64,000 nt of DNA, from NCBI RefSeq assembly GCF_014705945.2, contig NZ_CP062957.1, positions 1 through 64,000 on the forward strand. Direction: 5' to 3'. A program made the translations under genes and the position numbers. Source of the DNA: Rothia amarae. Lineage in GTDB: Bacteria > Actinomycetota > Actinomycetes > Actinomycetales > Micrococcaceae. Positions 1-64,000 of the stretch are shown one piece after another. The notes beneath the pieces are model-generated. The model made no database searches. It was not told where the DNA came from and saw nothing but the letters and a program-made list of their open reading frames with translations. Numbering within the stretch: position 1 is the stretch's first letter; each line of letters starts with the position of its first letter.

Positions 1-13
1 GGCTTGTTTTTTA

Positions 14-484
14 TGTGCGCATTTTACTTTTCTTGATAAGAAAATGCGCACAGAGGTTTATACTCTAGAAAAATGCGCACATAAATGCGCACATCTGACC
101 TGGGGGAATAGAATAATGCGCACAGAACGCAGAAAAATGCGCACATAAAAAAGTAGCGTTGAGCTGCAGTAAGACAACAATGTGCGCATTTTAGGCCGAT
201 GTGCGCATTTTTCTTGAAACCTTTATACGTAACACGTACGTGATCGCGATCTTTTAAAGAAAATGTCTCTCTCGTATATAGGGTTAGCTATTTTTCACTG
301 AAAATGCGCACATTTTATAATAAGCACAGGTAGTAATAGGTATTTGATGTGCGCTTTTTATTTCAAATAACATACATTATAAAAACTTATCAATTATTTA
401 CACCATCTGACCTGTACTTATGATGATTTTCCAATGTGCGCATTTTGTGCGCATTTTTGAAACCTGAAAAGCAAAATGCGCACA
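14..484. repeat. iteron array, putative origin of replication (oriV-1)
   Basis: Thirteen copies of the 9-mer ATGCGCACA or its complement lie at 14, 44, 73, 85, 116, 137, 181, 200, 304, 348 (imperfect), 435, 446 and 476. Seven are in one orientation and six in the other, usually with A/T-rich flanks. They sit in A+T-rich DNA beyond the 3' end of the replicase-type rep gene. Clustered short repeats beside a rep gene are typical iterons bound by the initiator. Assigning them to the rep gene at 1019-2506 is inference from position. The array may extend past the left edge of the window. Confidence 0.85.
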
Positions 485-786
485 TTGGGTTCTCTGACTA
501 TGGTGCTGTTGTCTTGGCTTTGCTTGGGCACCCCCCATGGGGGTCGATAGCCCTCGCGCTTATACCGAACACACCCTGGCTGGGACTATCGCCACTAAGT
601 AGCGAGTCCGCCGCGCATTGAAGCCTTGCAAGCAATCATCCGCTGGACCATGCTGAACGCAGCATGCCTAGTGGGATGACGCCGTCAACCAGACAGCGAG
701 TACTGCCGCAGAGACTATACAAACGTCCGAGATTTTTGTGTCGTGCAAAGATGAGAAGCAGTCCACCTCTACTGCTGCGCAGAGAA
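485..786. other. spacer between iterons and rep remnant, no gene seen
   Basis: I find no convincing gene here. A C-run/G-run hairpin sits near 531-543 and a perfect 7-bp hairpin (CATGCTG/CAGCATG) near 649-666. Base composition is higher in G+C than in the iteron array. Short open frames are present but have no ribosome-binding site or recognisable product. Confidence 0.4.
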
Positions 787-931
787 ACCATATATTGCTT
801 ACGGCATTGCATCCCTAAAGCTCTGGATGATCTCCACTCTTTTTGAGCGCTGCTACATGCCTCGCTACCGTCGCTCTGGATACTCCAGTTTCCTTCTCAA
901 TCTCTAACCAAGAAGGAAAAGTTCCTATTTA
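787..931 (-). pseudogene. remnant copy of the 3' end of the rep gene
   Basis: This stretch is nearly the same as 990-1135, the 3' end of the rep gene plus its downstream flank, about 203 bp away in direct orientation. On the minus strand it still encodes the C-terminal helix-turn-helix (…PSWLEIEKETGV…RHVAALKKSGDHPEL) and then stops. An in-frame stop lies just upstream, so only about 40 codons remain. It is either a tandem duplication that decayed or the relic of a second related replicon lost by recombination. Confidence 0.8.
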
Positions 932-1018
932 CTCTAGTTCTCAAGATTTTCTTAAGTGAGGTTTTTACCTACCTGCCTACCGGCAGGGGAACCGTATATT
1001 GCTTACGGTATGAGACCC

Positions 1019-2506
1019 CTAAAGCTCTGGATAATCTCCACTCTTTTTGAGCGCTGCTACATGCCTCGCTACCGTCGCTCTGGATACTCCGATTTCCTTC
1101 TCAATCTCTAACCAAGAAGGAAGGGTTCCTGTTTGTACGTACTGGTCGTTGACCATCTGACTAATACGCGACTTCGTCGAACGTCCCTGTGCTTTTTTTA
1201 ACCTATGTGTCTTTTCAAGTTTCTGGATCTGGCGCTGCGCATATTCGCCCTGTGGATCTGTTTTCCAGCGTTGTGCGGCTTTCTGGCCACCTTTACGCCC
1301 CATAGTGGCTAATGCTTTGCGTTCGCTACTGCTCGTCTTTCTAGGCGCATGAGAACCGCTGTATGCGTTGTTCCTAGATTGGGTAACATAGCCTCTAACG
1401 CGTCTAGCCATCGTCTGGCGGTCACGCATAGGCGGCATCTCACTACGCCGTCCTGCCGCGCCCACGTGCTGCGCAATGTTGTACGCATGCTCATAGGCAT
1501 CGATGATGGCCGCATCGGTGAGGCGTTGTCCAGCAGCACGGAGCCGGTGTCCGGTCTTTAAAGCATGGCGGAACGCCGTTTCATCACGGGCCGCGCACCC
1601 TTGACTAATCCAAAGGACACGGACGCCGTCGATCAGTTCTGGGTCATATTGATCAAGTCCTGCGCCTATTTCGTTTTCAACATCTTCTGCAAGAGCTTTG
1701 AAGGCTTGGGCTTCTTCTCGACGAGCCTTCACTGCATTGATGAGTTCACGACCAGAGCTAAATTGCTGACGCATGTTTTTACCGTACTGAGGGTGTCCAG
1801 CCATCTCACGCACCTGCCTTAGAAAGTCCTGGAGGCGAATGACGCGATCGTGTTGGTGATACCAGCGATATGCCTCTACTGACTTACCAGTATAAAAAGG
1901 ACTACGACTAAAACGGTGCGCAAAGTGCGGGTCATGTGCGAGAAGAGCGCCTAACTCCTGGCTCGTAGCTTTTAGCAGCTCCATATTGCTGGAATGCTTA
2001 TTTTTGCCGGTATACACCGGGTCAATCAGCCAAATAAACTGAGCTTTACCACTTAGCGGATTAATCCCGGCCCATGCTGGCCCAATGCCTCGCTGGACAA
2101 GGGCGAAGATAACGCTTTTAACATAAGCATTGAGATGAACTGGATGGCCTCCAGATTCTCCGGGCTGGTCAACATCAATAACCATAACCGCAGAATATTG
2201 CTTATTCGTCAGCATGACGTATTCACATCGACCGAGTTTCTCCGAATCAGTGCGATAAAGTCTCGGAACGCTGCGCTTCTTACCGGTTTCTTCATCTACC
2301 ACGACACGGTAAGCACTTTGAAAGTCACGGCTGATAGAACCGTGTAGCGCATCACGCCCAAGATGCTGGAGAAGTTTTTCCCGGTCAAGCTGACTTGCCG
2401 GAGTATCATCTAGACCTGCGCAATCCTGGCGCACTCTAGATGGCGTACCAACACGCGCACCGGTCAAAGTGCCCGGAGAGGAATCATTAGATAGAATCAT
2501 GCACAT
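1019..2506 (-). CDS. repA: plasmid replication initiator, replicase family (RepA)
   Basis: A 495-aa protein resembling the theta-type RepA of corynebacterial pNG2/pGA1-like plasmids and ColE2-related replicases. The N-terminal half (about residues 60-260) carries the replicase/primase-like region with YVMLTNKQYSAVMVIDVD and the conserved WAGINPLSGKAQ..W stretch. The middle matches a PriCT-like segment. The C-terminus (about 460-490) is a clear helix-turn-helix, EIGVSRATVARHVAALKKSG, suited to iteron binding. The start ATG at 2506 follows a structured leader; an ATG two codons inside is an alternative. It probably initiates replication at the iterons at 14-484. The family assignment comes from sequence resemblance only. 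Confidence 0.85.
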   Translation of the reverse strand: MCMILSNDSSPGTLTGARVGTPSRVRQDCAGLDDTPASQLDREKLLQHLGRDALHGSISRDFQSAYRVVVDEETGKKRSVPRLYRTDSEKLGRCEYVMLTNKQYSAVMVIDVDQPGESGGHPVHLNAYVKSVIFALVQRGIGPAWAGINPLSGKAQFIWLIDPVYTGKNKHSSNMELLKATSQELGALLAHDPHFAHRFSRSPFYTGKSVEAYRWYHQHDRVIRLQDFLRQVREMAGHPQYGKNMRQQFSSGRELINAVKARREEAQAFKALAEDVENEIGAGLDQYDPELIDGVRVLWISQGCAARDETAFRHALKTGHRLRAAGQRLTDAAIIDAYEHAYNIAQHVGAAGRRSEMPPMRDRQTMARRVRGYVTQSRNNAYSGSHAPRKTSSSERKALATMGRKGGQKAAQRWKTDPQGEYAQRQIQKLEKTHRLKKAQGRSTKSRISQMVNDQYVQTGTLPSWLEIEKEIGVSRATVARHVAALKKSGDYPEL

Positions 2507-2754
2507 GCTTTCCCCCAGCTACTACTGGGTGATAAGCGAAGGTCACTTGGTTGCCGCCGAGTGGCCTTCTTTCGTCTTTAGTATCTCTCAACTGTAAAAC
2601 ACATGACTGTCATTTTGTGCGAGACACACATAAAGATATGTTTTACCTGCAGTAACAGTGTTTGAAATATATTGCAACAAATGCTAAAACCGCAGAGTAT
2701 CCTGCATAGATACAAGACATCGACTATGGATCATAGGGGTTAGCGGTACTCATG
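2507..2754 (-). promoter_or_regulatory. structured leader and promoter region of repA
   Basis: No gene is visible. Just upstream of the repA start is a stem-loop (arms GAAGGTCAC 2538-2546 and GTGGCCTTC 2561-2569, one mismatch). Its loop holds TTGGTTGCCGCCGAG, a motif also found in both copies of the duplicated region at 2755 and 19919. An 8-bp inverted repeat, GTAAAACA/TGTTTTAC, lies at 2594-2601 and 2639-2646. Such leaders often carry antisense-RNA or attenuation control of rep genes; that role is inferred. Confidence 0.45.
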
Positions 2755-3034
2755 TGTACTGCCGTCCAAATCAAAGGCTTGGTTGTCACCGAGGCAACCA
2801 GGACTACTCCAAGCACCACAGCCTCCAGGACTACAGATAACCAAAGAGCCTTTAAAGAGAAACCACATAGATAAACCCCAGTACTTTCTTCCTCACTGCC
2901 AATGCTCACTGGAGTGAACAATCCCTTGTGACTTTTGTCGAAGCTCCGCACAATGGTTATAGGCTGCTTCCCCCCGAACGGCCACTATGTATAAGTTCTA
3001 GCCCTGCCTCTCGCCCCTCAGGCAGGGCTAGAAC
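2755..3034. repeat. duplicated ~280-bp plasmid module, copy 1
   Basis: This stretch matches 19919-20200 at roughly 80 percent by eye, in the same orientation, including the strong hairpin at its right end. In both places it lies immediately downstream (minus strand) of a small minus-strand gene and close to a rep gene. A minus-strand frame at 2724-2951 (75 codons, GTG start) runs through copy 1. Only its first ~22 codons stay open in copy 2, so I do not call it a gene. Confidence 0.8.
2995..3034. terminator. hairpin terminator downstream of the 89-aa gene
   Basis: Perfect 15-bp stem (GTTCTAGCCCTGCCT 2995-3009 with its complement at 3020-3034) and a 10-nt loop. It lies about 150 bp downstream of the minus-strand gene at 3183-3452. 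There is no strong T run on either side, so it may also act as an RNA-stabilising or bidirectional hairpin. Confidence 0.6.
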
Positions 3035-3182
3035 TCGTTAATGATTTCTGAGTCAATCGAATACGAACACTTCAGAGTACTAAGAGTGCAACTCCTACGG
3101 TAATCATCCGTTCTCGCCACGTAACTACTAGATGAGGGCACCCCTACCGGTAATCACTAATACAGGGTGCCTATCGTGATGA

Positions 3183-3452
3183 TTACTTTGACTGCTGCTC
3201 GTCCTTGGCGGCGACAATCATGTGCGCTAGCACCTCCAGGAACTTATTGAGGTTGCCTGGATCTGCCGTGATGGTTTCGAAGACTTCCTGAGACTCCCGG
3301 GCCGCCTGCACGAGTGCGCCGAACCCTTTGTTTTTAAAAGCGTCAGTGCCAGCAACCTGTGAGGGGTTATTTTTCCTGACTAATGCCTGCACAGGGGCTG
3401 CTAACTGTCTCCGGCGTAACTGAGCACTCCAGCTGGGATTCGTCTGTTCCAC
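3183..3452 (-). CDS. small hypothetical protein, possibly truncated
   Basis: An 89-aa frame starting at GTG 3452 directly after an in-frame TGA. The product is hydrophilic, with a basic N-terminus (SWSAQLRRRQ) and a C-terminal helical part (LNKFLEVLAHMIVAAKDEQQ). I do not recognise the family. It sits exactly at the left edge of the G+C-rich copper island, and no ribosome-binding site is visible before the start. The original 5' end may therefore have been removed when the island arrived. Its downstream region is shared with the small gene at 20205-20441, although the two proteins are not clearly similar. Confidence 0.5.
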   Translation of the reverse strand: MEQTNPSWSAQLRRRQLAAPVQALVRKNNPSQVAGTDAFKNKGFGALVQAARESQEVFETITADPGNLNKFLEVLAHMIVAAKDEQQSK

Positions 3453-3750
3453 TCACCAATCTCGAACGCCTGCGAATCCAGTTGACATGGCCGGCTTCGT
3501 ACCATGAGCACCAGCGACTGATCGGTGTTTGGTGGTGTCCGGCCCGTACCGGTCGTCACTGCCTTCGCCGACGTGGCAAGGAAGTCCACGGTTCTCATTA
3601 GACCGGGACCACTACTCTCCGACGCGCAGCGACACCGTCCAGCGGGTCGCCCCGCAGCATCGTTTCGCCACGAGGCGCATGTCGGACGCTCCAGCCATCG
3701 TCTGCAGCACGCGTGCGATGTGGCTCATACGACCACCCCCTTCTTGCGGA
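3453..3750. other. left junction of the copper island, no intact gene
   Basis: Base composition rises sharply here from plasmid backbone to G+C-rich DNA. Several overlapping open frames of 65-100 codons exist on both strands, but none shows a recognisable product or a good start. The segment probably contains broken ends of genes lost at insertion. I see no terminal inverted repeat or transposase fragment I could name. Confidence 0.45.
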
Positions 3751-3801
3751 ATACCTGCCAGGGGTATACTGTTGACTTGTACAGGTACCCGGTAGGGGTA
3801 C
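3751..3801 (+). promoter_or_regulatory. double CsoR-type operator and promoter of copZ
   Basis: Two G-tract palindromes fit TACCCC-N3-GGGGTA: one at 3751-3767 (ATACCTGCCAGGGGTAT, two mismatches) and one at 3785-3801 (GTACCCGGTAGGGGTAC, one mismatch). A TTGACT -35-like hexamer lies between them at 3772-3777, so repressor on either site would cover the promoter. CsoR repressors are known to bind GTA-flanked G-tract palindromes and to release with Cu(I). Use by the CsoR proteins encoded here is inferred. Confidence 0.8.
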
Positions 3802-3826
3802 TACAGAGACACAAGGAGGATACATA

Positions 3827-4036
3827 ATGGCTTCGAACAATTACCAGGTGACGGGCATGACCTGCGGGCACTGCGAGATGTCGGTCCGCGAGGAAGTCGG
3901 TGAGATCCCCGGCGTCCAGGACATCCAGGTCAGCGCGCAGACCGGCAAGCTTAACGTCACCGCCGAGGGCGAGATTGACGATGCCAAGGTCCTCGCGGCG
4001 GTCGAGGAGGCCGGCTACTCGGCGGTGCGTGTCTGA
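3827..4036 (+). CDS. copZ: CopZ-like copper chaperone
   Basis: A 69-aa single HMA domain (betaalphabetabetaalphabeta) with the Cu(I)-binding motif GMTCGHC at residues 10-16. Length and motif match cytosolic CopZ chaperones, which hand Cu(I) to P1B ATPases and to CsoR. A strong AAGGAGG lies 8 nt before ATG 3827. It is the first gene behind the double CsoR operator and overlaps the next gene by one base (TGATG), so it leads an operon with 4036-4977 and copA. Confidence 0.95.
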   Translation: MASNNYQVTGMTCGHCEMSVREEVGEIPGVQDIQVSAQTGKLNVTAEGEIDDAKVLAAVEEAGYSAVRV

Positions 4037-4977
4037 TGAAGGCCGGAGGACGGCTTGCGCTCTACGGGGCCGGGCTGGTGGTGGCGTTCGGCGGGGCCTT
4101 CGGCCTTGCCGGCGCCGTCATTCCTGACAGCTTCGTAGCAGCATGGGCAGAAGGAAGTGACGTGAACACACACGGTGAAGGACACGGCGGCGCTGCGCAA
4201 GAAACTGCGGAGCCCACTCTGAACGGGGTCTCCGCAAGCGCGGACGGCTTCGTACTTTCCCCAGTCCAGGCTCCCACGGCTGCAGGCGAGGATGGAGACC
4301 TGAGTTTCCAGATCCTCGACGAGTCCGGCGAAGCGGTGACCGAGTACACTACCGCGCACGAGAAGGACCTGCATCTGATCGCCGTTCGCACCGATGGTAC
4401 TGGTTTCCAGCACGTGCACCCCGAGCTTGACACGAGCACAGGCACTTGGTCGGTGCCGTGGACCTGGGACGAGGCGGGCACCTACCGCGTGTACGCCGAC
4501 TTCACACCCGAGGGCGAGGGAGCCGAAGGGATCACCCTGACTCGCGCCGTCGAGGTGGCGGGCGACTTCGCCCCTGTTGAGACCGAGTCACAGACCACCG
4601 ACGAGGTCGACGGATACACCGTCTCCCTGAATGGCGACCTTACCGCCGGCACCTCAAGCGAGCTCACCATCTCGGTCGAGCGCGACGGTCAGCCGGTGAC
4701 CACGCTGGAGCCCTACCTGGGCGCGTTTGGCCACCTGGTGGCGCTGCGCGAAGGCGACCTCGCCTACTTGCACGTCCACGCCGAGGGCGACGAGCCCCAG
4801 GCCAGGGACACGGCCGGACCCGAGATCGGATTCGCAGCGGAGGCCCCGACCGCCGACCGTTACCTGCTCTACCTGGACTTCCAGGTCGATGGGCAGGTGC
4901 ACACCGCCGAGTTCGTGATCGACGCCGAGCATGGTGACGGCTCGCAGACAGACGATTCGCATACCGGCGGCCACTGA
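4036..4977 (+). CDS. membrane-anchored heavy-metal-binding protein
   Basis: A 313-aa protein with one N-terminal membrane segment or signal anchor (about residues 7-35) and an extracytoplasmic part. A histidine-rich stretch follows (HGEGHGG, about 47-53). Two similar beta-rich halves each carry an H.H motif (FQHVHPELD near 125-133; [10 protein letters not shown] near 240), and the tail is His/Asp-rich. Proteins of this make-up recur in actinobacterial copper operons between copZ and copA. A role in binding or delivering copper at the outer face of the membrane is inferred from the His motifs and the operon. I know no experimentally defined function. Confidence 0.7.
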
Positions 4978-5024
4978 CCCGCAGGGCCTGGCGTCGCACG
5001 AGAGATGAAGAGAGAAGGAAGAGG

Positions 5025-7295
5025 ATGAGTACATTAGCGCCCCCCATCGGTGGGCCGGACATCGAGCTGGAGATCGGCGGGATGACCTGCGCCTCCTGTG
5101 CGAACCGGATCGAGAAGAAGCTGAACAAGCTCGAGGGCGTCGCGGCCACGGTCAACTACGCCACCGAGAAGGCCAAGGTCACCGTGCCTGCCGGCTACGA
5201 TCCGGGCCTGCTGGTCGCCGAGGTCGAGAAGACCGGCTACACGGCTGCGCTGCCCAAGCCCAAGGGCACCACGGCGAACACGTCGGAGACCGAGGCCGGG
5301 GAGGAGGAAGACACTGAGCTCACCTCGCTGCGCCATCGGCTAGTCGGCGCCATTGTGCTCACGGTTCCCGTGATCGCCATGGCCATGATCCCCGCACTGC
5401 AGTTCGTATATTGGCAGTGGGCCTCACTCGCGCTTGCCGCCCCGGTGATCATCTGGGCAGCCTGGCCGTTCCATAAGGCCGCATGGACGAACCTCAAGCA
5501 CGGTACCGCGACGATGGACACACTCATCTCGATGGGCACCTCGGTCGCACTGCTGTGGTCCGTCTACGCACTATTCTTCGGAACCGCTGGCACACCCGGG
5601 ATGACGCACCCGTTCGAGTTCACGATCGCTCCCTCGGATGGCGCGGCGAACATCTATCTCGAAGTTGGCGCGGGCGTGACGATGTTCATCCTCGCCGGCC
5701 GCTACTTCGAGAAGCGCTCCAAACGCCAGGCCGGGGCCGCGCTGCGCGCCCTCCTGGAGCTCGGCGCGAAGGAAGTCGCCGTGCTCCGCGACGGCGTTGA
5801 GGTGAAGATCCCCACCTCTGACCTCCAGGTCGGCGACGAGTTCATCGTTCGTCCGGGTGAGAAGATCGCCACCGACGGCATCGTGGTCTCCGGCTCCTCC
5901 GCGGTGGACGCCTCCATGCTCACCGGCGAGTCCGTACCGGTCGAGGTCCGCGAGGGCGACTCGGTCACCGGTGCCACCGTCAACGCGGGCGGCCGCCTTG
6001 TCGTGCGGGCGACCCGTGTCGGTTCGGACACGCAGCTTGCGCAGATGGCGAAGCTCGTCGAGGATGCGCAGACTGGCAAGGCCGAGGTGCAGCGTCTGGC
6101 TGACACGATCTCCGGCGTGTTCGTGCCGATCGTCATCGTCGTCGCGTTCATCACCCTCGGCGCCTGGCTGGGAGCCGGATTCCCCGTCGCCGCCGCGTTC
6201 ACCGCAGCGGTCGCCGTGCTCGTTATCGCCTGCCCCTGCGCGCTGGGACTCGCGACTCCGACCGCGCTGCTGGTCGGCACCGGCCGCGGGGCGCAGATGG
6301 GCATCCTCATCAAGGGCCCAGAGGTGCTGGAGTCCACCCGCAAGGTCGATACCGTCGTGCTCGACAAGACCGGTACCGTCACCAGCGGCAAGATGACCCT
6401 GACAGATGTGATCACCGAATCCGGTGTGGACCGTGCCGAGCTGCTGCGCTTCGCGGGTGCGTTGGAGGACTCCTCGGAGCACCCGATCGCGCAGGCGATC
6501 GCCAAGGGCGCCACCCAGGAAGTCGGCCAGTTGCCCACGCCCGAGGACTTCGCCAATGTTGAAGGCAAGGGCGTGCAGGGCATCGTCGAGGGCACCCCGG
6601 TCGTCGTCGGACGCGAGTCGCTGCTGGCCGACTGGTCACAGAAGCTCTCTCCGGAGGTCGCACGGGCGAAGGCTCAAGCTGAGGGTGAAGGCAAGACGGT
6701 CGTCGCGATCGGCTGGGACGGTGCTGCGCGCGGCATCCTCGTCGTCGCCGACACCGTCAAGCCCACGAGCGCGGAGGCGATCCGCGGGCTCAAGGAGATC
6801 GGCCTGACCCCGGTGCTGCTCACCGGTGACAATGAGGCCGTGGCCCGCCAGATCGCCGCCGAGGTCGGCATCGAGGAGGTCATCGCCGAGGTGCTGCCCA
6901 AGGACAAGGTCGACGTCGTCACCCGTCTCCAGGGCGAGGGCAAGATCGTCGCGATGGTCGGCGACGGCGTCAACGACGCCCCCGCGCTCGCGCAGGCCGA
7001 TCTGGGCCTGGCGATGGGCACCGGCACGGACGTCGCGATCGAGGCCTCCGACATCACCCTGGTCCGCGGCGACCTGCGGGCCGCGGTCGACGCGATCCGT
7101 CTGTCTCGGAAGACACTTTCGACGATCAAGACCAACCTGTTCTGGGCATTCGCCTATAACACCGCCGCGATCCCAGTCGCAGCGCTGGGCATGCTCAACC
7201 CCATGCTCGCAGGCGCGGCGATGGCGTTCTCCAGCGTCTTCGTCGTCGGCAACAGCCTCCGCCTGCGCGGGTTCAAGAGCGTCGCCACGAAGTGA
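5025..7295 (+). CDS. copA: CopA-type Cu(I)-exporting P1B ATPase
   Basis: A 756-aa heavy-metal ATPase. It has an N-terminal HMA domain with GMTCASC (about residues 19-25), then membrane helices, the TGES actuator motif (MLTGESVPV near 300), the CPC metal-site helix ([15 protein letters not shown] near 405), the DKTGT phosphorylation motif near 448, the SEHP nucleotide-domain motif and the GDGVNDAP hinge near 650. CPC is the Cu(I)/Ag(I) signature. RBS GGAAGAGG lies just before ATG 5025. It is the main copper exporter of the operon begun by copZ. Confidence 0.95.
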
Positions 7296-7301
7296 CGAAC
7301 G

Positions 7302-7361
7302 AGAACCCACCCATCCATACCAATCCGATACAGAACCCACCCATCCATACGAATCCGATAC
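7302..7361. repeat. two tandem 30-bp repeats before the YHS gene
   Basis: Two adjacent 30-bp units at 7302-7331 and 7332-7361 differ at one base. They lie between the copA stop and the start of the YHS gene, and the frame through them is open. Translation from an earlier start would add a duplicated NPPIHTNPIQ peptide. The better RBS and family length favour the later start, so I read the repeat as untranslated. Confidence 0.75.
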
Positions 7362-7378
7362 AGAAGGAACACCAGAAA

Positions 7379-7630
7379 ATGAGCAACTGCTGTAGCACGA
7401 ACGAGACTAACCCCGCCGCCGAGAACGGTGGACGCGAGAACCTGCTCGGCGGGGGCGCCGATGACATGACCACCTGCCCGGTCATGGTCGGCACCCCGGT
7501 CAGCAAGAAGACCGCCGAGGCCGCCGGCCTCTACCGCGACTTCAAGGGCGAGCGCTACTACTTCTGCTGCGCCGGCTGCGGCCCCGCATTTGATTCGGAC
7601 CCCGCCAAATACGCCGCCAACATGGCGTAA
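7379..7630 (+). CDS. YHS-domain metal-binding protein
   Basis: An 83-aa protein starting at ATG 7379 (RBS GAAGGA at 7362-7367). It has an N-terminal cysteine pair (MSNCC) and a YHS-type domain with CPVMVGTPVSKKTAEAAG and the closing YYFCCAGCGPAFDSDPAKYA. The CxxC-rich YHS fold is frequent beside copper ATPases and is thought to bind metal. A start at 7292 would add 29 residues coded by the tandem repeat and is less likely. It is followed by a strong hairpin, so it probably ends the copZ-copA operon. Confidence 0.8.
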   Translation: MSNCCSTNETNPAAENGGRENLLGGGADDMTTCPVMVGTPVSKKTAEAAGLYRDFKGERYYFCCAGCGPAFDSDPAKYAANMA

Positions 7631-7639
7631 TCCACCAGC

Positions 7640-7678
7640 GTGCCGGGGTGCCGCGGCACCGCTGCGGCACCCCGGCAC
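7640..7678 (+). terminator. hairpin after the YHS gene
   Basis: A perfect 15-bp G+C-rich stem (7640-7654 with 7664-7678) lies 10 bp after the YHS stop and 20 bp before csoR. No T run follows, so it may attenuate rather than fully stop transcription into csoR. Confidence 0.6.
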
Positions 7679-7697
7679 CTGATCGGAGCGAACCGAC

Positions 7698-8051
7698 ATG
7701 ACCACCCCGACCTCAATGACCGAACCTCACATCGACACCTGCCCGGCGGGAGGCGACGGCGATCCGTCCGTCCACGGATACATCAGCGACAAGGCGACGT
7801 ACCGCAATCGCCTGCGGCGCCTCGAAGGCCAAATCCGCGGCATCGATCGGATGATCGATGAGGACCGCTACTGCATCGACATCTTCACCCAGATCTCCGC
7901 AGCCACCAGGGCACTCGAAAACGTCGCCCTCGGACTGCTCGACGATCACCTCAAGCATTGCGTCCTCGACGCCGCCCTCGCCGGTGGACCAGTCAGCGAG
8001 CAGAGGCTCGGCGAGGCATCCGAGGCCATCGCCCGTCTCGTTCGCTCCTGA
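7698..8051 (+). CDS. csoR: CsoR-family copper-sensing repressor (first copy)
   Basis: A 117-aa all-helical DUF156/CsoR repressor. The Cu(I) triad is complete: Cys59, His84 and Cys88, in the known C-x24-H-x3-C spacing (RYCIDIFTQ…DDHLKHCVLD). The basic helix YRNRLRRLEGQIRGI is the DNA-binding face of the family. A 25-residue N-terminal extension has an extra Cys and His. It likely represses the TACCCC-N3-GGGGTA operators of this island. A second copy lies at 13863-14174. Confidence 0.93.
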   Translation: MTTPTSMTEPHIDTCPAGGDGDPSVHGYISDKATYRNRLRRLEGQIRGIDRMIDEDRYCIDIFTQISAATRALENVALGLLDDHLKHCVLDAALAGGPVSEQRLGEASEAIARLVRS

Positions 8052-8098
8052 CGCCCGCACACCAAATCGATCACGACCTGCAGCCCAGGAGTTTCCCT

Positions 8099-9244
8099 AT
8101 GACCACACAACACGTCCTCATCCTCGGTTCAGGAGCAGCCGGAGCCGCAGCCGCCCGCACTCTCGCCACACGTGACGACGTCCGGGTGACGATGGTGACC
8201 CGCACCGGGGAGACGCCTTACACGCGAATGCTCATCAAAGGAATCGCGTTCGGCCCGACCCCGCCGGAGATGATCAAGCTCCCGCTACCTCAGATTGAGG
8301 TCATCGCCGACACCGTGCTCGATGTCGATACTACGGCGAAGCGGGTCCAACTGACCTCCGGCGCGCAGGTCTCCTACGACGCGCTCATTGTCGCGACAGG
8401 GAGCGTGCCCCGCTCTCTGCCCGCGGGTGTACTCGAAGGCGACGACGTCGGACAAGGCCGGGTCACTGCTCTGCACTCCTTGGAAGATGCCATGGGTATC
8501 CGCGATCTGCTGACCAGCCTGGCACGGCCGGCGCGAGTGACGATCTATGGCGGCGGAATCATCGCAGCCGAGACCGCTTCGTCGCTGCAAGCCGACGGAC
8601 ACATGGTCATGCTGGTCTCTCGCAGTTCTGTTCCCGGCATCGGAGCGTTTGGGGCGCCGGTGGCTGAGCGCCTCGCCGCTGACCATGCCGCCAAGGTGCA
8701 GACTCGATTCGGTCGCACTCTCCAGCATGTCGACGAAACAGAATCCGGTGTTGCCATCACCCTCGACGACGATCAACGCATCGTGGCCGACTTACTCCTC
8801 GTTGCGCTCGGCACGACGCCCGCAGCCCCGTCGCCGTGGACGAACGGCATCGACGTCGATGATCGCCTCCGTGCCGCAGCAGACCACGTCTACGCCGCCG
8901 GAGGTGTAGCTACGCATCACGACGAAGCACTGGGCGTCTGGCGCATCGACCATTGGGAAGACGCCGCCGCGCAGGGCACGCACGCCGCACAGGCCGCACT
9001 GCACGACCTCGACATCAGCGACGATCCGGGCACCTACCTGCCGCGCAGCCCCTACATGGCGCTGGTCTACGGTCAGATGATCTCCGGAGTCGGGTACACC
9101 GCTGGTGCAGACGCCCAGGTGGAAGCCGGCGAGGAGTTCATCGTGCGCCACGAGACCGACGGCACCGTCGTCGGCGTCACCGGCATCGACGCGGTCGGCA
9201 CCGTCTACCAGTGGGGTCAGCAGCTCCACGGCCTGCAGGCATAG
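8099..9244 (+). CDS. NAD(P)/FAD-dependent oxidoreductase
   Basis: A 381-aa flavoprotein of the pyridine-nucleotide-disulfide reductase/ferredoxin reductase superfamily. The FAD-binding loop GSGAAGAAAARTLA is at residues 9-22, the second Rossmann motif VTIYGGGIIAAETASSL near 145, and the ATG motif and a Asp-containing FAD motif (VYAAGGVA) near 265. No redox-active CxxC is visible, so ferredoxin or small-electron-carrier reduction fits better than disulfide chemistry. ATG 8099 has the RBS CCAGGAG; an upstream start at 7958 would overlap csoR and is rejected. It probably works with the ferredoxin at 10522. Confidence 0.75.
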   Translation: MTTQHVLILGSGAAGAAAARTLATRDDVRVTMVTRTGETPYTRMLIKGIAFGPTPPEMIKLPLPQIEVIADTVLDVDTTAKRVQLTSGAQVSYDALIVATGSVPRSLPAGVLEGDDVGQGRVTALHSLEDAMGIRDLLTSLARPARVTIYGGGIIAAETASSLQADGHMVMLVSRSSVPGIGAFGAPVAERLAADHAAKVQTRFGRTLQHVDETESGVAITLDDDQRIVADLLLVALGTTPAAPSPWTNGIDVDDRLRAAADHVYAAGGVATHHDEALGVWRIDHWEDAAAQGTHAAQAALHDLDISDDPGTYLPRSPYMALVYGQMISGVGYTAGADAQVEAGEEFIVRHETDGTVVGVTGIDAVGTVYQWGQQLHGLQA

Positions 9245-9247
9245 ACG

Positions 9248-10432
9248 ATGGCGGGCGACTATACGAGGCAGATCCCGCGGCGGGGTTTCGCGCTCGCGAT
9301 GGCAGCGACCATTCTCATGATGGCGGCTGCCAGCGCGCCGTCGTTGTTCTACCCCCAGATCGCAGAACAGCTCGGACTCGTCCCCGTCGCCACCACACTC
9401 GTATTCGCGGTCTACACCTTCACCCTCCTGGCCGCGCTGCTCTACCTCGGACCGCTCTCCGATCACATCGGCCGACGTCCGGTCGTAACCGCCGGTTCCC
9501 TGGCGCTGGCACTCAGCCTGGCCATGTTCTGGTTCGCCGACAGCCTCGCGACACTCCTGGTCGCCCGCGCTCTGCAAGGACTCGCAGCGGGTCTGCTCAT
9601 CCCGGCCCTGTCGGCGATGATGATCGACTTCGAGCCGCCGTCGCATCCGAACATCGCAGCCCTGTGGAACACGATCGGGCCGATGATCGGTCTCGGGACC
9701 GGGGCACTCGGTGCTGCGCTGCTCCTCGATCTCACCCCCGAACCGACAGCTGCGGTCTTCGGCCCGCTCGTGCTCGCCTTCCTCACCGTGGCAGCGACGG
9801 TGTGGAGCACACCGGAACTGGTCCCCAAGACCCGGATACGACGTGGCGACCTCCGCCCGCGGTTTATGGTGCCACTGCACCTGCGCCGCATGTTCACCGC
9901 CGGTGTGCCCGCGATTATCGCCGGGTGGGCGACCAACGGACTCTTCCTCGCGCTCGGAGCCGGCCTCGTCGGCAGTGAGCTCGGGGGCTCCACGCACACC
10001 CACGCGGGCATCGTCATCTTCGCACTGGCGATCTCCGGAATCACCGCCTCGTCCGTCCTGCAGCGGCGTTCCGCCCGCACCATCAGCCTGTATGCGACCA
10101 GCGCCCTGGCATTCGGCACCGCAGCGAGCATCGTCGCCCTCGCACTCGGTTCCTACCCGGCCTACGTCGTGTCGGTCGCGATCGTCGGTTCCGGGTTCGG
10201 CACAGCGTTCCTCGGGGTGCTGCGCACACTCATGCCCCACACGGCATCGTCGGAACGCGCCGCCGTGATGGCTGTGATCTACACGGTCGCCTACCTGGCA
10301 TTCGGCGTGCCCACCATCGTCGCCGGGTTGCTCGTGCCGGTACTCACCCTGTCAGGAACGATGACAGTCCTCGGTGCGATCATCATCGCCCTCAGCCTTG
10401 CAGCCACCGTCCTACGCCTGCGCATTCCTTAG
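9248..10432 (+). CDS. MFS-family efflux transporter
   Basis: A 394-aa protein with about 12 hydrophobic segments and the MFS loop 2-3 signature (GPLSDHIGRRPVV near 69-81). It starts 3 bp after the oxidoreductase stop, so the two are co-transcribed. The substrate is unknown. Its place between a flavoprotein and a ferredoxin in a copper island suggests export of a copper-related or redox-active small molecule, but this is only context. Confidence 0.8.
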   Translation: MAGDYTRQIPRRGFALAMAATILMMAAASAPSLFYPQIAEQLGLVPVATTLVFAVYTFTLLAALLYLGPLSDHIGRRPVVTAGSLALALSLAMFWFADSLATLLVARALQGLAAGLLIPALSAMMIDFEPPSHPNIAALWNTIGPMIGLGTGALGAALLLDLTPEPTAAVFGPLVLAFLTVAATVWSTPELVPKTRIRRGDLRPRFMVPLHLRRMFTAGVPAIIAGWATNGLFLALGAGLVGSELGGSTHTHAGIVIFALAISGITASSVLQRRSARTISLYATSALAFGTAASIVALALGSYPAYVVSVAIVGSGFGTAFLGVLRTLMPHTASSERAAVMAVIYTVAYLAFGVPTIVAGLLVPVLTLSGTMTVLGAIIIALSLAATVLRLRIP

Positions 10433-10521
10433 CCGGCCGCAGATCCGGCAGAGACTGACGACTTCTCCGAACTCCCCACCGACTCTCGCCGCCGAACCGC
10501 ACCCGACCAAGAAGAGCAGCC

Positions 10522-10851
10522 ATGACCTATGCGATCGCGCTTCCCTGCGCGGACGTCAAGGACCGCGCCTGCATCGACGAATGTCCTGTCGACTGCATCT
10601 ACGAGGGCGAACGCTCGCTCTACATCCATCCCGACGAATGCGTTGACTGCGGAGCCTGCGAACCGGTTTGTCCCGTCGAGGCCATCTACTACGAAGACGA
10701 CCTGCCCGACGAATGGTCTGACTACTACAAGGCCAACGTCGAGTTCTTCGACGAATTTGGTTCTCCCGGTGGAGCCGCGAAGATCGGACCGGCGGGCTTC
10801 GACCATCCCCTCATCGCCGCATTGCCCATCCAACATGAGCAGTCCCTCTGA
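10522..10851 (+). CDS. fdxA: 7Fe/8Fe ferredoxin (FdxA type)
   Basis: A 109-aa ferredoxin with [17 protein letters not shown] at the N-terminus ([3Fe-4S]/[4Fe-4S] ligands) and a classical [12 protein letters not shown] [4Fe-4S] motif near residues 39-50. The length fits actinobacterial FdxA. It lies 89 bp after the MFS gene, with RBS AAGAAGAG before ATG 10522. Iron-sulfur proteins are prime targets of Cu(I). A spare ferredoxin beside a matching reductase could replace damaged ones; that role is inferred. Confidence 0.9.
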
Positions 10852-10901
10852 GAAGGACAATTCGATCGATTCACGCCGGTACAACGCGCAATCCTTGACT
10901 A

Positions 10902-10918
10902 GTACCCCTGGGGGGTAT
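10902..10918 (+). promoter_or_regulatory. CsoR-type operator before ydhK-copB-csoR2
   Basis: GTACCCCTGGGGGGTAT is a perfect TACCCC-N3-GGGGTA palindrome. A TTGACT -35-like hexamer lies directly upstream at 10895-10900 and a TAGGGT -10-like hexamer follows, so the operator sits in the promoter spacer. It controls the lipoprotein gene at 10949 and probably copB and csoR2 behind it. Confidence 0.85.
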
Positions 10919-10948
10919 AGGGTAGGTGTCATGATGAAAGGAGCTGAC

Positions 10949-11557
10949 ATGCAGAGGAGACTGCGAGCAGGGCTGGCAGCAGGAGTGCTCGGAGTGACAC
11001 TCGTGCTCGCCGGTTGCAGCAGCGGAGCAGACGAAGACCAGCAGACCGACCCTTCGGCTACTGAGGAGCAGGGCCACGGCGGCGACAATGCAGAAAGCGG
11101 AGATGAGGAAATGGATCACTCGATGGAGCACCCGATGGACGGCGGACCGGCACCCGAGGGTATCGCCGAAGCCAGTGACCCCACATACCCGGTCGGCACA
11201 GAGGTACAGCTCACGGCCGACCACATGGAAGGCATGGACGGTGCGACAGCGACGATCTCCGGCGCATTCGACACGTACACGTACTCCGTGAACTACACTA
11301 ACGCAGGTGGCGGCGACCCCGTCACGGACCACAAGTGGGTCGTGCAGGAAGAAATCGAGGATGCCGGCGACGAGCGCCTGACCGATGGCACAGCGGTGAC
11401 GCTGCTCGCCAAGCACATGGAGGGCATGGAGGGCGCGAGGGCCACCATCGCTTCGTCCACCGATGAGACGGTCTACATGGTCGACTACGAGACGGACGGC
11501 ATGAAGATGACGAACCACAAGTGGGTCGTCGAGAGCGAGATCCAACCAGCGCCCTGA
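10949..11557 (+). CDS. YdhK-family (DUF1541) lipoprotein
   Basis: A 202-aa predicted lipoprotein: signal peptide with lipobox LVLAGC (Cys23), a Met/His/Asp-rich linker (EEMDHSMEHPMDG), then two DUF1541/YdhK repeats, each with ADHMEGM or AKHMEGM and a DHKWVV/NHKWVV ending. ATG 10949 is preceded by AAAGGAG; the ATGs at 10931 and 10934 lack one. Met- and His-rich surface proteins of this family are common in copper loci. Copper binding at the outer membrane face is inferred. Confidence 0.85.
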   Translation: MQRRLRAGLAAGVLGVTLVLAGCSSGADEDQQTDPSATEEQGHGGDNAESGDEEMDHSMEHPMDGGPAPEGIAEASDPTYPVGTEVQLTADHMEGMDGATATISGAFDTYTYSVNYTNAGGGDPVTDHKWVVQEEIEDAGDERLTDGTAVTLLAKHMEGMEGARATIASSTDETVYMVDYETDGMKMTNHKWVVESEIQPAP

Positions 11558-11620
11558 GCCGACGTTCGCTTGCCCGGCGACCGGGTGAGCGGCATGGCTC
11601 GATGACGAAGGAGAAGAACG

Positions 11621-13858
11621 ATGACGGACCCGAACTCACACCAGCACCACGGTCACGGAACCGATGCACCCGCTCACGGCGAGCATCACCACGGGTCTGT
11701 GTCCGCACACGCCTCGGCGGAGGCGCACGGCACGCACGAGGGCCAGCACACTGGACACCAGGGCCACGCCATGAACCACGGGCAGCACTCAGACCACACG
11801 GGCCTCGATGAGAACGGTGTCCACGGAGATCACAGCGGCCATGGCGGCCACGGAGATCACAGCGGCCATGGCGGCCACGGGGACCACGTTGGCCAGTTCC
11901 GCCGGCTGTTTTGGATCAACCTCGTCATCGCCATCCCCGCGGTCACCCTCTCGCCGATGTTCTCCATGCTGCTGGGCTACGAGGTCCCCGGCTGGGCGGG
12001 CTGGGTCGCCGCGGTACTGGGCACCGTCATGTACGTCTGGGGCGGCAGGCCCTTCCTCACCGGCGCCGTCAGCGAGTTGAAGTCCCGCAAGCCCGGGATG
12101 ATGCTGCTCATCGCTCTGGCGATCACGGTGGCCTTCTTCGCCTCCTGGGCCGCGACCCTCGGGCTTGTCCATCACGAGCTGGAGTTCTGGTGGGAGCTGG
12201 CGCTGCTGATCGTGATCATGCTGCTGGGCCACTGGATCGAGATGCGCTCCCTGGCCCAGACCACCTCGGCGCTCGACTCGTTGGCTGCACTGCTGCCCGA
12301 CGAGGCCGAGCGCGTCGAGGGCGAGAACGTCGTTAAGGTGGCCCCAGCCGACCTCGTTGTGGGTGACGTCGTGATCGTGCGCCCCGGCGGCAGCGTTCCG
12401 GCCGACGGCACCATCGTCGACGGCCGCGCCGACATGGACGAGTCCATGATCACCGGCGAGTCCCGCCCGGTCTCTCGGGGCGAGGGCGAGACAGCTACCG
12501 CCGGCACCGTCGCCACCGACTCCGGCCTGCGGGTGAAAATCACCGCCACCGGCGACGACACCGCCCTGGCCGGGATCAACCGGCTCGTCACCGAGGCCCA
12601 GAACTCCTCCTCCCGCGCCCAGCGGATCGCCGACAAGGCCGCGGCCTGGCTGTTCTGGTTCGCTCTCGGCGCGGCGCTGGTCACCGCTGTCGTCTGGACG
12701 CTCATCGGCATGCCCGACGAGGCCGTGGTCCGTACCATCACCGTACTCGTCATCGCCTGCCCCCACGCCCTCGGCCTGGCGATCCCGCTCGTGGTCTCCA
12801 TCGCCACCGAGCGCGCCGCCCGCGGCGGCGTGCTGGTCAAGGACCGCCTCGCCCTGGAGTCGATGCGGCAGGTCGACGCAGTGCTCTTCGACAAGACCGG
12901 CACACTGACCAAGGGCGAGCCCACCGTCACCGGCGTCGAACCGACCGGCGACCTCGACGCCGACCAGGTCCTCGCCCTCGCGGCCTCGGCCGAGGCCGAC
13001 AGCGAGCACCCGCTCGCCAAGGCCATCGTCGCCGCCGCCAAGGACAAGGGCCTCGCCCTTCAGCAGGCCAGCGGCTTCTCATCCTCGCCCGCCGTCGGAG
13101 TCACCGCGACTGTCGCCGGCCAGGAGGTCCGCGTCGGCGGCCCCCGGCTGCTTGAGGAGACCGGCCAGCACGAGGTCGGCACAGCCGAGGAATGGCGTTC
13201 TGAGGGCGCGATCATCCTGCACGTCCTCCGCGACGGCCAGGTGGTCGGCGGCCTCAAGCTCGCCGACGAGATCCGCCCCGAATCCCGCAACGCCGTCGAC
13301 GCCCTCCACGCCCTGAGCGTCGAGGTCGTCATGATCACCGGCGACGCCGAGGCCGTGGCGAACGAGGTCGGACGGGAGCTCGGCATCGACCGCGTCTTCG
13401 CCGGCGTCCGCCCCGAGGACAAGTCCGCCAAGGTCGCCCAACTGCAGCACGAGGGCAAGAAGGTCGCCATGGTCGGCGACGGCGTCAACGACGCCCCGGC
13501 ACTGGCCCAGGCCGACGTCGGCATCGCGATCGGCGCCGGCACCGATGTCGCCATCGCCTCGGCCGGGGTGATCCTGGCCAGCTCCGACCCCCGGTCGGTG
13601 CTCTCCATCATCCAGCTCTCACGACGCGCATACGGTAAGATGAAGCAGAACCTGTGGTGGGCCGCCGGATACAACCTCATCTCCGTGCCGCTTGCGGCCG
13701 GCATCCTGGCACCGGTGGGATTCGTCCTGCCAATGTCGATCGGCGCGATCCTGATGTCGGCCTCCACCGTGGTCGTCGCGCTCAACGCCCAACTCCTGCG
13801 GCGCATCGACCTCACACCCGAAGCCAGCACGCGTTCCGTCCTGGAACGCCAGAAGTAA
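11621..13858 (+). CDS. copB: CopB-type P1B ATPase with His-rich N-terminus
   Basis: A 745-aa heavy-metal ATPase whose first ~90 residues are an extreme His/Gly-rich tail with repeated GGHGDHSGH units, replacing the HMA domain of CopA. The metal-site helix has CPH (VIACPHALGLAIPLV near 384) rather than CPC, the mark of the CopB subgroup. TGES, DKTGT (near 427) and GDGVNDAP (near 618) are intact. CopB enzymes are linked to Cu(I)/Cu(II)/Ag export. It lies between the CsoR-controlled lipoprotein gene and csoR2, probably in one operon. Confidence 0.93.
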   Translation: MTDPNSHQHHGHGTDAPAHGEHHHGSVSAHASAEAHGTHEGQHTGHQGHAMNHGQHSDHTGLDENGVHGDHSGHGGHGDHSGHGGHGDHVGQFRRLFWINLVIAIPAVTLSPMFSMLLGYEVPGWAGWVAAVLGTVMYVWGGRPFLTGAVSELKSRKPGMMLLIALAITVAFFASWAATLGLVHHELEFWWELALLIVIMLLGHWIEMRSLAQTTSALDSLAALLPDEAERVEGENVVKVAPADLVVGDVVIVRPGGSVPADGTIVDGRADMDESMITGESRPVSRGEGETATAGTVATDSGLRVKITATGDDTALAGINRLVTEAQNSSSRAQRIADKAAAWLFWFALGAALVTAVVWTLIGMPDEAVVRTITVLVIACPHALGLAIPLVVSIATERAARGGVLVKDRLALESMRQVDAVLFDKTGTLTKGEPTVTGVEPTGDLDADQVLALAASAEADSEHPLAKAIVAAAKDKGLALQQASGFSSSPAVGVTATVAGQEVRVGGPRLLEETGQHEVGTAEEWRSEGAIILHVLRDGQVVGGLKLADEIRPESRNAVDALHALSVEVVMITGDAEAVANEVGRELGIDRVFAGVRPEDKSAKVAQLQHEGKKVAMVGDGVNDAPALAQADVGIAIGAGTDVAIASAGVILASSDPRSVLSIIQLSRRAYGKMKQNLWWAAGYNLISVPLAAGILAPVGFVLPMSIGAILMSASTVVVALNAQLLRRIDLTPEASTRSVLERQK

Positions 13859-13862
13859 GGAC

Positions 13863-14174
13863 ATGCCCATGTCTGTCGACACCGATTCTCATCAGCACGG
13901 ATACATCAACGACAAGGAGCGCTACCTCGGCCGTATGAAGCGCATTGAGGGTCAAGCCCGAGGGATCGCGAAGATGATCGATGAAGAGAAATACTGCATC
14001 GACATCCTCACCCAGGTATCCGCCCTGACCCGCGCCCTCCAGGGGGTCGCGACCGGTCTACTCGACGATCATCTCAAGCACTGTGTGCTCGACGCAGCGA
14101 AGCTCAGCGACGAGGCGGCCGTCGAGAAGATACAGGAAGCCACCGACGCCATCAACCGACTCGTCCGCTCCTAA
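13863..14174 (+). CDS. csoR: CsoR-family copper-sensing repressor (second copy)
   Basis: A 103-aa CsoR with the full Cu(I) triad Cys45-His70-Cys74. It closely resembles the copy at 7698-8051 (HGYI.DK..Y..R..R.EGQ.RGI; LLDDHLKHCVLDAA) but lacks the long N-terminus. It begins 4 bp after the copB stop, so it is co-transcribed with copB and probably feeds back on its own operator at 10902. Confidence 0.93.
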   Translation: MPMSVDTDSHQHGYINDKERYLGRMKRIEGQARGIAKMIDEEKYCIDILTQVSALTRALQGVATGLLDDHLKHCVLDAAKLSDEAAVEKIQEATDAINRLVRS

Positions 14175-14392
14175 TCCCGGACCCCGAGGCCGCGTTCCAG
14201 GACACGGCGGGAAGCCCTCACGACGCCCTCCACGCCTGATCCTCACCGACACGCCGTCCGCCCGCGATGCGCCCACTTTCGCTCAACGGGCCAGGCGAGC
14301 CGGCGCCCACGGCGTGCGCTTGCAGGCCGCGGCCGGGCTGCTGCGCATGAGTGCGGTGTACCAACGCCCCGTGGTCCGCTCGACCGCACCCC

Positions 14393-14912
14393 TACGATCC
14401 TCGTCCTTCGCACGCTCCATTCCGACCCCGAGCTGCAGTGCGACGTCACCGTCGAAACCCTGACCGCGACCGTCGACCCCCTGTCCCTCGAACTGCCGGA
14501 GACCTCGCTGGCACCCGCTTGGACCAGCGTCGAACCCCCACAACACGGGTGGAGATACATTGCGGACGTGTCCAGTCTGACGCTGATGCGTAGCGTCCGT
14601 GCCGGCATCGAGGCCGTGGCCCAAGCACTTCCCGACAAACCCGGCGACGATGTCGCCCGCAAGATCCGGGGCATGGTCTGGGGCACCCCGGACACAGCCC
14701 TCGCGTCGCTGCCACAAGGCGTCGCGTTCGCCGCCTACGTCTTCGGGTTCCTCAGCTCCGAAGGAGAGGCCGCGATCTCCACCGCCGGCCGCTGGACGCG
14801 GTTGACCCTTCCGACTGGACACGTACTCCTGCGCGGACCCGTCGTCTCTGGCCTCACCTCAATCCGCCGCACCCGGCCACGCGTCTCCGAGTCCTTCAAA
14901 CCAATCGGATAA
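14393..14912 (+). pseudogene. decayed gene without usable start
   Basis: From about 14393 to the TAA at 14910-14912 one frame reads as a plausible protein of about 170 residues (…ILVLRTLHSDPELQCDV… and RSVRAGIEAVAQALPDKPGD…). No ATG, GTG or TTG precedes the N-terminal part in frame; the first possible start is GTG 14568. Upstream, 14175-14392 is G+C-rich, with open frames but no recognisable start. I do not recognise the family. It looks like a gene that lost its 5' end after csoR2. Confidence 0.4.
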
Positions 14913-14918
14913 TACTTG

Positions 14919-14935
14919 ATACCCCATAGGGGTAA
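14919..14935 (+). promoter_or_regulatory. CsoR-type operator before the 59-aa ORF and AhpD-like gene
   Basis: ATACCCCATAGGGGTAA is a perfect TACCCC-N3-GGGGTA palindrome. It is placed between TTGATA (14916-14921) and TAGGAT (14940-14945), hexamers 18 bp apart. The -10-like box ends only 8 bp before ATG 14954, so the transcript would be leaderless or nearly so. Confidence 0.8.
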
Positions 14936-14953
14936 AGGGTAGGATTGGTGACT

Positions 14954-15133
14954 ATGAGAGAGGCTGAACACGCGCACGCCACGTATGACACACCGCACCT
15001 GGATGCGGCCGGGATCGTGAGTCGGCAGCAACGCGAGTCCGGCGACTTCTACCTATTGACCGGTGTACATGCCGGGCATCAGCAGCAGGAACGCATCCCT
15101 GCGGGTTCAACCTCGAACTCGCGACCAAACTGA
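14954..15133 (+). CDS. small His-rich hypothetical protein
   Basis: A 59-aa frame with an N-terminal His cluster (MREAEHAHATYDTPH) and no hydrophobic segment. It lies directly behind the CsoR-type operator and ends 13 bp before the AhpD-like gene, whose RBS follows its stop. No RBS precedes ATG 14954; translation could be leaderless. I do not recognise a family. It could be a small metal-binding peptide or simply a leader ORF for the next gene. Confidence 0.4.
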   Translation: MREAEHAHATYDTPHLDAAGIVSRQQRESGDFYLLTGVHAGHQQQERIPAGSTSNSRPN

Positions 15134-15146
15134 CTAAGGAGGCATT

Positions 15147-15665
15147 ATGCCCCGTTTTTCCCGATTGACCCCTGAGACCGCAGTGGGGAGCTCACGAGAC
15201 TTGCTCGGCGATCTCGTCGAGCGGCACGGCGAGGTCGGAGACATGGTCTCGACGATGGCGCATTCCCCGGCGGTGCTCGGCGGTTATCTCCAGCTGAGCA
15301 AAGCCATGCGTCGCGCCAAGCTCGACCGCAAGGTCAGCGAGCTCGTTTCGATCGCCGTGCAGTCGCAGCAAGGATGCGGAATGTGCCTGGCCTCGCACAT
15401 CAGCGCGGCACGATCACTCGGGGTCAGCGATAACGAGATCGCACTCGCCCAGCAGGGTACGGCGATGACCGGCCCGGTCGCGGCGATGATCGCGCTCGGC
15501 CTCCAGGTCTACCGTGAGCCTGCGTCGATCACCGACGAGCAGATCGACGAGCTTCGGGGGTTCGGGTACAGCGACCGTGAGATCTCTGATGTCGTCGGGG
15601 TCGTGTCGCTGAACATTCTCACCGGCGCCTTCAACCTGGTTGCCAGCCTCACGCCGGGCGACTGA
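15147..15665 (+). CDS. carboxymuconolactone decarboxylase/AhpD-like protein
   Basis: A 172-aa all-helical CMD-family protein with the redox motif CGMCLASH (Cys-x2-Cys and a His three residues on, near residues 76-83), as in AhpD-type peroxidase partners. A strong TAAGGAGG lies 5 nt before ATG 15147. With its CsoR-type operator upstream it is probably copper-induced, and may help reduce peroxides or thiols when Cu(I) causes oxidative damage. The exact substrate is not deducible. Confidence 0.75.
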   Translation: MPRFSRLTPETAVGSSRDLLGDLVERHGEVGDMVSTMAHSPAVLGGYLQLSKAMRRAKLDRKVSELVSIAVQSQQGCGMCLASHISAARSLGVSDNEIALAQQGTAMTGPVAAMIALGLQVYREPASITDEQIDELRGFGYSDREISDVVGVVSLNILTGAFNLVASLTPGD

Positions 15666-15680
15666 TCTTGCCGGCGACTT

Positions 15681-15754
15681 GGCGCCTTGGCCGAGAGGAT
15701 AGGCAGCGGTCTGCAAAACCTTGTACACGGGTTCGAGTCCCGTAGGCACCTCCA
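15681..15754 (+). tRNA. tRNA-Cys-like gene, anticodon GCA, possibly degenerate
   Basis: The 74-nt sequence folds as a tRNA with D arm GCC/GGC, anticodon loop CTGCAAA (GCA, Cys), a good T arm (ACGGG TTCGAGT CCCGT) and encoded TCCA at the 3' end with the U discriminator expected for tRNA-Cys. Two stem faults are visible: a C-A opposition at the third acceptor pair and a C-T opposition in the anticodon stem. It could be a functional extra tRNA, a decayed one, or the attachment end of an element once integrated at a chromosomal tRNA-Cys. Confidence 0.75.
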
Positions 15755-15873
15755 CTTTCCGCCGAATCCAATAAGGCACGCGTCGCAGGAAGCGGGCAGT
15801 CCACCCTCGGGCGCGCCGGAACCTCTGAGCTTCATTTCGCATCGAGCGACAGATCACACTCGACAATATCGTC

Positions 15874-15896
15874 ATAGAGCGATATAATCGCTATAT
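15874..15896. promoter_or_regulatory. probable ArsR-family operator overlapping the start codon
   Basis: ATAGAGCGAT (15874-15883) and ATCGCTATAT (15887-15896) form an inverted repeat with one mismatch around a 3-nt centre. It extends over the ATG at 15895. This is the A+T-rich imperfect 10-3-10 form typical of ArsR/SmtB operators and lies directly before the ArsR-type gene, so self-repression is likely. Confidence 0.7.
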
Positions 15897-16284
15897 GACT
15901 ATGAATCAACAAGAGGGGGCAACCCTCGACGAGGTGGCGACAGCAGCGTACGCCCACCTGTTCCAGGCATTTGCAGAACCGACGAGGTTGGCGATCGTGC
16001 AGCACCTCGCCTCGGGCGAGCACCGGGTCCGCGATCTGGTCGAGCACATGGGCCTGGCCCAGTCCACGGTAAGCAAACATGTCGGCTTTCTCGTTGAGTG
16101 CGGCCTGGCGACGATGCGCCCGGAAGGGCGCTCCACCTGGTACTCGCTGACACAGCCCGAACTCCTGCGTACCCTCGTCGCCGCTGCCGAATGCCTCCTC
16201 GATGCCACCGGCACGCAGGCCCTGCTCTGCACGCACCTGCGACTCCCACATACCCACCACGCGACAGATACGGAGAAGAAGTAG
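15895..16284 (+). CDS. ArsR/SmtB-family metal-sensing repressor
   Basis: A 129-aa winged-helix protein (residues 20-95: FAEPTRLAIVQHL…VRDLVEHMGLAQSTVSKHVGFLVECGLA…GRSTWYSL) with a C-terminal tail rich in Cys and His (LLCTHLRLPHTHH), likely the metal site. ATG 15895 lies in its own operator and a second ATG follows at 15901. Neither has an RBS, so the mRNA is probably leaderless. It sits 2 bp before the CDF transporter gene, the usual pairing for zinc, cadmium or cobalt control. Confidence 0.85.
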   Translation: MTMNQQEGATLDEVATAAYAHLFQAFAEPTRLAIVQHLASGEHRVRDLVEHMGLAQSTVSKHVGFLVECGLATMRPEGRSTWYSLTQPELLRTLVAAAECLLDATGTQALLCTHLRLPHTHHATDTEKK

Positions 16285-16286
16285 AC

Positions 16287-17228
16287 ATGGGCGCAGGACA
16301 CAATCACGGCCCCGCAGCCAGCGAGACCGGGCACCCTGGAGATTTCCGCAAGAAACTCTGGATCGCATTCTCGATCAACGCGACGATCGTCGTCGCCCAG
16401 GCCATCGGCTCGGTCATCACCGGCAGCCTCGCACTGCTAACCGACACCGCCCATGCCATCACCGATGCCGTCGGCCTACTGGTCGCACTGATCGCCGGGA
16501 CGCTGATGCTCAAGCCCGCCAACTCCAAGCGCACCTGGGGGTTCCGACGTATCGAGGTGATCGCAGCCCTCGGACAGTCGGCACTGCTGCTGGTGGTGGG
16601 CACGTACGCCGCCATCGAAGGAATCCGGCGACTGTTCGAGCCGCCGGAGGTGCCCGCAAGCGAACTGCTGATCTTCGGCATCATCGGCCTGGTCGCGAAC
16701 ATCATCGCCATCACCATCCTCGCCTCCAGCCGCGGTTCGAACTTCAACATGCGTGCCGCGTTCCTCGAAGTCCTCAACGACGCCCTCGGCTCACTCGGAG
16801 TGATCATCGCGGCGATCGTGATCTCCACGACCGGGTTCATGCAGGCCGACGCCATCGCCGGACTGTTCATCGCCACCCTGATGGTGCCTCGCGCGTTCAA
16901 GCTGATGCGCGAGACCACCGGCGTCCTCATGGAGTTCACTCCTAAGGGCCTCGACCTCGACAAAGTCCGCTCACACATCCTCGAACTCGACCACGTCCAG
17001 GATGTTCATGATCTGCACGCCTCCACTGTGGCGACCGGCCTACCGACCCTGACCGCCCACGTCGTCGTCGACGACGAATGCTTCACCGACGGTCATGCCG
17101 CCCAGATGCTCCAAGAGATCAAAGACTGCGTCGCAGGACACTTCGAGGTCTCCGTCCATCACGCAACCTTCCAGATCGAGACCGAGCACATTGCCGAACA
17201 TGAACCGGAAGTCAGCAAGCACGACTGA
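16287..17228 (+). CDS. CDF-family divalent metal cation exporter
   Basis: A 313-aa cation diffusion facilitator. The N-terminus has a short His motif (GAGHNHG), followed by six membrane helices with the HxxxD metal site in LLTDTAHAITDAVG (helix 2) and the matching site in FLEVLNDALGSLG (helix 5). A cytoplasmic C-terminal domain ends with HHATFQIETEH. ATG 16287 lies 2 bp after the arsR stop, with GGAGAAG as RBS. It probably exports Zn, Cd or Co under the ArsR repressor; the metal cannot be fixed from sequence. Confidence 0.92.
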   Translation: MGAGHNHGPAASETGHPGDFRKKLWIAFSINATIVVAQAIGSVITGSLALLTDTAHAITDAVGLLVALIAGTLMLKPANSKRTWGFRRIEVIAALGQSALLLVVGTYAAIEGIRRLFEPPEVPASELLIFGIIGLVANIIAITILASSRGSNFNMRAAFLEVLNDALGSLGVIIAAIVISTTGFMQADAIAGLFIATLMVPRAFKLMRETTGVLMEFTPKGLDLDKVRSHILELDHVQDVHDLHASTVATGLPTLTAHVVVDDECFTDGHAAQMLQEIKDCVAGHFEVSVHHATFQIETEHIAEHEPEVSKHD

Positions 17229-17289
17229 ACGCAGCGCCCCCTCCCGGGCTCGTACCGGGCGGGGCGCTTCCGCATCACACAGGTAGGCA

Positions 17290-17306
17290 CTACCCCTATG
17301 GGGTAC
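17290..17306 (+). promoter_or_regulatory. CsoR-type operator before cueP
   Basis: CTACCCCTATGGGGTAC contains the perfect core TACCCC-TAT-GGGGTA at 17291-17305. It overlaps a TACTAT -10-like hexamer at 17304-17309, about 43 bp upstream of the cueP start. Confidence 0.85.
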
Positions 17307-17348
17307 TATGGCCAATTGGCACCACGGGCAGGCACGAGAAGGAATCCC

Positions 17349-17963
17349 ATGAAAAACCTCAGGTCATTGCCGAAGTACGGCGGGAAGAAAACCGCTGCAA
17401 CCACCGTCGTGATCGGCGCTTTCCTGCTCACCGGATGCGCGGCCGCCAACGACTCACCCTCAGCCACCTCGGCCAGCGGAGCCGAGATTCTTGTCGAGAA
17501 TGGTCTCGAAGGCCTCGACGTGCGGGAGCTGGTCGAAACGCTCGATGCGATCCCGCTGGACGATCGCACGGAGACCTTGACCACGTCGATCACTGCGGAG
17601 ATGGTCACGCTCACTGATCAGCACGAGCACGCGACAGAGGTGCGGTTGCCCAGTGACGAGATCTACGTATCCGTTGCCCCGTATCGGTCGCAGACCCATG
17701 ATTGCTACTACCACAGCCCGACCGGATGCCTGGGCGAGCTGCGCAACGCAGACGTGGCCGTAACGGTGACGGATGCGACGACCGGCGAGACGATCGTCGA
17801 CGAGGAGTTGAGAACCCTCGACAACGGCTTCGTCGGGATCTGGCTGCCCCGAGGCATCGAGACATCGATCTCGATCACCCACGACGGCCAGACCGTCACC
17901 TCCGAACTTTCGACCGTCGGCGACGATGCGCAAACCTGCCTGACCACGATGCGACTGGTCTAA
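17349..17963 (+). CDS. cueP: CueP-type extracytoplasmic copper-binding lipoprotein
   Basis: A 204-aa lipoprotein with lipobox LLTGC (Cys30). The CueP signature HDCYYHSPTGCLGE lies near residue 120, giving the Cys-His-Cys ligands of the family, and a third Cys lies near the C-terminus (QTCLTT). CueP in Salmonella is the periplasmic copper store that loads SodCII. A lipid-anchored version in a Gram-positive organism would act outside the membrane. ATG 17349 fits the signal peptide, with AGAAGGAA as RBS. Its own CsoR operator lies upstream. Confidence 0.85.
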   Translation: MKNLRSLPKYGGKKTAATTVVIGAFLLTGCAAANDSPSATSASGAEILVENGLEGLDVRELVETLDAIPLDDRTETLTTSITAEMVTLTDQHEHATEVRLPSDEIYVSVAPYRSQTHDCYYHSPTGCLGELRNADVAVTVTDATTGETIVDEELRTLDNGFVGIWLPRGIETSISITHDGQTVTSELSTVGDDAQTCLTTMRLV

Positions 17964-17979
17964 AACTAGCACCACGGGA

Positions 17980-17996
17980 ATACCCCCACCGGGTAG
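17980..17996 (+). promoter_or_regulatory. CsoR-type operator before trxA
   Basis: ATACCCCCACCGGGTAG matches TACCCC-N3-GGGGTA with one mismatch and lies 62 bp before the thioredoxin start. Placing thioredoxin under the same operator type as the copper genes suggests copper-induced expression. Confidence 0.7.
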
Positions 17997-18057
17997 GGTG
18001 TTGTGATGTGCGCGCGGTCTATCGCACGCGACGTGTAATAGGAAGGAAAGCAGTCCC

Positions 18058-18381
18058 ATGAGCGAAGTCACCACCGTCGACACCCAGGCCTTCGAAGAGG
18101 TTGTGCTCCAGAGCGAGGTCCCCGTTCTCGTGGACTTCTGGGCAGCCTGGTGCGGCCCGTGCCGTGCGATCGCGCCGGTCCTGGACCAGATTGCAGCTGA
18201 GCAGGATGGAAAGCTCCTCATCGCCAAGCTCAATGTCGACGAGAACCCCGACATCGCCTCACGCTACAACATCAGTTCGATCCCTGTGATGAAGGTCTTC
18301 GACAAGGGTGAAATCGTGCGCGAGATCATTGGGGCGATGCCGAAGCCGCAGATCGAGCAACGCCTCGAAGGCATTATCTGA
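18058..18381 (+). CDS. trxA: thioredoxin
   Basis: A 107-aa thioredoxin with the active site WCGPC at residues 31-35, the cis-proline loop SIPVMKVF near 76 and the usual length. RBS AGGAAGG precedes ATG 18058. It is the last gene of the G+C-rich island. No thioredoxin reductase is encoded in the window, so it would use the host enzyme or another reductase. Its role is probably repair of copper-oxidised thiols. Confidence 0.93.
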   Translation: MSEVTTVDTQAFEEVVLQSEVPVLVDFWAAWCGPCRAIAPVLDQIAAEQDGKLLIAKLNVDENPDIASRYNISSIPVMKVFDKGEIVREIIGAMPKPQIEQRLEGII

Positions 18382-18446
18382 GGCTCGGCCGTCGAACCGT
18401 TCCCGAACTCCGCCGACCGTTGCGCGGCAGTTGATGGTCGCCCGAC

Positions 18447-18641
18447 TCAGCGTGATTGCATACGTAATGCAAGACTGCGCAGTGCAACGAGCGCTTGAAG
18501 TGGCAGGACCCCGTTACCGAAGGCGGTCTTCTGCTGATTTGCAGTCAGTCCGCCCATCGTGTCGGTAATCCATCTGACTGGCAGATCCATAAGCCATTCC
18601 ACGAACTCCGGCGACGGGCGTGGCCCTCTGTCCTCGTTCAT
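18447..18641 (-). pseudogene. C-terminal fragment of a phage-type DNA methyltransferase
   Basis: The 64 codons from ATG 18641 read PSPEFVEWLMDLPVRWITD and, further on, AFGNGVLPLQALVAL. This is the characteristic C-terminal end of phage/mobile-element DNA cytosine methyltransferases (family form EFVEWMMGLP…LGNGVVP.QA). The catalytic part is absent. The fragment lies exactly between the G+C-rich copper island and the second rep gene, marking the island's right junction as the scar of an older element. Confidence 0.65.
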
Positions 18642-18701
18642 ATACACCAAATACACGGTTTGCAAGAAATTAAGCAGTGTCACCAGAAAAGGGATTCTTC
18701 C

Positions 18702-19652
18702 ATGGCACTGCCACCAGAAAAAATTGCTCAGCTTCAAGCAGCCCAAAAGACTGCCCAAGACCGAGAAGTTAATCAAGCAAAAGAACTTATAAACGCCCAA
18801 GACATTGGCTACACATCCAAACTCTTCGTCCAAGCATTATTTCCATACCGCAAGACCGACGAAGAAAAACGAGTCATAGAGACAGCACAAGGCCGAATCG
18901 TTGTCTACGCCGATGGAGGATTGCCCTACGGCAAATATCCCCGACTAATCATGGCCTACATCGTCACCCGTGCCGTGGAAAACGCAGGAAAGCTCAAAGC
19001 AGGCAAAATAGACCTTGAGCAAGCAGTCCGCATCCCTCTCGGACACTCCATGAACCACTTCCTCCAAGCCATCGGAGTAACTGGACGCGGCACAGGTGGC
19101 GCAACAGGGAACTTGGCCAATATCCGCGAGCAATTATTGCGCCTGGCTGATGCTCGCGTGACCGTCAAAGAGGACGATGGCGTACGCGCACGTGGTAAAC
19201 ACACTCAAATTATGGATGAATGGGACTTATGGTTTGATGCACGCGACCCTAATCAGGGAAGCTTCATCGAGTCCTACATCAAACTCACGCCACAATTTTT
19301 CCAGCACATTGTCGAAGCCCCCATCCCTATCGACCTTGCTGTACTACGCCAGCTCACCAAGCCACGGTCAATGGACATTTATATCTGGCTAACGGTCAAG
19401 CAGTTTTGGCTTAGCAAAAACAACCGAGACTCCTACCTTTTTACCTGGGACATGATGGCACAAAGCTTCGCCACCAAAGAGCTAGTATCAGGGCAAGACT
19501 GGGTGAACTTCCGCAACGAAATCAAGAAAGCCATCCACGATGTTCAGGCGATATGGCGTAATTGTGGAATAAAAGCCGACCTCGATGGAGTCACCGTCAC
19601 TAAGACATCTCCCTCAGTTGAGAAAAAACCGCCACGTCCGCAGCTGGATTAA
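18702..19652 (+). CDS. repA: second plasmid replication protein (RepA_C type)
   Basis: A 316-aa protein from ATG 18702 (weak RBS GGGATTC). It resembles plasmid-encoded RepA of the RepA_C family: FVQALFPYRKTDEEKR, the central PYGKYPRLIMAYIVTRAV, and LTPQFFQHI..APIPIDL..L..LTKPRSMDIYIWLTVK. A frame open further upstream to 18495 would run into the methyltransferase scar and is not used. It is unrelated to the replicase-type Rep at 1019. A terminator and an origin-like region follow. Confidence 0.85.
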   Translation: MALPPEKIAQLQAAQKTAQDREVNQAKELINAQDIGYTSKLFVQALFPYRKTDEEKRVIETAQGRIVVYADGGLPYGKYPRLIMAYIVTRAVENAGKLKAGKIDLEQAVRIPLGHSMNHFLQAIGVTGRGTGGATGNLANIREQLLRLADARVTVKEDDGVRARGKHTQIMDEWDLWFDARDPNQGSFIESYIKLTPQFFQHIVEAPIPIDLAVLRQLTKPRSMDIYIWLTVKQFWLSKNNRDSYLFTWDMMAQSFATKELVSGQDWVNFRNEIKKAIHDVQAIWRNCGIKADLDGVTVTKTSPSVEKKPPRPQLD

Positions 19653-19668
19653 TACTCATCAACGAGTG

Positions 19669-19694
19669 AGCGCCCCCTTGTGGGCGCTTTCTTT
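19669..19694 (+). terminator. terminator of the second rep gene
   Basis: Stem AGCGCCC/GGGCGCT (19669-19675 with 19682-19688), followed by the T-rich TTCTTTAT, 16 bp after the rep stop: a good intrinsic terminator. Confidence 0.75.
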
Positions 19695-19699
19695 ATGCC

Positions 19700-19870
19700 C
19701 TGGTCAGGCTGCGCATATTTACCAATACGGCTGCGCATATTTACCAATATCCAAGCAGTTATCCACAGGGCTTGAACTGGGATTTTATCTATTTCCCCTG
19801 GTCGCTTATAACTATAAACTGTAGAACTATATCCAGCAGGGGTAAACCAACCAGTCAACGCTAACGCTAA
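19700..19870. other. candidate origin (oriV-2) of the RepA_C replicon
   Basis: Two 21-bp direct repeats, GGCTGCGCATATTTACCAAT-A, start at 19707 and 19729 (22-bp period). A perfect DnaA box, TTATCCACA, lies at 19759-19767, followed by A+T-rich DNA (19785-19830). Iteron-like repeats, a DnaA box and an A+T-rich stretch downstream of rep form a classical origin layout. The repeats share GCGCA with the iterons at the left end, which may be chance. Confidence 0.6.
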
Positions 19871-19918
19871 CTAGTAAATAAGATTCCATCGTGGCTCACG
19901 CCCTCACTAACGTTCGGT

Positions 19919-20200
19919 TGTGCTGCCGCCCAAATCAAAGATTTGGTTGCCACCGAGACAACCTGGACTACTCACTGACCACAGCCTCCAGGACTACAGA
20001 TAACCAAAGAATCTTTAAAGAGAACTCTCACAAAGGAACCCCAATAATTTCATCCTTACTGTCAATGCTCACTGGAGTGGGCACGCCCTTGTTACTTTTG
20101 TCGAAGCTCCGCAGAATAGTTTGTAGACCGCTCCCTCCCCCCCCCGGACGGTCACTGTCACACTCAAGCCCTGCCTCTAGCCCCTCAGGCAGGGCTTGAG
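19919..20200. repeat. duplicated ~280-bp plasmid module, copy 2
   Basis: This is the counterpart of 2755-3034 in the same orientation. It includes the TGGTTG-loop element near 19942, the block around CTCCAGGACTACAGATAACC, and a right-end hairpin with the same core CCCTGCCT/AGGCAGGG (20163-20176 with 20187-20200). A run of nine C at 20137-20145 could be a length-variable or error-prone site. The 75-codon frame of copy 1 is interrupted here. Confidence 0.8.
20163..20200. terminator. hairpin terminator downstream of the small gene at 20205
   Basis: Perfect 14-bp stem (CTCAAGCCCTGCCT and its complement) with a 10-nt loop, starting 5 bp beyond the stop of the minus-strand gene. It is homologous to the hairpin at 2995-3034. 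Confidence 0.65.
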
Positions 20201-20204
20201 CGAT

Positions 20205-20441
20205 TTAGTGCTTCTTGAGTTGATTCAGCACGAATGCTTCGGCTTCTTCGGTGGCCTGTGTGGACGCTTCCAGCGCTGTAATAAGCGCACGTTGTTGTTG
20301 ACCATCGAGCCTGTCCCAATCTGCTCGCAGAGCACTGACAATACGTGCGATTGCCATCTCTCCACCACTGAGTGTGCCGTTGTTTGACCCTAACGACGGC
20401 ACACCAGCTTGGCGCAACAGCTCATCAATTGGGCGAGTCAT
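20205..20441 (-). CDS. small hypothetical plasmid protein
   Basis: A 78-aa protein from ATG 20441 (MTRPIDELLRQAGVPSLG…); an ATG six codons upstream at 20459 is possible. It is hydrophilic and probably mostly helical (EMAIARIVSALRADWDRLDGQQQRALITALEA split over two helices). The family is unknown to me. Its place behind a rep gene and before the duplicated hairpin mirrors the gene at 3183-3452, suggesting a plasmid-maintenance or copy-control role. That is inference. Confidence 0.55.
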   Translation of the reverse strand: MTRPIDELLRQAGVPSLGSNNGTLSGGEMAIARIVSALRADWDRLDGQQQRALITALEASTQATEEAEAFVLNQLKKH

Positions 20442-20510
20442 GACGTTATTGTTGCACACTGCTTCGACATAATCTCCTGGCTTTCGAACAAATGTCTAAT
20501 AGCCAGAATT

Positions 20511-22092
20511 TTAAAATAGATCGCCTGGAAAGTGTGGTTTCCGATCTTTATTTTCTGCTGGCCACTGCACCCCATGAAAGGCTAATTCGTCTTTAGTTAG
20601 TTGTTCGCCAGCAATGATTTGCTCCAGGAGTTCCTTCTGTTCAGCTTCGAGCTGAATTAAATGGGTAAGCGTAACTAGCAGTTCGTGAAACTGTCTTGAC
20701 CATTGTGTCGGCCAGCTTGTGGTGATGATGTCATCGAGTGGTGAGGACTTTCTGCCTTTAGGTTTTTTACGGCGATAACCTACCCAGGATTTGATTGTGG
20801 AGTTTCCACCCACTGTGTAGTTCCACACGGCTGGTGACACATTCGACCAGCTGCCCTTGCCTAGATAAATAGTTTGGGTTGTCTCGTCGTAGGTAACATC
20901 GTCCGGCATTCCAACACCAACGGCAGTGTCATAGGTTGGCAGCGGCAGCGTGCTTTCAACATCAAACAGACTCTTTGCGTTATTCGGTGCGTGCCCACGG
21001 TCGCCAAAAGTATGTAGCCAGATAATGAACTGACCAATTTCTACAGCCTTATCCCACAGCTCTACATCGACGGTAAGTGGCACACGATTGCCGCTATAAT
21101 GCAGTTCTTCATCAAATGCTTCTACATATCCAGGGTGGGCGGAAATACCTGCAATATAAGCAGTAAGTTTTTGTACCGTAATCTCTCTACCGAAGCGCTC
21201 CGATAATGCTGCTAGCAGCCCAGGAGCAACGTTAGGTTGACCATCAGGGTGCAACATAGGAAGCGCTCGCCCACCGTCGCTTCCTTTGAAGCTGTTCATA
21301 TCGGGGATCAAGCTAGAAAACATAAGGCCAGGGCCAGATTTGGGGTGACGCGAATGAAATTCAACTAGGAATACTTGTTCTGAAGAGCGTGCCGCCCATA
21401 GATCTGGCCTTGCCCTGTCCAGGACACGACTATCGGCAATGATGTACTGGCGGTCAAAAGACCTATACCCCACTTCAACGATTGTTGGGCGGCTTGGCCA
21501 CTCCACACTGACCAAGGGGTGTCCAGTGTCTTGTTCAGTATCTAAACCAGGTAAAGGAGATTTTGAAGCATCAATTTTTGTAGAGCTAGTTTCTTTGGAT
21601 AATTCTCGTTTTCTCTCCAGGCTTGTTTCTTGTATGAGTTCATCCCAACGCTGCTCTAGGATGGCGCGTTCTGGTGCGTACACCCAGGTTTTGTTTGGTT
21701 TAACCCCAGGCGCAGTCCATGGATACATATCGTTGAGCGCTGGGTAATGTCCCCATTGCTCATTAGTTTTAGGAGTAAATCCAGCGTCCCAACTATCACC
21801 AGTGTCTTGAAAACTGTCACTGTCGAGGTCAAGGTCCCTGAGTTCACTGAACTTTTCTTCCCGAGTGCCATGTAGGTCGATGTATTTAATCTCAGCTGGT
21901 TCGGCTTCGTCGTTTTCTTTATTGCGGATAAAAAGGCCGATACCTACGGGCGTTTCGATGTTAAATACGGCGTTTTTTGCAGGTGGTTGCATGCCTTCTG
22001 GGGTGAGATTAATAATCCAACCGCGTGAGGTATTACGGCGTATCCATTCGCGCATGCCTTTAAACCCAGGGCCGTTAAGATATCCGGTCGCT
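20511..22092 (-). pseudogene. C-terminal half of a type ISP restriction-modification enzyme
   Basis: About 527 codons of plus-like quality match the C-terminal part of type ISP (LlaBIII-like) enzymes. They include the target-recognition region with NGPGFKGMREWIRR and WIINLTPEG, the FNIETPVGIGLFIR segment, and the C-terminal block VSPAVWNYTVGG…IKSWVGYR, GRKSSPLDDI and the closing Gln/Glu helix. The nuclease, helicase and methyltransferase domains should precede, but the gene is cut at 22092 by an IS3-family element, with no continuation beyond the element. The open frame running on into the IS to 22229 is not natural. The enzyme cannot be active. Confidence 0.85.
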
Positions 22093-22142
22093 TGAAGTGT
22101 CCCAGGTTTTGTTCCGTTTGAGTAGATGGGAAAATCTGGAAT

Positions 22143-22461
22143 ATGCCAAGAAAATTTGACCAGGATGCGAAGGATCGTGTGGTCCGTCTTGTAGAGGACC
22201 GCATCTTGGCGGAAAATATGTCGATGCAAGCCGCGTGCCAGGCAGTAGCCCCAAAGCTGGGGGTGTCATGGCACACAGCCCGTCAATGGACTTTGGCAGG
22301 CCCGCCGTGCGGGAAACATCCCAGAACCCGTGCCTGAAGATCTGGCCGCCGAAAACGCGAGGCTTCGCCGTGAAAATCAAGAGCTACGCGACACCAATGA
22401 ACTTTTAAAGGCTGCCTCAGCTTTTTTCGCGTCGGAACCAGGTCCAAAACGTCGGAAATGA
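22143..22461 (+). pseudogene. IS3-family orfA, frameshifted
   Basis: Starts MPRKFDQDAKDRVVRLVEDR, the helix-turn-helix DNA-binding protein of IS3 elements. Around 22295 the frame shifts. The original frame stops at 22337, while the expected leucine-zipper end (ENARLRRENQELRDTNELLK) continues in another frame to the TGA at 22459-22461, which overlaps the orfB start. The single-base indel lies far from the usual slippage site, so it is a disabling mutation rather than programmed frameshifting. Confidence 0.8.
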
Positions 22462-23378
22462 TCCGGTTCATCGATGAATACCGGAATCGTTTCTCTGTCG
22501 AGTTCATCTGTAAGACGTTGAAAAATAACCGCGCTGGTGGGTTCATCACCTCGCGTGGGTATCGTCAGTCCAAGGCCCGTGGGGTAAGTGCTCGCCGCCT
22601 TCGTGATGCTGTGCTGGTTGAACGCATTAGTGCTATCCATCGGGATAATTACGGCATCTACGGTGTGCGGAAAATGTGGCATGCTCTTCATCGTGACGGA
22701 ATCGATATCGGTCGTGAACAAACCGCGCGGCTGATGCGTCTAGCCGGTGTATCAGGCAAAGGCAAAGGCCGCTCGCCTATGACCACTCGCACACCTCAAA
22801 GGCCGGATTTGCGCCCGGACTTGGTGGAGCGAGAATTCAAAGCCGAAGGCCCGAACAAGCTGTGGGTGGCTGATATTACCTACGTGCGCACGAAGAAAGG
22901 CTTTGTGTATGCCGCGTTTGTCACCGATGTTTACTCCCGACGGATCGTTGGGTGGGCGTTATCAGATTCCATGCGCACCGAAGCGTTGCCGCTGCAAGCT
23001 CTCAACCAGGCGATCGCGTCTGCTGAGGAAACAACAGGTCTCATTCATCATTCGGATCACGGCTCGCAGTATGTCAGCGTTGTCTACAACGAGCGTCTTG
23101 CCCAGCACGGGATTGCCGCTTCCACCGGAACTGTCGGGGATTCCTATGACAATGCGCTGGCGGAAAACGTTAATGGTTCCTACAAAAACGAGCTGATCCA
23201 TACTCGCAGGTGGGATGAGGTTGTCGAGGTGGAAATCGCGACGTTTGAGTGGGTGTCATGGTGGAACGAGACGAGGCTTCACCAAAGCTTGGGATACCGA
23301 ACCCCGGTCGAAGTGGAAACCGAATTTTGGGACCAGCACCCGCCGCAAGCAATAATAGAAATCAAGGCAAACGCCTAG
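22458..23378 (+). CDS. IS3-family transposase orfB (DDE integrase core)
   Basis: A 306-aa protein with the HTH_21 region (YGIYGVRKMWHAL) and the rve integrase core: first Asp in LWVADITYVRT, second in HHSDHGSQY, Glu in DNALAENVNGSYKNEL. The C-terminal FEWVSWWNETRLHQSLGYRTPVE is typical. It is normally made as an OrfAB fusion by frameshifting near the ATGA overlap. With orfA broken, transposition would need another copy. Confidence 0.93.
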   Translation: MIRFIDEYRNRFSVEFICKTLKNNRAGGFITSRGYRQSKARGVSARRLRDAVLVERISAIHRDNYGIYGVRKMWHALHRDGIDIGREQTARLMRLAGVSGKGKGRSPMTTRTPQRPDLRPDLVEREFKAEGPNKLWVADITYVRTKKGFVYAAFVTDVYSRRIVGWALSDSMRTEALPLQALNQAIASAEETTGLIHHSDHGSQYVSVVYNERLAQHGIAASTGTVGDSYDNALAENVNGSYKNELIHTRRWDEVVEVEIATFEWVSWWNETRLHQSLGYRTPVEVETEFWDQHPPQAIIEIKANA

Positions 23379-23400
23379 GAACAAAACCCGGGGCACTTCA

Positions 23401-23968
23401 TATTTAGACCTGTCGTTAACTATCCTTACAGGATAGTAAATGTTCACAGATCCTCTTCAAAGTTTCCATGTTGTTCTTGATGCTCTAACTCATTATGGCT
23501 TTTTGATGATGTTGTACCTCCTGTGTGTATATGCGTTCGGTGCTGAGACACCAAAGTAAATCCAGATCTCACGCAGAAGATAGGGATTCGGACGGCGATG
23601 AGGTTTAAGACTTGCTGAAACCAACAATCGCTAACGGATTAAACCTCGCTTCGGCAATAGAAAACTTTGAGCTTAATGAAGGCCTTGCCGCTGTATTTTC
23701 TACCTACCCGTCCTAAGGATTGAGCTTTATCCGATGAACATGGTTGACAAATGGAATGATCAGGGTTCTGAAAAGGAATAGGATGGCTTCTTAAGCGGTA
23801 AAAGATGAGTTTTGGCATAGCACTTACCAGACAAGATCCGATCAAAACCAAAGTGGTGAATCAGTTTTAAACCAAAATCAGCGGGAGCGCTCCTTACAGG
23901 TTCTCAACGCAGGGATTTCCGCATAGAGTTAGGGGAATATTGCATTATTTGAACTGTTAGGAACGTAA
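23401..23968. other. non-coding or degenerate region right of the IS3 element
   Basis: No gene can be supported. A CTATCCT/AGGATAG hairpin (3-nt loop) lies just outside the IS at about 23418-23434. The segment has scattered stops and low G+C. It does not continue the type ISP gene. A weak promoter for the gene at 23969 should lie near 23900-23960. Confidence 0.4.
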
Positions 23969-26900
23969 ATGCCCTCTCACCCCGCTAGAGATACCCTCAA
24001 CATGCTGGCGGAATCTCTGTATGATAAATTTTCCGAAATTAGCGCCTGGGCATCAAACGAACAGGAAATCCGCGAGGAAATCCACGGTCATATCCAACAA
24101 GCGCTCAAGGATTTGTATGGAATGGATTTTAAAGCGTCTAGGGCTGAAAAAAATACTTCATTGAAGGGCGCTCCTTCCAGAAGACTAGACAGATCTTATG
24201 GCGGTGTGATTGTCGAATGGGAAAAAGACATAAGCACTCCCAGACATAAAGAGCATGCTGCAAACCAAGCTCTTGAATATCTGGAAAATGAGCGACGCAA
24301 TGCCTCCACTAGGGATGACTATTTTACAGCCGTTGTTTCAGACGGTTCGCAATGGGGATTTCTCATCGTTGATAGCACAGATGACGAACATCAAGATACC
24401 TTGTTTGCTCCTCAAGTTGATTTACCCGCCATCCAACGATTCCGGTGGGTCGAAAACTCCCCCTCTGCTTGCAGGCAGTTCCTCGAGTTAGTAGGTTCAC
24501 ACCAAAAGACACCAATTACAGATAAATCATTAACTGCCTTATTTGGGCCGGGATCAACTATTGCCAAAAGAAATATTGCTGCTTTAGCTAAAGCAGCCGG
24601 TACTCGTGTTGATGGTGACAGAACAACGACCTTGTACCAGGAATGGCGTCGTGCCCTGGACATCATTTACGGAAACCTTGATAGCCGAGAGTCAGATTTA
24701 GCAGATATTGTAAAAGCTGCGTACCAGTTCCCCACAGCGAGCTTACTAGGTGAACAGCTCTTTGTCCTGCATACATATTTCGCCCTAGTAGGCAGGTTGA
24801 TTGCCACAGAGTTACTTGCAGTGTCTGCAAACTGCCCCGAGGAAGCTCCCTCCACCTGGGGTGCTCTAGATGATGACGCTTTTATCGCAAAACTACAGTC
24901 ATTAGAGAATGGGCAGCTTCCAGGAGATATTCAGGTTATTAACCTATTTGAAGCTGATCTTTTTTCTTGGTGGGCAGAAGGCGCAGCTGACAATAATTCG
25001 TTAAGAACTGAGTTGAGAGAACTTGTGTCCGGTCTCAATAAGTTAGCATTCCCCAGAACTGCATTTGGGCCAGGAAAAGCTGGAGACGTTTTACGAGAAC
25101 TTTATCAAAGTCTGATACCTCGTCAACTACGCAAGTCTTTAGGTGAGTTCTTGACACCGCATTGGCTTGCTCAAGCCTCTCTGCAAGATTTGGTAGAAGC
25201 AGGTGCTCCGATTAAATCTGGTCGTGTTCTTGACCCAACTTGTGGCACCGGTACTTTTCTTCTGCCCATTATTAGTCAACGGTTAAGAGAACTTAAGACT
25301 CAAGAGACTATTACAGCTGAGGATATTCAGGCTGTTTTGGATTCAGTTGCCGGTATCGATCTTAACCCGGTCGCGGTTACTGCATGCCGTGTTAACATTG
25401 TGCTCGCGCTAGGCGATTTGTCCCTTAATGGCCCTCTCAGCCTCCCAATCTGGAGAGCTGATAGCATTATTGTTCCAGAGCTTACTAAAAACCAGACTGC
25501 TATTAGTGGTAACGAAGCGTTACCACAGCATAATTTGTTGAACACTAGTTTGGATGAGCCTTTCACCATCCCGCTTTCTGTGAAGAACAGCCACAAAGTG
25601 GCTGAGCTACGTGACATCATCGAATCCTGTATTAGCGATGTGAAGTTGCTTGAGGAAGATGTTGAAGAGTCTAACCAAAGTGTTAACAGTGCACTGGAGC
25701 GATTTGTTGAGGAATACGAATATCACTTTTCAGAAAGTGATATGCCGATTGATTTAGACTATTCCTTTGAAGATGACATTACTGTTGCAAAAAATTTGTT
25801 CAAGCAAATTGCTGTCCTCGCGCAACAAGGACGCAACGGTGTCTGGGCACGTCTTATTGAAAATGCATACGCACCTGTTTTCGCCGGAAAATTTGATGTT
25901 GTAGTAGGTAACCCCCCGTGGATTTCATGGAAAAATTTACCGGCCAGCTGGAGAAATCAAACAGAAGATATTTGGCGCCGTTGCGGCATGTGGGAAGTTG
26001 CACGACAGCCTGGCGAAAACTACAGCACGCCCAACGGAGATATAGCAACTTTGGTTTACGCTATCTCCGTATCTAGATACGCTAAACCTGGAGGATACGT
26101 TGGTCTCTTAGTCCCTAGAGCTCTTGCCATCGCTGATCCGGGGAGTAAACTTTTCAGGCAGTTCCACCTTGCACCGTCTCCAAGGGACATGGAATTATAT
26201 CCGACCTCTTTTGACGTTGCGTTCAACCCAGTGTCTATTTCTGACTGGTCTGCTATCGACCCATTTAAGCCGGACGCGTCAACTACTCCCATTTTTCTGA
26301 TTTCTAAAACAGCAGAAGCTGCATCATTCCCTATTGAGGGTAAAAAATGGAGTAGGAACACTAAATCTGTTATTAAAGCAGATAAATCTAACTGGAAAAG
26401 CTACCGGCCTAGTTTGGTGGAAACGGCTGGTAAGTTTATGCCCGTGTCACAGACAGATCCAACCTCTGCTCTTAGTTTCCATAATGCTTCAACGGCGGCA
26501 CTCATCAACTCAGGGACGAATGCTTATACTTTTGGCAAGGGTCTCGATACTAGAGGGGCTAACGGGGTACTTTTTGTTGAAGTTAGGCGTCATAAAACAG
26601 ACCTATCTTTGGTAAGAGTTGAAAATGAACCTTCCAGAGGAAGAAATAATTTAGTACAGAAGCAAAGTAGCTTCATCGAGAATGACCTCGTGTACCCGCT
26701 AGCTCTAGGTAGAGACCTCGGAGCATGGCATGTATCCCCTTCGGCTCATGTAGTTATCCCGCATGACCCTGAGGAAATAACTCATGCTTTTACACGAAGA
26801 GAGTTATCGAGAAAATACAAAAAAACGTATAAGTGGTTAAGCTCAAATGATGAAGTAATGGGCAATAGAAACCCCCCTAGCAAAGCATGGGATTTATCCC

Positions 26901-27460
26901 TGGAAGGTAAAGATCGTTATAGGGTACAAGGCGTTTCAAAGCATATGATGCAGGAATTTCTTGTAGGCGTGAGGGAAATTGCTGAACGCCCTTCAGCCGC
27001 ACTGATTGAGGCTACCTATAACGAAGAACTTGGGCGTGTGATCAAACCATTGGTAGATCACAAGCTAAATTTCTGTGCTGTTGGAAGTAGAGAAGAAGGC
27101 CTATATCTAGTTGCTATGCACAATTCCACACCAATGCAGGATTTACTCGTTTCATTTATAAGCTCGACCTCAGTATCACCTAAATCCTTGAATAGGCTGC
27201 CCATCCCACTTTATGATTCGTCTAATCAACATATGTCTGATCTCGTAGCATTATCGGATGCAATTAATCCAAATGGGCATTTGTCTAGAGACGAAGTGCA
27301 AGAAAATTTGGCTTCTCTTCAGCGCGAAATGGACGAGATAGTTCTGAAAATAATCGATGAATTCGAAGGCTATGAACCTCAGCCTACAGCTGAGAAACGC
27401 TCGAAAAAAATAGATAGAAGAAAACCTAACACGGAAGACTTTAACGCGCCTCTATTTTAG
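23969..27460 (+). CDS. Eco57I/type IIG-like restriction endonuclease-methyltransferase
   Basis: A 1163-aa single-chain enzyme. The N-terminal ~150 residues look like a PD-(D/E)xK-type nuclease (Asp74 with VEWEK at 82-86). A helical connector follows, then the N6-adenine methyltransferase with motif I VLDPTCGTGTFLLP (about 418-431), a D-L-NP motif (GIDLNPVAVTACR) and catalytic motif IV GNPPW near 646. The C-terminal ~450 residues would be the target-recognition part. RBS-like GGAACG precedes ATG 23969 and an intrinsic terminator follows. It could alternatively be a PglX-like or solo defence methyltransferase, but the nuclease-like N-terminus favours type IIG. Confidence 0.75.
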   Translation: MPSHPARDTLNMLAESLYDKFSEISAWASNEQEIREEIHGHIQQALKDLYGMDFKASRAEKNTSLKGAPSRRLDRSYGGVIVEWEKDISTPRHKEHAANQALEYLENERRNASTRDDYFTAVVSDGSQWGFLIVDSTDDEHQDTLFAPQVDLPAIQRFRWVENSPSACRQFLELVGSHQKTPITDKSLTALFGPGSTIAKRNIAALAKAAGTRVDGDRTTTLYQEWRRALDIIYGNLDSRESDLADIVKAAYQFPTASLLGEQLFVLHTYFALVGRLIATELLAVSANCPEEAPSTWGALDDDAFIAKLQSLENGQLPGDIQVINLFEADLFSWWAEGAADNNSLRTELRELVSGLNKLAFPRTAFGPGKAGDVLRELYQSLIPRQLRKSLGEFLTPHWLAQASLQDLVEAGAPIKSGRVLDPTCGTGTFLLPIISQRLRELKTQETITAEDIQAVLDSVAGIDLNPVAVTACRVNIVLALGDLSLNGPLSLPIWRADSIIVPELTKNQTAISGNEALPQHNLLNTSLDEPFTIPLSVKNSHKVAELRDIIESCISDVKLLEEDVEESNQSVNSALERFVEEYEYHFSESDMPIDLDYSFEDDITVAKNLFKQIAVLAQQGRNGVWARLIENAYAPVFAGKFDVVVGNPPWISWKNLPASWRNQTEDIWRRCGMWEVARQPGENYSTPNGDIATLVYAISVSRYAKPGGYVGLLVPRALAIADPGSKLFRQFHLAPSPRDMELYPTSFDVAFNPVSISDWSAIDPFKPDASTTPIFLISKTAEAASFPIEGKKWSRNTKSVIKADKSNWKSYRPSLVETAGKFMPVSQTDPTSALSFHNASTAALINSGTNAYTFGKGLDTRGANGVLFVEVRRHKTDLSLVRVENEPSRGRNNLVQKQSSFIENDLVYPLALGRDLGAWHVSPSAHVVIPHDPEEITHAFTRRELSRKYKKTYKWLSSNDEVMGNRNPPSKAWDLSLEGKDRYRVQGVSKHMMQEFLVGVREIAERPSAALIEATYNEELGRVIKPLVDHKLNFCAVGSREEGLYLVAMHNSTPMQDLLVSFISSTSVSPKSLNRLPIPLYDSSNQHMSDLVALSDAINPNGHLSRDEVQENLASLQREMDEIVLKIIDEFEGYEPQPTAEKRSKKIDRRKPNTEDFNAPLF

Positions 27461-27467
27461 GCTAAAA

Positions 27468-27512
27468 GAGCTTCACCAATCTAGCAGATTGGTGAAGCTC
27501 TTGACTTTTTAA
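27468..27512 (+). terminator. intrinsic terminator after the type IIG-like gene
   Basis: Perfect 15-bp stem (27468-27482 with 27486-27500) and a 3-nt loop, followed by TTGACTTTTT. It begins 8 bp after the stop codon. Confidence 0.9.
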
Positions 27513-27547
27513 TTTAGGCAGATTGGAAAGAAAGAAGGCTAATCACT

Positions 27548-27835
27548 GTGATTTATTCTTACGATAGAGCGAAAGAGACTGAAAAGATGATTTCCTCGGT
27601 CCGGCCGGAGTTCGATGATCTTGATTTTTGGGCTGAGCAAATCCGTAAAAGACTGAGTACAGATGATTTAGATCAGCACTGTTTATATTTGAGTTCCCGG
27701 TTAGAGGAGTTGATGGAGGAAACCACCTCAGGGCATTTGAGTATGGGAGGGGTTGAGCATTCTTTGGAGTTAGCTAAGGTGGCCGAGATTACGAATCATT
27801 TAGAAGCGGTCGAAGCAACCTTAGAGGGACGCTAG
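27548..27835 (+). CDS. small acidic hypothetical protein
   Basis: A 95-aa, mainly helical, acidic protein (MIYSYDRAKETEKMISSVRP…) from GTG 27548, with a GAAGG RBS about 10 nt upstream. I do not recognise the family. It lies 9 bp before the HNH gene, so the two are probably one operon; it could be an accessory or inhibitor of the HNH protein. No membrane segment is present. Confidence 0.55.
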   Translation: MIYSYDRAKETEKMISSVRPEFDDLDFWAEQIRKRLSTDDLDQHCLYLSSRLEELMEETTSGHLSMGGVEHSLELAKVAEITNHLEAVEATLEGR

Positions 27836-27844
27836 AACATTCTT

Positions 27845-28324
27845 ATGGTCTCTGATGTTTTAGCAGATCGGTTTTTCTCTCATGTGCTCAAGGGCCCGAA
27901 GTCTCATCATTGTTGGCTCTGGTGCGGTGCTGTGGGCGATGACGGGTACGGCCGTTTTTGGGTCAAAGACCCGGTAACGGGTAAACAGCGTGTGTTGCGT
28001 GCTCATCGTTTTGCTATGCAGCTTGTGGTGGGCAAGGAGTTAGAGGCACAGGAGTATGTGCTTCATCGGTGTGATAACCCCCTGTGTGTGAAAGCAACCG
28101 GGGATGATTCCACGCACCTGCGGTTAGGGGACCATTCTGTGAACATGGTGGAGCGGTCGGCGCGTGGTCGGTCTAATTTTCAGGCTCTTCGTTCGGGAAG
28201 TAAGAAGGAACGCGCCGCAGCGGCGCGTTCGGTTCGTGATGCTGTGCTGTCAGGTGGGTATGACCATGAGTTGGTGCAGCGTTTTGTGCGTGATCTTGAT
28301 GAGGGTCAAGAACTACTTTTTTAA
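27845..28324 (+). CDS. HNH endonuclease family protein
   Basis: A 159-aa protein with the phage/homing-type HNH layout: CWLWCGAVGDDGYGRFWV at the N-terminus, AHRFAMQLVVG, VLHRCDNPLCV as the zinc/His core, and HLRLGDHSVNMVERSARGR at the end, followed by a basic tail. Such genes often act as homing or defence nucleases. It follows the 95-aa gene closely and converges with the gene at 28330. No target is deducible. Confidence 0.8.
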   Translation: MVSDVLADRFFSHVLKGPKSHHCWLWCGAVGDDGYGRFWVKDPVTGKQRVLRAHRFAMQLVVGKELEAQEYVLHRCDNPLCVKATGDDSTHLRLGDHSVNMVERSARGRSNFQALRSGSKKERAAAARSVRDAVLSGGYDHELVQRFVRDLDEGQELLF

Positions 28325-28329
28325 GTCAC

Positions 28330-29073
28330 CTATTGCTGATTAGAAGTGGGAGGCATGCAAGCATCTCGTAGTGTTTCCATTGCTCTCCAAGTCAGAGTCG
28401 TGAGCAGATTTAGATCCACTGGGTATTCACCAGGCATGATCTCTGAAGAGACATATCCAGTCCTATTAGGACGCATCAATGGCCAGTATAAACCATGTGC
28501 TTGTCCCGACCAGACGTTCCACATCCAAGCTATTTTTTCCTCACCCGTACTATCTTTTATGGAATCTGTATCCGACCCGTAAACATGATCGATAACATAA
28601 TCCATTGCACGCTTGAGCATTGCTGTGTCAGTAATCTTTTGCCCGGGGTTTTCGCTACGGGGACGTCTTTCTTCTTTATAGTCCAGAAGTACCGCAAATT
28701 TTTCTGCCCTTTTGAGGTACATATCTTCACTATAAAAATTAGCGGCTTGCACTTCTCTAAGGTGATCTCTCTGTTCTCCCTCGTCAGTTGGGTGCAAAAC
28801 ATACAAGATAGGCGAAGACGAAATGAGAACCACACGCGAGATAGCAGCGATGCTCTCTAGAGGAACCATCTCTAGTTCTTCGTGGATGCAGCGGTGCATT
28901 AAATTGCATAGAAACGTCAGATTGCTGACAGCAGTTTCAGCTGAAGAAAGCAGAATATTCCCGGCGTCGGGCTGGAATGACGAACTATTCACTAAACTAG
29001 ATACAGGAGAGTTTCTATCCAGCCCATTATCTTGTAAAGATTTTTTTAATTTATTAAAAGTTTCCCATGCCAT
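28330..29073 (-). CDS. hypothetical protein, helical
   Basis: A 247-aa protein with no signal peptide, mostly helical (CNLMHRCIHEELEMVPLESI, WNVWSGQAHGLYWPLM). The conserved-looking SGQAHG motif near residue 190 and a hydrophobic helix (AAISRVVLISSSPILYVL) resemble uncharacterised actinobacterial proteins that I cannot name. It ends only 5 bp from the HNH stop on the opposite strand. Given the restriction genes around it, a defence-related role is possible but unsupported. Confidence 0.6.
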   Translation of the reverse strand: MAWETFNKLKKSLQDNGLDRNSPVSSLVNSSSFQPDAGNILLSSAETAVSNLTFLCNLMHRCIHEELEMVPLESIAAISRVVLISSSPILYVLHPTDEGEQRDHLREVQAANFYSEDMYLKRAEKFAVLLDYKEERRPRSENPGQKITDTAMLKRAMDYVIDHVYGSDTDSIKDSTGEEKIAWMWNVWSGQAHGLYWPLMRPNRTGYVSSEIMPGEYPVDLNLLTTLTWRAMETLRDACMPPTSNQQ

Positions 29074-29137
29074 TTAAGCATTATGGAAGAGATCTTTGTA
29101 AGTCTCTTCAGTCGCATTTTCCTGTAAGCCGAACGAA

Positions 29138-29503
29138 TTAGTCATCGGAGTCTTTCCTGTCTACAAAATTTTTAGCAAGCTTACGAACATCACCTGTGGA
29201 AATATCTAGACGTGAGGCGATCTCAGAATTATTCACGCCCTCATCCTTGAAACGAGAAACCACCTTCGCCTGTTCAACCTCAGAATCTTTCTCAACCTGA
29301 ACCAACTGCGCGCGCAACTCTTCAATCTTTGCTTCGTACTCTGCAATCTTCTTCTCAATAGCAGCAGACCCATTGGTCTCAAAAATCTTGAAGAAGTCCT
29401 CCGCTAAAGAAATCAGACGTTCTTCACGTTCCTGGAAGGCCTTCGCTGCCTCTAATGCTTTTTTGCGTGCGTTGATAGCGCGGGTACTCTTACGTTCTGC
29501 CAT
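29138..29503 (-). CDS. coiled-coil/HTH hypothetical protein
   Basis: A 121-aa charged protein with a long helical coiled coil (about residues 8-85, ALEAAKAFQEREERLISLAE…KIAEYEAKIEELRAQL in two parts) and a C-terminal helix-turn-helix-like segment (DEGVNNSEIASRLDISTGDVRKLAKNF). RBS AAAGGA precedes ATG 29503. This looks like a small DNA-binding accessory protein, perhaps of transfer or partition; it lies beside the hairpin-rich DNA before the relaxase. The family is unknown to me. Confidence 0.6.
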   Translation of the reverse strand: MAERKSTRAINARKKALEAAKAFQEREERLISLAEDFFKIFETNGSAAIEKKIAEYEAKIEELRAQLVQVEKDSEVEQAKVVSRFKDEGVNNSEIASRLDISTGDVRKLAKNFVDRKDSDD

Positions 29504-29798
29504 GACGAGTAAATCCTTTGAGTGATCTAGAAGTACTGTTCGTTCTTACTTTTGATTCTATCTATTACTGCTGCTGATTAATAGATAAGAAGTCCAGGGA
29601 AAAGGGCATCTTCGCAAGCTCAGCTGGCTGTGTCTTCTGCCGTAGCAAGCACAGCTTTTCAGCCCCGGCTCACAGACCACAGGTCACGGCACGACCCACG
29701 GTGGTAAAGGTTCGGGCTGAAAACCGTGTGCGCTACGGGTCCCACCTGCTGGCATCAAAGTGTACGCTCACGCCCTCACACCGCAATACCTTCGATAC

Positions 29799-29888
29799 CC
29801 CCGCCGTGTCCAAAAATTATTCGTCCCTTTATCTCGGTGTGCTCGTTCCTCGCACCCCAGGGGGGAATAATTTCTGGACACGGCGGGG
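29799..29888. repeat. long imperfect inverted repeat (24-bp arms)
   Basis: Arms at 29799-29822 and 29865-29888 are complementary with one mismatch around a 42-nt loop. The outer part reads CCGCCGTGTCCA and its complement. The loop contains GTGCTCGTTCCTCGCAC, found again at 30828-30844. A second hairpin (CAAATATTCT/AGAATATTTG, 29914-29923 with 29946-29955) follows. Extended hairpins in non-coding DNA next to a relaxase suggest an oriT or single-strand origin; this is inferred. Confidence 0.7.
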
Positions 29889-30089
29889 TCATCTCCAGCA
29901 GAGCACCAGGGGACAAATATTCTTCGGCGCTTCGCTTATTTCCTCAGAATATTTGCGCCCCGGCACTCCCCATCCGGGTTGCAGTGCATCGGTCTTAGAG
30001 CTTCGCACTTTTCTTGCCAGCAGGGAAACGGTACAGGTTGAGAACAGCTCAACCATTCCCGCCGGCACAAGAAACAAGGAGAAAACACC

Positions 30090-30626
30090 ATGACTCAGGT
30101 TATTGTTTCCCGCACCATGCACCCCAGTGCATTCGTTGTTCGTTCATTGCGCTACCAGCTACAAAAGGCGATCCTGAAATCTCCAGAACAGGGCGTGGCT
30201 TATTTTCATTCATCGGTAGGTCGCCTCTGGCTTAACGCCCATTGGGTCGGTGAATACACTTCAGTTACTTTGTCCGGTGCTCATGCTGATATTCCGACCC
30301 GGAAAATTTTAGCGGTGGGCAATGAGGTGGAAGAAGGAATGGATATTTTTCTTGACCTTCATAAGCAAGCGAGCCGGTTAGAGATTAATGAAGTGGTAGA
30401 GACAATGTGCTGGGAAGATGATGCACACGCTTTTATTTCTGCGGTAGCTACCAAGTTCAATCTTTTAGGGTGTGGGTATTTCACCCAAGAAGATGTCGAG
30501 AAGGGGTTAGAGTGGAAAATGTCTCAGTCTGAGTTTCAGGAGTTGAAGCAGGACTTACGAGAGTTTCATAAGTCTTCGGGTACTTCTCAAAAGTGCTGGA
30601 GCACAATTCTTCAGAACTCTATCTAA
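30090..30626 (+). CDS. hypothetical protein of the transfer region
   Basis: A 178-aa soluble protein (MTQVIVSRTMHPSAFVVRSL…) with a good RBS, AAGGAGA, 8 nt before ATG 30090. It has no signal peptide or membrane segment and is acidic in its second half (VVETMCWEDDAH…QEDVEKGLEWKM). The family is unknown to me. It is flanked on both sides by hairpin-rich non-coding DNA, and its neighbour is the relaxase, so it may be a relaxosome or entry-expressed protein. Confidence 0.6.
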   Translation: MTQVIVSRTMHPSAFVVRSLRYQLQKAILKSPEQGVAYFHSSVGRLWLNAHWVGEYTSVTLSGAHADIPTRKILAVGNEVEEGMDIFLDLHKQASRLEINEVVETMCWEDDAHAFISAVATKFNLLGCGYFTQEDVEKGLEWKMSQSEFQELKQDLREFHKSSGTSQKCWSTILQNSI

Positions 30627-30635
30627 AGATAAGAA

Positions 30636-30746
30636 AGGTATGTTCCGGGCTAAGTTTTACAGATAGAACTAGTATCTATAACTCTCAACAACGGAACATA
30701 CCTAGCGGTCACGGCGTCCGCCCCACCTTATCGGTGGGGCGGACGC
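30636..30746. other. candidate oriT: paired inverted repeats upstream of traA
   Basis: A perfect 12-bp inverted repeat (AGGTATGTTCCG 30636-30647; CGGAACATACCT 30692-30703) encloses a small hairpin AGATA/TATCT and the sequence TAGTATCTATAA, which resembles the nic region of MobF plasmids (R388: TATTGTCTATAG). A perfect 14-bp G+C-rich hairpin follows (30714-30727 with 30733-30746). The stretch 30747-31317 has no credible gene. Location just upstream of the relaxase supports an oriT reading, but nicking cannot be shown from sequence. Confidence 0.45.
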
Positions 30747-31320
30747 TTCGCGTTCGCGTGTTCGATTTTACACAGTCGGCACACTTTGCGGTAGTGCACA
30801 ACCTATGGACAGCACCAGTTCACTCTTGTGCTCGTTCCTCGCACGTTCCCTGGTTGCTACTGCCCACAGGTTGCACACACGCACCGTTCAGCCCTGATGC
30901 ACAACTGCGATCTCAAAGAGCCTCTCGTATTTCCCCCGCAAGCTCCTCCACACTCGATTCTCTTTTCGCTCTCAGTGCACACAGGCTGGCCTCTGGTGCA
31001 AAATCGCGTCACTATCGTTCCGGACTCTTAGAGCTTCATATCTTCTTCGATATGCGCCGTGCTCTTGTGCGTCGTTCGTTCCTCACTGGCACATTACATG
31101 GCGCGCATATCAAACAAGCTACCAACGCCTGGTGCTGTGCACTTGCCCTCTTTTCGCAGACGTTTCTTCGTCGTTCCTCCTCAGAACCTGTGTCTGCTCT
31201 TTTCGAGCACAGCATCACTCATTTCTCGCTCTATTTATCGTTACACCTCATGCATCCAATAAATCAGGAACTGCTATTATGATTAAGTAAGAATAACGAC
31301 CTGCTAAAATATAAGCCATG

Positions 31321-34300
31321 ATGACCGTGCATAAGCTCTCAGCCGGAGAGGGGTTTAAGTACTACACCAGTGAAGTAGCCACTGGCGACGTACTACGCGA
31401 CCCTAACCGCGCCCTGGGTGATTACTACACGGTCGAGGGCATGCCGCCGGGTCAATGGCTAGGCTCTGGTGCTGCATCTTTAGCCCTAAGCGGTGAAGTC
31501 ACAGAAGAACAGATGGGCGCTCTTTTCTCCGGAAACGCGCTACCAATAACCACCCATGAGTTGTCACAACTGTTAGCTTCTGCGCCGAATCAGTCTGAAT
31601 TTATCCGTCATACGGTCATGGAAAAAGCACGGGTAGAAGCAGCAGAGAAAGCATGGAAAATTCATGTTTTATTGCGCCAAGGTAAGAACCAAAATGAGAT
31701 CTCAGAAGAAATTTCTCAAGAGAAGAAATGCGCACCACGCACTGTTAGCTATCGTCTAGAGCAATACAAAAATGCTGGTAACGACTTCGCTAAAGGAACT
31801 GATGAGCGGTACTTTGATGCGTCTCTTCTACCTGAACTCAAGCGTGAGTTTATAGCCAACTATTCGATGACTGAGGCTGAATCAGCCCGCGCACGAACCA
31901 CCGCTGAACGCGAAGTCAAAGCCGCAAAATCTCTAAAGAGTGCAGCAGAAACCCCACACACTTTTGAGACCAAAACACCTTTTATCAAACGTCTTGAAGA
32001 AGAACACGCACGTTTTAACCGGCAAAACTCCCGTGAACCTAATAAGGGTGAAAAGCGTGAAATCCTCAACCGCGTAGGCGGGCAAATGTTCCGGGAAGAG
32101 CACCGCCGCTCCCCCAGAACCAACGAAGAATTCACCCGTTGGGTAGCGTCCCAACGCAAACCCAAACAACAAACTGTTGCCGGTTTTGACCTGGTATTCA
32201 CCCCCACTAAGTCGGTTTCTATCGCTTGGGGATTGGGTGATGAACGTCTACGCAGAGGTATCGAAGCAGCGCATGAGAGGGCTATCGCTGATGCACTGAC
32301 CTACCTGGAAGATAACGCTGTGTACACTCGTCGTGGTGCCGCTGGTATTCGTCAGGAAGAAACAAAATCAGGGTTGATTGCTACCAAGTTCCGTCATTAT
32401 GATTCCCGTGAAGGCGACCCCAACCTACACGACCACCTGGTGATTGCGAACAAGGTACAAGGCAAGGACGGTCGTTGGCTTACCCTTGATGGGCGGATGC
32501 TCTACGCTCATAATGTTGCCGCTTCTGAGCTCTATAATTCCAAGATTGCTGAGTACATTCACGCTGACCTTGGCTTGGAATTTGTGGGCAATGAGCGTAA
32601 GGGCCGGAAGATTTACGAACTGGCAGGTATCAACCCAGAGACCATTAACGCCTTCTCTTCTCGTCGTACTCAGGTGAAGAAAACCTTGGCTGAGTTAGAG
32701 AAAAAATACATTGAAGAGCACGGTTACGCACCCAATGAAAAGGCACGGATTAAGCTCTCTCAGCGAGCAACGTTGGCTACTCGTCCGCATAAATCTGAAG
32801 CGCGTTCCTTGGCTGAATTGCACGATGTATGGACACAGAGCGTTTCTGATAAGGGACTGAATCTTCCTACTAACGAAGCCCTTCTTCCTCATCTTCAAAG
32901 CGCATCGACCCAGCACGCAGCAGCCGTGATTGAAGGTGTCTCCCAAGCCCTCGCCACCTCCGATATGGAACACGCGGCCAACATCATTGAACGCCTAGAG
33001 CAGACCCGTTCGACCTGGAAACGTACCCACATTGAAGCAGAAACCCTCCGCTACTTCCGCGACGTGACCAGTGGTCCTGGTGTAGACGAGACCAAGTTCA
33101 AGAACACCGTTGCCGCCACCGTTGAACAGTCAGTAGCCCTCAACGACTTCGCACAAGATAAGCATCTACCAGATAATTCTTTGCGTTCAGACGGGTCCAG
33201 CGTCTACCGCCGGGCGGATGCCGAACTGTTTTCCTCCACTGGTATTTACCAGGCAGAACGAAACGTTGTTACGGCCGCAACCAGTGAAAAAATTATCCCA
33301 GCGGCAACGAATGACCTCTTTGACGCTCAACGTGATTACCTCAAAGCAAAGGGTGGTCTGCTCTCCTCTACCCAGGAAGGTATGGCGCGCGCCTTCGTCA
33401 CTGACGAACGTCTCTTAGTCGTGGGTATCGGCCCCGCTGGTGCAGGTAAGACCACCTCCATGAAGGTTGCTGTAGACACCGTGCACGCCACGGGCCAGCG
33501 CGTTTTTGGTCTAGCACCAACAGCAGTTGCAGCGTCAGTGATGAAGAATGAGTTGGGAATTGAAGCGTCCACAATCGCTTCTTTCGTGGGAGACAATTCT
33601 CTTATCTCTTCCCAGGTAAAATCTGGGGACATGATTCTCATTGATGAGATCGGCATGGCCACCACACCCGACTTAGCCAAGATTCTCGATACCGCCCGCG
33701 ACAAAGGCGCATCCGTTCGTGGCATCGGTGACTACCGCCAGCTTTCCGCTATCGGTTCTGGCGGAGCACTGCGACTGATTGAATCCAAGGCCGGGGCTAT
33801 CTATCTCGAAGACGTCTTCCGCTTCAAGAATAAGGAGGAGGCAGCGGCCTCTCTTGCGCTCCGTGAACCATCCCTTGTGGGTGAGGACAAGCCCTTTAGC
33901 TGGTATCTGGACAACGGGCGTATTACCGCAGGTAACAAAGAAGGCATGGTGGCTGATGTCTTCGCCGCCTATACTGCCGATGTTGCGGACGGTAAGAACT
34001 CGCTCATGTTGGCCGGGACTAATGAGGATGTTAAAGCACTGAATGTTCTAGGGCAGAACGCCGCGATAGCCGCTGGAACAGTGCAGGAATCCGAGTCTAA
34101 GAGTGTGCTACTGGATGACGGAACCTGCGCATATGTAGGAGATAAGGTTCTTACTCGAAAGAACAACTACCAGCTGAAGACTAACCAGGGCAAAGACTTC
34201 GTGAAGAATGGAGACCTCTGGGAAATCCGGGCTATCGCAGAAGACGGAGCTCTACTTCTTCAGCATACTAACCACCGCGGCATGGTGGGTGTGCCAGCGG

Positions 34301-36603
34301 AATACGCCGGCGAATACGTCCAGTTGGGTTACGCATCTACTATCAACCGTGCCCAGGGTTCGACCGTGGACACCACCCACGCCGTGGTCGATGCTTCGAC
34401 CGATAGAGCAGCCGCCTATGTTGCGCTCTCCCGTGGCAGGGAATCCAATAAGCTCTACGTTGCTACCGATGAGAGCACTAGCCGCGACGACGTACTGGCT
34501 GCTATTACCGCTAACTTTGACCGTAACCTCTCCTTCCACGAAGAGACAGCGGCCCAGCGGACAGCCGAACGGAACGTGGCAACCCGCTTAGCTCGTTACG
34601 ATGACCTGGCAACCGGGGCGATGGAATCAGCCATGAAGAATGTCGTCATCAAATCCATTGGTGAGGACGCTGCGCAGCCTATTTATACCGCTGATGGATG
34701 GGGCGCACTAGCGAACGAACTCGCTAAAACTTACCGGGGCGGACTCGACCCCGAGGCGGTCTTCACTCGCGCCTGGCAGCAGAACCCACTCGATGACGCC
34801 GAAGATATTGCCGCTGTTCTTCAATGGCGCGTGGCCGGAGTCCGTGAGCGAGATGAATCCCTGCGAGAGCGTTTTGGTGAAGACGTGCGCCCCTTGGCTC
34901 ATATCCCCGACGAATCCTTAGAGAAGCTGATTGAAACAGCCAAAAAGCGCACTACTCCCCTATCTGAGATAGAGATTGAGGATAAGCGTTGGGCAACCCG
35001 CGACTACGCTCTAGTGAAAACTGACCGGTTACGCGAAATGCTCACCACCACCAACAAAGCCTTGGAGGCGAACGAGCGAACCGACCCCAAGACCGCCGCC
35101 CACATCACCGAGAACATGAATCTCATGCAGTCGGAGATCACCCGCCGCCGCTGGTCCTCCCCCGAACAGAAACATGTGGAAGCTATCGTCCGAGGTGAGA
35201 AACCCCGTTCGGGCCATGACTTCACGATTCTGAACGCCTTGCAATGGGAGAAGACCGTTCGTGATGAGGTACTTGTCCCCACCGTTGAAACTAAAGACTT
35301 CAAGCCTGAGCGGGTTACTAAGGGTGTGAGTGGCTATTCCCTGGATTCCTTCTGGGAATACGACCGCTATACGCCCGAGTCTATGCAGCGTGTTCTCAAA
35401 GTTGAGCACGCACAGGTTAAGGATTTGGTGCAGTTGCGGGGTCAGCAGATCGCGGCGGAGAAACCCGCCTGGGCACAGAGCTTGGGTGAAGTACCGGCTC
35501 ATGAGCGCAACGCTAAGCACTGGTATCGGGTTGCCGCTGAGGTTGAAGCTTTCCGGCAGAAATACAAGGTCCCCGATGGTGACCGCCAGACTGTGCCAAA
35601 GTCTCTGATTCGTCCGGGAAACAGGGGCGACTACCTGGCCCAGCAGGTCACTGAGGTACATAAGCGCTCTCGTCTGTCTTCGACTCTGAAATCTAGTGTG
35701 GAGAACAAGCTCTCCGCATCCGGTACTGAAATGCAGGTGCGGGCAGCAGAGAAACCTACCCAAGCCGAAAAACTCATGGGACAACGCGGCATCAGACAAG
35801 CCACACCAGCAAAAGGTGAGAACATGCAGCAGGTTAATAATCTGTGGAGTCAGTTAGAGGATGCTTACCGTGCAGAGCAACAAGCTAAAGCGCAACTTGC
35901 TTCAGCCACCGAAGCACTGGCACAATCCCAAGCCTCCTACCGTGCAGCACAGCAAAACGCCCAAGCACGCGCAGAACAGCTCATGCAGAATATGGCCTCT
36001 GATTATGCCCCAGTGCAGCAAGCACAGGCGCGGGTCGAGGATGCTAGTTTCTTCACTCGTGGTGGTCGTGAGCGTGAGCTTGAGGCAGCCCAACGAGCTT
36101 TTGCTGAAAAGTATGGTGTAACTGAAGTACCTGGTGAGGGAGAGCGTTCCTGGATGATGAATGACCCTGAGTATGCGGCAGCTTCTCGTACTGTGGAGGA
36201 CTTGGGTTCACAGGTGAAGAGCACCCAGGCTGATGTTGATGCGGTGCAGGGCGTATTTGAGTCTGCTCATGCTCGTCGTGAGGATGTGTACACCGATTAT
36301 GCTCAGGTCCGCGATAGTAATCCGGAGACCGCTATTGTCAGCGAGGATATGACTCCTGCTCAGGTCAGAGAGCTTCGTTCTTCTCGTTGGCGTGTGGATG
36401 AGACTCTACTCGGTGTTGGTATTCGACCTGACTTCGCAAAAATCTCGCGTTCCTCTGGAACTTTTCATGAAGAAGAAAACAAGCAAAGACACCCGGTTTC
36501 GGTGAGGGATTTGCAAGCTCAAATTAACCAGCAGAAACATGAACAACAGCACGAGGATTCATGGGATGCCGAGCTTCAGACAAGCCGAGGTTTGCATCGT
36601 TAA
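31321..36603 (+). CDS. traA: TraA-type MobF conjugative relaxase-helicase
   Basis: A 1760-aa relaxase. The N-terminus MTVHKLSAGEGFKYY matches MobF/TrwC relaxases, with Tyr residues at the position of the nicking tyrosine. The HUH metal site is in HYDSREGDPNLHDHLVIANK (about 359-378). A RecD/TraI-like helicase follows, with Walker A GPAGAGKTT near 706, DEIGM and a C-terminal UvrD-like GYASTINRAQGSTVD. The last ~280 residues form a coiled coil. An extra segment of about 200 residues separates the Tyr and HUH parts and includes an HTH-like stretch (NQNEISEEISQEKKC). ATG 31321 is preferred to ATG 31318 by family form. Confidence 0.93.
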   Translation: MTVHKLSAGEGFKYYTSEVATGDVLRDPNRALGDYYTVEGMPPGQWLGSGAASLALSGEVTEEQMGALFSGNALPITTHELSQLLASAPNQSEFIRHTVMEKARVEAAEKAWKIHVLLRQGKNQNEISEEISQEKKCAPRTVSYRLEQYKNAGNDFAKGTDERYFDASLLPELKREFIANYSMTEAESARARTTAEREVKAAKSLKSAAETPHTFETKTPFIKRLEEEHARFNRQNSREPNKGEKREILNRVGGQMFREEHRRSPRTNEEFTRWVASQRKPKQQTVAGFDLVFTPTKSVSIAWGLGDERLRRGIEAAHERAIADALTYLEDNAVYTRRGAAGIRQEETKSGLIATKFRHYDSREGDPNLHDHLVIANKVQGKDGRWLTLDGRMLYAHNVAASELYNSKIAEYIHADLGLEFVGNERKGRKIYELAGINPETINAFSSRRTQVKKTLAELEKKYIEEHGYAPNEKARIKLSQRATLATRPHKSEARSLAELHDVWTQSVSDKGLNLPTNEALLPHLQSASTQHAAAVIEGVSQALATSDMEHAANIIERLEQTRSTWKRTHIEAETLRYFRDVTSGPGVDETKFKNTVAATVEQSVALNDFAQDKHLPDNSLRSDGSSVYRRADAELFSSTGIYQAERNVVTAATSEKIIPAATNDLFDAQRDYLKAKGGLLSSTQEGMARAFVTDERLLVVGIGPAGAGKTTSMKVAVDTVHATGQRVFGLAPTAVAASVMKNELGIEASTIASFVGDNSLISSQVKSGDMILIDEIGMATTPDLAKILDTARDKGASVRGIGDYRQLSAIGSGGALRLIESKAGAIYLEDVFRFKNKEEAAASLALREPSLVGEDKPFSWYLDNGRITAGNKEGMVADVFAAYTADVADGKNSLMLAGTNEDVKALNVLGQNAAIAAGTVQESESKSVLLDDGTCAYVGDKVLTRKNNYQLKTNQGKDFVKNGDLWEIRAIAEDGALLLQHTNHRGMVGVPAEYAGEYVQLGYASTINRAQGSTVDTTHAVVDASTDRAAAYVALSRGRESNKLYVATDESTSRDDVLAAITANFDRNLSFHEETAAQRTAERNVATRLARYDDLATGAMESAMKNVVIKSIGEDAAQPIYTADGWGALANELAKTYRGGLDPEAVFTRAWQQNPLDDAEDIAAVLQWRVAGVRERDESLRERFGEDVRPLAHIPDESLEKLIETAKKRTTPLSEIEIEDKRWATRDYALVKTDRLREMLTTTNKALEANERTDPKTAAHITENMNLMQSEITRRRWSSPEQKHVEAIVRGEKPRSGHDFTILNALQWEKTVRDEVLVPTVETKDFKPERVTKGVSGYSLDSFWEYDRYTPESMQRVLKVEHAQVKDLVQLRGQQIAAEKPAWAQSLGEVPAHERNAKHWYRVAAEVEAFRQKYKVPDGDRQTVPKSLIRPGNRGDYLAQQVTEVHKRSRLSSTLKSSVENKLSASGTEMQVRAAEKPTQAEKLMGQRGIRQATPAKGENMQQVNNLWSQLEDAYRAEQQAKAQLASATEALAQSQASYRAAQQNAQARAEQLMQNMASDYAPVQQAQARVEDASFFTRGGRERELEAAQRAFAEKYGVTEVPGEGERSWMMNDPEYAAASRTVEDLGSQVKSTQADVDAVQGVFESAHARREDVYTDYAQVRDSNPETAIVSEDMTPAQVRELRSSRWRVDETLLGVGIRPDFAKISRSSGTFHEEENKQRHPVSVRDLQAQINQQKHEQQHEDSWDAELQTSRGLHR

Positions 36604-36610
36604 AACACAT

Positions 36611-36666
36611 TTATTGTAGAGAAAAGGGTGAACCCTCAGAGGGGTTCACCCTTTTCTCTACAATAA
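36611..36666. terminator. bidirectional terminator between traA and the 111-aa gene
   Basis: A perfect inverted repeat of about 25 bp (36611-36635 with 36642-36666) and a 6-nt loop. A-rich and T-rich ends on both sides make it a terminator for convergent genes. The stem is unusually long. Confidence 0.9.
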
Positions 36667-36674
36667 AAACTTAG

Positions 36675-37010
36675 TTAGCTAAGCTGCTTGACGGCATCTC
36701 CTACCGTGATGTTTTTACTGAGCACCGTGACAGATTCTGTATCTCGGTTCCAGGACACCAGAACCCCTGATGCATCTTCAATGTTCAAACGGTGATGTTC
36801 ATGTTCAGGGAAAGCTACAGTTACTACTTCCTGATCTTTTACCAAGTTGCCGTTTATATCTTTTGCTTCCCAGATGTCAGCCCCTTTAGGAGGATGATTA
36901 TCTCCCTCTGGAAAAGCCCACCCCTTCTTTAACTCGGGATATGCATCGTAAAACTCTTTTGTTGATGCATAAGTTTCAAAGGATGAAAAGTTTTTAAAAA
37001 CCATCTTCAC
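36675..37010 (-). CDS. small hypothetical protein
   Basis: A 111-aa acidic soluble protein (MKMVFKNFSSFETYASTKEFYDAY…). It ends right at the shared terminator; AAAGGTGATG precedes its start as an RBS. A run of beta-strand-like segments near the C-terminus (GVLVSWNRDTESVTVLS) is visible. I do not recognise it. It lies 60 bp beyond the last gene of the minus-strand transfer operon and may be its tail. Confidence 0.55.
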   Translation of the reverse strand: MKMVFKNFSSFETYASTKEFYDAYPELKKGWAFPEGDNHPPKGADIWEAKDINGNLVKDQEVVTVAFPEHEHHRLNIEDASGVLVSWNRDTESVTVLSKNITVGDAVKQLS

Positions 37011-37070
37011 ATCACCTTTCTATCGTGTGATTTCAATCATAACTTTGGAAGTTTTATCGGTCTATAGGCG

Positions 37071-37790
37071 TTAAGAATTCGCTTCAACATCTTGTGCCAT
37101 AAACTGACTCATCCCCGCATCATCATCACGTACCTGACCATCCCCGTATACCGTATGCTCACCCTTCTTAGAACAAGAATCTGAGAGTAGCGCTACCTTA
37201 TCCATCGTGGGCCAAAAATAACGGCGGTGAAAATCGGCCATCTTCGCATTGGGTTTCTTGGCGTTGAACGAGGCCGCCCGCCAAGCCGCCCACAACCCGG
37301 TCAGCTCTTCGACGATAGCCCCATGCCGATACCAGCACGGGATAATCTGTTTACTGCGATAATCCGCAAAATATCGGTGGTTAATCCACGAAACGAAGTT
37401 AGTTAGTTCTTCCCAGAGCATCGTGCGGTCTTCGCCGGTGACATAACGCCAGGACCAGAACACCGGTTTGTCTTCAGATTTTTCCTTGAACTGATCTAAT
37501 AGCCATGTGATGCTTTGTTCTTGCTCTTGTAGCTGTCCCGAATGGGCAGCGACTGTTTGCACGATTTCTAGCATGACCGCAGGAATCGCCGGAGAAGAAT
37601 CTGAGGTCATCGTGTTTCCTAGGTCCGCCGTCTCGTCCTCTTCAGGTTCTTGCTCATCAGAGGGAAAATCGTAGGGAGGTTCCTCTCTTTCCTGATACGG
37701 GGGAAGATGCTCGCCAGGGTGAACCTCATCGGCTAAAAAGTCCGGTTCTTCTGGTGCATAGGATAGGTCTTCATCCTCATAAGGATTCAT
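37071..37790 (-). CDS. DUF4913 family protein
   Basis: A 239-aa protein with an acidic Pro/Glu-rich N-terminal third and a C-terminal DUF4913 domain: LWEELTNFVSWINHRYF, then IIPCWYRHGAIVEELTGLWAAW. The family is confined to actinobacterial mobile elements and is usually encoded next to the coupling protein, as here (18 bp after it). Its function is not established. The acidic leader could bind another transfer protein. Confidence 0.8.
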   Translation of the reverse strand: MNPYEDEDLSYAPEEPDFLADEVHPGEHLPPYQEREEPPYDFPSDEQEPEEDETADLGNTMTSDSSPAIPAVMLEIVQTVAAHSGQLQEQEQSITWLLDQFKEKSEDKPVFWSWRYVTGEDRTMLWEELTNFVSWINHRYFADYRSKQIIPCWYRHGAIVEELTGLWAAWRAASFNAKKPNAKMADFHRRYFWPTMDKVALLSDSCSKKGEHTVYGDGQVRDDDAGMSQFMAQDVEANS

Positions 37791-37808
37791 CAGTGATTTC
37801 TCCGTACC

Positions 37809-39686
37809 TTATTGTTGGTTCAGGTTGAGGTTCAACTCGTTCAATTTCGGGTCACGACCACACGAAACAGCAGTCTCATACCGCAAAGCCTGGATATGTG
37901 CCCCGTCTTCCCTCTCCCAATAAGCATTCATAGATACATGGATAGGGGCCAGGTTGCGATAACGTAGCAGCGCCGTACCAGCAGGAAGCTCGTTAATATC
38001 TTTGGCTGTCATCACCTGCTTCTCATCCAATGAATATGAGGTGGAAGAGGCACCGCGCTCTGAACGAGTCCGAGACGAACGTTCCAAATCGTATTCACCG
38101 ACGAGTTTGGCTAATTCTTCGGTGTACTGGTTAATACCCAACCCAGGGAAATAATATTTAGCGTTAGCTGAGTTCATGATTTCCTTGGCCTGTGCTTGTC
38201 CCCAGCGGTCCACAATCTGCTCGGGGTCCTGAGCGAAAATCATCACCGAAATACCGTTACCACCGGTGGTAGTCACCAGTGAGCCCATTTCTGGGAAAGC
38301 TGCAAGGTTCGGGGCCTCATCCAGCACCGCAGTAAAGGGCGGCCAGAATCGGCCTCCTGGTTTTTTCACTGATTCACGCCGGGCGGTTTCAATGACTTCA
38401 GCGGCGAACATCGACACCAAAGGCCCGATGCCCTTATGAGCGGCAGGGTCAGCCAGAAGATACAGACCATCACGGCTATTGACGAAGGCTTCAAAATCGA
38501 ACGCCTCACCTGCGGGAGCATTCATCTGTTTCATAACCCGTGGAATTGACAGAGGCTCTAGTAGCTCAGAGAGGGCTTGTTTGACGGCGAAGTTCCCATC
38601 ATCACCACCGCGTGAGACAAGGTTAGCCATATAAGCACCAACGGCGCGCACCCCAGGGGTATCTTGGTAGTTGCGAATAATATCGGTGATGGAATCGCTT
38701 TCGAGATTATGTGCCCATTCCAGCACATCTTCCATGTCTTTACCGGAGACAGCAGCCAAGAAGAAAAGACGACCCAAGATATTGCCAGCACGAGTATTAA
38801 ACCAATCCCCACCTTTGACGCCCTTCATCGGCTGAGCACCAGCCCAAGCCTTACCACGACGCAGGGCAACCTCAATATCTTCGGCACCAGCAATAGGATT
38901 CCACCGGGCTACCCGGTTCCAACCGGACATATTAAAGACATCAAAAACCCAAGTCTTCCGGTCCCCTGCCTCCTCAATAGAACCGGCCGTAATATCAAAC
39001 AGGTCAGGACGGGTAGAAGTAGCCATGAAAGCCGCAGGAGTATCCAAAATACGCCCTGAGGCAAGACGGGCAGACTTACCCGAACGAGGCGGAGCAATCA
39101 CAACCGTCGTGTCTTCAGACTGACCAAAGAGCTCTTTCTTCTCCACCACTGTCTTACCCAAAGGCACAATCAGCATGGATTCAGGCAAAGCATCAATCTT
39201 GGCCGCAAGTTCCTTCTTCTCTTCCTTAGTGGCCTTGGGCGGAATCAGCAAGGACCGCAAGGGCACCTTGGCAGATTCTAAAGCAGCTTTCTTACTCAAA
39301 GTGTCCTTGACTTGAGCGTAGGAGGTGCGGTGAGCGGTCGCTGTTTGTTCCCGTCGAGTGCGTCCCTTGCCTTTCTTCGCATTTGAAGAAAACAGTAGTC
39401 CCAGCAGAAAGAGAACACCAACCAGCAGCCCAATCAGCAGGGCGAAGAAGACATAAGCCATTTTTCCCACCTGCGCCCCCGCCGGGAACCCCGCCACCGG
39501 ATTCGTCGGTGAGGAAATCAAAGCGCTAGTTGTCTCAGCCAGCGTCGGCGCTACCCCGCCGCTCACACCCGCATTAGCCAGCACCGCCAGATGGAAAAGT
39601 AACAGAGCGCCAGCAAGGAGAATGAAGAGCGCCATAAAGGGCGGAATACCCTTGGAAGAAGACCGCCGTGCAGTATTCGAAGCCAT
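37809..39686 (-). CDS. VirD4/TraG-type conjugative coupling protein
   Basis: A 625-aa membrane ATPase. Two N-terminal membrane helices (about residues 15-40 and 75-100) are followed by the TraG/VirD4 domain with Walker A PPRSGKSA (199-206), ATSTRPDLFDIT, and Walker B FTAVLDEAPNL (about 446-456). It also has the family tail EELPAGTALLRYRN-like segment. It links the relaxosome to the transfer channel. Spacing of 18-22 bp to both neighbours indicates one operon read leftward. Confidence 0.92.
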   Translation of the reverse strand: MASNTARRSSSKGIPPFMALFILLAGALLLFHLAVLANAGVSGGVAPTLAETTSALISSPTNPVAGFPAGAQVGKMAYVFFALLIGLLVGVLFLLGLLFSSNAKKGKGRTRREQTATAHRTSYAQVKDTLSKKAALESAKVPLRSLLIPPKATKEEKKELAAKIDALPESMLIVPLGKTVVEKKELFGQSEDTTVVIAPPRSGKSARLASGRILDTPAAFMATSTRPDLFDITAGSIEEAGDRKTWVFDVFNMSGWNRVARWNPIAGAEDIEVALRRGKAWAGAQPMKGVKGGDWFNTRAGNILGRLFFLAAVSGKDMEDVLEWAHNLESDSITDIIRNYQDTPGVRAVGAYMANLVSRGGDDGNFAVKQALSELLEPLSIPRVMKQMNAPAGEAFDFEAFVNSRDGLYLLADPAAHKGIGPLVSMFAAEVIETARRESVKKPGGRFWPPFTAVLDEAPNLAAFPEMGSLVTTTGGNGISVMIFAQDPEQIVDRWGQAQAKEIMNSANAKYYFPGLGINQYTEELAKLVGEYDLERSSRTRSERGASSTSYSLDEKQVMTAKDINELPAGTALLRYRNLAPIHVSMNAYWEREDGAHIQALRYETAVSCGRDPKLNELNLNLNQQ

Positions 39687-39708
39687 GATAAATAACCCGT
39701 CCCTTTTC

Positions 39709-41388
39709 TTAGACCAGAGTCGTTGTCGCAGTAGAGGTCATACCCGCATCAGTATCAGTAAGAACCTTCTCCAAATCAGAACGCAGGTGATTGAGCACAA
39801 ACGGCTTCTTCGTCCCAATCTTGCACAAAGCCACACCCGTTTGAAGCACCTGAAGAACCTGAGCAGTACCGGCAGGAAAATCAAAGAGACGTTCCATCAT
39901 CTGCCCGTCATCACTACGAGCCTGGCGGTAACACAGAATCGTGTCGCACTCTTTAATCATCGAAATCGCCGGAGAATCAGCGGGAATATCAGAGAGGTGA
40001 TGGAAGGCGAAATTCGAGGACAAACCCAAACCACGCGAGAGTTTAGTATTCTGACGAGTTACCTCAGCAAAAGAGCCCCGCACCAAGTGCCAGGCCTCCT
40101 CCACCACCAAGTGAGTGGGAACAATACGCTTTTGATGACGCAGCATATTCGCCAACCACGTATTGATAATCGTCATGACCACCGACAGCGCCGGGCCAGA
40201 TTCAGGAAGAGCCGAGAGGTCAAAGACCATCAGGCCACCGGTCAGAGAAACATTCTGTGTGGTGGGCCCATCAAAGAGACCGGCCAGATCGTCTTCGACC
40301 ATACGCTCTAGCTCAAAGGCAGGGTCAAGGCCCCACAGTCGCAAATCTTCAGCGGTACCACCAAAATCTTCCGCGTCCTCCTCATGAGGATGTTTGAGCA
40401 GGTCAATAATGTCGCTAATGACCGCCACACGATCAGCTTCTTTGGCCTGATACAGTGCCCGCTTATGGGCCACACGCAGCGCTTTACCCTCTTTAGGGTT
40501 CAAGGGGCGCCCGAGCACTTCCGCAATAATGGAACGCAATAACATGGCCTGGTTGGCCGGGTTACCTTCAGGGGTTGCCGCAGCCTTATCTGGGTTGTAG
40601 TTCACCGCAGCAGTAATAGCAGGGTCCAGAATATTGATGCAGGTCGCCTTTTCACCGCCACCGATGACAAAGCGAATCGGCTCAACCCCCAGACGTCGAG
40701 CCAAAGGCGTGTATTCGCCCACGCCAATTTCTTGGCCTGAGTGGTCAGTCTGGGATTTCTTATCCAGAATGACCACGCGCCGGCCCAGCATCAGCGGGCG
40801 TAGAACACACCAGGTTTTCATGAAGGAAGATTTACCCGCGCCGACATCGCCGAGCACCGCAGTATTGGGGGAGGTGATACTTACCCCGTAGGAGGTGAAC
40901 GTATCGTGGCAGACCGGCCAATCTCCCTCAGTTTCGGTGCCCATGAGCAGACCGTTCATGCCGGTCGGTGACTGGGAGACCGCTAACTGACCGGCCTCCA
41001 TTTGCCGGGTGGTTGAGCGAATCTCCGGGCGCAAGAGCTCATAGGTACCTAGCTTATCCAGCAGGAGGTTACGTTGACCGGAGTACCAGCGGTTGGCATT
41101 TTGCGCATGTCGTTCTTGGGCCCGTTGCGCAGCTTTAGCTTTGCGTTCGGCTTTGGCCGCAGACCGTTTTTGTTCCCGGTTGGGGCGGAAAGGTTTCTTG
41201 CTCTTTTTCTTTTTCTCATCTTTGACGATGCCTACCGGCTCACCCAGGGCCGCATCAGTCACCGCTGAGGTATCAGAGACTTCTTCTAGTTTTCGCTCTT
41301 CCGCTGAGGTACGAGCAGCGTAGGAGGAGGACAACAACTCATCAATCCGAGCGGACTGGCTCTTTTTCTTCAACAACGTTTTCATCAT
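39709..41388 (-). CDS. VirB4/TraC-type conjugation ATPase
   Basis: A 559-aa ATPase with a basic Lys/Arg-rich N-terminus (residues 50-95), Walker A LGDVGAGKSSF (179-189) and Walker B THLVVEEAWHL (about 440). The C-terminal FAFHHLSDIPADSP/ CYRQARSDDGQM region is typical of VirB4/TraC. It lacks the usual VirB4 N-terminal domain. That part appears to be supplied by the separate SCO6880-type protein just upstream, as in other actinobacterial plasmids. Confidence 0.88.
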   Translation of the reverse strand: MMKTLLKKKSQSARIDELLSSSYAARTSAEERKLEEVSDTSAVTDAALGEPVGIVKDEKKKKSKKPFRPNREQKRSAAKAERKAKAAQRAQERHAQNANRWYSGQRNLLLDKLGTYELLRPEIRSTTRQMEAGQLAVSQSPTGMNGLLMGTETEGDWPVCHDTFTSYGVSITSPNTAVLGDVGAGKSSFMKTWCVLRPLMLGRRVVILDKKSQTDHSGQEIGVGEYTPLARRLGVEPIRFVIGGGEKATCINILDPAITAAVNYNPDKAAATPEGNPANQAMLLRSIIAEVLGRPLNPKEGKALRVAHKRALYQAKEADRVAVISDIIDLLKHPHEEDAEDFGGTAEDLRLWGLDPAFELERMVEDDLAGLFDGPTTQNVSLTGGLMVFDLSALPESGPALSVVMTIINTWLANMLRHQKRIVPTHLVVEEAWHLVRGSFAEVTRQNTKLSRGLGLSSNFAFHHLSDIPADSPAISMIKECDTILCYRQARSDDGQMMERLFDFPAGTAQVLQVLQTGVALCKIGTKKPFVLNHLRSDLEKVLTDTDAGMTSTATTTLV

Positions 41389-41404
41389 CAGTTATCCCCT
41401 CGTC

Positions 41405-43150
41405 TTATTTCTCGCTCATACCCCGGCCCAGCGGCAGGGTCAGCCCGAAAGCGGTATCTTGCTGGTCGTTGAGCCAGTCGATGCGGTCAATACCGCAGGC
41501 ACTAGCTTTAGCTTCCATCGCCTGAGTCGCGGACTCTAGCTCATCAATACTGCGGGCCGAGACTGTCATAAACAGCCCATAGTGGGCACCGTGATGGCCT
41601 GAGGCCGGAGCCAAATCCACCATGCGCCGCTGGGAGGAAGAAAGCTTCACGTCGGAGGAACCATCATCAATTTGCCCTTTTTTGGCTTTGCGTTTTTTCA
41701 GGGCGACATCGGAGGTCAAATCGCGGCGGCCAATCATACGAGCCCTTTTTGCATCAATGAGCCTGGTCGTCAGGCATACGCTACGAATAAAGGAGGGCTC
41801 AGAAGCATCAGAGGAAATCAAACCCTTCAGAGCCCGCACGCTCATCTCATCAGCATGGAAACCATCAGCAGGAACCCAACCGGTACGGTGCAGCCAGGTT
41901 CCGTTAGCGGTGGTGTAATCAGTGGTCTTTGACCAGTCCAACAGTTGCCAGGCGTCTTTAAGAGAGAGTAAATCGGTCTCTTGCCCCGGCACATGAGAGA
42001 GAGTGTCATCAATATCAAAAGAGGGGTCTTGCAGGGAACGAATCAAAGCAGCAGCACGAGACTCATCCAAAGCGGTCACTGATTGAGCAGCCCCGAGATT
42101 ACGCGCCCAGGCAGCGGCTTTACGAACTTCCTCAAAGACCACGCGCGCATCAGCCTCATCCCCAGTACCGTAAAGATCCCGACGACGGCGGAATTTCGCG
42201 TCCTCAATCATATTCAACACATAAAAGGTTCGGTGCTGCTCGGAAACAGCGCTCACCTGTTGCATGAGCTCTTCATAGGAAGAAAGCGTGACACCAGGAG
42301 CTGAGGCAGAGACATTAGACATGGCCCACTGCACATGTTCAGTCAAATCCACCGGCAAAGTCCGAGAAATCTGCTGATGCGTAGTAACCAGCGATTGGGG
42401 GGAAGCCAGCTTGGCTAGGAACTTACCGAAACCCATATAGGGCCGGTCAGCCTCGTAATCGCGCATAATGCCACCGGGTACGCCGATGACTTCCAGAATC
42501 ACAGAGAAGTAGGTTTTAGATTTTCGACCGGGGCGGTTGCGGTGTTTGAAGATAACCATTTTCCCGCCGGTGGTCTCCAACTCAAACCAGCGCACCGAGC
42601 CAACAAAGACAGGTGCGTTAGGTGTCCCCGAAGAAGATTTCTTGGCCGCTGATGCTTTTTTATTCTGAGGTTTAGCCCGAGTGGAACCTTTGGCTTTCTT
42701 GGTCTTGGTGGCCGGGGTAGCAAAAACAGGGGTTTCTAGCCCCCACCGGCGCGCCCGGGTGATAGCGCGAGCCCGTACAGCAGCAGGTTTGAGCTTGGGA
42801 TTTGCCTCATCGGCAGCTCGTTGTTCATCGGCCCAGCTCTGACGGTTTTGGGAGGGCACGAAAGTGTTTTGCCCCGCCAGACGGCGAACTTTGCGTCCGG
42901 CCCATTGAGCGAAATAGTTCACCAAGGACCGACCCGATAAGAAGACCGGAGCCGGATAGGTAATCGCTAAACCTAACGCCCAAATAAGACCACCGATCAG
43001 GAAGGAGACCCAGGAGTTATTGCCCACCGTATAAAAAGCGGTCGTTCCGACAACCAGGGCAAGGCTAAGGACGATGAGGTCAAGGACGGTGCGTCCGCCA
43101 AAGACTCCGCGGGATTCGATTTCACCGCCGAGGGTGACTGTGCGAGCCAT
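41405..43150 (-). CDS. SCO6880 family conjugation protein (PrgI/VirB4-N-like)
   Basis: A 581-aa protein with an N-terminal region of two membrane helices (about 25-70), like PrgI/VirB3. A large soluble part follows with HRNRPGRKSKTYFSVILEV, WLHRTGWVPADG and a C-terminal DWLNDQQDTAFGLTLPLGRGM, matching the actinobacterial SCO6880 family. It is probably the N-terminal counterpart of the VirB4-type ATPase encoded 17 bp downstream. It is part of the membrane channel. Confidence 0.85.
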   Translation of the reverse strand: MARTVTLGGEIESRGVFGGRTVLDLIVLSLALVVGTTAFYTVGNNSWVSFLIGGLIWALGLAITYPAPVFLSGRSLVNYFAQWAGRKVRRLAGQNTFVPSQNRQSWADEQRAADEANPKLKPAAVRARAITRARRWGLETPVFATPATKTKKAKGSTRAKPQNKKASAAKKSSSGTPNAPVFVGSVRWFELETTGGKMVIFKHRNRPGRKSKTYFSVILEVIGVPGGIMRDYEADRPYMGFGKFLAKLASPQSLVTTHQQISRTLPVDLTEHVQWAMSNVSASAPGVTLSSYEELMQQVSAVSEQHRTFYVLNMIEDAKFRRRRDLYGTGDEADARVVFEEVRKAAAWARNLGAAQSVTALDESRAAALIRSLQDPSFDIDDTLSHVPGQETDLLSLKDAWQLLDWSKTTDYTTANGTWLHRTGWVPADGFHADEMSVRALKGLISSDASEPSFIRSVCLTTRLIDAKRARMIGRRDLTSDVALKKRKAKKGQIDDGSSDVKLSSSQRRMVDLAPASGHHGAHYGLFMTVSARSIDELESATQAMEAKASACGIDRIDWLNDQQDTAFGLTLPLGRGMSEK

Positions 43151-43156
43151 GTCTGT

Positions 43157-45349
43157 CTACCTTCCAGTGGGTTGAGTGTCGGAGTTGTAGTCTTGGAAGT
43201 TTGCCGCTTCAGCATTGAGACCAACCAGGGTGTCTTTGCCCGCATCTGCGGCTTTTTTGGTGGCTGCGGCAGCGAGGAGAACTCCAGCGAAAGCACCACC
43301 AGCAGCGGCACCGCCTCCACTGGCAGCAGCGCCGGAAGCACCTGACCCACTAGCCACACCGGATGAGGTTCCAACAGCGGCAGGGGCTGAAGTTGGTGCA
43401 GCAGTGGCAGATACCGGGGACGAAGCAGGTGCACCGGCAGCAGGTGATCCCCCGGTCACTGGAGACCCGGCGGGTGTGAAACCGCTATCGGCGGCGGGTT
43501 TTACCGAAGAGTAATCCTCCCCAGCGTCGATTGCGCCAGTATCACCGGAGGTATCAGCTACCGAACCAGCAGAGCCAGCACCGACCCCAGTGGATGCACC
43601 TGAGACGGCAGGAGCATTAGAACCTGTGGTGGAGGCAGCAGGGCTTGTCTGAGCGGCAGAAGAATTCTCTGGCGCTTGTGCAGTATTCGAGTTCGACCCC
43701 GTAGCAGTAGAATCCGCTGGTGTATCCGAGGAGGAAGAACCAGAAGCGGCAGGGGTGGAAGAGGCAGGAGCTCCGGAGGAAATACCAGTAGCGCCATCGC
43801 CGGTTGAAGCTGAAGCACCAGTCGATGAACCAGTATCAGCAGCCCCGGCCCCGGAAGCACCGGTAGAGCTGGCACCAGTAGACACAGGAACAGGCGCCGA
43901 GGCCTTCTCATTACCGCGAGTGACTTGCTCATTCATATAGGTAGTCTCTGAATGAGCACCTGACCCACCCCCAGTGTATGAAGCCACCGCCGGGTCTGAA
44001 GGCATAGTTACCGCGCCGGGGGAAGAAACCATCGGCACGTACTTGAGCAAAATCATCGGAGAGAACGCCACCGCGCCCATAGCCAAGATAACAATGACTG
44101 TTTGCGAGAGGATTTCTAAACCGTCGTCCGGGGCGATGGAGGCGAAATCAATGGTGAAAATCAAAGCCATCATGATTAATAGCACTGTTTTAGAGAACAG
44201 TACCGTTATCCAGGTGGAGGCGGCTTTGAGTAGACCGGGACGCCATTTAGGGTTCATGAGTGCCCCGAGCATAATAGCGATACCGTAGGCCAGCATAATC
44301 AGCGCGAAGTGCTGGATGAGGAAGACCACGTAGAGCATCAGGGCGGCGATAATCATGACGATGAAGATAATAATCATCAGTAAGGGCCCTAAACCAGAGC
44401 CTGAATCAAGAACCGCTAGAGTGTTCACGAAGTCGATGATGCGGGAGGTGAGGTCATCACCGCGAGCAGTTATCACCCCGCTATTTAGAGCGGACATGAC
44501 GGAGGTGAGTTTGCCCATCAGGGCCGGGCCGAAGGTTGCCATGAGCACCGCAGCCGGTCCCCAGCGCAGTAGGGAATTGCGGAATTCGTCTTCGTCAATA
44601 TCGCCGTTGCCGAGGTCTTTGAGCATGAGCAGAAGCATGATGCCCATGAGCAGAATACCGACACCGGCTGCTCCTGCCCAGGATTGGGTAAACCAGGTCT
44701 GGGTTGGGTCGAAGTCGGTGGAGCCGGTGGCGGTGTCCATGACTTTGACGGTCCAGTTCACGGCTTCTTCATGGGCGTGGTTGACCAGCATCTCGAAGGG
44801 GTCTTTGGGGTCTTTGATGTATTCGGTGACTTTTTCGGCGGCTTTTCCTGCGTTGATGATTCCAGCGATGGTTGGGTTCACCATCAACCCAGCAGCAGTT
44901 GCCTTAAGAGCAGCCGGTAAAACTTTCTGTACCGAATCCGAGATACAGCGCTTCTTCAGCCCCCAGTTCGAAACCTCTGAACCGGCGGCACCACAAATCT
45001 GCTGAAGATCGATTTCACCTTTAACGCCCTTTTCAGGAGTATCAATAATTCTATTGATATTGGCACCAATCTCATCTTTACAGATTTGATTTTTATCTTG
45101 CCCTGGAAGGTTTACTGCATCATCTGCAATTTTTGAACAGAACTCTTGAGTGTACTTATCCACGGCAGTCGTGCGAACCTTTTCGCGGTCTTCAGGACTT
45201 GCCTTAGCCAACTTATCGAGCTGTTCCTGGCTCACTTTGCCTGAGGCTTCTTCTGCCAAAGCAGTAGTAAATGCTGAGCCAGTCCCCAGAAGTAAAACTA
45301 GAGCCAGTACCAAAGCTGAGAGAAGGCTTCTGATGTTCAGTGTCGTCAT
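43157..45349 (-). CDS. TrbL/VirB6-type polytopic conjugation protein with long Ala/Ser tail
   Basis: A 730-aa protein: cleavable-looking signal peptide (residues 1-32, ending AFTTALA), an extracytoplasmic N-terminal part with four or more cysteines (FCSKIADD, QICKDE, QICGAAG, KRCISD), about 7 membrane helices between 215 and 460, and then some 230 residues of Ala/Ser/Thr/Gly/Pro-rich low complexity. This fits the inner-membrane channel protein TrbL/VirB6/CD1107-like. The low-complexity tail is the most extreme in the window. Adjacent genes are 4-7 bp away. Confidence 0.8.
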   Translation of the reverse strand: MTTLNIRSLLSALVLALVLLLGTGSAFTTALAEEASGKVSQEQLDKLAKASPEDREKVRTTAVDKYTQEFCSKIADDAVNLPGQDKNQICKDEIGANINRIIDTPEKGVKGEIDLQQICGAAGSEVSNWGLKKRCISDSVQKVLPAALKATAAGLMVNPTIAGIINAGKAAEKVTEYIKDPKDPFEMLVNHAHEEAVNWTVKVMDTATGSTDFDPTQTWFTQSWAGAAGVGILLMGIMLLLMLKDLGNGDIDEDEFRNSLLRWGPAAVLMATFGPALMGKLTSVMSALNSGVITARGDDLTSRIIDFVNTLAVLDSGSGLGPLLMIIIFIVMIIAALMLYVVFLIQHFALIMLAYGIAIMLGALMNPKWRPGLLKAASTWITVLFSKTVLLIMMALIFTIDFASIAPDDGLEILSQTVIVILAMGAVAFSPMILLKYVPMVSSPGAVTMPSDPAVASYTGGGSGAHSETTYMNEQVTRGNEKASAPVPVSTGASSTGASGAGAADTGSSTGASASTGDGATGISSGAPASSTPAASGSSSSDTPADSTATGSNSNTAQAPENSSAAQTSPAASTTGSNAPAVSGASTGVGAGSAGSVADTSGDTGAIDAGEDYSSVKPAADSGFTPAGSPVTGGSPAAGAPASSPVSATAAPTSAPAAVGTSSGVASGSGASGAAASGGGAAAGGAFAGVLLAAAATKKAADAGKDTLVGLNAEAANFQDYNSDTQPTGR

Positions 45350-45352
45350 AGA

Positions 45353-46213
45353 TTAGTTCGCCTCAGAAAAGTTGTACCAGCGCGTAATATCAGGCTCTAC
45401 GCCCTCGAAAGCTTTTTCAAAGGCGGCTGAGTCCATGACCACGCGTTCTTGTTGTTCGGTCTTGGTCTCGAAGTGATCTTTAGACCAGGTAACAACCGTT
45501 GTATCGGCCTTTTCAGGTTTGGGTAGATTCTCTGTGAGGATGGGCTCTTTAACATCCGTTCCTGGTTCGTATGCTTTTTGGATTTTCCAATCGTTATCTA
45601 CCCAAACCATGTCGTAAGTGACGGCATAGTAGGAATAGCTATCGGGAGCTGTCCACCCGGTGGAGTCCTGAATATGAGAAACCCCAGCAACAGAAATTTT
45701 GGCGTTTTGTTCGGGCTGGCAATCGCGGACTAGATATTTTCCAGACCAGTTGGGATGAAATGTTTCGCTGTTTTTTCCCGTTAGTTCTTTGAGCTCTTTG
45801 GACGAAACGGATTGACGGACTTCTTGCATTGAGGTGTAGTCTTTGCGAGCTTTAGCGTAATCCGAATCAACTGTTATCTCGTCAATCGTTTTATCTGTTC
45901 CTTGGGGAAGGTCTAAGGAGCGAGTGCTTAATACTTTCGCGTAGCTGGTAGCAGCTTCAACCGCGCCCTTACACGTATTCTCATACCCCAGCCCCGTCAC
46001 ACCATCATCAGCTACCCTCGAACCTCCAGCACCGGCAACCACACCAAGATCACTAGAGGCATCATTAGCGGCAGACACCGATGACTCAGAAGAAGCCTCA
46101 CCGTCAGAGGCCCCACGGGCCAACCACACCACAAGCACCAGCACAACAACCAGTACCAGCGCACCAGCGGCCCACAGCTTACGGTTCGAGCGAATATCTT
46201 CCATCACGGACAA
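45353..46213 (-). CDS. bitopic VirB8-like conjugation protein
   Basis: A 286-aa protein with a short cytoplasmic N-terminus, one membrane helix (about 14-31), a Ser/Ala/Asp-rich linker and a soluble extracytoplasmic domain with NTF2/VirB8-like features (LGYENTCKGAVEAATSYAKVL; YYAVTYDMVWVDNDWKIQKA). Topology, size and operon place match the VirB8/TcpC-type scaffold of Gram-positive conjugation channels. Sequence support for that family is weak by eye. Confidence 0.6.
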   Translation of the reverse strand: MSVMEDIRSNRKLWAAGALVLVVVLVLVVWLARGASDGEASSESSVSAANDASSDLGVVAGAGGSRVADDGVTGLGYENTCKGAVEAATSYAKVLSTRSLDLPQGTDKTIDEITVDSDYAKARKDYTSMQEVRQSVSSKELKELTGKNSETFHPNWSGKYLVRDCQPEQNAKISVAGVSHIQDSTGWTAPDSYSYYAVTYDMVWVDNDWKIQKAYEPGTDVKEPILTENLPKPEKADTTVVTWSKDHFETKTEQQERVVMDSAAFEKAFEGVEPDITRWYNFSEAN

Positions 46214-46272
46214 CCTTCTTCAATCAACAGGACTGGGATATAAGAAAAACAAACTAAGAAAACGAGGGGTGT

Positions 46273-46635
46273 TTAGGCGGTGAAGTTACCGGTGACCTGC
46301 AAAATCGCACCAATAATGACACCGAAGAGGGCCACAGCCAGCAAAGCCACGCCTGAGCGCTTCATGCCGGTTGCACCGTCTTCCATGTCATCAGACATAC
46401 CCCGCTGACGAGCCCAGCCCCACTTACCGGCATTCCACAACAACGCACCGCCCAGCACGATAATGACCACGCCCCACAGACCAGTCACCAACCCCACCAG
46501 GGCGTTCTTGAACGGAACTCCGAAGAACTCAAAATCAGGGTTTTCACCCTGGAAGGGGTTCTCAACAGCAACCAGGTTGCCCGAGGCAATAATCGCCTCA
46601 GCTTTGAAAGCTGCAAGAGTAGTTGAAACAGACAT
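46273..46635 (-). CDS. small two-TM conjugation protein (pilin/VirB2-like candidate)
   Basis: A 120-aa protein with two membrane helices (about 45-66, ALVGLVTGLWGVVIIVLGGA, and 93-114, VALLAVALFGVIIGAIL) joined by a basic/acidic loop. RBS AAGGAGAG precedes ATG 46635. The size and two-helix form match VirB2-like subunits or small channel proteins. It lies 59 bp before the VirB8-like gene, in the same direction. The family is not certain. Confidence 0.6.
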   Translation of the reverse strand: MSVSTTLAAFKAEAIIASGNLVAVENPFQGENPDFEFFGVPFKNALVGLVTGLWGVVIIVLGGALLWNAGKWGWARQRGMSDDMEDGATGMKRSGVALLAVALFGVIIGAILQVTGNFTA

Positions 46636-46669
46636 AATGTGTCTCTCCTTAGAAATAGTGTGTATGTAT

Positions 46670-47839
46670 TTAGTGGTTATCTTTTGGGTGCAGACCGCGT
46701 AAGCGAACCATCACTAACGCGGCCAAATTTTCGTAAGCCCGACGAGTCTTATCACCCAGTAGCTCAAGGTCGATCTCCGTGCCCCGGTCCAGATGCGGGT
46801 CATAGGGAATATCAATCACATCGAGCTTCTTCGCGAAAGTCTCCCGAATCTCCTGCGCAGTCTTGGCGGACTCCTTGAGTTTGGAACCTTCAGTGATGAC
46901 GATGATCGCGTTATTCGCTAAATCCTCATACCCCGCCTCATATAAAGTCCTCAGAGTCCACAGGGCCCGCTGAGCACCATCACGTTGTAGCGAGGTAGGG
47001 ATAATGAGTAAGTCCGCAGATTCAGCGGCAGCGACAAAGTTATCGGCTAAGGAATTATTGCCTGAATCCACAATCATCAGCTGCTTAAAACGAGACAACA
47101 ACGAGTGCACCGTATTGAACTCATCCCGGCCGATTTGCTTCATCTCGGTCGGGTCTGTTGAAGAGGCCAGCACCTCAAAACGTGAGGAACCTTGACGGCG
47201 TAAGAACGGGGCTAACTCCCCCAGCGACATATCCCCTGATGCAGCAGCGGCAGCCAACAAATCAATAACGGTACGAGTGGAACCTTGCGAGTTCGTGCGC
47301 AACGCCAGGGAGCCTTGGGTTTCGTTGTTATCCCACACCACCACATCCCCGCCGCGGTGAATACCGAAAGTACCAGCCAAACCGATAGAGGTAATAGTCT
47401 TTCCAGCACCTCCAGCGGCATTAGCTACCAAAATAGTCATCGGACGAGGCAGCGAACCTTGGATGGTTTCAATACCTCGACGACGCATCAACTCGTCTTT
47501 GGAAGGACTCAACTTCAGCGCACCGAAAGTGAGCCGGTTGATAACACCTTGCCAGCCATATTGTGCCGGCCGTGTTGCCACCGCCCCAGATTCGGCAGGA
47601 GCTAGAGCCAAATCCGTAATAGATGAAGAATCAGGCGCAGAGGCTAGGGGCTTCACATGGTCGGAGGGAGCCTCCCCTGCCTCAGCTACTTCGGTAGCTG
47701 CTGGCTCAAAGGGATGCCCCGGAGCCTCTGCCGAGGTTGATTCCTCTCTGATAGAACGAGCGGGCTTAGGGGTGGTCTTGACCGAGAACGTGTTCGCATC
47801 CAAGGACAAAGACCGATTATGAGGTCTAGGGTTATTCAT
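46670..47839 (-). CDS. ParA/MinD-like ATPase of the transfer operon
   Basis: A 389-aa protein with a disordered N-terminal third (residues 1-100, Glu/Ala/Pro-rich) and a ParA/MinD-like ATPase domain. The deviant Walker A ANAAGGAGKTITS is near 140, the DNNETQGSLALR substrate loop near 173, and Walker B-type LMIVDSGNNS near 252. It lies inside the minus-strand transfer operon, not with the partition genes, so a role in placing or energising the conjugation machine is more likely than plasmid segregation. Confidence 0.78.
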   Translation of the reverse strand: MNNPRPHNRSLSLDANTFSVKTTPKPARSIREESTSAEAPGHPFEPAATEVAEAGEAPSDHVKPLASAPDSSSITDLALAPAESGAVATRPAQYGWQGVINRLTFGALKLSPSKDELMRRRGIETIQGSLPRPMTILVANAAGGAGKTITSIGLAGTFGIHRGGDVVVWDNNETQGSLALRTNSQGSTRTVIDLLAAAAASGDMSLGELAPFLRRQGSSRFEVLASSTDPTEMKQIGRDEFNTVHSLLSRFKQLMIVDSGNNSLADNFVAAAESADLLIIPTSLQRDGAQRALWTLRTLYEAGYEDLANNAIIVITEGSKLKESAKTAQEIRETFAKKLDVIDIPYDPHLDRGTEIDLELLGDKTRRAYENLAALVMVRLRGLHPKDNH

Positions 47840-47874
47840 GACATCTCCTTCTTCTAATCCAGTGCTGACGGTTT

Positions 47875-48507
47875 TTAGTCGTTTTCAAAGAGGGAATTAT
47901 CAACTGCGACTACTTCCCAGACCCCGTTGTGTTTCTCTAAATACACGTTGTCTTGGGCGCGTCCACCGGGAAGATTCTGTCCATCTCGCCCGGTCCATTC
48001 CCACTGAGTGCTCACACCGCGCACGGCTTTATCACCGTCAATATCTTGATTGGTGTCCCCTGGCGTTTGAGAGACTTTCACGCTGGTATAACCCTCGTGT
48101 TTATAGGCTTCGTTGAACTGGGCTTGAAGCATGTTCCGTGTTTGGGATTCTGCCTGAGTTTGATAGAACTGCTCGGACATGATGTCTTTAGCCCGTAGCA
48201 TCCCGTCAGTGGTACGTCCATCAAGAGTGGAGTCCCAGCAATAGGAGACAGCGGAGAAAGCTTGGGCTACATCGGTGGCGCTGGTTCGGTCTACTTGGCT
48301 CAGGTCATAGCAAGTTCCATCAGCGACAGTGCGAGTACTGCTTGAGGGAGAGGCCGTAACACTGGGGCTGATACTGACGGAGGTTGTGGTCTCAGCAGCA
48401 GGTGATGATTCAGTTTTCTGGGTTTGTTGCGTGCCGCAGCCGACCAGGACGGTGGCTAAGGCCAGGGGTGTGAGACTTATAGCGGTGAGTGTTCGATAGT
48501 TTTTCAT
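47875..48507 (-). CDS. lipoprotein of the transfer operon
   Basis: A 210-aa lipoprotein with lipobox TVLVGC (Cys24) and a Ser/Thr-rich linker. The C-terminal domain has two cysteines (GTCYDLSQVD, VSYCWDSTL) and ends in a beta-rich part (TSVKVSQTPGD; VYLEKHNGVWEVVAVDNS). The last part resembles the NTF2-like domain of VirB8/TraM-type proteins. RBS AAGGAATC precedes ATG 48507. It is probably an extracytoplasmic part of the transfer channel. Confidence 0.65.
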   Translation of the reverse strand: MKNYRTLTAISLTPLALATVLVGCGTQQTQKTESSPAAETTTSVSISPSVTASPSSSTRTVADGTCYDLSQVDRTSATDVAQAFSAVSYCWDSTLDGRTTDGMLRAKDIMSEQFYQTQAESQTRNMLQAQFNEAYKHEGYTSVKVSQTPGDTNQDIDGDKAVRGVSTQWEWTGRDGQNLPGGRAQDNVYLEKHNGVWEVVAVDNSLFEND

Positions 48508-48523
48508 CGGTGATTCCTTCTCT

Positions 48524-49621
48524 TTATCTGCCGCCGAGGGCGCCTTTTTCTTTCAAGATAGGTTCAGGGTCAATAGCAGTACCGTCATAGGGGTTGAAAT
48601 TCGAGTCGGTGTAGTCGTCCCCGGGCTTGTGAATCTCAAAATGTAGGTGGGAAATAACCAGGGCCCCCACGGAGCCGGCGTGGTTGGATTCGCGTCCCAT
48701 CTCGGTACCTTTTTTGATTTCATCTCCTGCTTTGACCTGGTAGTCGTCCATGTGGCAAAAGGCCATACGGAAGTGAGGTTCAGCGGTCATGGTTCCCAGA
48801 ACGCAGCCGTCTTTGCCGTAGATACCGGTAATTTTTAGGTCAGTGGGGGCAATGACAGTTCCTTGGGGTCCGTACCCGGAGCCAGTAGCTAAATCAACGC
48901 CTGCGTGCATTTGAGCCCAGGCCGGAAGCCCCGGGACGTTACGGCGACCAAAACCGGAAGTGAATTGCCCGCCAGGTAGCGGATTCGTCCACTCGCCTTT
49001 GCCTAGGTCGCCGTTCCAGGCTTTGGCCCCGGAGACTTGTTTGCAGCCGCCGGTGAATTTCATTTGGGCGCCGGAGGTGATTTTTTCGACGTAGTTTTTG
49101 GTTTCGGGAAAGGGCGGGACGTCTTTGTACTGGCTGACGTTTCCCGGGCCAGCGTTGTAAGCAGCAAGGGTAAGGCGGATGAGTTTGTTGGGGTCATCTC
49201 CTGCGAAGGGTTTGACGATTTTTTTGAGGTCGGCCATGTATTTGCCGTAGGCCTCCATGGAGTCTTCGATGTTGTGGATGTCGCCGTTGCTGTATTTGGC
49301 GAAGGTGGAGGGGAGGAATTGGGCGGGGCCTTGGGCTCCTGCGGGTGAGCCTGCCATGCGGTCGAATTGTGATTCTGCTTGGATTTGTGCGGCGACGGTG
49401 GATTCGGGGAGACCGGCGGTTTGGGCGGCTTTTTTGATGGGTTCTTTGTATTCGTCGGGGACGTTGATGGTGTTCCCGGTTTTGTTGTTGGCTGCGTTGA
49501 TGGTGGTGTCGTTGCACGCTACGGGGGTTTCTTGGGGCGGTTGCCAGAGGGTGCCGACGCCTAGAAAGAGCGCGATGGTAGATCCAATGATGATGGTGCT
49601 GGTCTTGGTTGCATTGCCCAC
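48524..49621 (-). CDS. bifunctional cell-wall hydrolase: lytic transglycosylase plus M23 peptidase
   Basis: About 365 aa from GTG 49621, chosen for the GAGGAGG 10 nt upstream (TTG 49645 would include that RBS). One N-terminal membrane helix is followed by an SLT lysozyme-like domain (IQAESQFDRMAGSPAGAQGPAQF, split by its catalytic Glu, and LAAYNAGPGNV). A C-terminal M23 LytM domain has MHAGVDLATG and SHLHFEIHKPG. It opens the peptidoglycan for the conjugation channel, as VirB1/TcpG-type enzymes do. It is the first gene of the minus-strand transfer operon. Confidence 0.9.
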   Translation of the reverse strand: MGNATKTSTIIIGSTIALFLGVGTLWQPPQETPVACNDTTINAANNKTGNTINVPDEYKEPIKKAAQTAGLPESTVAAQIQAESQFDRMAGSPAGAQGPAQFLPSTFAKYSNGDIHNIEDSMEAYGKYMADLKKIVKPFAGDDPNKLIRLTLAAYNAGPGNVSQYKDVPPFPETKNYVEKITSGAQMKFTGGCKQVSGAKAWNGDLGKGEWTNPLPGGQFTSGFGRRNVPGLPAWAQMHAGVDLATGSGYGPQGTVIAPTDLKITGIYGKDGCVLGTMTAEPHFRMAFCHMDDYQVKAGDEIKKGTEMGRESNHAGSVGALVISHLHFEIHKPGDDYTDSNFNPYDGTAIDPEPILKEKGALGGR

Positions 49622-49731
49622 CTTGGTGCGTCCTCCTCTCGGCAATTATTTATAGTTTAGTGTTATTAAAGCATGATTTACACTTTCATAACACTATTGT
49701 GTTTTTTTGAAATAATAACTAGGTGCCTAAA

Positions 49732-50100
49732 ATGATTCAGATCCCCGACCAATCACAGGCGATACGAGATGCCACACTCATTTTTGGGAATACTTTGCGC
49801 CTGGGCATCATCCGCCAGTTATCGCTAGGTAAAGATAATAGAGCCGATATCGCTAAAGCATTAGGAGTTGGCGAAGAAGCACTAACTCGCCAAATGGCAA
49901 CATTGATAGACCACAAGCTGGTCACCTCCACCACCCTCAGGGGGACAGGAAGACCCGTCAGATACTCTCTCAATTCAAATGCCGTAGATGACCTACTATC
50001 CGTTCTAGATGATTATCGGCGCGGATTTTCTATACCCACCAAAACCCAAACTACGCTTCCAGCGGTAGACAGTCGTAGCTATCGAAAACGCACCCAATAG
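49732..50100 (+). CDS. winged-helix transcription regulator
   Basis: A 122-aa ArsR/MarR-like winged-helix protein (FGNTLRLGIIRQL…RADIAKALGVGEEALTRQMATLIDHKLV…GRPVRYSLN). No metal-site cysteines are visible. It starts at ATG 49732 (GTG 49723 is an alternative) and diverges from the transfer operon across a 110-bp A+T-rich promoter region. That makes it the natural candidate regulator of conjugation genes; this role is inferred from position. Confidence 0.7.
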   Translation: MIQIPDQSQAIRDATLIFGNTLRLGIIRQLSLGKDNRADIAKALGVGEEALTRQMATLIDHKLVTSTTLRGTGRPVRYSLNSNAVDDLLSVLDDYRRGFSIPTKTQTTLPAVDSRSYRKRTQ

Positions 50101-50360
50101 CCTCAAACAATAACTATTAGATGCACACCCGCACCCAAAGTGGGGACAATAGTGGATGCACAACCTCAACCTATTCGGCAGTTGCAAACTACCGCCCACT
50201 GACGCGCAAGATACGGCATTCAGCTAGAGATTCAACACATGTTGATTGATAAGTAAAATATCGACGTTCTTTGACTAGCAAATATCCCGAGGAATTTAAC
50301 AAAATATCGGTGTAACATAATTTCCTGTCGTTGTACTATACATAATCACAAACGGCACTG
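50101..50360. other. intergenic region, no gene seen
   Basis: A+T-rich DNA between the regulator and a terminator, with no supported ORF. Together with 50397-50709 it leaves about 600 bp without a gene. The second part contains GGGGACAAACTTTCTGGACACC near 50459, partly like the arms of the large inverted repeat at 29799-29888. Confidence 0.35.
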
Positions 50361-50396
50361 AACCCTGTTATTGTTCCCGCAATAACAGGGTTTTTC
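50361..50396 (+). terminator. intrinsic terminator
   Basis: Perfect 13-bp stem AACCCTGTTATTG (50361-50373) with its complement (50380-50392), a 6-nt loop and a T run. It probably ends a transcript from the winged-helix gene or a short RNA from the 50.1-50.3 kb region. Confidence 0.85.
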
Positions 50397-50709
50397 TACG
50401 CCATGCGCAGTCAGAGTAACACAGGAAAATCCTCTTCTTCTCCAGTAATTTTGATTAGGGGACAAACTTTCTGGACACCCCAGCGAGAAACGCACCCAGT
50501 TGATTTTCCTTAGCAAATAGCTCTGAATTGAAGGAAAATGATGCTATCTGCAGGTGAGGATCCACCCGGTCAACGGTTGATGAAATTTGATCAAACCTTG
50601 TTGGATAGAGGCTGTCATTGCCAGCTTGTAACGCAATATAAAAAGCCTTTTAAAAATTTTTCCGCTCAGAGCTTTGTAGCGATATCGTTCTTAAGATACA
50701 GTATTAATC

Positions 50710-50913
50710 ATGTCGGAAGTAGTACGGAGAATTTCTCCAGCCTTAGGTACGGAGAAACTGTTAATCAGATTGACTCCCGAGTTGAAACGTGCCCTCGCAG
50801 AAGAAGCACACAAACGCGGAGTCTCCCAATCTTTCTTCGTAGCTTCTTTACTGGCTAAGACGTTAGAAATCCCAGGGCTTGAACTCCCCGAAGACACAAA
50901 AATGAATACTTAA
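50710..50913 (+). CDS. ribbon-helix-helix small DNA-binding protein
   Basis: A 67-aa protein with a basic beta-strand (KLLIRLTPELKRALAEEAHKR) and two helices (VSQSFFVASLLAKTLE), the Arc/MetJ RHH fold. Small RHH proteins upstream of rep act as copy-number repressors (CopG type), antitoxins or relaxosome proteins. The hairpin and the rep-like gene that follow favour a copy-control role. No toxin gene is adjacent. Confidence 0.65.
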   Translation: MSEVVRRISPALGTEKLLIRLTPELKRALAEEAHKRGVSQSFFVASLLAKTLEIPGLELPEDTKMNT

Positions 50914-50918
50914 AAGTC

Positions 50919-50952
50919 GAGCGGGATAACGTTTCCCGACGCTATCCCGCTC
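50919..50952. terminator. hairpin between the RHH gene and the rep-like gene
   Basis: GAGCGGGATA (50919-50928) pairs with TATCCCGCTC (50943-50952), with further partial pairing in the loop. No T run follows, so it could be an attenuator rather than a full terminator for the downstream rep-par genes. Confidence 0.55.
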
Positions 50953-51068
50953 AAAAGACTATGTGAACCCTGGCCAAAGTTTCGCCGCTTTCCAGGATTC
51001 TTAGCAAGAAACCCTCCCACACAAGGAAGAAATGAATTCCCATTCATCTCCACCAGGAGGTGTTCTTG

Positions 51069-52253
51069 GTGTCTAGCATACCAGCAACACCCCCACACGG
51101 TGCAAGTACATCAGCACAACATCACATCAAGTGCACCCAAAAACAAGAACGCGCCCGCAAAAACCACGTCAAACGACCGGCAACACAACCCATTCAATGG
51201 GAAAACTCCACCGCAGCACGACTTGCAGCCCTACCAGAGGACCACACCTACACCTGCTCCCCCGCCCAATGGCTCCAAGCAATACGAGATTACATTGATA
51301 TCTCTCACCGCAGAGCAGACTTTCAGGACACTTTCGACAAGGTATGCGAGGCACTCTCCTACGCTTTCAACCCTGATACGGGAACCCTTCGCATTACATG
51401 GAGTGCATTAGCTCAGTTAGCCACCACTAGCATCAGTAGCGTGCAACGCTGTTTACGACTTCTCAAAGAGCACCAGCTACTCACTGTTATCGCATCCGGA
51501 CGTAGTGCCGCCATGGCCCCTCAACGGCAAGAGAAGAAAAACCTCGCACCCGTTTACGGCCTCACCGTACCCACTCCCCCATCAGCTACCCCAGACGCCG
51601 ATGAGTCTTTTTACGATGAAAACGGGTACCTCTTTATAACTGACTGCCCTTCACCTTTAAGGGACGAAAAAATTTCCTATTACCGCGCTATCCGCGAAGG
51701 TCTTTTCGATCAGTTCTGCAAACAACGCTATGCTCTCTACGCTTATTCCCATCAAGGAGCCCTGGAGAAGAAGAGACAAGGCCTGCAAGATTCATATCCC
51801 ACTCTCAAAGCGAAGCAACAGGCAATAACCCATCTTGTGCGGGTGCTTCAGCATCATTGTTTTGATCTTCGTTCTCTCAGTGCCACTGCTATTACAGGTG
51901 TAGTTCAACCTTTCTTTGAAGCAGGTTGGACAGTGAGAGATGTTCTCTACGCTCTGGAGTACAGAGCTGATAACAGTGCCTATAACACTCGTGGTGCTGC
52001 GGGAATGCGGTCAGTAAAGAAGTGGCTTACTTTGCGTATGGACGCTTGGGTTCGAGAAGAGTCAATTCTAGAATCCCGCACCGCAGTGGAGAATCGCCAG
52101 TATCAAGAAAGCCACTCTTCCTCTGGCGCTCTGCTTACACAGAAGCCTTCCAAGAAAGTAGCTGGTCCATCGGTTGAAGTGAAACGCCGTATTAAGGTTG
52201 CTTTGTTGGGTGAGGCACGGGCGAAGCACCAATACCCAGAATTATTCTCATAA
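51069..52253 (+). CDS. third replication-type protein with helix-turn-helix
   Basis: About 394 aa from GTG 51069, with AGGAGG 8 nt upstream (51055-51060). The N-terminus is basic. A winged-helix segment (ITWSALAQLATTSISSVQRCLRLLKEHQLLTVI) lies near residues 115-150, and a helical C-terminal half contains AYNTRGAAGMRSVKKWL. The layout (HTH initiator followed at once by parA and a small centromere-binding gene) is that of actinobacterial rep-parAB modules. I cannot confirm initiator activity; it could instead be a plasmid regulator. Confidence 0.6.
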   Translation: MSSIPATPPHGASTSAQHHIKCTQKQERARKNHVKRPATQPIQWENSTAARLAALPEDHTYTCSPAQWLQAIRDYIDISHRRADFQDTFDKVCEALSYAFNPDTGTLRITWSALAQLATTSISSVQRCLRLLKEHQLLTVIASGRSAAMAPQRQEKKNLAPVYGLTVPTPPSATPDADESFYDENGYLFITDCPSPLRDEKISYYRAIREGLFDQFCKQRYALYAYSHQGALEKKRQGLQDSYPTLKAKQQAITHLVRVLQHHCFDLRSLSATAITGVVQPFFEAGWTVRDVLYALEYRADNSAYNTRGAAGMRSVKKWLTLRMDAWVREESILESRTAVENRQYQESHSSSGALLTQKPSKKVAGPSVEVKRRIKVALLGEARAKHQYPELFS

Positions 52254-52270
52254 AGATTTACAATATATAA

Positions 52271-52310
52271 TGTGATACGACATCATGTGATGTGATGTGA
52301 TGTGATGTGA
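52271..52310. repeat. tandem ATGTG repeats, putative centromere/operator before parA
   Basis: After a lone TGTGAT at 52271, five tandem copies of the 5-mer ATGTG run from 52285 to 52310, ending 12 bp before the parA start. Related TGTGAT/ATCACA boxes lie at 53271-53307 and 54271-54313. Such arrays upstream of parA are typical parS/operator sites bound by small RHH ParB proteins. Confidence 0.75.
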
Positions 52311-52321
52311 AAGGGGAAAAT

Positions 52322-52966
52322 ATGATTATCTGTGTTGGTCATCAAAAAGGTGGGGTAGGAAAATCTACCTTGGTGTATAACCTAGCTGTAGCATTTCAAC
52401 AACTAGGGAAAAGTATCCAAGTTATTGAAGCAGACCCTAGTATCCGCACCTGCTCACGTTGGGCAAATGCAAGAGAAGAACTTACGGATAAAGATCCTGT
52501 TATTACTGTGCGGAAAGACGGGGTCTTAGGTGCAACCCTTAAAGAAGCATCCCACAACTATGACATTGTTCTAGTAGATACAGCGGGTAAAGACTCTAAA
52601 GAATTACGCTCTGCCATGACTGTTGCAGACGTATTGCTTGTTCCGACTTCAGCCGAGCAGGCCGACCTGGAAGCAACTTTTGATTTTTTTCAAGTTGTTG
52701 ACATGGTGAGTGAAATAAATGAGAAACTAACGACTCTCACCGTTCTGACTAAAGCCCCTACTCATGCCCATAGCCAGGATGTTCGGGATGCTAAGAATTT
52801 TTTGGGAATGATTGATTCGCCGAACATGAAGATTGCGGAGACCGTTATTCATAGGAGATCAGTTTTTCATAGAACTACTAGCGAAGGTCTTTCTGTGGTT
52901 GAGTCTAAAGACTCTAAGGCGAAAGCTGAGGTACAACTACTCGCACAAGAAATCATTAATCTCTAA
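52322..52966 (+). CDS. parA: ParA-type plasmid partition ATPase
   Basis: A 214-aa short ParA (type Ib size, without an N-terminal HTH). The deviant Walker A HQKGGVGKST is at residues 7-16, the Walker A' EADPSIRTCSRWA near 42, and Walker B IVLVDTAGKDS near 85. ATG 52322 follows AAGGGGAA. It is read together with the small gene at 52978 behind the ATGTG array; autoregulation by the partner protein at that array is expected. Confidence 0.92.
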   Translation: MIICVGHQKGGVGKSTLVYNLAVAFQQLGKSIQVIEADPSIRTCSRWANAREELTDKDPVITVRKDGVLGATLKEASHNYDIVLVDTAGKDSKELRSAMTVADVLLVPTSAEQADLEATFDFFQVVDMVSEINEKLTTLTVLTKAPTHAHSQDVRDAKNFLGMIDSPNMKIAETVIHRRSVFHRTTSEGLSVVESKDSKAKAEVQLLAQEIINL

Positions 52967-52977
52967 GGATAATCCCC

Positions 52978-53274
52978 ATGGCTTTACGTCTACCTAATAG
53001 TGATAAGAAAGATCAAGCAGTAGAAGCATTCATCAATGGAGCGGACGCCCCATCACCATCCCAGGAAAACCTGGAGAGACTATCTGCGGAAGAACGTTTG
53101 AAAAAACGTGCTGAAGGACGAAACTATCCTCTGTACACCCTGCGAGGGACAGAATCTCAACATAGGTTGATTAAATACGCAGCTGAAAAACATGGAATAT
53201 CTCAGAACAAGTTAATCCAGAAATATCTCTTGGAAGTCTTGGAAGAAGAATTCGGAGATAGTGTTCCAATGTGA
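52978..53274 (+). CDS. parB: small ParB-like (RHH) centromere-binding protein
   Basis: A 98-aa protein with a flexible N-terminus and a C-terminal ribbon-helix-helix-like domain (PLYTLRGTESQHRLIKYAAE and GISQNKLIQKYLLEVLEEEF). It starts 11 bp after parA and its stop lies within the next TGTGAT cluster. Small RHH partners of type Ib ParA bind short repeats on both sides of the operon, which fits here. The family is judged from fold pattern and context, not close similarity. Confidence 0.75.
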   Translation: MALRLPNSDKKDQAVEAFINGADAPSPSQENLERLSAEERLKKRAEGRNYPLYTLRGTESQHRLIKYAAEKHGISQNKLIQKYLLEVLEEEFGDSVPM

Positions 53275-53307
53275 TGTGATATCAAATCACATGATGCGAT
53301 ATCACAT
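53271..53307. repeat. TGTGAT/ATCACA box cluster after parB
   Basis: Contains GTGATGTGATATC, AAATCACAT, GATGCGAT and ATATCACAT within 37 bp, in inverted arrangement, overlapping the parB stop codon. It is a probable second binding site of the partition protein. Confidence 0.65.
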
Positions 53308-53485
53308 TAAATCGTATATTCGAATATTGGCTCGTTGTATTGACAAGATTCACCATTGAGATGACCTTATTAGAGATGGTTACATGACCACTCAAGCTGT
53401 GTAAGCGCAGGGTTGCTGTTCTTCTTCTGTGAGCAATTTATTTGCAAGTACAGTGACTATGGGCTGAAAATAAATCAAAATAGCA

Positions 53486-54193
53486 TCACCGTCGCTTGCT
53501 TCGCGCAAGAAGTAGAGAGACGGGGGCAGGATGTTGTTGCGGAGAATTCATCCCAAGAAAGACCCGGGCAAGGAATGCTGTGCACCCACCAAGTTGCAAC
53601 AGTGAAAACGGCTCATCCGCTAAAGCCGTACCTAGTAAAAGACCCGTCAAACGATTGAGCAGGCCAATAATGCTGACACTGCTGTCTGGGAGCTGAGGTA
53701 CTCCAGTACACCAACATGCGTAGGCGATAATGCTAGCGAACAAAATAATATAGGCAAAACTTGCAGTAGTAGCCAAAGGCTGGGGTGGCATAACACCTTC
53801 GGTGCATAGCGCAATTGGCAAAGTGGGCATCCCGCCAAATGTGAGTTGCCATGCGGTGAATGTTGTTGCTCCTACTGGTGGTTTCCATCGGCGAGTCAGG
53901 ATAAACCCCAGTGCTGAGGAGAGCATGCCAGTTCCTGCTGCAAGAATACCGATAAGGTCTAGGTGCCCTGTTGTTCCGCCTAGCAGGGTGAATACTCCCA
54001 GTAGTCCGAGGGTTCCTCCGTTGAGGGCTCGGAGCGTTATTTTTTCTTTCAGGAGCAGGTGGGCCATGGCCATGGTGGCTATGGGGGAGAGTGCCATGAT
54101 CATGAAGGCGATGCTGCTAGGCAATCTGCTTCCGGAGATGTAGACAAGGATGAAGAAGCCTGAGATGGTGAGGGTGTTGAAGGCGGTGGTTGG
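53486..54193 (-). pseudogene. truncated EamA-family exporter
   Basis: The frame reads as an EamA/RhtA-type transporter with about seven membrane segments (SSIAFMIMALSPIATMAMAHLLL, FTAWQLTFGGMPTLPIAL, FAYIILFASIIAYACW). The usual first two or three helices are missing: an in-frame TAG at 54194-54196 precedes the readable part (AFNTLTISGFFILVY). The first start inside is TTG 54124. At about 236 codons against the usual ~290, it is a 5'-truncated copy wedged between two partition-site clusters. Confidence 0.75.
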
Positions 54194-54270
54194 CTAATTT
54201 TAAGTGTGAGTGAAGTGCGCATCGTGTTGCTCGGAAGTGAAAAAGACGGCAAGTGCGCAGGGAGAAGTTT

Positions 54271-54313
54271 TCATGTGATTTCATATCACATGATGTGATG
54301 TGAAATCACATGA
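54271..54313. repeat. large nested palindrome of TGTGAT boxes
   Basis: The outer arms TCATGTGATTTCA (54271-54283) and TGAAATCACATGA (54301-54313) are perfect complements. The centre again contains the near-palindrome ATCACATGATGTGAT. It has the same box as the sites flanking parAB, so it is probably a third partition-protein site about 1 kb downstream. Confidence 0.75.
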
Positions 54314-54500
54314 AAGTGTCTCCTTCTCTAGCAACAGGCAAAGAATAAATGTGTATGGCCTAGTTCGTGAAAGAACTACCCCACAGTCAGAGTCTGGGTG
54401 TCATTTCCAGAAATATCACTGTATTGGCTTTAGTCATGTCTCTGATGGAAGGTAAGTTCGAAGAGCATCAACCTAGTTATCAACCCGCTCAGAAAATCAT

Positions 54501-55142
54501 ATGAAACATGCACTAAAAGCTGTCTCCGCAGCTGCTCTTCTTGCTCTATTCACCGGATGCGGTAGTAACAATCAAGAAAAAACGGACTCGAAAGATACTC
54601 AACCGACGAACAGCGCAGTATCGGCTTCTGCTACTGCCTCACCGACGCAAGCCGCGTCATCACAGGCAACACCTTCACCGTCTTCAACCGCGAGCCCATC
54701 TGCTACTACGCCCTCTCCAACTCCGGAAAACTCCCCTCAAGGTGAATCGCAGCCTTCTGCAACACCAACGCAGGCCGCTGAGCCTTCAGTGCAAGCTACT
54801 GAGCCAGTAGCTCATCCTTCATGGTGCAATCCTCAAGGTGGCCCAGGGGTAGAACCGATTGAAACCTGCCCTCCTATACCCACCTACCCCATCGTTGTGC
54901 ATAATGAGCAAGAAGCTGCTGAATATCTTCTGGAACAAAAATTCCAAAACAATCCAGATATTACAGCCGCTGTCACTCAGATTCTCCCAGACGCTCAAGG
55001 AGCACCTGGTCAGTATGTAGTGGTGGCTCGGTCAAACTCTATACGTCAGGGTGGAGGTTCTGGGACTCTAGGTACTTTTCTGGTAACTCCGGAAGGTAAT
55101 TGGGGCGAAACTGATCCTTCGATGATTCCCCAGAACGGGTAG
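54501..55142 (+). CDS. Ser/Thr/Pro-rich lipoprotein
   Basis: A 213-aa predicted lipoprotein: signal peptide with lipobox LFTGC (Cys20), then about 85 residues of Ser/Thr/Pro/Ala low complexity (a cell-wall-spanning stalk). A C-terminal domain of ~105 residues with two cysteines (SWCNPQGG, ETCPPIPTYP) and YVVVARSNSIRQGGGSG follows. The family is unknown to me. It converges with the secreted nuclease gene across a hairpin terminator. A surface role is clear; the function is not. Confidence 0.65.
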   Translation: MKHALKAVSAAALLALFTGCGSNNQEKTDSKDTQPTNSAVSASATASPTQAASSQATPSPSSTASPSATTPSPTPENSPQGESQPSATPTQAAEPSVQATEPVAHPSWCNPQGGPGVEPIETCPPIPTYPIVVHNEQEAAEYLLEQKFQNNPDITAAVTQILPDAQGAPGQYVVVARSNSIRQGGGSGTLGTFLVTPEGNWGETDPSMIPQNG

Positions 55143-55247
55143 TGGGCTGTATCTTAGCATTTTTGTGTATAGCTGAAGTTGATAACCCACCTACAGGTCA
55201 ATTGCACTTGATATGTTCTACGAACGCATGCTCACCAAAGATAGTAA

Positions 55248-55283
55248 GAGGCCCTCTCTCTAAAACTTAGGGAGAGGGTCTCT
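55248..55283. terminator. hairpin terminator between convergent genes
   Basis: A stem of about 14 bp with G-U pairs (GAGGCCCTCTCTCT with AGGGAGAGGGTCTC), followed by TTCTTTATTT. It serves the lipoprotein gene and possibly the minus-strand nuclease gene. Confidence 0.75.
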
Positions 55284-55294
55284 TCTTTATTTAT

Positions 55295-56491
55295 TTACTT
55301 TTCACATGCGACGCCGTCGCCATCGCGGTCTAGCTTAGAAGAATAACCAGGGCTACCTGCATACAGCGGGGCAGCCCCAGCAGCCCGTGCCTCAGCACAA
55401 CTCGCAAATACAGCAGTAGCAGGTGCTTGCTGAGCCGGTACCTGCGGGGCTGGTGCCTGTTCCGCAGGAGGGGCAACATACGCCGGAGTAGTAGCCTGTT
55501 GCACCGGCGCCTGGGTAGGTTCTTCCGCTGCTGGGGTAGGATCCTGAGTTTTTTCAGGTAGAGTCGCACCACAGTTACCGAGAACCTGAATCATCGCATC
55601 TTTTTCAGCCTGCTTGACCCACAGGCGATACTTAGCTTTCACATCAATCTGTTTGCTGACATAGGTGCACCGGTAATCCTTGTTTGAAGGCAACCAAGTT
55701 GCTGCATCTGCATCGCTCTTTTGCTGGTTCGCCGGCCCATCCACTGCAAGCAGGTTCACTGGATCATTAGCCAGCTGCTCCCGATCGGTTACTGAGAGAT
55801 CTTGAGCACCGGTTTGCCATGCATCTGATAAAGCGACCACGTGGTCAATTTGGATTGCGCTGGAGGTGTTTTTTCCTTGCTGAAAATCGATGGTGGTTGC
55901 GGTGTACGGGTCATCGAGTACTCCAGTCATCACCTTGCAGCCGTGGGTTCCAGGTTTGACGGTGATGCTGGTGAGGTCTCTGCGGAGGATGTCGTTTCGG
56001 GTATCGCACCCGTTATGGTCTACATCTGCCCAGGCTGCCCCGAACTGTTCGCGTGAGTAACCCGTTTTCGGTGCTCGCCCTTTTACTTCAAGAGTTTCTA
56101 GGGTGTCCAGGGCTGTCTGGGCATCGGAGGATTGTGTGGTGTCTGATCTTGGCACCGCTGCGGTGTTTTTCTCATCGGCCAGGGGTACGGCTGTGGGGGT
56201 GGGGCTGGAAGTAGTGGGGGTAGGCGTTGCGCTGGTGGTGGTTGGGGAAGGCGTGGGTGTTGCCGAGGGGGTAGCTGAGGTACTGAGGGAAGCGGTGGGC
56301 GAGGGGGTAGTTGCCGAGTTGGTGGTCTCAGGAGCGTTGCCTGTGATGGCTTGGACGATGCCAACGATGATAGCTAGGGCAAAGAAGAGGACGATGATTC
56401 CTAGGCATCCCAGGCAGGAGAGAACTCCACCTTTTGCTACTTTGTTTTGGGGGAGTTTGACCTTGGTCTGGGGGAGTTTGAGAGAAGGCAT
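55295..56491 (-). CDS. cell-surface HNH nuclease with Excalibur domain
   Basis: A 398-aa protein with one N-terminal membrane helix (about 22-50), a Thr/Ser/Pro-rich stalk, then an HNH/GmrSD-type (DUF1524-like) nuclease domain with DHNGCDTRNDIL, QIDHVVALSDAWQTGA and the NLLAVDGPANQQKSDADAATW block. A Pro/Ala/Gln linker and a C-terminal Excalibur calcium-binding motif DRDGDGVACE complete it. This architecture is common for secreted actinobacterial nucleases. It may digest DNA outside the cell, for nutrition or to limit entry of other DNA. Confidence 0.85.
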   Translation of the reverse strand: MPSLKLPQTKVKLPQNKVAKGGVLSCLGCLGIIVLFFALAIIVGIVQAITGNAPETTNSATTPSPTASLSTSATPSATPTPSPTTTSATPTPTTSSPTPTAVPLADEKNTAAVPRSDTTQSSDAQTALDTLETLEVKGRAPKTGYSREQFGAAWADVDHNGCDTRNDILRRDLTSITVKPGTHGCKVMTGVLDDPYTATTIDFQQGKNTSSAIQIDHVVALSDAWQTGAQDLSVTDREQLANDPVNLLAVDGPANQQKSDADAATWLPSNKDYRCTYVSKQIDVKAKYRLWVKQAEKDAMIQVLGNCGATLPEKTQDPTPAAEEPTQAPVQQATTPAYVAPPAEQAPAPQVPAQQAPATAVFASCAEARAAGAAPLYAGSPGYSSKLDRDGDGVACEK

Positions 56492-56614
56492 GAAGTACTT
56501 ATCTAATAAGGGGATATCAATCCATATTTTGTAGAGAGCCTTTCTATTATAGTGAATCGTCTAGTCTTTACAGACACGTGTGAGTGTCCGAGCCTTCGCT
56601 AACAAGTGAGGTGT

Positions 56615-57250
56615 TTAGGGTCTTTTGGCCAAACTCGCTGTAACCGTTGAATGCGCTGCAATCCAATCCGCGGCACCAGGGGCAATCAGCTTCGCTATTG
56701 TATGGATGGAATCCAAAACCGCTAGTGTTTGCCTTTTCTCACGTTGCACATCTAATCGGATTAACGGTTCATGGTGAGCGCAACGGTTGCGCATCTTGTA
56801 AATCCTCTCTAAGTGGTATTCAAAATCTTCCCGAGAAACCTTGTGAGTGAGAGAAGCTAAGACTTTAGGCCATACCGTACTTTGATAAGTGCGGGTAAAG
56901 AGAAATCGCCAAAAATCAAAGGATAAATCCGCAATGATTTTTCCTGGAAGAGCTGGAGGGTTCATTGTGTGGTGGGTTCGTTGGCGGGCTTTTGTGATTG
57001 ATTTTTGCGCTTGGTGTGTTAGCGGGATGCGTGTGGATAAGAACCAGCCGACTCCGTAGGTGGCACTGAGGGCGCGGTCAATGGCGTTGCGAAGAAGCAC
57101 CTCTAGGTGCCCGATGTCGACAAGAAGTTCTTTGGTGATCCGGGCATTGTAAATGTAAAGCTGCTCAGGGTCTGGGTGGTGAGAGTATTTGCTGAGTCTG
57201 GGCGCAGAAAACCAGTGTTCGAGGGTGGTGAGATGCTGGTTGTTTTACAT
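56615..57250 (-). pseudogene. Abi-family (AbiD/AbiF-like) abortive-infection gene with broken start
   Basis: About 211 codons read as an Abi_2-type protein: LTTLEHWFSAPRLSKY near the start, LYIYNARITKELLVDIGHLEVLLRN split over two segments, and the C-terminal HEPN-like RNRCAHHEPL. In frame, the only ATG at the expected N-terminus (57250-57248) is followed at once by TAA. The next possible start (GTG 57100) would remove the first conserved ~50 residues. The gene is therefore probably inactive, unless a non-standard start is used. Confidence 0.7.
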
Positions 57251-57278
57251 GTTTTCTAGTATTACAGTTAGCTATGAA

Positions 57279-57330
57279 AACCCCGGGTCGTTCCCTGCGC
57301 TTGTGCGTATATCGCCGGGGTTATTGTTTT
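57279..57330 (+). terminator. hairpin terminator
   Basis: AACCCCGG (57279-57286) pairs with CCGGGGTT (57315-57322) and is followed by ATTGTTTT. No plus-strand gene lies just before it, so it may end a short RNA or the far end of a lost gene. Confidence 0.6.
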
Positions 57331-58177
57331 GCCCGAGAGCGGTGGGTGGGTGAGTAAATCTTGCCTCAAGAAATAAATTTCTTGGGTTAATTCTGCAAAA
57401 ATCCGCAAGATGTCCAATGGTCAGATTAGATCCGACACGTATTAGTTCTTTATCGAATAATATGATGATTTATGACCCTTACAGGGAGTTTGCCTCAAGA
57501 ATTAACCCCAGAATCGTGTTCTAAATACTTCAAAGAAGCTACCCGATAATAGGACATTAATGGAAGAACAGGGGACCCCGAAGCTTCCTCATACTGCGGA
57601 TGAGGTAAACACGGTCTGAGATACTTCTTTAAAATCACTAACCGAGAACCTGTCGCGGCTCTTTACCCTGTCGGTTCTACATGTATCGATCAGTTCAAGC
57701 GAAAAGATATTACCCCAAGAAGTAACTTTCACTCAGGCGAAGTTCAAAATCCTGCAAGTAGCAGAGCAGAGGGAACTCTCACTCAGGGGGAGCTTATTCT
57801 CTAGGAACCTTCTTGCTCATCTTTATGAGGAGGGTTGTTTTCAGCCTCATAAGTTCAATGGCTTTGATGCAAACAAGGATTATCGGTTCTTGGTTGAGAT
57901 GTTCAATAAGCGTTCGGAACCAAGCGAAAAGCAGCAGTGAAAAATCTAGGTATTGACACATAGGACGATTGTCCCTCGCTTCAAGAGGACTCTGTCTTGG
58001 CAAAATCTATTCGAACAGCGTTTGTACTCATCTTCGTGAGGGATTTTTGCGCCGTCACCTAAAGGGTTATAGAGAAATCATCGTTCAGAAATAGTAGAGA
58101 TCAGAATTTATACCAAAAAATCAATTGATACAGTCTGTTTGTATCAAAACACTTTAGTATTGATTTTATTGATGTAA
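57331..58177. other. gene-free or degenerate region before the IS5 element
   Basis: About 850 bp without a supportable gene. The direct motif GCCTCAAGAA(A/T)TAA occurs near 57362 and 57491. Stops are frequent in all frames and no frame shows a recognisable product. It could be decayed coding DNA. Confidence 0.4.
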
Positions 58178-59081
58178 TGAGGCTTATTCAAAAGTATGCA
58201 CACACCTCACACCCACCAACTAGACAACGGCCCCACCATAGCGGCAACCTTGAGGATAAATAACCACAAATATTCTCAAACCGCACCAGGAAGAACCGTT
58301 GCACCACCAGCGTACAACCGGCCTTACCGCCACGCAATTTGCCGCTCTACTGACAGCCCTGACCAACCAACTCATCTGGGGTAAACCAGGAGGAAGACCA
58401 CCAGCCCTCACTCCAGCTCAGGCACTCAAAACCACTCTGCTCTACCACCGACACAATCTCACCGAAGAGCTACTTGCTGAAATCTTCACCGTCTCGCAAC
58501 CTACTATCTCACGGACCATCAACACTATCGAAAAGGCGCTTGCAAAGGTCTTCAAACCTCTAGAACAGCCTTTGAAAATGAGCCTGGATGTACCAGGTTC
58601 TTTGGTTGTCGATGGAACTCTTGTACCCACCTGGAACTGGCGTTCACTAGGAAAAACAAATTTTTCGGGCAAACATAAACGAACCGGTTTCAACCACCAA
58701 GTCATCTGCACCCTCGATGGCAGGCTCTTAGTCATCACTGACCCGCTACCCGGGGCAAGGCATGATGCTCATGCTTTCAGAGCTCACGGGCTAGATCAGC
58801 TACTGGATTCCTCGACTCTGGCCGATAAGGGCTATATAGGCCTGGGGTTAGCAACCCCGACCAGGCGTAAGCCTGGTGTGAAAGTGCCTCAGGGTGTCAA
58901 GGATAATAATCGCATTATCAATAGATTACGGGCTGTGGTGGAGCGGGTTATCGCTCAAGTGAAGACCTGGCGGGTTCTTTATTCGGGGTTTAGGCGGCCG
59001 TTGAGTTTGTATCGGCAGGTGTTTTCGGTGGTGCGGGGTCTGGTGTTTTATGCGGCTGGGAGGACTTTTGAATAAGCCTCA
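58178..59081 (+). mobile_element. IS5-family insertion sequence
   Basis: A 904-bp element with perfect 18-bp terminal inverted repeats TGAGGCTTATTCAAAAGT (58178-58195; complement 59064-59081) and one transposase gene. The flanking bases differ (TAA left, ATG right), so no target duplication is evident. Its right end lies 33 bp before the gajA-like start codon. Confidence 0.92.
58299..59075 (+). CDS. IS5-family DDE transposase
   Basis: A 258-aa transposase of the DDE_Tnp_4 type, with an N-terminal HTH (LTEELLAEIFTVSQPTISRTI). The catalytic residues lie in LVVDGTLVPTW (Asp), ADKGYIGLG (Asp) and AVVERVIAQVKTW (Glu). It starts at TTG 58299; no better start with RBS is seen. The frame ends inside the right inverted repeat. 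All catalytic residues are present, so the element may be active. Confidence 0.9.
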   Translation: MHHQRTTGLTATQFAALLTALTNQLIWGKPGGRPPALTPAQALKTTLLYHRHNLTEELLAEIFTVSQPTISRTINTIEKALAKVFKPLEQPLKMSLDVPGSLVVDGTLVPTWNWRSLGKTNFSGKHKRTGFNHQVICTLDGRLLVITDPLPGARHDAHAFRAHGLDQLLDSSTLADKGYIGLGLATPTRRKPGVKVPQGVKDNNRIINRLRAVVERVIAQVKTWRVLYSGFRRPLSLYRQVFSVVRGLVFYAAGRTFE

Positions 59082-59114
59082 ATGTGAATCGTTCTGAAAT
59101 CAGGAGATGCTGGG

Positions 59115-61040
59115 ATGAAATTTTCTACAATACGGCTAAAAAATTTTCAGTCTTTTGGACCTAACCCCACTCCCATTGATCTCAGCTCACTTACCTTTGT
59201 CTTAGGGCCAAACGGATCAGGAAAAACTGCCGTTCTCCAAGCGCTTACGCGCCTCTTTAGCCCTATTCCCAATCAGCGCTCCATCCGCTTTGCAGATTTT
59301 CATGTCGCTCAAGAACTCACAGATAACGGTCATCAGAAAAAGGCAGAAGAGCTTTGGATTGAAGTGGAGATTGAATTTCCCGAGGCTGAGGAAGAAAACC
59401 CACACGCATCGACATCCGCCTTCTTTTCACACATGAGATTAGAGGAAGAAGGCAGTATACCAAAATGCCGCGTTCGGCTGACGGCTACTATCAATGCTTT
59501 TGAAGAAATCGAAGAACGTATTGAATATGTACTGAGCTATAACTCCGAGGGTAAGCCCGAGGACGTTCAACCAATGAGTAGATATGACCGTGGAAGCATC
59601 GAGGTATTCTATCTACCAGCACGACGTGATCCCGGAGACCATATTTCTTATGCTGCATCTTCTTTGCTTGGCAGAACTCTTCGGGCTGCTAACTGGATAG
59701 CAGAAAGTGAAAAACTTGAAGCTCTGAATGAGGAGATTAGCACTACTCTGGCAGAGAATAAGGCTGTTATAGAATTTAGCGATAATCTTCGAATTCAATG
59801 GGAAAAGGTTCATGCAGGTTCTTATCTTAAGAATCCGGAGATAGTCTTTGGTCATAATAGAATTGAAGGCGTTCTGCGACAGCTATCTATTCAGTTTTCC
59901 CCTTCTCATCAAGCGAATGCCTTACCATCTGAAAACTTATCTGATGGTCAAAAATCTTTGCTCTATATTTCCCTGGCATTGGCTTGGCAGAAGCTATGTC
60001 GCGGGGTTCTTGCGGGGGAAGAAATAGGTCTAGACCCAGATAAGTTGCGGCCCCCGGTGCATATTATTTTTGCGTTGGAGGAGCCTGAGAATAGTCTTTC
60101 TCCACAGTATCTTGGGAGAATCATCCGCCAATTACGAGATGCCTGTGATGAAGGAGATGTGCAAGCTCTTATTGCTACTCATGCATCCACCCTGTTGCGA
60201 AGAGTTGACCCGGCTGATATTCGTTTTCTGAGGCTAAATCACGCTAGAGAAACAACAGTACGCCGCATTATTCTTCCCACAGAAGATACTGAAGCTGCAA
60301 AATATGTTCGAGAGGCAGTGATGGCTTTTCCCGAACTTTATTTCTCTCGTCTCGTTGTGCTTGGAGAAGGCGCTAGCGAGCTTGTTGTCTTACCTCGAGT
60401 TCTTGAAGCAGCAGGAATCAGAGAAGATGACACCTCCGTTTCAGTGGTTCCTTTGGGTGGTAGACACGTGAACCATTTTTGGAGACTACTAGAGAACCTC
60501 GAGATACCTTATGTGACATTGCTTGACTTAGATAGTGCAAGGCATGGAGGGGGATGGGGACGTATTCATACTGCTATGCGTAATATTAATAAATATCGTC
60601 CTGAATTCTATTCTCAAAACCACTTTGATTTTTTGCCCCCAGCAGGTTATGAAGAATCTATACCTGTATTTGGCCAATCTCCGGATGTCTTAAAACGCTT
60701 AGAAAATTCAAATGAAGTATTTTTCTCTTCTCCTCTTGACCTGGACCTCATGATGATGAAAGCATTTCCCTGTGCTTATCAAGTTCGCCTAAGAAATCCC
60801 CGCGATACAACTGTTACAAGCGTCTTAGGAAAAAGTCACCGTAACGAAGTACTTCTGGGTAAAGATAATCTAAAACTACTTGAAGATTACCGTGAAAAAT
60901 TTGGGCAAAAAAGTAAGCCCGCAAGTCATCTTCAAGCATTAGCTCAGCTAAATGACAATGACCTTCTAGAAAACTTACCTCCTGTTTTGATACGTCTAGC
61001 TGATGTTGTGAGAGAGAAGTTAGCGGAGCTCCCTGAATGA
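59115..61040 (+). CDS. gajA: GajA-like OLD-family ATPase-TOPRIM endonuclease (Gabija)
   Basis: A 641-aa protein. The N-terminal ABC-type ATPase has Walker A GPNGSGKTA (31-39), signature ENLSDGQKS near 274-282 and Walker B FALEEPENS near 317. The C-terminal TOPRIM nuclease has LVVLGEGASELVVLPRVLE (about 413-431) and the acidic TLLDLDSARHGG near 470. OLD nuclease plus a UvrD-type helicase in one operon is the Gabija anti-phage system, whose GajA nicks DNA when nucleotides fall. Slightly longer than Bacillus GajA (~580). ATG 59115 follows a weak AGGAGATG RBS. Confidence 0.85.
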   Translation: MKFSTIRLKNFQSFGPNPTPIDLSSLTFVLGPNGSGKTAVLQALTRLFSPIPNQRSIRFADFHVAQELTDNGHQKKAEELWIEVEIEFPEAEEENPHASTSAFFSHMRLEEEGSIPKCRVRLTATINAFEEIEERIEYVLSYNSEGKPEDVQPMSRYDRGSIEVFYLPARRDPGDHISYAASSLLGRTLRAANWIAESEKLEALNEEISTTLAENKAVIEFSDNLRIQWEKVHAGSYLKNPEIVFGHNRIEGVLRQLSIQFSPSHQANALPSENLSDGQKSLLYISLALAWQKLCRGVLAGEEIGLDPDKLRPPVHIIFALEEPENSLSPQYLGRIIRQLRDACDEGDVQALIATHASTLLRRVDPADIRFLRLNHARETTVRRIILPTEDTEAAKYVREAVMAFPELYFSRLVVLGEGASELVVLPRVLEAAGIREDDTSVSVVPLGGRHVNHFWRLLENLEIPYVTLLDLDSARHGGGWGRIHTAMRNINKYRPEFYSQNHFDFLPPAGYEESIPVFGQSPDVLKRLENSNEVFFSSPLDLDLMMMKAFPCAYQVRLRNPRDTTVTSVLGKSHRNEVLLGKDNLKLLEDYREKFGQKSKPASHLQALAQLNDNDLLENLPPVLIRLADVVREKLAELPE

Positions 61041-62692
61041 TTAGCCCCAGCAATTGGAAACCAACTGACGGAATCACCTTAGAACCTAATGCTTATAAGG
61101 CGGCTACTAGTGATGAAGGAAGTGTAATTGTCGCAGCTGGACCCGGAGCCGGTAAGACCGAGATGTTAGCGCAACGGGCGGACTATCTCTTACGGACCGG
61201 CATATGTCCTTACCCTAGGCGTATTCTTGCTATTTCATTCAAAGTGGATGCCGCCAGAAATCTACAAGAACGCGTTCGCAAAAGATCAGGAGCAAAACAT
61301 GCCAAACGTTTTGATAGCTTGACATTCCATGCCTTCGCAAAACGTATCATCGACAACTATCGGCCTGCTCTCACAGGTCCTCATACTCTAAATCCTCGCT
61401 ATGTTGTCGGAGAAGAAGCAGACTTCCCAAATGCTATAGGCTACAAAAACATGGTTCCTTTAGCTACTGAAATTCTACGGACCAACTCTTACGCGCTACA
61501 TGGTCTAAGGCAAACTTACACCCATATCTTCTTCGATGAATTTCAAGATGTAACCAGCGAGCAATACGAACTTTTCGTCACGGCGTTTGGCGAGACCTCT
61601 GCGCAACTTACAGCAGTAGGCGATACAAAACAAAGAATCATGGCATTCGCAGGCGCCCTAGAGGGCATTATGGGAAAGTTTTCAACTGAATTTGATGCCT
61701 TATCTCTGAACCTATACCAGAACCGTAGATCCGCTCCTGTCCTACAGCGCATGCAAAATCGCATAATTTCAGAAATAGAACCTCATGATGCAATCCCTCA
61801 GAAAGAAATCGAAGGTGAAAACGGAATAATTGAAGTGCTTCCCTTTCCTACGTCAAGTGATGAGGCGCAACGTATAGCAGAACTAGTAAGACATCAAATA
61901 GACGCAGGTATTCCCCCTTCAGAAATAGCAGTTTTAGTAAGACAACAAGCCAATCTTGTCGCGGGAGAACTCTTCGATGCTTTTGATGCGCAGAACATCT
62001 CATATCGCAATGACCAGGAGCTTCAAGATCTTGCATCTGAGCCACTTGCAATGTTGATTTTTAATTTTGTACAAGTTCTCACAGGGACTAACGAACCTAC
62101 TGCTTATGCAAGCCTTATGAATCTTGTATCAGTGATGTCTACGGATGACGAAAAAACAATTAGGATTGACCGCGCAATTAAGGAAAAGCTCAATACTCTA
62201 GGAAAAACTCTACGAAATAATCCTTCCTGCCGTGATAGTGCTCAGTTCTGGAAACCTGAAATATTAGATTTTTTAAACCTAGTCTCTGATTCATTTCTTA
62301 TAGCACTATCAGCCTCTTACTCTCAAGGTGACCGTCTAAAAGAGCTTATTGCTGAGGTTCTCGAGGTTTTTGAAAGAACTCTCGATTTGGTGAAAGATCC
62401 TTTGGACGCAGTGCGGCGCCTTACTGGAACGAATGCTGTTCGAGTTCTGACTATCCATAAATCGAAAGGGCTGGAGTTTAGACATGTTATCGTTCTCGGA
62501 GTTGAAAACGAATTATTCTGGGGTAGCTTAGAAGAGACTCAGGCAGAGTTCTTTGTCGCGATATCTCGTGCTAAAGAACGGCTCACTTTAACACACGTAA
62601 ATTTCAGATTGCGCCCGGAACAAGCTACTAAACGGTGGGATGAGAAAAGGAGCGCACATAAGCAATTTCTTGAATATGCGAAGAGGATTTGA
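61037..62692 (+). CDS. gajB: GajB-like UvrD/Rep-family helicase (Gabija)
   Basis: A 551-aa superfamily-1A helicase with Walker A AGPGAGKTEML (about 34-44), DEXX-box FFDEFQDV (about 163-170), motif III VGDTKQRIMAFAG, motif V TIHKSKGLEFRHV (about 473-485) and motif VI VAISRAKERLTL near 510. It overlaps gajA by 4 bp (ATGA), showing coupled translation. Size and pairing fit GajB. A UvrD-like repair helicase is possible in isolation but unlikely beside an OLD nuclease. Confidence 0.88.
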   Translation: MISPSNWKPTDGITLEPNAYKAATSDEGSVIVAAGPGAGKTEMLAQRADYLLRTGICPYPRRILAISFKVDAARNLQERVRKRSGAKHAKRFDSLTFHAFAKRIIDNYRPALTGPHTLNPRYVVGEEADFPNAIGYKNMVPLATEILRTNSYALHGLRQTYTHIFFDEFQDVTSEQYELFVTAFGETSAQLTAVGDTKQRIMAFAGALEGIMGKFSTEFDALSLNLYQNRRSAPVLQRMQNRIISEIEPHDAIPQKEIEGENGIIEVLPFPTSSDEAQRIAELVRHQIDAGIPPSEIAVLVRQQANLVAGELFDAFDAQNISYRNDQELQDLASEPLAMLIFNFVQVLTGTNEPTAYASLMNLVSVMSTDDEKTIRIDRAIKEKLNTLGKTLRNNPSCRDSAQFWKPEILDFLNLVSDSFLIALSASYSQGDRLKELIAEVLEVFERTLDLVKDPLDAVRRLTGTNAVRVLTIHKSKGLEFRHVIVLGVENELFWGSLEETQAEFFVAISRAKERLTLTHVNFRLRPEQATKRWDEKRSAHKQFLEYAKRI

Positions 62693-62702
62693 GTATTTGG
62701 GG

Positions 62703-63656
62703 TTACTCGAATACAGCACCAACCACCCTTGCCGATGAGTTCTCTAATCTCGACCGGGCGTGATCATATCGTCTGGTCGTCCGTGGGTCTTTATGGCCTA
62801 GTGAGTCCTGCAGATGGTGCAGAGCAACCCCCATTTCCAGTGCTAAAGTCGCGTGGGTGTGGCGCAGGACGTGGGCGGATACGGTTTTTCTGATGCTAGC
62901 AGTGAGGGCTAGTTTTCTCAGCAACCCATCTACGTTGCTTCGTTGCCAGGGCCTACCGGTACGGGTGATAAAGACCAGGGGAGAAGTCCCAGTCTTTACT
63001 TGAGTCTCTACTTCTAGCCCTGTTGTTGCGGTCAATTTCCGAAGATTCCGTAGTGTATGTTCAGGCAAATACACTGCTGATTTCTTTCCACCTTTGCGAG
63101 TAATCAGCAGCCGCCCTTCAGAAATATCAGATTCCCTGATATTGAGGGCTTCGCTGATACGCAATCCAGTGCTGAGGAGCAGGTCCACGAGGGTTTGGGC
63201 TCTTAAAGAGTGCTCGGTGGCAGCATCGAGGAGTCTGAGTGCTTCGCGTTGAGTGAGGGCTTGGGTTGCGGTGAAGTCTGGATCAATAGCAGGTCGGCGG
63301 ATGTATTCGGCCGGGGATTTTTCGATTACCTCATCGAGCAATAAAAAACGATAGAAGGCTGAGATTGCTGCCAGTCGCCGAGCAACCGATGCGTTCGAGT
63401 TGGTGTATTGTTCGTGGACTCTAGAGAAAACATCGAGGTGGGTTCGTCGTACCTGCAGTAGATCAACGCCTGCTTCGTCCAAAAAAGTGCAGAAGATTTT
63501 CAGATCATTGAGATAAGCCTGCTGAGTATTTTCCGAAGTGTAGGAGAGTGCCCATGAGGCGATGAGATTGCGGTGTTTGACGAAATTCGGCAGTGTTGAG
63601 CTCGCTTCCATCAACTCTGATGGTTCGCTGAACACTTCGACAAGTTCACTAGACAT
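62703..63656 (-). CDS. Xer-type tyrosine recombinase
   Basis: About 317 aa from ATG 63656 (a GTG at 63698 would add 14 residues). The N-terminal SAM-like core-binding domain is followed by the catalytic domain with Arg in LLSTGLRISEAL, Lys in TRKGGKKSAV, HVLRHTHATLAL (His-x2-Arg), LGHKDPRTTRRYDHAR (His and nucleophile Tyr). All catalytic residues are present. It converges with gajB 10 bp away. With the dif-like site upstream, plasmid dimer resolution or island integration are the likely jobs. Confidence 0.9.
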   Translation of the reverse strand: MSSELVEVFSEPSELMEASSTLPNFVKHRNLIASWALSYTSENTQQAYLNDLKIFCTFLDEAGVDLLQVRRTHLDVFSRVHEQYTNSNASVARRLAAISAFYRFLLLDEVIEKSPAEYIRRPAIDPDFTATQALTQREALRLLDAATEHSLRAQTLVDLLLSTGLRISEALNIRESDISEGRLLITRKGGKKSAVYLPEHTLRNLRKLTATTGLEVETQVKTGTSPLVFITRTGRPWQRSNVDGLLRKLALTASIRKTVSAHVLRHTHATLALEMGVALHHLQDSLGHKDPRTTRRYDHARSRLENSSARVVGAVFE

Positions 63657-63738
63657 TTCCACCGCATTTCCTGGACAAAAATATTTTTTGAGACTCACAC
63701 CACCGAAAAACCGGTGCTGGGTTCACCCAACCCCTTTT

Positions 63739-63766
63739 ATGGTACATAACTTACATTATGAACCAT
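63739..63766. other. dif/Xer-like recombination site
   Basis: Two 11-bp arms, ATGGTACATAA (63739-63749) and TTATGAACCAT (63756-63766), flank the 6-bp centre CTTACA. The inner CATAA-N6-TTATG is identical in layout to E. coli dif, and the outer bases extend the symmetry (TTTT/AAAA). It lies in the promoter region of the tyrosine recombinase gene, so it could be both the crossover site and an autoregulatory operator. Function is inferred from structure. Confidence 0.65.
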
Positions 63767-63791
63767 AAAACTATTAAAAGGGAGGGGTGAT

Positions 63792-63905
63792 ATGTTTTCG
63801 ATGCATCAGATGCCGCTGGAGGGGGTGTGTACGCAAGATAAATTCAAGAGTGTTTTGAGACACAAAAATACTAACTTAGTAGCAAATAGCCGTTTTTACT
63901 ACTAA
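63792..63905 (+). CDS. possible 37-aa small ORF
   Basis: ATG 63792 is preceded by a strong GGAGGGG (63781-63787) and encodes 37 residues (MFSMHQMPLEGVCTQDKF…RFYY). It diverges from the recombinase gene. No family is recognisable, and the 3' half lies in the left arm and loop of the inverted repeat at 63867-63914. It could be a leader peptide. Confidence 0.3.
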   Translation: MFSMHQMPLEGVCTQDKFKSVLRHKNTNLVANSRFYY

Positions 63906-63914
63906 GCTAGTATT
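63867..63914. repeat. 16-bp inverted repeat near the right edge
   Basis: AATACTAACTTAGTAG (63867-63882) and CTACTAAGCTAGTATT (63899-63914) are complementary with one mismatch, separated by 16 bp. It could be an operator, a terminator for the small ORF, or a second recombination or replication site. At the very end, AAGGAG (63985-63990) stands 5 bp before GTG 63996, which may open a gene beyond the window. Confidence 0.6.
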
Positions 63915-64000
63915 CTGTTCGAGGCGTCCGCCCGAATGCAAAATGCAGGGTCTAAATTGCAGTTAGTACCCTGCCGAATGTATCAAGGAGATACTGTGCA

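Follow-up and report, generated by a model that had tools for sequence, protein, structure and literature searches.

Cre and ResD are plasmid-borne single tyrosine recombinases that resolve multimers, and the site of a further plasmid recombinase, MrpA, is named mrpS. The passages of the literature that deal with such systems describe MrpA of the Streptomyces plasmid SCP2 as an actinobacterial plasmid tyrosine recombinase resolving multimers (PMC3218068), and ResU of the Deinococcus plasmid pUE10 as an XerD-family plasmid recombinase required for stability (cited in PMC5711781). They also describe gene-plus-site modules for XerS, XerH and the plasmid-borne XerL, the last being a single recombinase of the Legionellales, carried on a plasmid in Coxiella, with an adjacent dif-like site (PMC9765430). 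Multimer resolution by a single plasmid recombinase is already known, and the system that we describe here, from a plasmid contig of the Rothia type (67 kb), is not a new kind of machine; related plasmids share its design. MrpA/mrpS would be a system of the same type, i.e., a multimer-resolving recombinase of an actinobacterial plasmid, and ResU, as described, resembles our recombinase as a plasmid recombinase of the XerD family. XerL likewise pairs one plasmid recombinase with an adjoining dif-like site, but differs in being its host's only Xer, proposed in the relevant part of the paper to serve the chromosome too (PMC9765430). XerS/difSL and XerH/difH resolve chromosomes as the single Xer of their hosts, whereas here the gene is on a plasmid and the host has its own XerC, XerD and a dif candidate; the likeness to XerH and XerS drawn in the initial annotation holds for the gene-plus-site architecture and fails for the role, and we do not class this gene with the single-recombinase chromosome systems. 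Among the matches listed from open-access titles and abstracts, there was no description of this site family.

The strongest functional support comes from a published deletion of ORF4 in the Kocuria palustris plasmid pKPAL3 (PMC5711781). ORF4 belongs to the same clade as our recombinase, to which it is 50.9% identical, and a palindromic CATAA-N6-TTATG site lies 32 bp before its start codon, i.e., upstream of the gene, as here; pKPAL3 differs in being a 4.4-kb plasmid and in having other outer arms. According to the passages of the paper that concern pKPAL3, the plasmid is present at about 20 copies in vector form, and, of the ORF deletions, a drop in segregational stability in K. rhizophila is reported for that of ORF4 alone, whether the site was kept or removed being unstated (PMC5711781). 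Those passages compare ORF4 with XerD and ResU and contain no mention of the site, and the words dimer, multimer, palindrome and inverted repeat are absent from the main text, with “dif” occurring in two reference titles only. The annotated gene upstream of ORF4 shares its last 11 bp with the pKPAL3 site, and only 32 bp separate the end of the site from ORF4, which leaves scant room in between for accessory sequences.

We analyzed a window of 64,000 bp, i.e., the whole stretch of DNA under study; it begins at base 1 and ends at base 64000 of contig G000:C2, which is 67,237 bp long and belongs to a 2.48-Mb genome of four contigs. The two ends of this contig are contiguous in plasmid p3 of Rothia terrae (p3 6662-6762 matches 67137-67237, and p3 6763-27974 matches 1-21211), which fits a circular plasmid. 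The contig encodes a 317-aa Xer-type tyrosine recombinase on the minus strand at 62703-63656. The ORF as listed spans 62703-63698 on this strand, and reading from a GTG at 63698 is also possible; the ATG at 63656 is the start that agrees with annotated relatives, and measured from it the palindrome lies 82 bp upstream, in line with the roughly 80 bp given in the initial annotation. The protein contains a Phage_integrase domain (104.9 bits, Pfam) and a SAM-like N-terminal domain (44.1 bits), and the R, K, H-x-x-R, H and Y residues are conserved: in a comparison of 12 recombinase sequences, R166, K188, H262, R265 and Y297 are invariant and H288 nearly so, and we take these six to be the catalytic residues. 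The complete R-K-H-R-H-Y set places the protein in the tyrosine recombinases (Xer/phage integrase superfamily). It is neither XerC nor XerD, as it scores well under the cut-offs of the NCBIfam equivalog models for XerD (154.8 vs 329.6 bits) and XerC (147.5 vs 335.15 bits), and as the plasmid recombinases form their own clade in our tree (support 100/99), separate from the chromosomal XerC/XerD; the score against the XerS model is also below the cut-off (71.8 vs 267). Its closest named relatives, at 89-91% identity, are encoded on the R. terrae KJZ-14 plasmids p1, p2 and p3, and the family records examined annotate these recombinases merely as “tyrosine-type recombinase/integrase.”

The proposed recombination site is an 11-6-11 palindrome at 63739-63766, ATGGTACATAA-cttaca-TTATGAACCAT, in which 10 of 11 positions of the arms ATGGTACATAA and TTATGAACCAT are paired around the core CTTACA, and which extends to 15-bp arms at 63735-63770 (14 of 15 paired). 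Both the sequence and its repeats confirm that it has the CATAA-N6-TTATG layout of dif. When the window was simulated 100 times with a first-order Markov model, one copy contained a 15-6-15 palindrome of 14 or more pairs and none an 11-6-11 palindrome combining 10 or more pairs with the ATAA/TTAT boxes. In the real window, the 14-pair level is reached by one further 15-6-15 palindrome (at 36621) and the 10-pair level by four further 11-6-11 palindromes; among the good palindromes of this geometry, both boxes are found solely in that at 63739-63766. The inverted repeat at 36621-36656 is a perfect 15-6-15 palindrome, and no other of that geometry in the window is as good. On its own, the ATAA-N6-TTAT motif is not unusual, with 2 found vs 0.42 expected in the window, and we counted its weak occurrence at 367-380 (ATAACATACATTAT) as chance; the p3 copy of this motif has 7 of 11 pairs, i.e., 3 of 7 at positions outside the boxes. 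Between the site and the start codon is an 82-bp leader (63657-63738, minus strand) that is similar in the Rothia plasmids and contains a weak terminator-like hairpin at 63716-63731. On the far side of the site, a hairpin with a 20-bp stem at 63867-63914, terminator-like on the minus strand, possibly shields the recombinase gene from upstream transcription.

When 395 genomes from the same family were searched at E ≤ 1e-45, at least 20 homologue places emerged in 17 of them; at most five candidates were scored per genome, and some places may therefore be missed. At 19 of the 20 places listed, the 100 bp upstream of the match contain the start of a palindrome that has both boxes and is paired at 8-11 of 11 positions, against a background of 2 in 134,728 positions elsewhere in the loci. 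The sole miss, L030 on a 3.78-Mb contig, has by eye a shortened, decayed site that is 3 bases too short and lies 2 bases before the ATG. The R. terrae plasmids p1, p2 and p3 and pKPAL3 likewise have the site upstream of the recombinase, and in a further Kocuria plasmid (L011) a candidate site lies 449 bp before the match. One locus (L013, G034:C39:5171-5806) holds a broken recombinase copy, with the frame lost after about 200 aa, and the site is still there. The genetic linkage of site and recombinase gene that characterizes single-recombinase systems is thus present at these 19 places. Outside this set the association thins out: of nine more distant plasmid recombinases (29-44% identity), taken from 1,454 recombinase matches, both boxes are present at two, a single box at one and no such site at the remaining six, among them a partial homologue in Arthrobacter agilis, a member of the same taxonomic family (L041; 69% coverage, 44% identity). 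A further 28 loci came from a profile that included XerD, and most of the matches score and align like XerD; they therefore serve just as a mixed control, in which no site was found at 25 of 28.

The outer arms vary by clade (ATGGTAC, TATAAC, ACATGAC, CCACATC and CACACG) and keep their complementarity. Across 22 distinct sites (counted without L009, which has the same site as L008, and without L036, whose site duplicates that of L023), they pair at a mean of 5.5 of 7 positions vs 3.08 with shuffled partners, a value reached in 0 of 10,000 shuffles and inflated by the fact that the sites had been chosen as palindromic. The left arms of the Rothia p1/p2 sites are paired at only 8 of 11 positions. 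Arm distance tracks protein distance, with a Mantel r of 0.80 computed without L009, L013 (broken gene) and L030 (no site); a 14-bp flank gives r = 0.46, below the arms and also above its own permutations.

The CATAA-N6-TTATG motif occurs exactly once each on the 67,237-bp contig and on R. terrae p1, p2 and p3, and pKPAL3 has one boxed palindrome. The contig contains no further match to the site at up to 3 mismatches, and the full-replicon search proposed in the initial annotation thus returned no second CATAA-N6-TTATG. One site per monomer, as found on all five replicons, gives two per dimer and is therefore the layout of multimer resolution. We conclude, with a probability of about 0.8, that the recombinase and its site form a self-contained single-recombinase module for plasmid dimer resolution, of the MrpA/ResU kind; the idea of one recombinase paired with a dif-like site of its own beside the gene is borne out by the 19 of 20 homologue places, the arm-arm pairing and the one motif per replicon. 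From the sequences of the recombinase and the site, the pairing, the co-variation and the one site per plasmid, we infer binding, strand exchange, dimer resolution and autoregulation as follows. One plasmid-encoded recombinase would bind both arms of its own dif-like 28-bp site. Homologous recombination would produce a plasmid dimer with two directly repeated sites, which the recombinase would synapse, exchanging strands at the 6-bp core and restoring monomers. This would keep the plasmid stable, with both daughter cells inheriting a copy.

Under the first alternative, the site would be served by the host's chromosomal XerC/XerD, as are cer, psi or pdif, with the plasmid recombinase doing something else. 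The host chromosome does encode its own XerD and XerC (named by similarity and neighborhood), and C1:1294818 is the position of a dif candidate resembling the plasmid sites in its left arm and core (TTTACATAA-TGTAGA). However, the site travels with the plasmid recombinase, and its arms track the clade of that protein. In addition, the five loci that group with the host XerD in our tree have no such site (nor does L076, which falls outside the XerD group), and the three mixed-control loci with a full or partial site (L067, L068 and L083) all fall outside this group. The pKPAL3 recombinase is itself required for stability, according to the passages on this plasmid (PMC5711781). We consider service by the host enzymes improbable. 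The chromosome also carries a near-match to the plasmid site with 3 mismatches (TAGTAGATAACCTACATTATGAAGCA, G000:C1:1784765-1784790).

It is also quite improbable that the recombinase is an integrase and the palindrome its attachment site, serving to insert the plasmid into the chromosome or another replicon. Tyrosine recombinases are often integrases, a gene of the excisionase family lies about 3 kb from the recombinase on p3, and four genomes (G113, G042, G110 and G291) have their homologues on contigs measuring between 633 kb and 3.78 Mb; these copies may lie outside plasmids. An inserted element would be expected to lie between two sites, yet G042, G110 and G113 have one site each, and no excisionase is annotated around the gene on p1 and p2. 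Orphan sites on other contigs could also be read in favor of integration. Our search with clade patterns, which covered 17 genomes, demonstrated that most sites adjoin a recombinase, the exceptions being three orphans, a 2-mismatch match in G297, and G291 (the genome of L030), where there was none. The orphans are located at 5072-5097 of L056 (G034:C11), at about 4194-4219 of L057 (G177:C65) and at about 4823-4848 of L058 (G319:C1), and the 10-12 kb extracted around each contain no recombinase of the family; in G177, however, two of the six core positions are not the same in the orphan and the resident site. Genes for a CBASS-type cyclase and a cytosine methylase lie near the L057 orphan. In the same search, a genome with three homologues contained three exact sites and one 2-mismatch match, and the host chromosome gave one loose-pattern match, which is non-palindromic.

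Under a third alternative, strand exchange would not take place at the palindrome, which would act solely as an operator, bound by a regulator or by the recombinase in the role of repressor; this would account for its promoter or leader position throughout the family. We analyzed this geometry in 22 loci, leaving out L009, L011 and L030. In 16 of them, no more than 24 bp separate the site from the most upstream usable start codon, and in seven (L027, L028, L029, L031, L032, L033 and L035) the site ends 2-5 bp before that codon; 21 of the loci have a -10-like hexamer, (C/G)ATAAT, oriented toward the gene. Against an operator alone, Xer core sites have this same arrangement of 11-6-11 arms and CATAA/TTATG boxes, the recombinase adjoins the site in each locus (the loci having been found via the recombinase), and upstream of the hexamer there is no -35 signal above the control (2.41 vs 2.35 matches in the 22 loci), so that we rejected a -35 box; the conserved polarity of the core may serve recombination equally well. 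We therefore regard a purely regulatory palindrome as very improbable. Alongside dimer resolution, the geometry suggests that the site is probably coupled to the recombinase's own expression: since it sits where the promoter or 5′ leader must be, recombinase bound there would probably curb its own synthesis. The placement of the site in the recombinase promoter region, as initially annotated, agrees with its position and is not matched by the sigma-70 scan of 63500-64000, which recognized 0 promoters.

The genes next to the recombinase vary among p1, p2 and p3. On our contig they form a genuine Gabija operon, with gajA (59115-61040, plus strand; GajA 751.5 bits) and gajB (61037-62692, plus strand, convergent; GajB 626.4 bits), which are neighbors outside the module and are bordered on the left by an IS5-like element at 58178-59087, its extent taken from matches to other plasmids and its NCBIfam IS5 score being under the cut-off. 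A system of the pdif type, in which site pairs would bound movable cassettes such as Gabija, would suit these variable neighbors and the three orphan sites, but is almost certainly not what this replicon carries unless the weak motif at 367-380 is active, since the 67-kb contig, p1, p2 and p3 each have a single CATAA-N6-TTATG, the contig has no other match at up to 3 mismatches, and Gabija is bordered by the IS-like element. The suggestion in the initial annotation that Gabija is a dif-bounded module is contradicted for the same reasons, its left border being IS5-like and its right border the recombinase.

On the same side of the recombinase as Gabija, p1 and p3 encode a TIR protein of the Thoeris type (about 290 bits with ThsB models) and p2 has a weak Abi-like match; an Abi-like ORF with a weak PADLOC PD-T4-5 match (30 bits) is also present at 56615-57100 of the window, p2 having a similar one near its recombinase. 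For other genomes, a PADLOC scan (E ≤ 1e-25) of ORFs mostly picked by size, with a twelfth locus (L095) left out, identified matches downstream of the recombinase in 4 of 11 loci (6 of 20 ORFs), i.e., type IIG restriction enzymes or candidate defense genes, and upstream in 2 of 10 loci (2 of 20 ORFs, one GlgB-like). These counts are too low to claim a defense hotspot downstream of the recombinase, and we treat them as a lead only. R. terrae p1 (about 49585-85021) and p2 share an identical stretch of more than 35 kb that runs from one side across the site, and the first mismatch comes 61 bp beyond the point where its CATAA begins. As this mismatch lies past the core and the recombinase gene is itself mosaic, homologous recombination is a simpler cause of the p1/p2 mosaic than a core crossover, which we rejected. 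Between the other Rothia plasmids, homology ends at the left arm of the site, an observation explained as well by selection on site plus gene. A more elaborate version of the dimer-resolution module, which we consider unlikely, is that the site would be both substrate and operator, with binding at one site shutting the promoter and synapsis in a dimer altering occupancy and expression (a dimer sensor); the arms and cores shared by co-resident plasmids would then form an exchange joint, and the 3′ side a slot for swapped defense systems (Gabija, Thoeris-type TIR, type IIG restriction).

Elsewhere on the plasmid, bases 1-21211 of the window together with the contig end at 67137-67237 are 99.96% identical to R. 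terrae p3 over 21.2 kb. This shared block encodes heavy-metal resistance and has IS3-type copies at both ends in p3, which points to a metal-resistance island recently exchanged between plasmids. A ctRNA_pGA1 antisense RNA (2507-2584) lies beside a 495-aa Replicase-family gene (1019-2506), as in plasmid copy control. Many short repeats of the GTCTGAAATATGTAG and AATGCGCACA types are present at 66600-67160 of the contig, outside the window, and at 1-500 of the window; this area is perhaps a replication or partition region.

For this family of actinobacterial plasmid recombinases, a likely recombination site is now proposed, and the module would account for the published loss of stability of pKPAL3 vectors without ORF4. 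The family offers a recombinase-arm specificity code with many natural variants that is open to testing, and, if our reading is true, compact Cre-like tools and vector stabilizers for the Micrococcaceae could follow.
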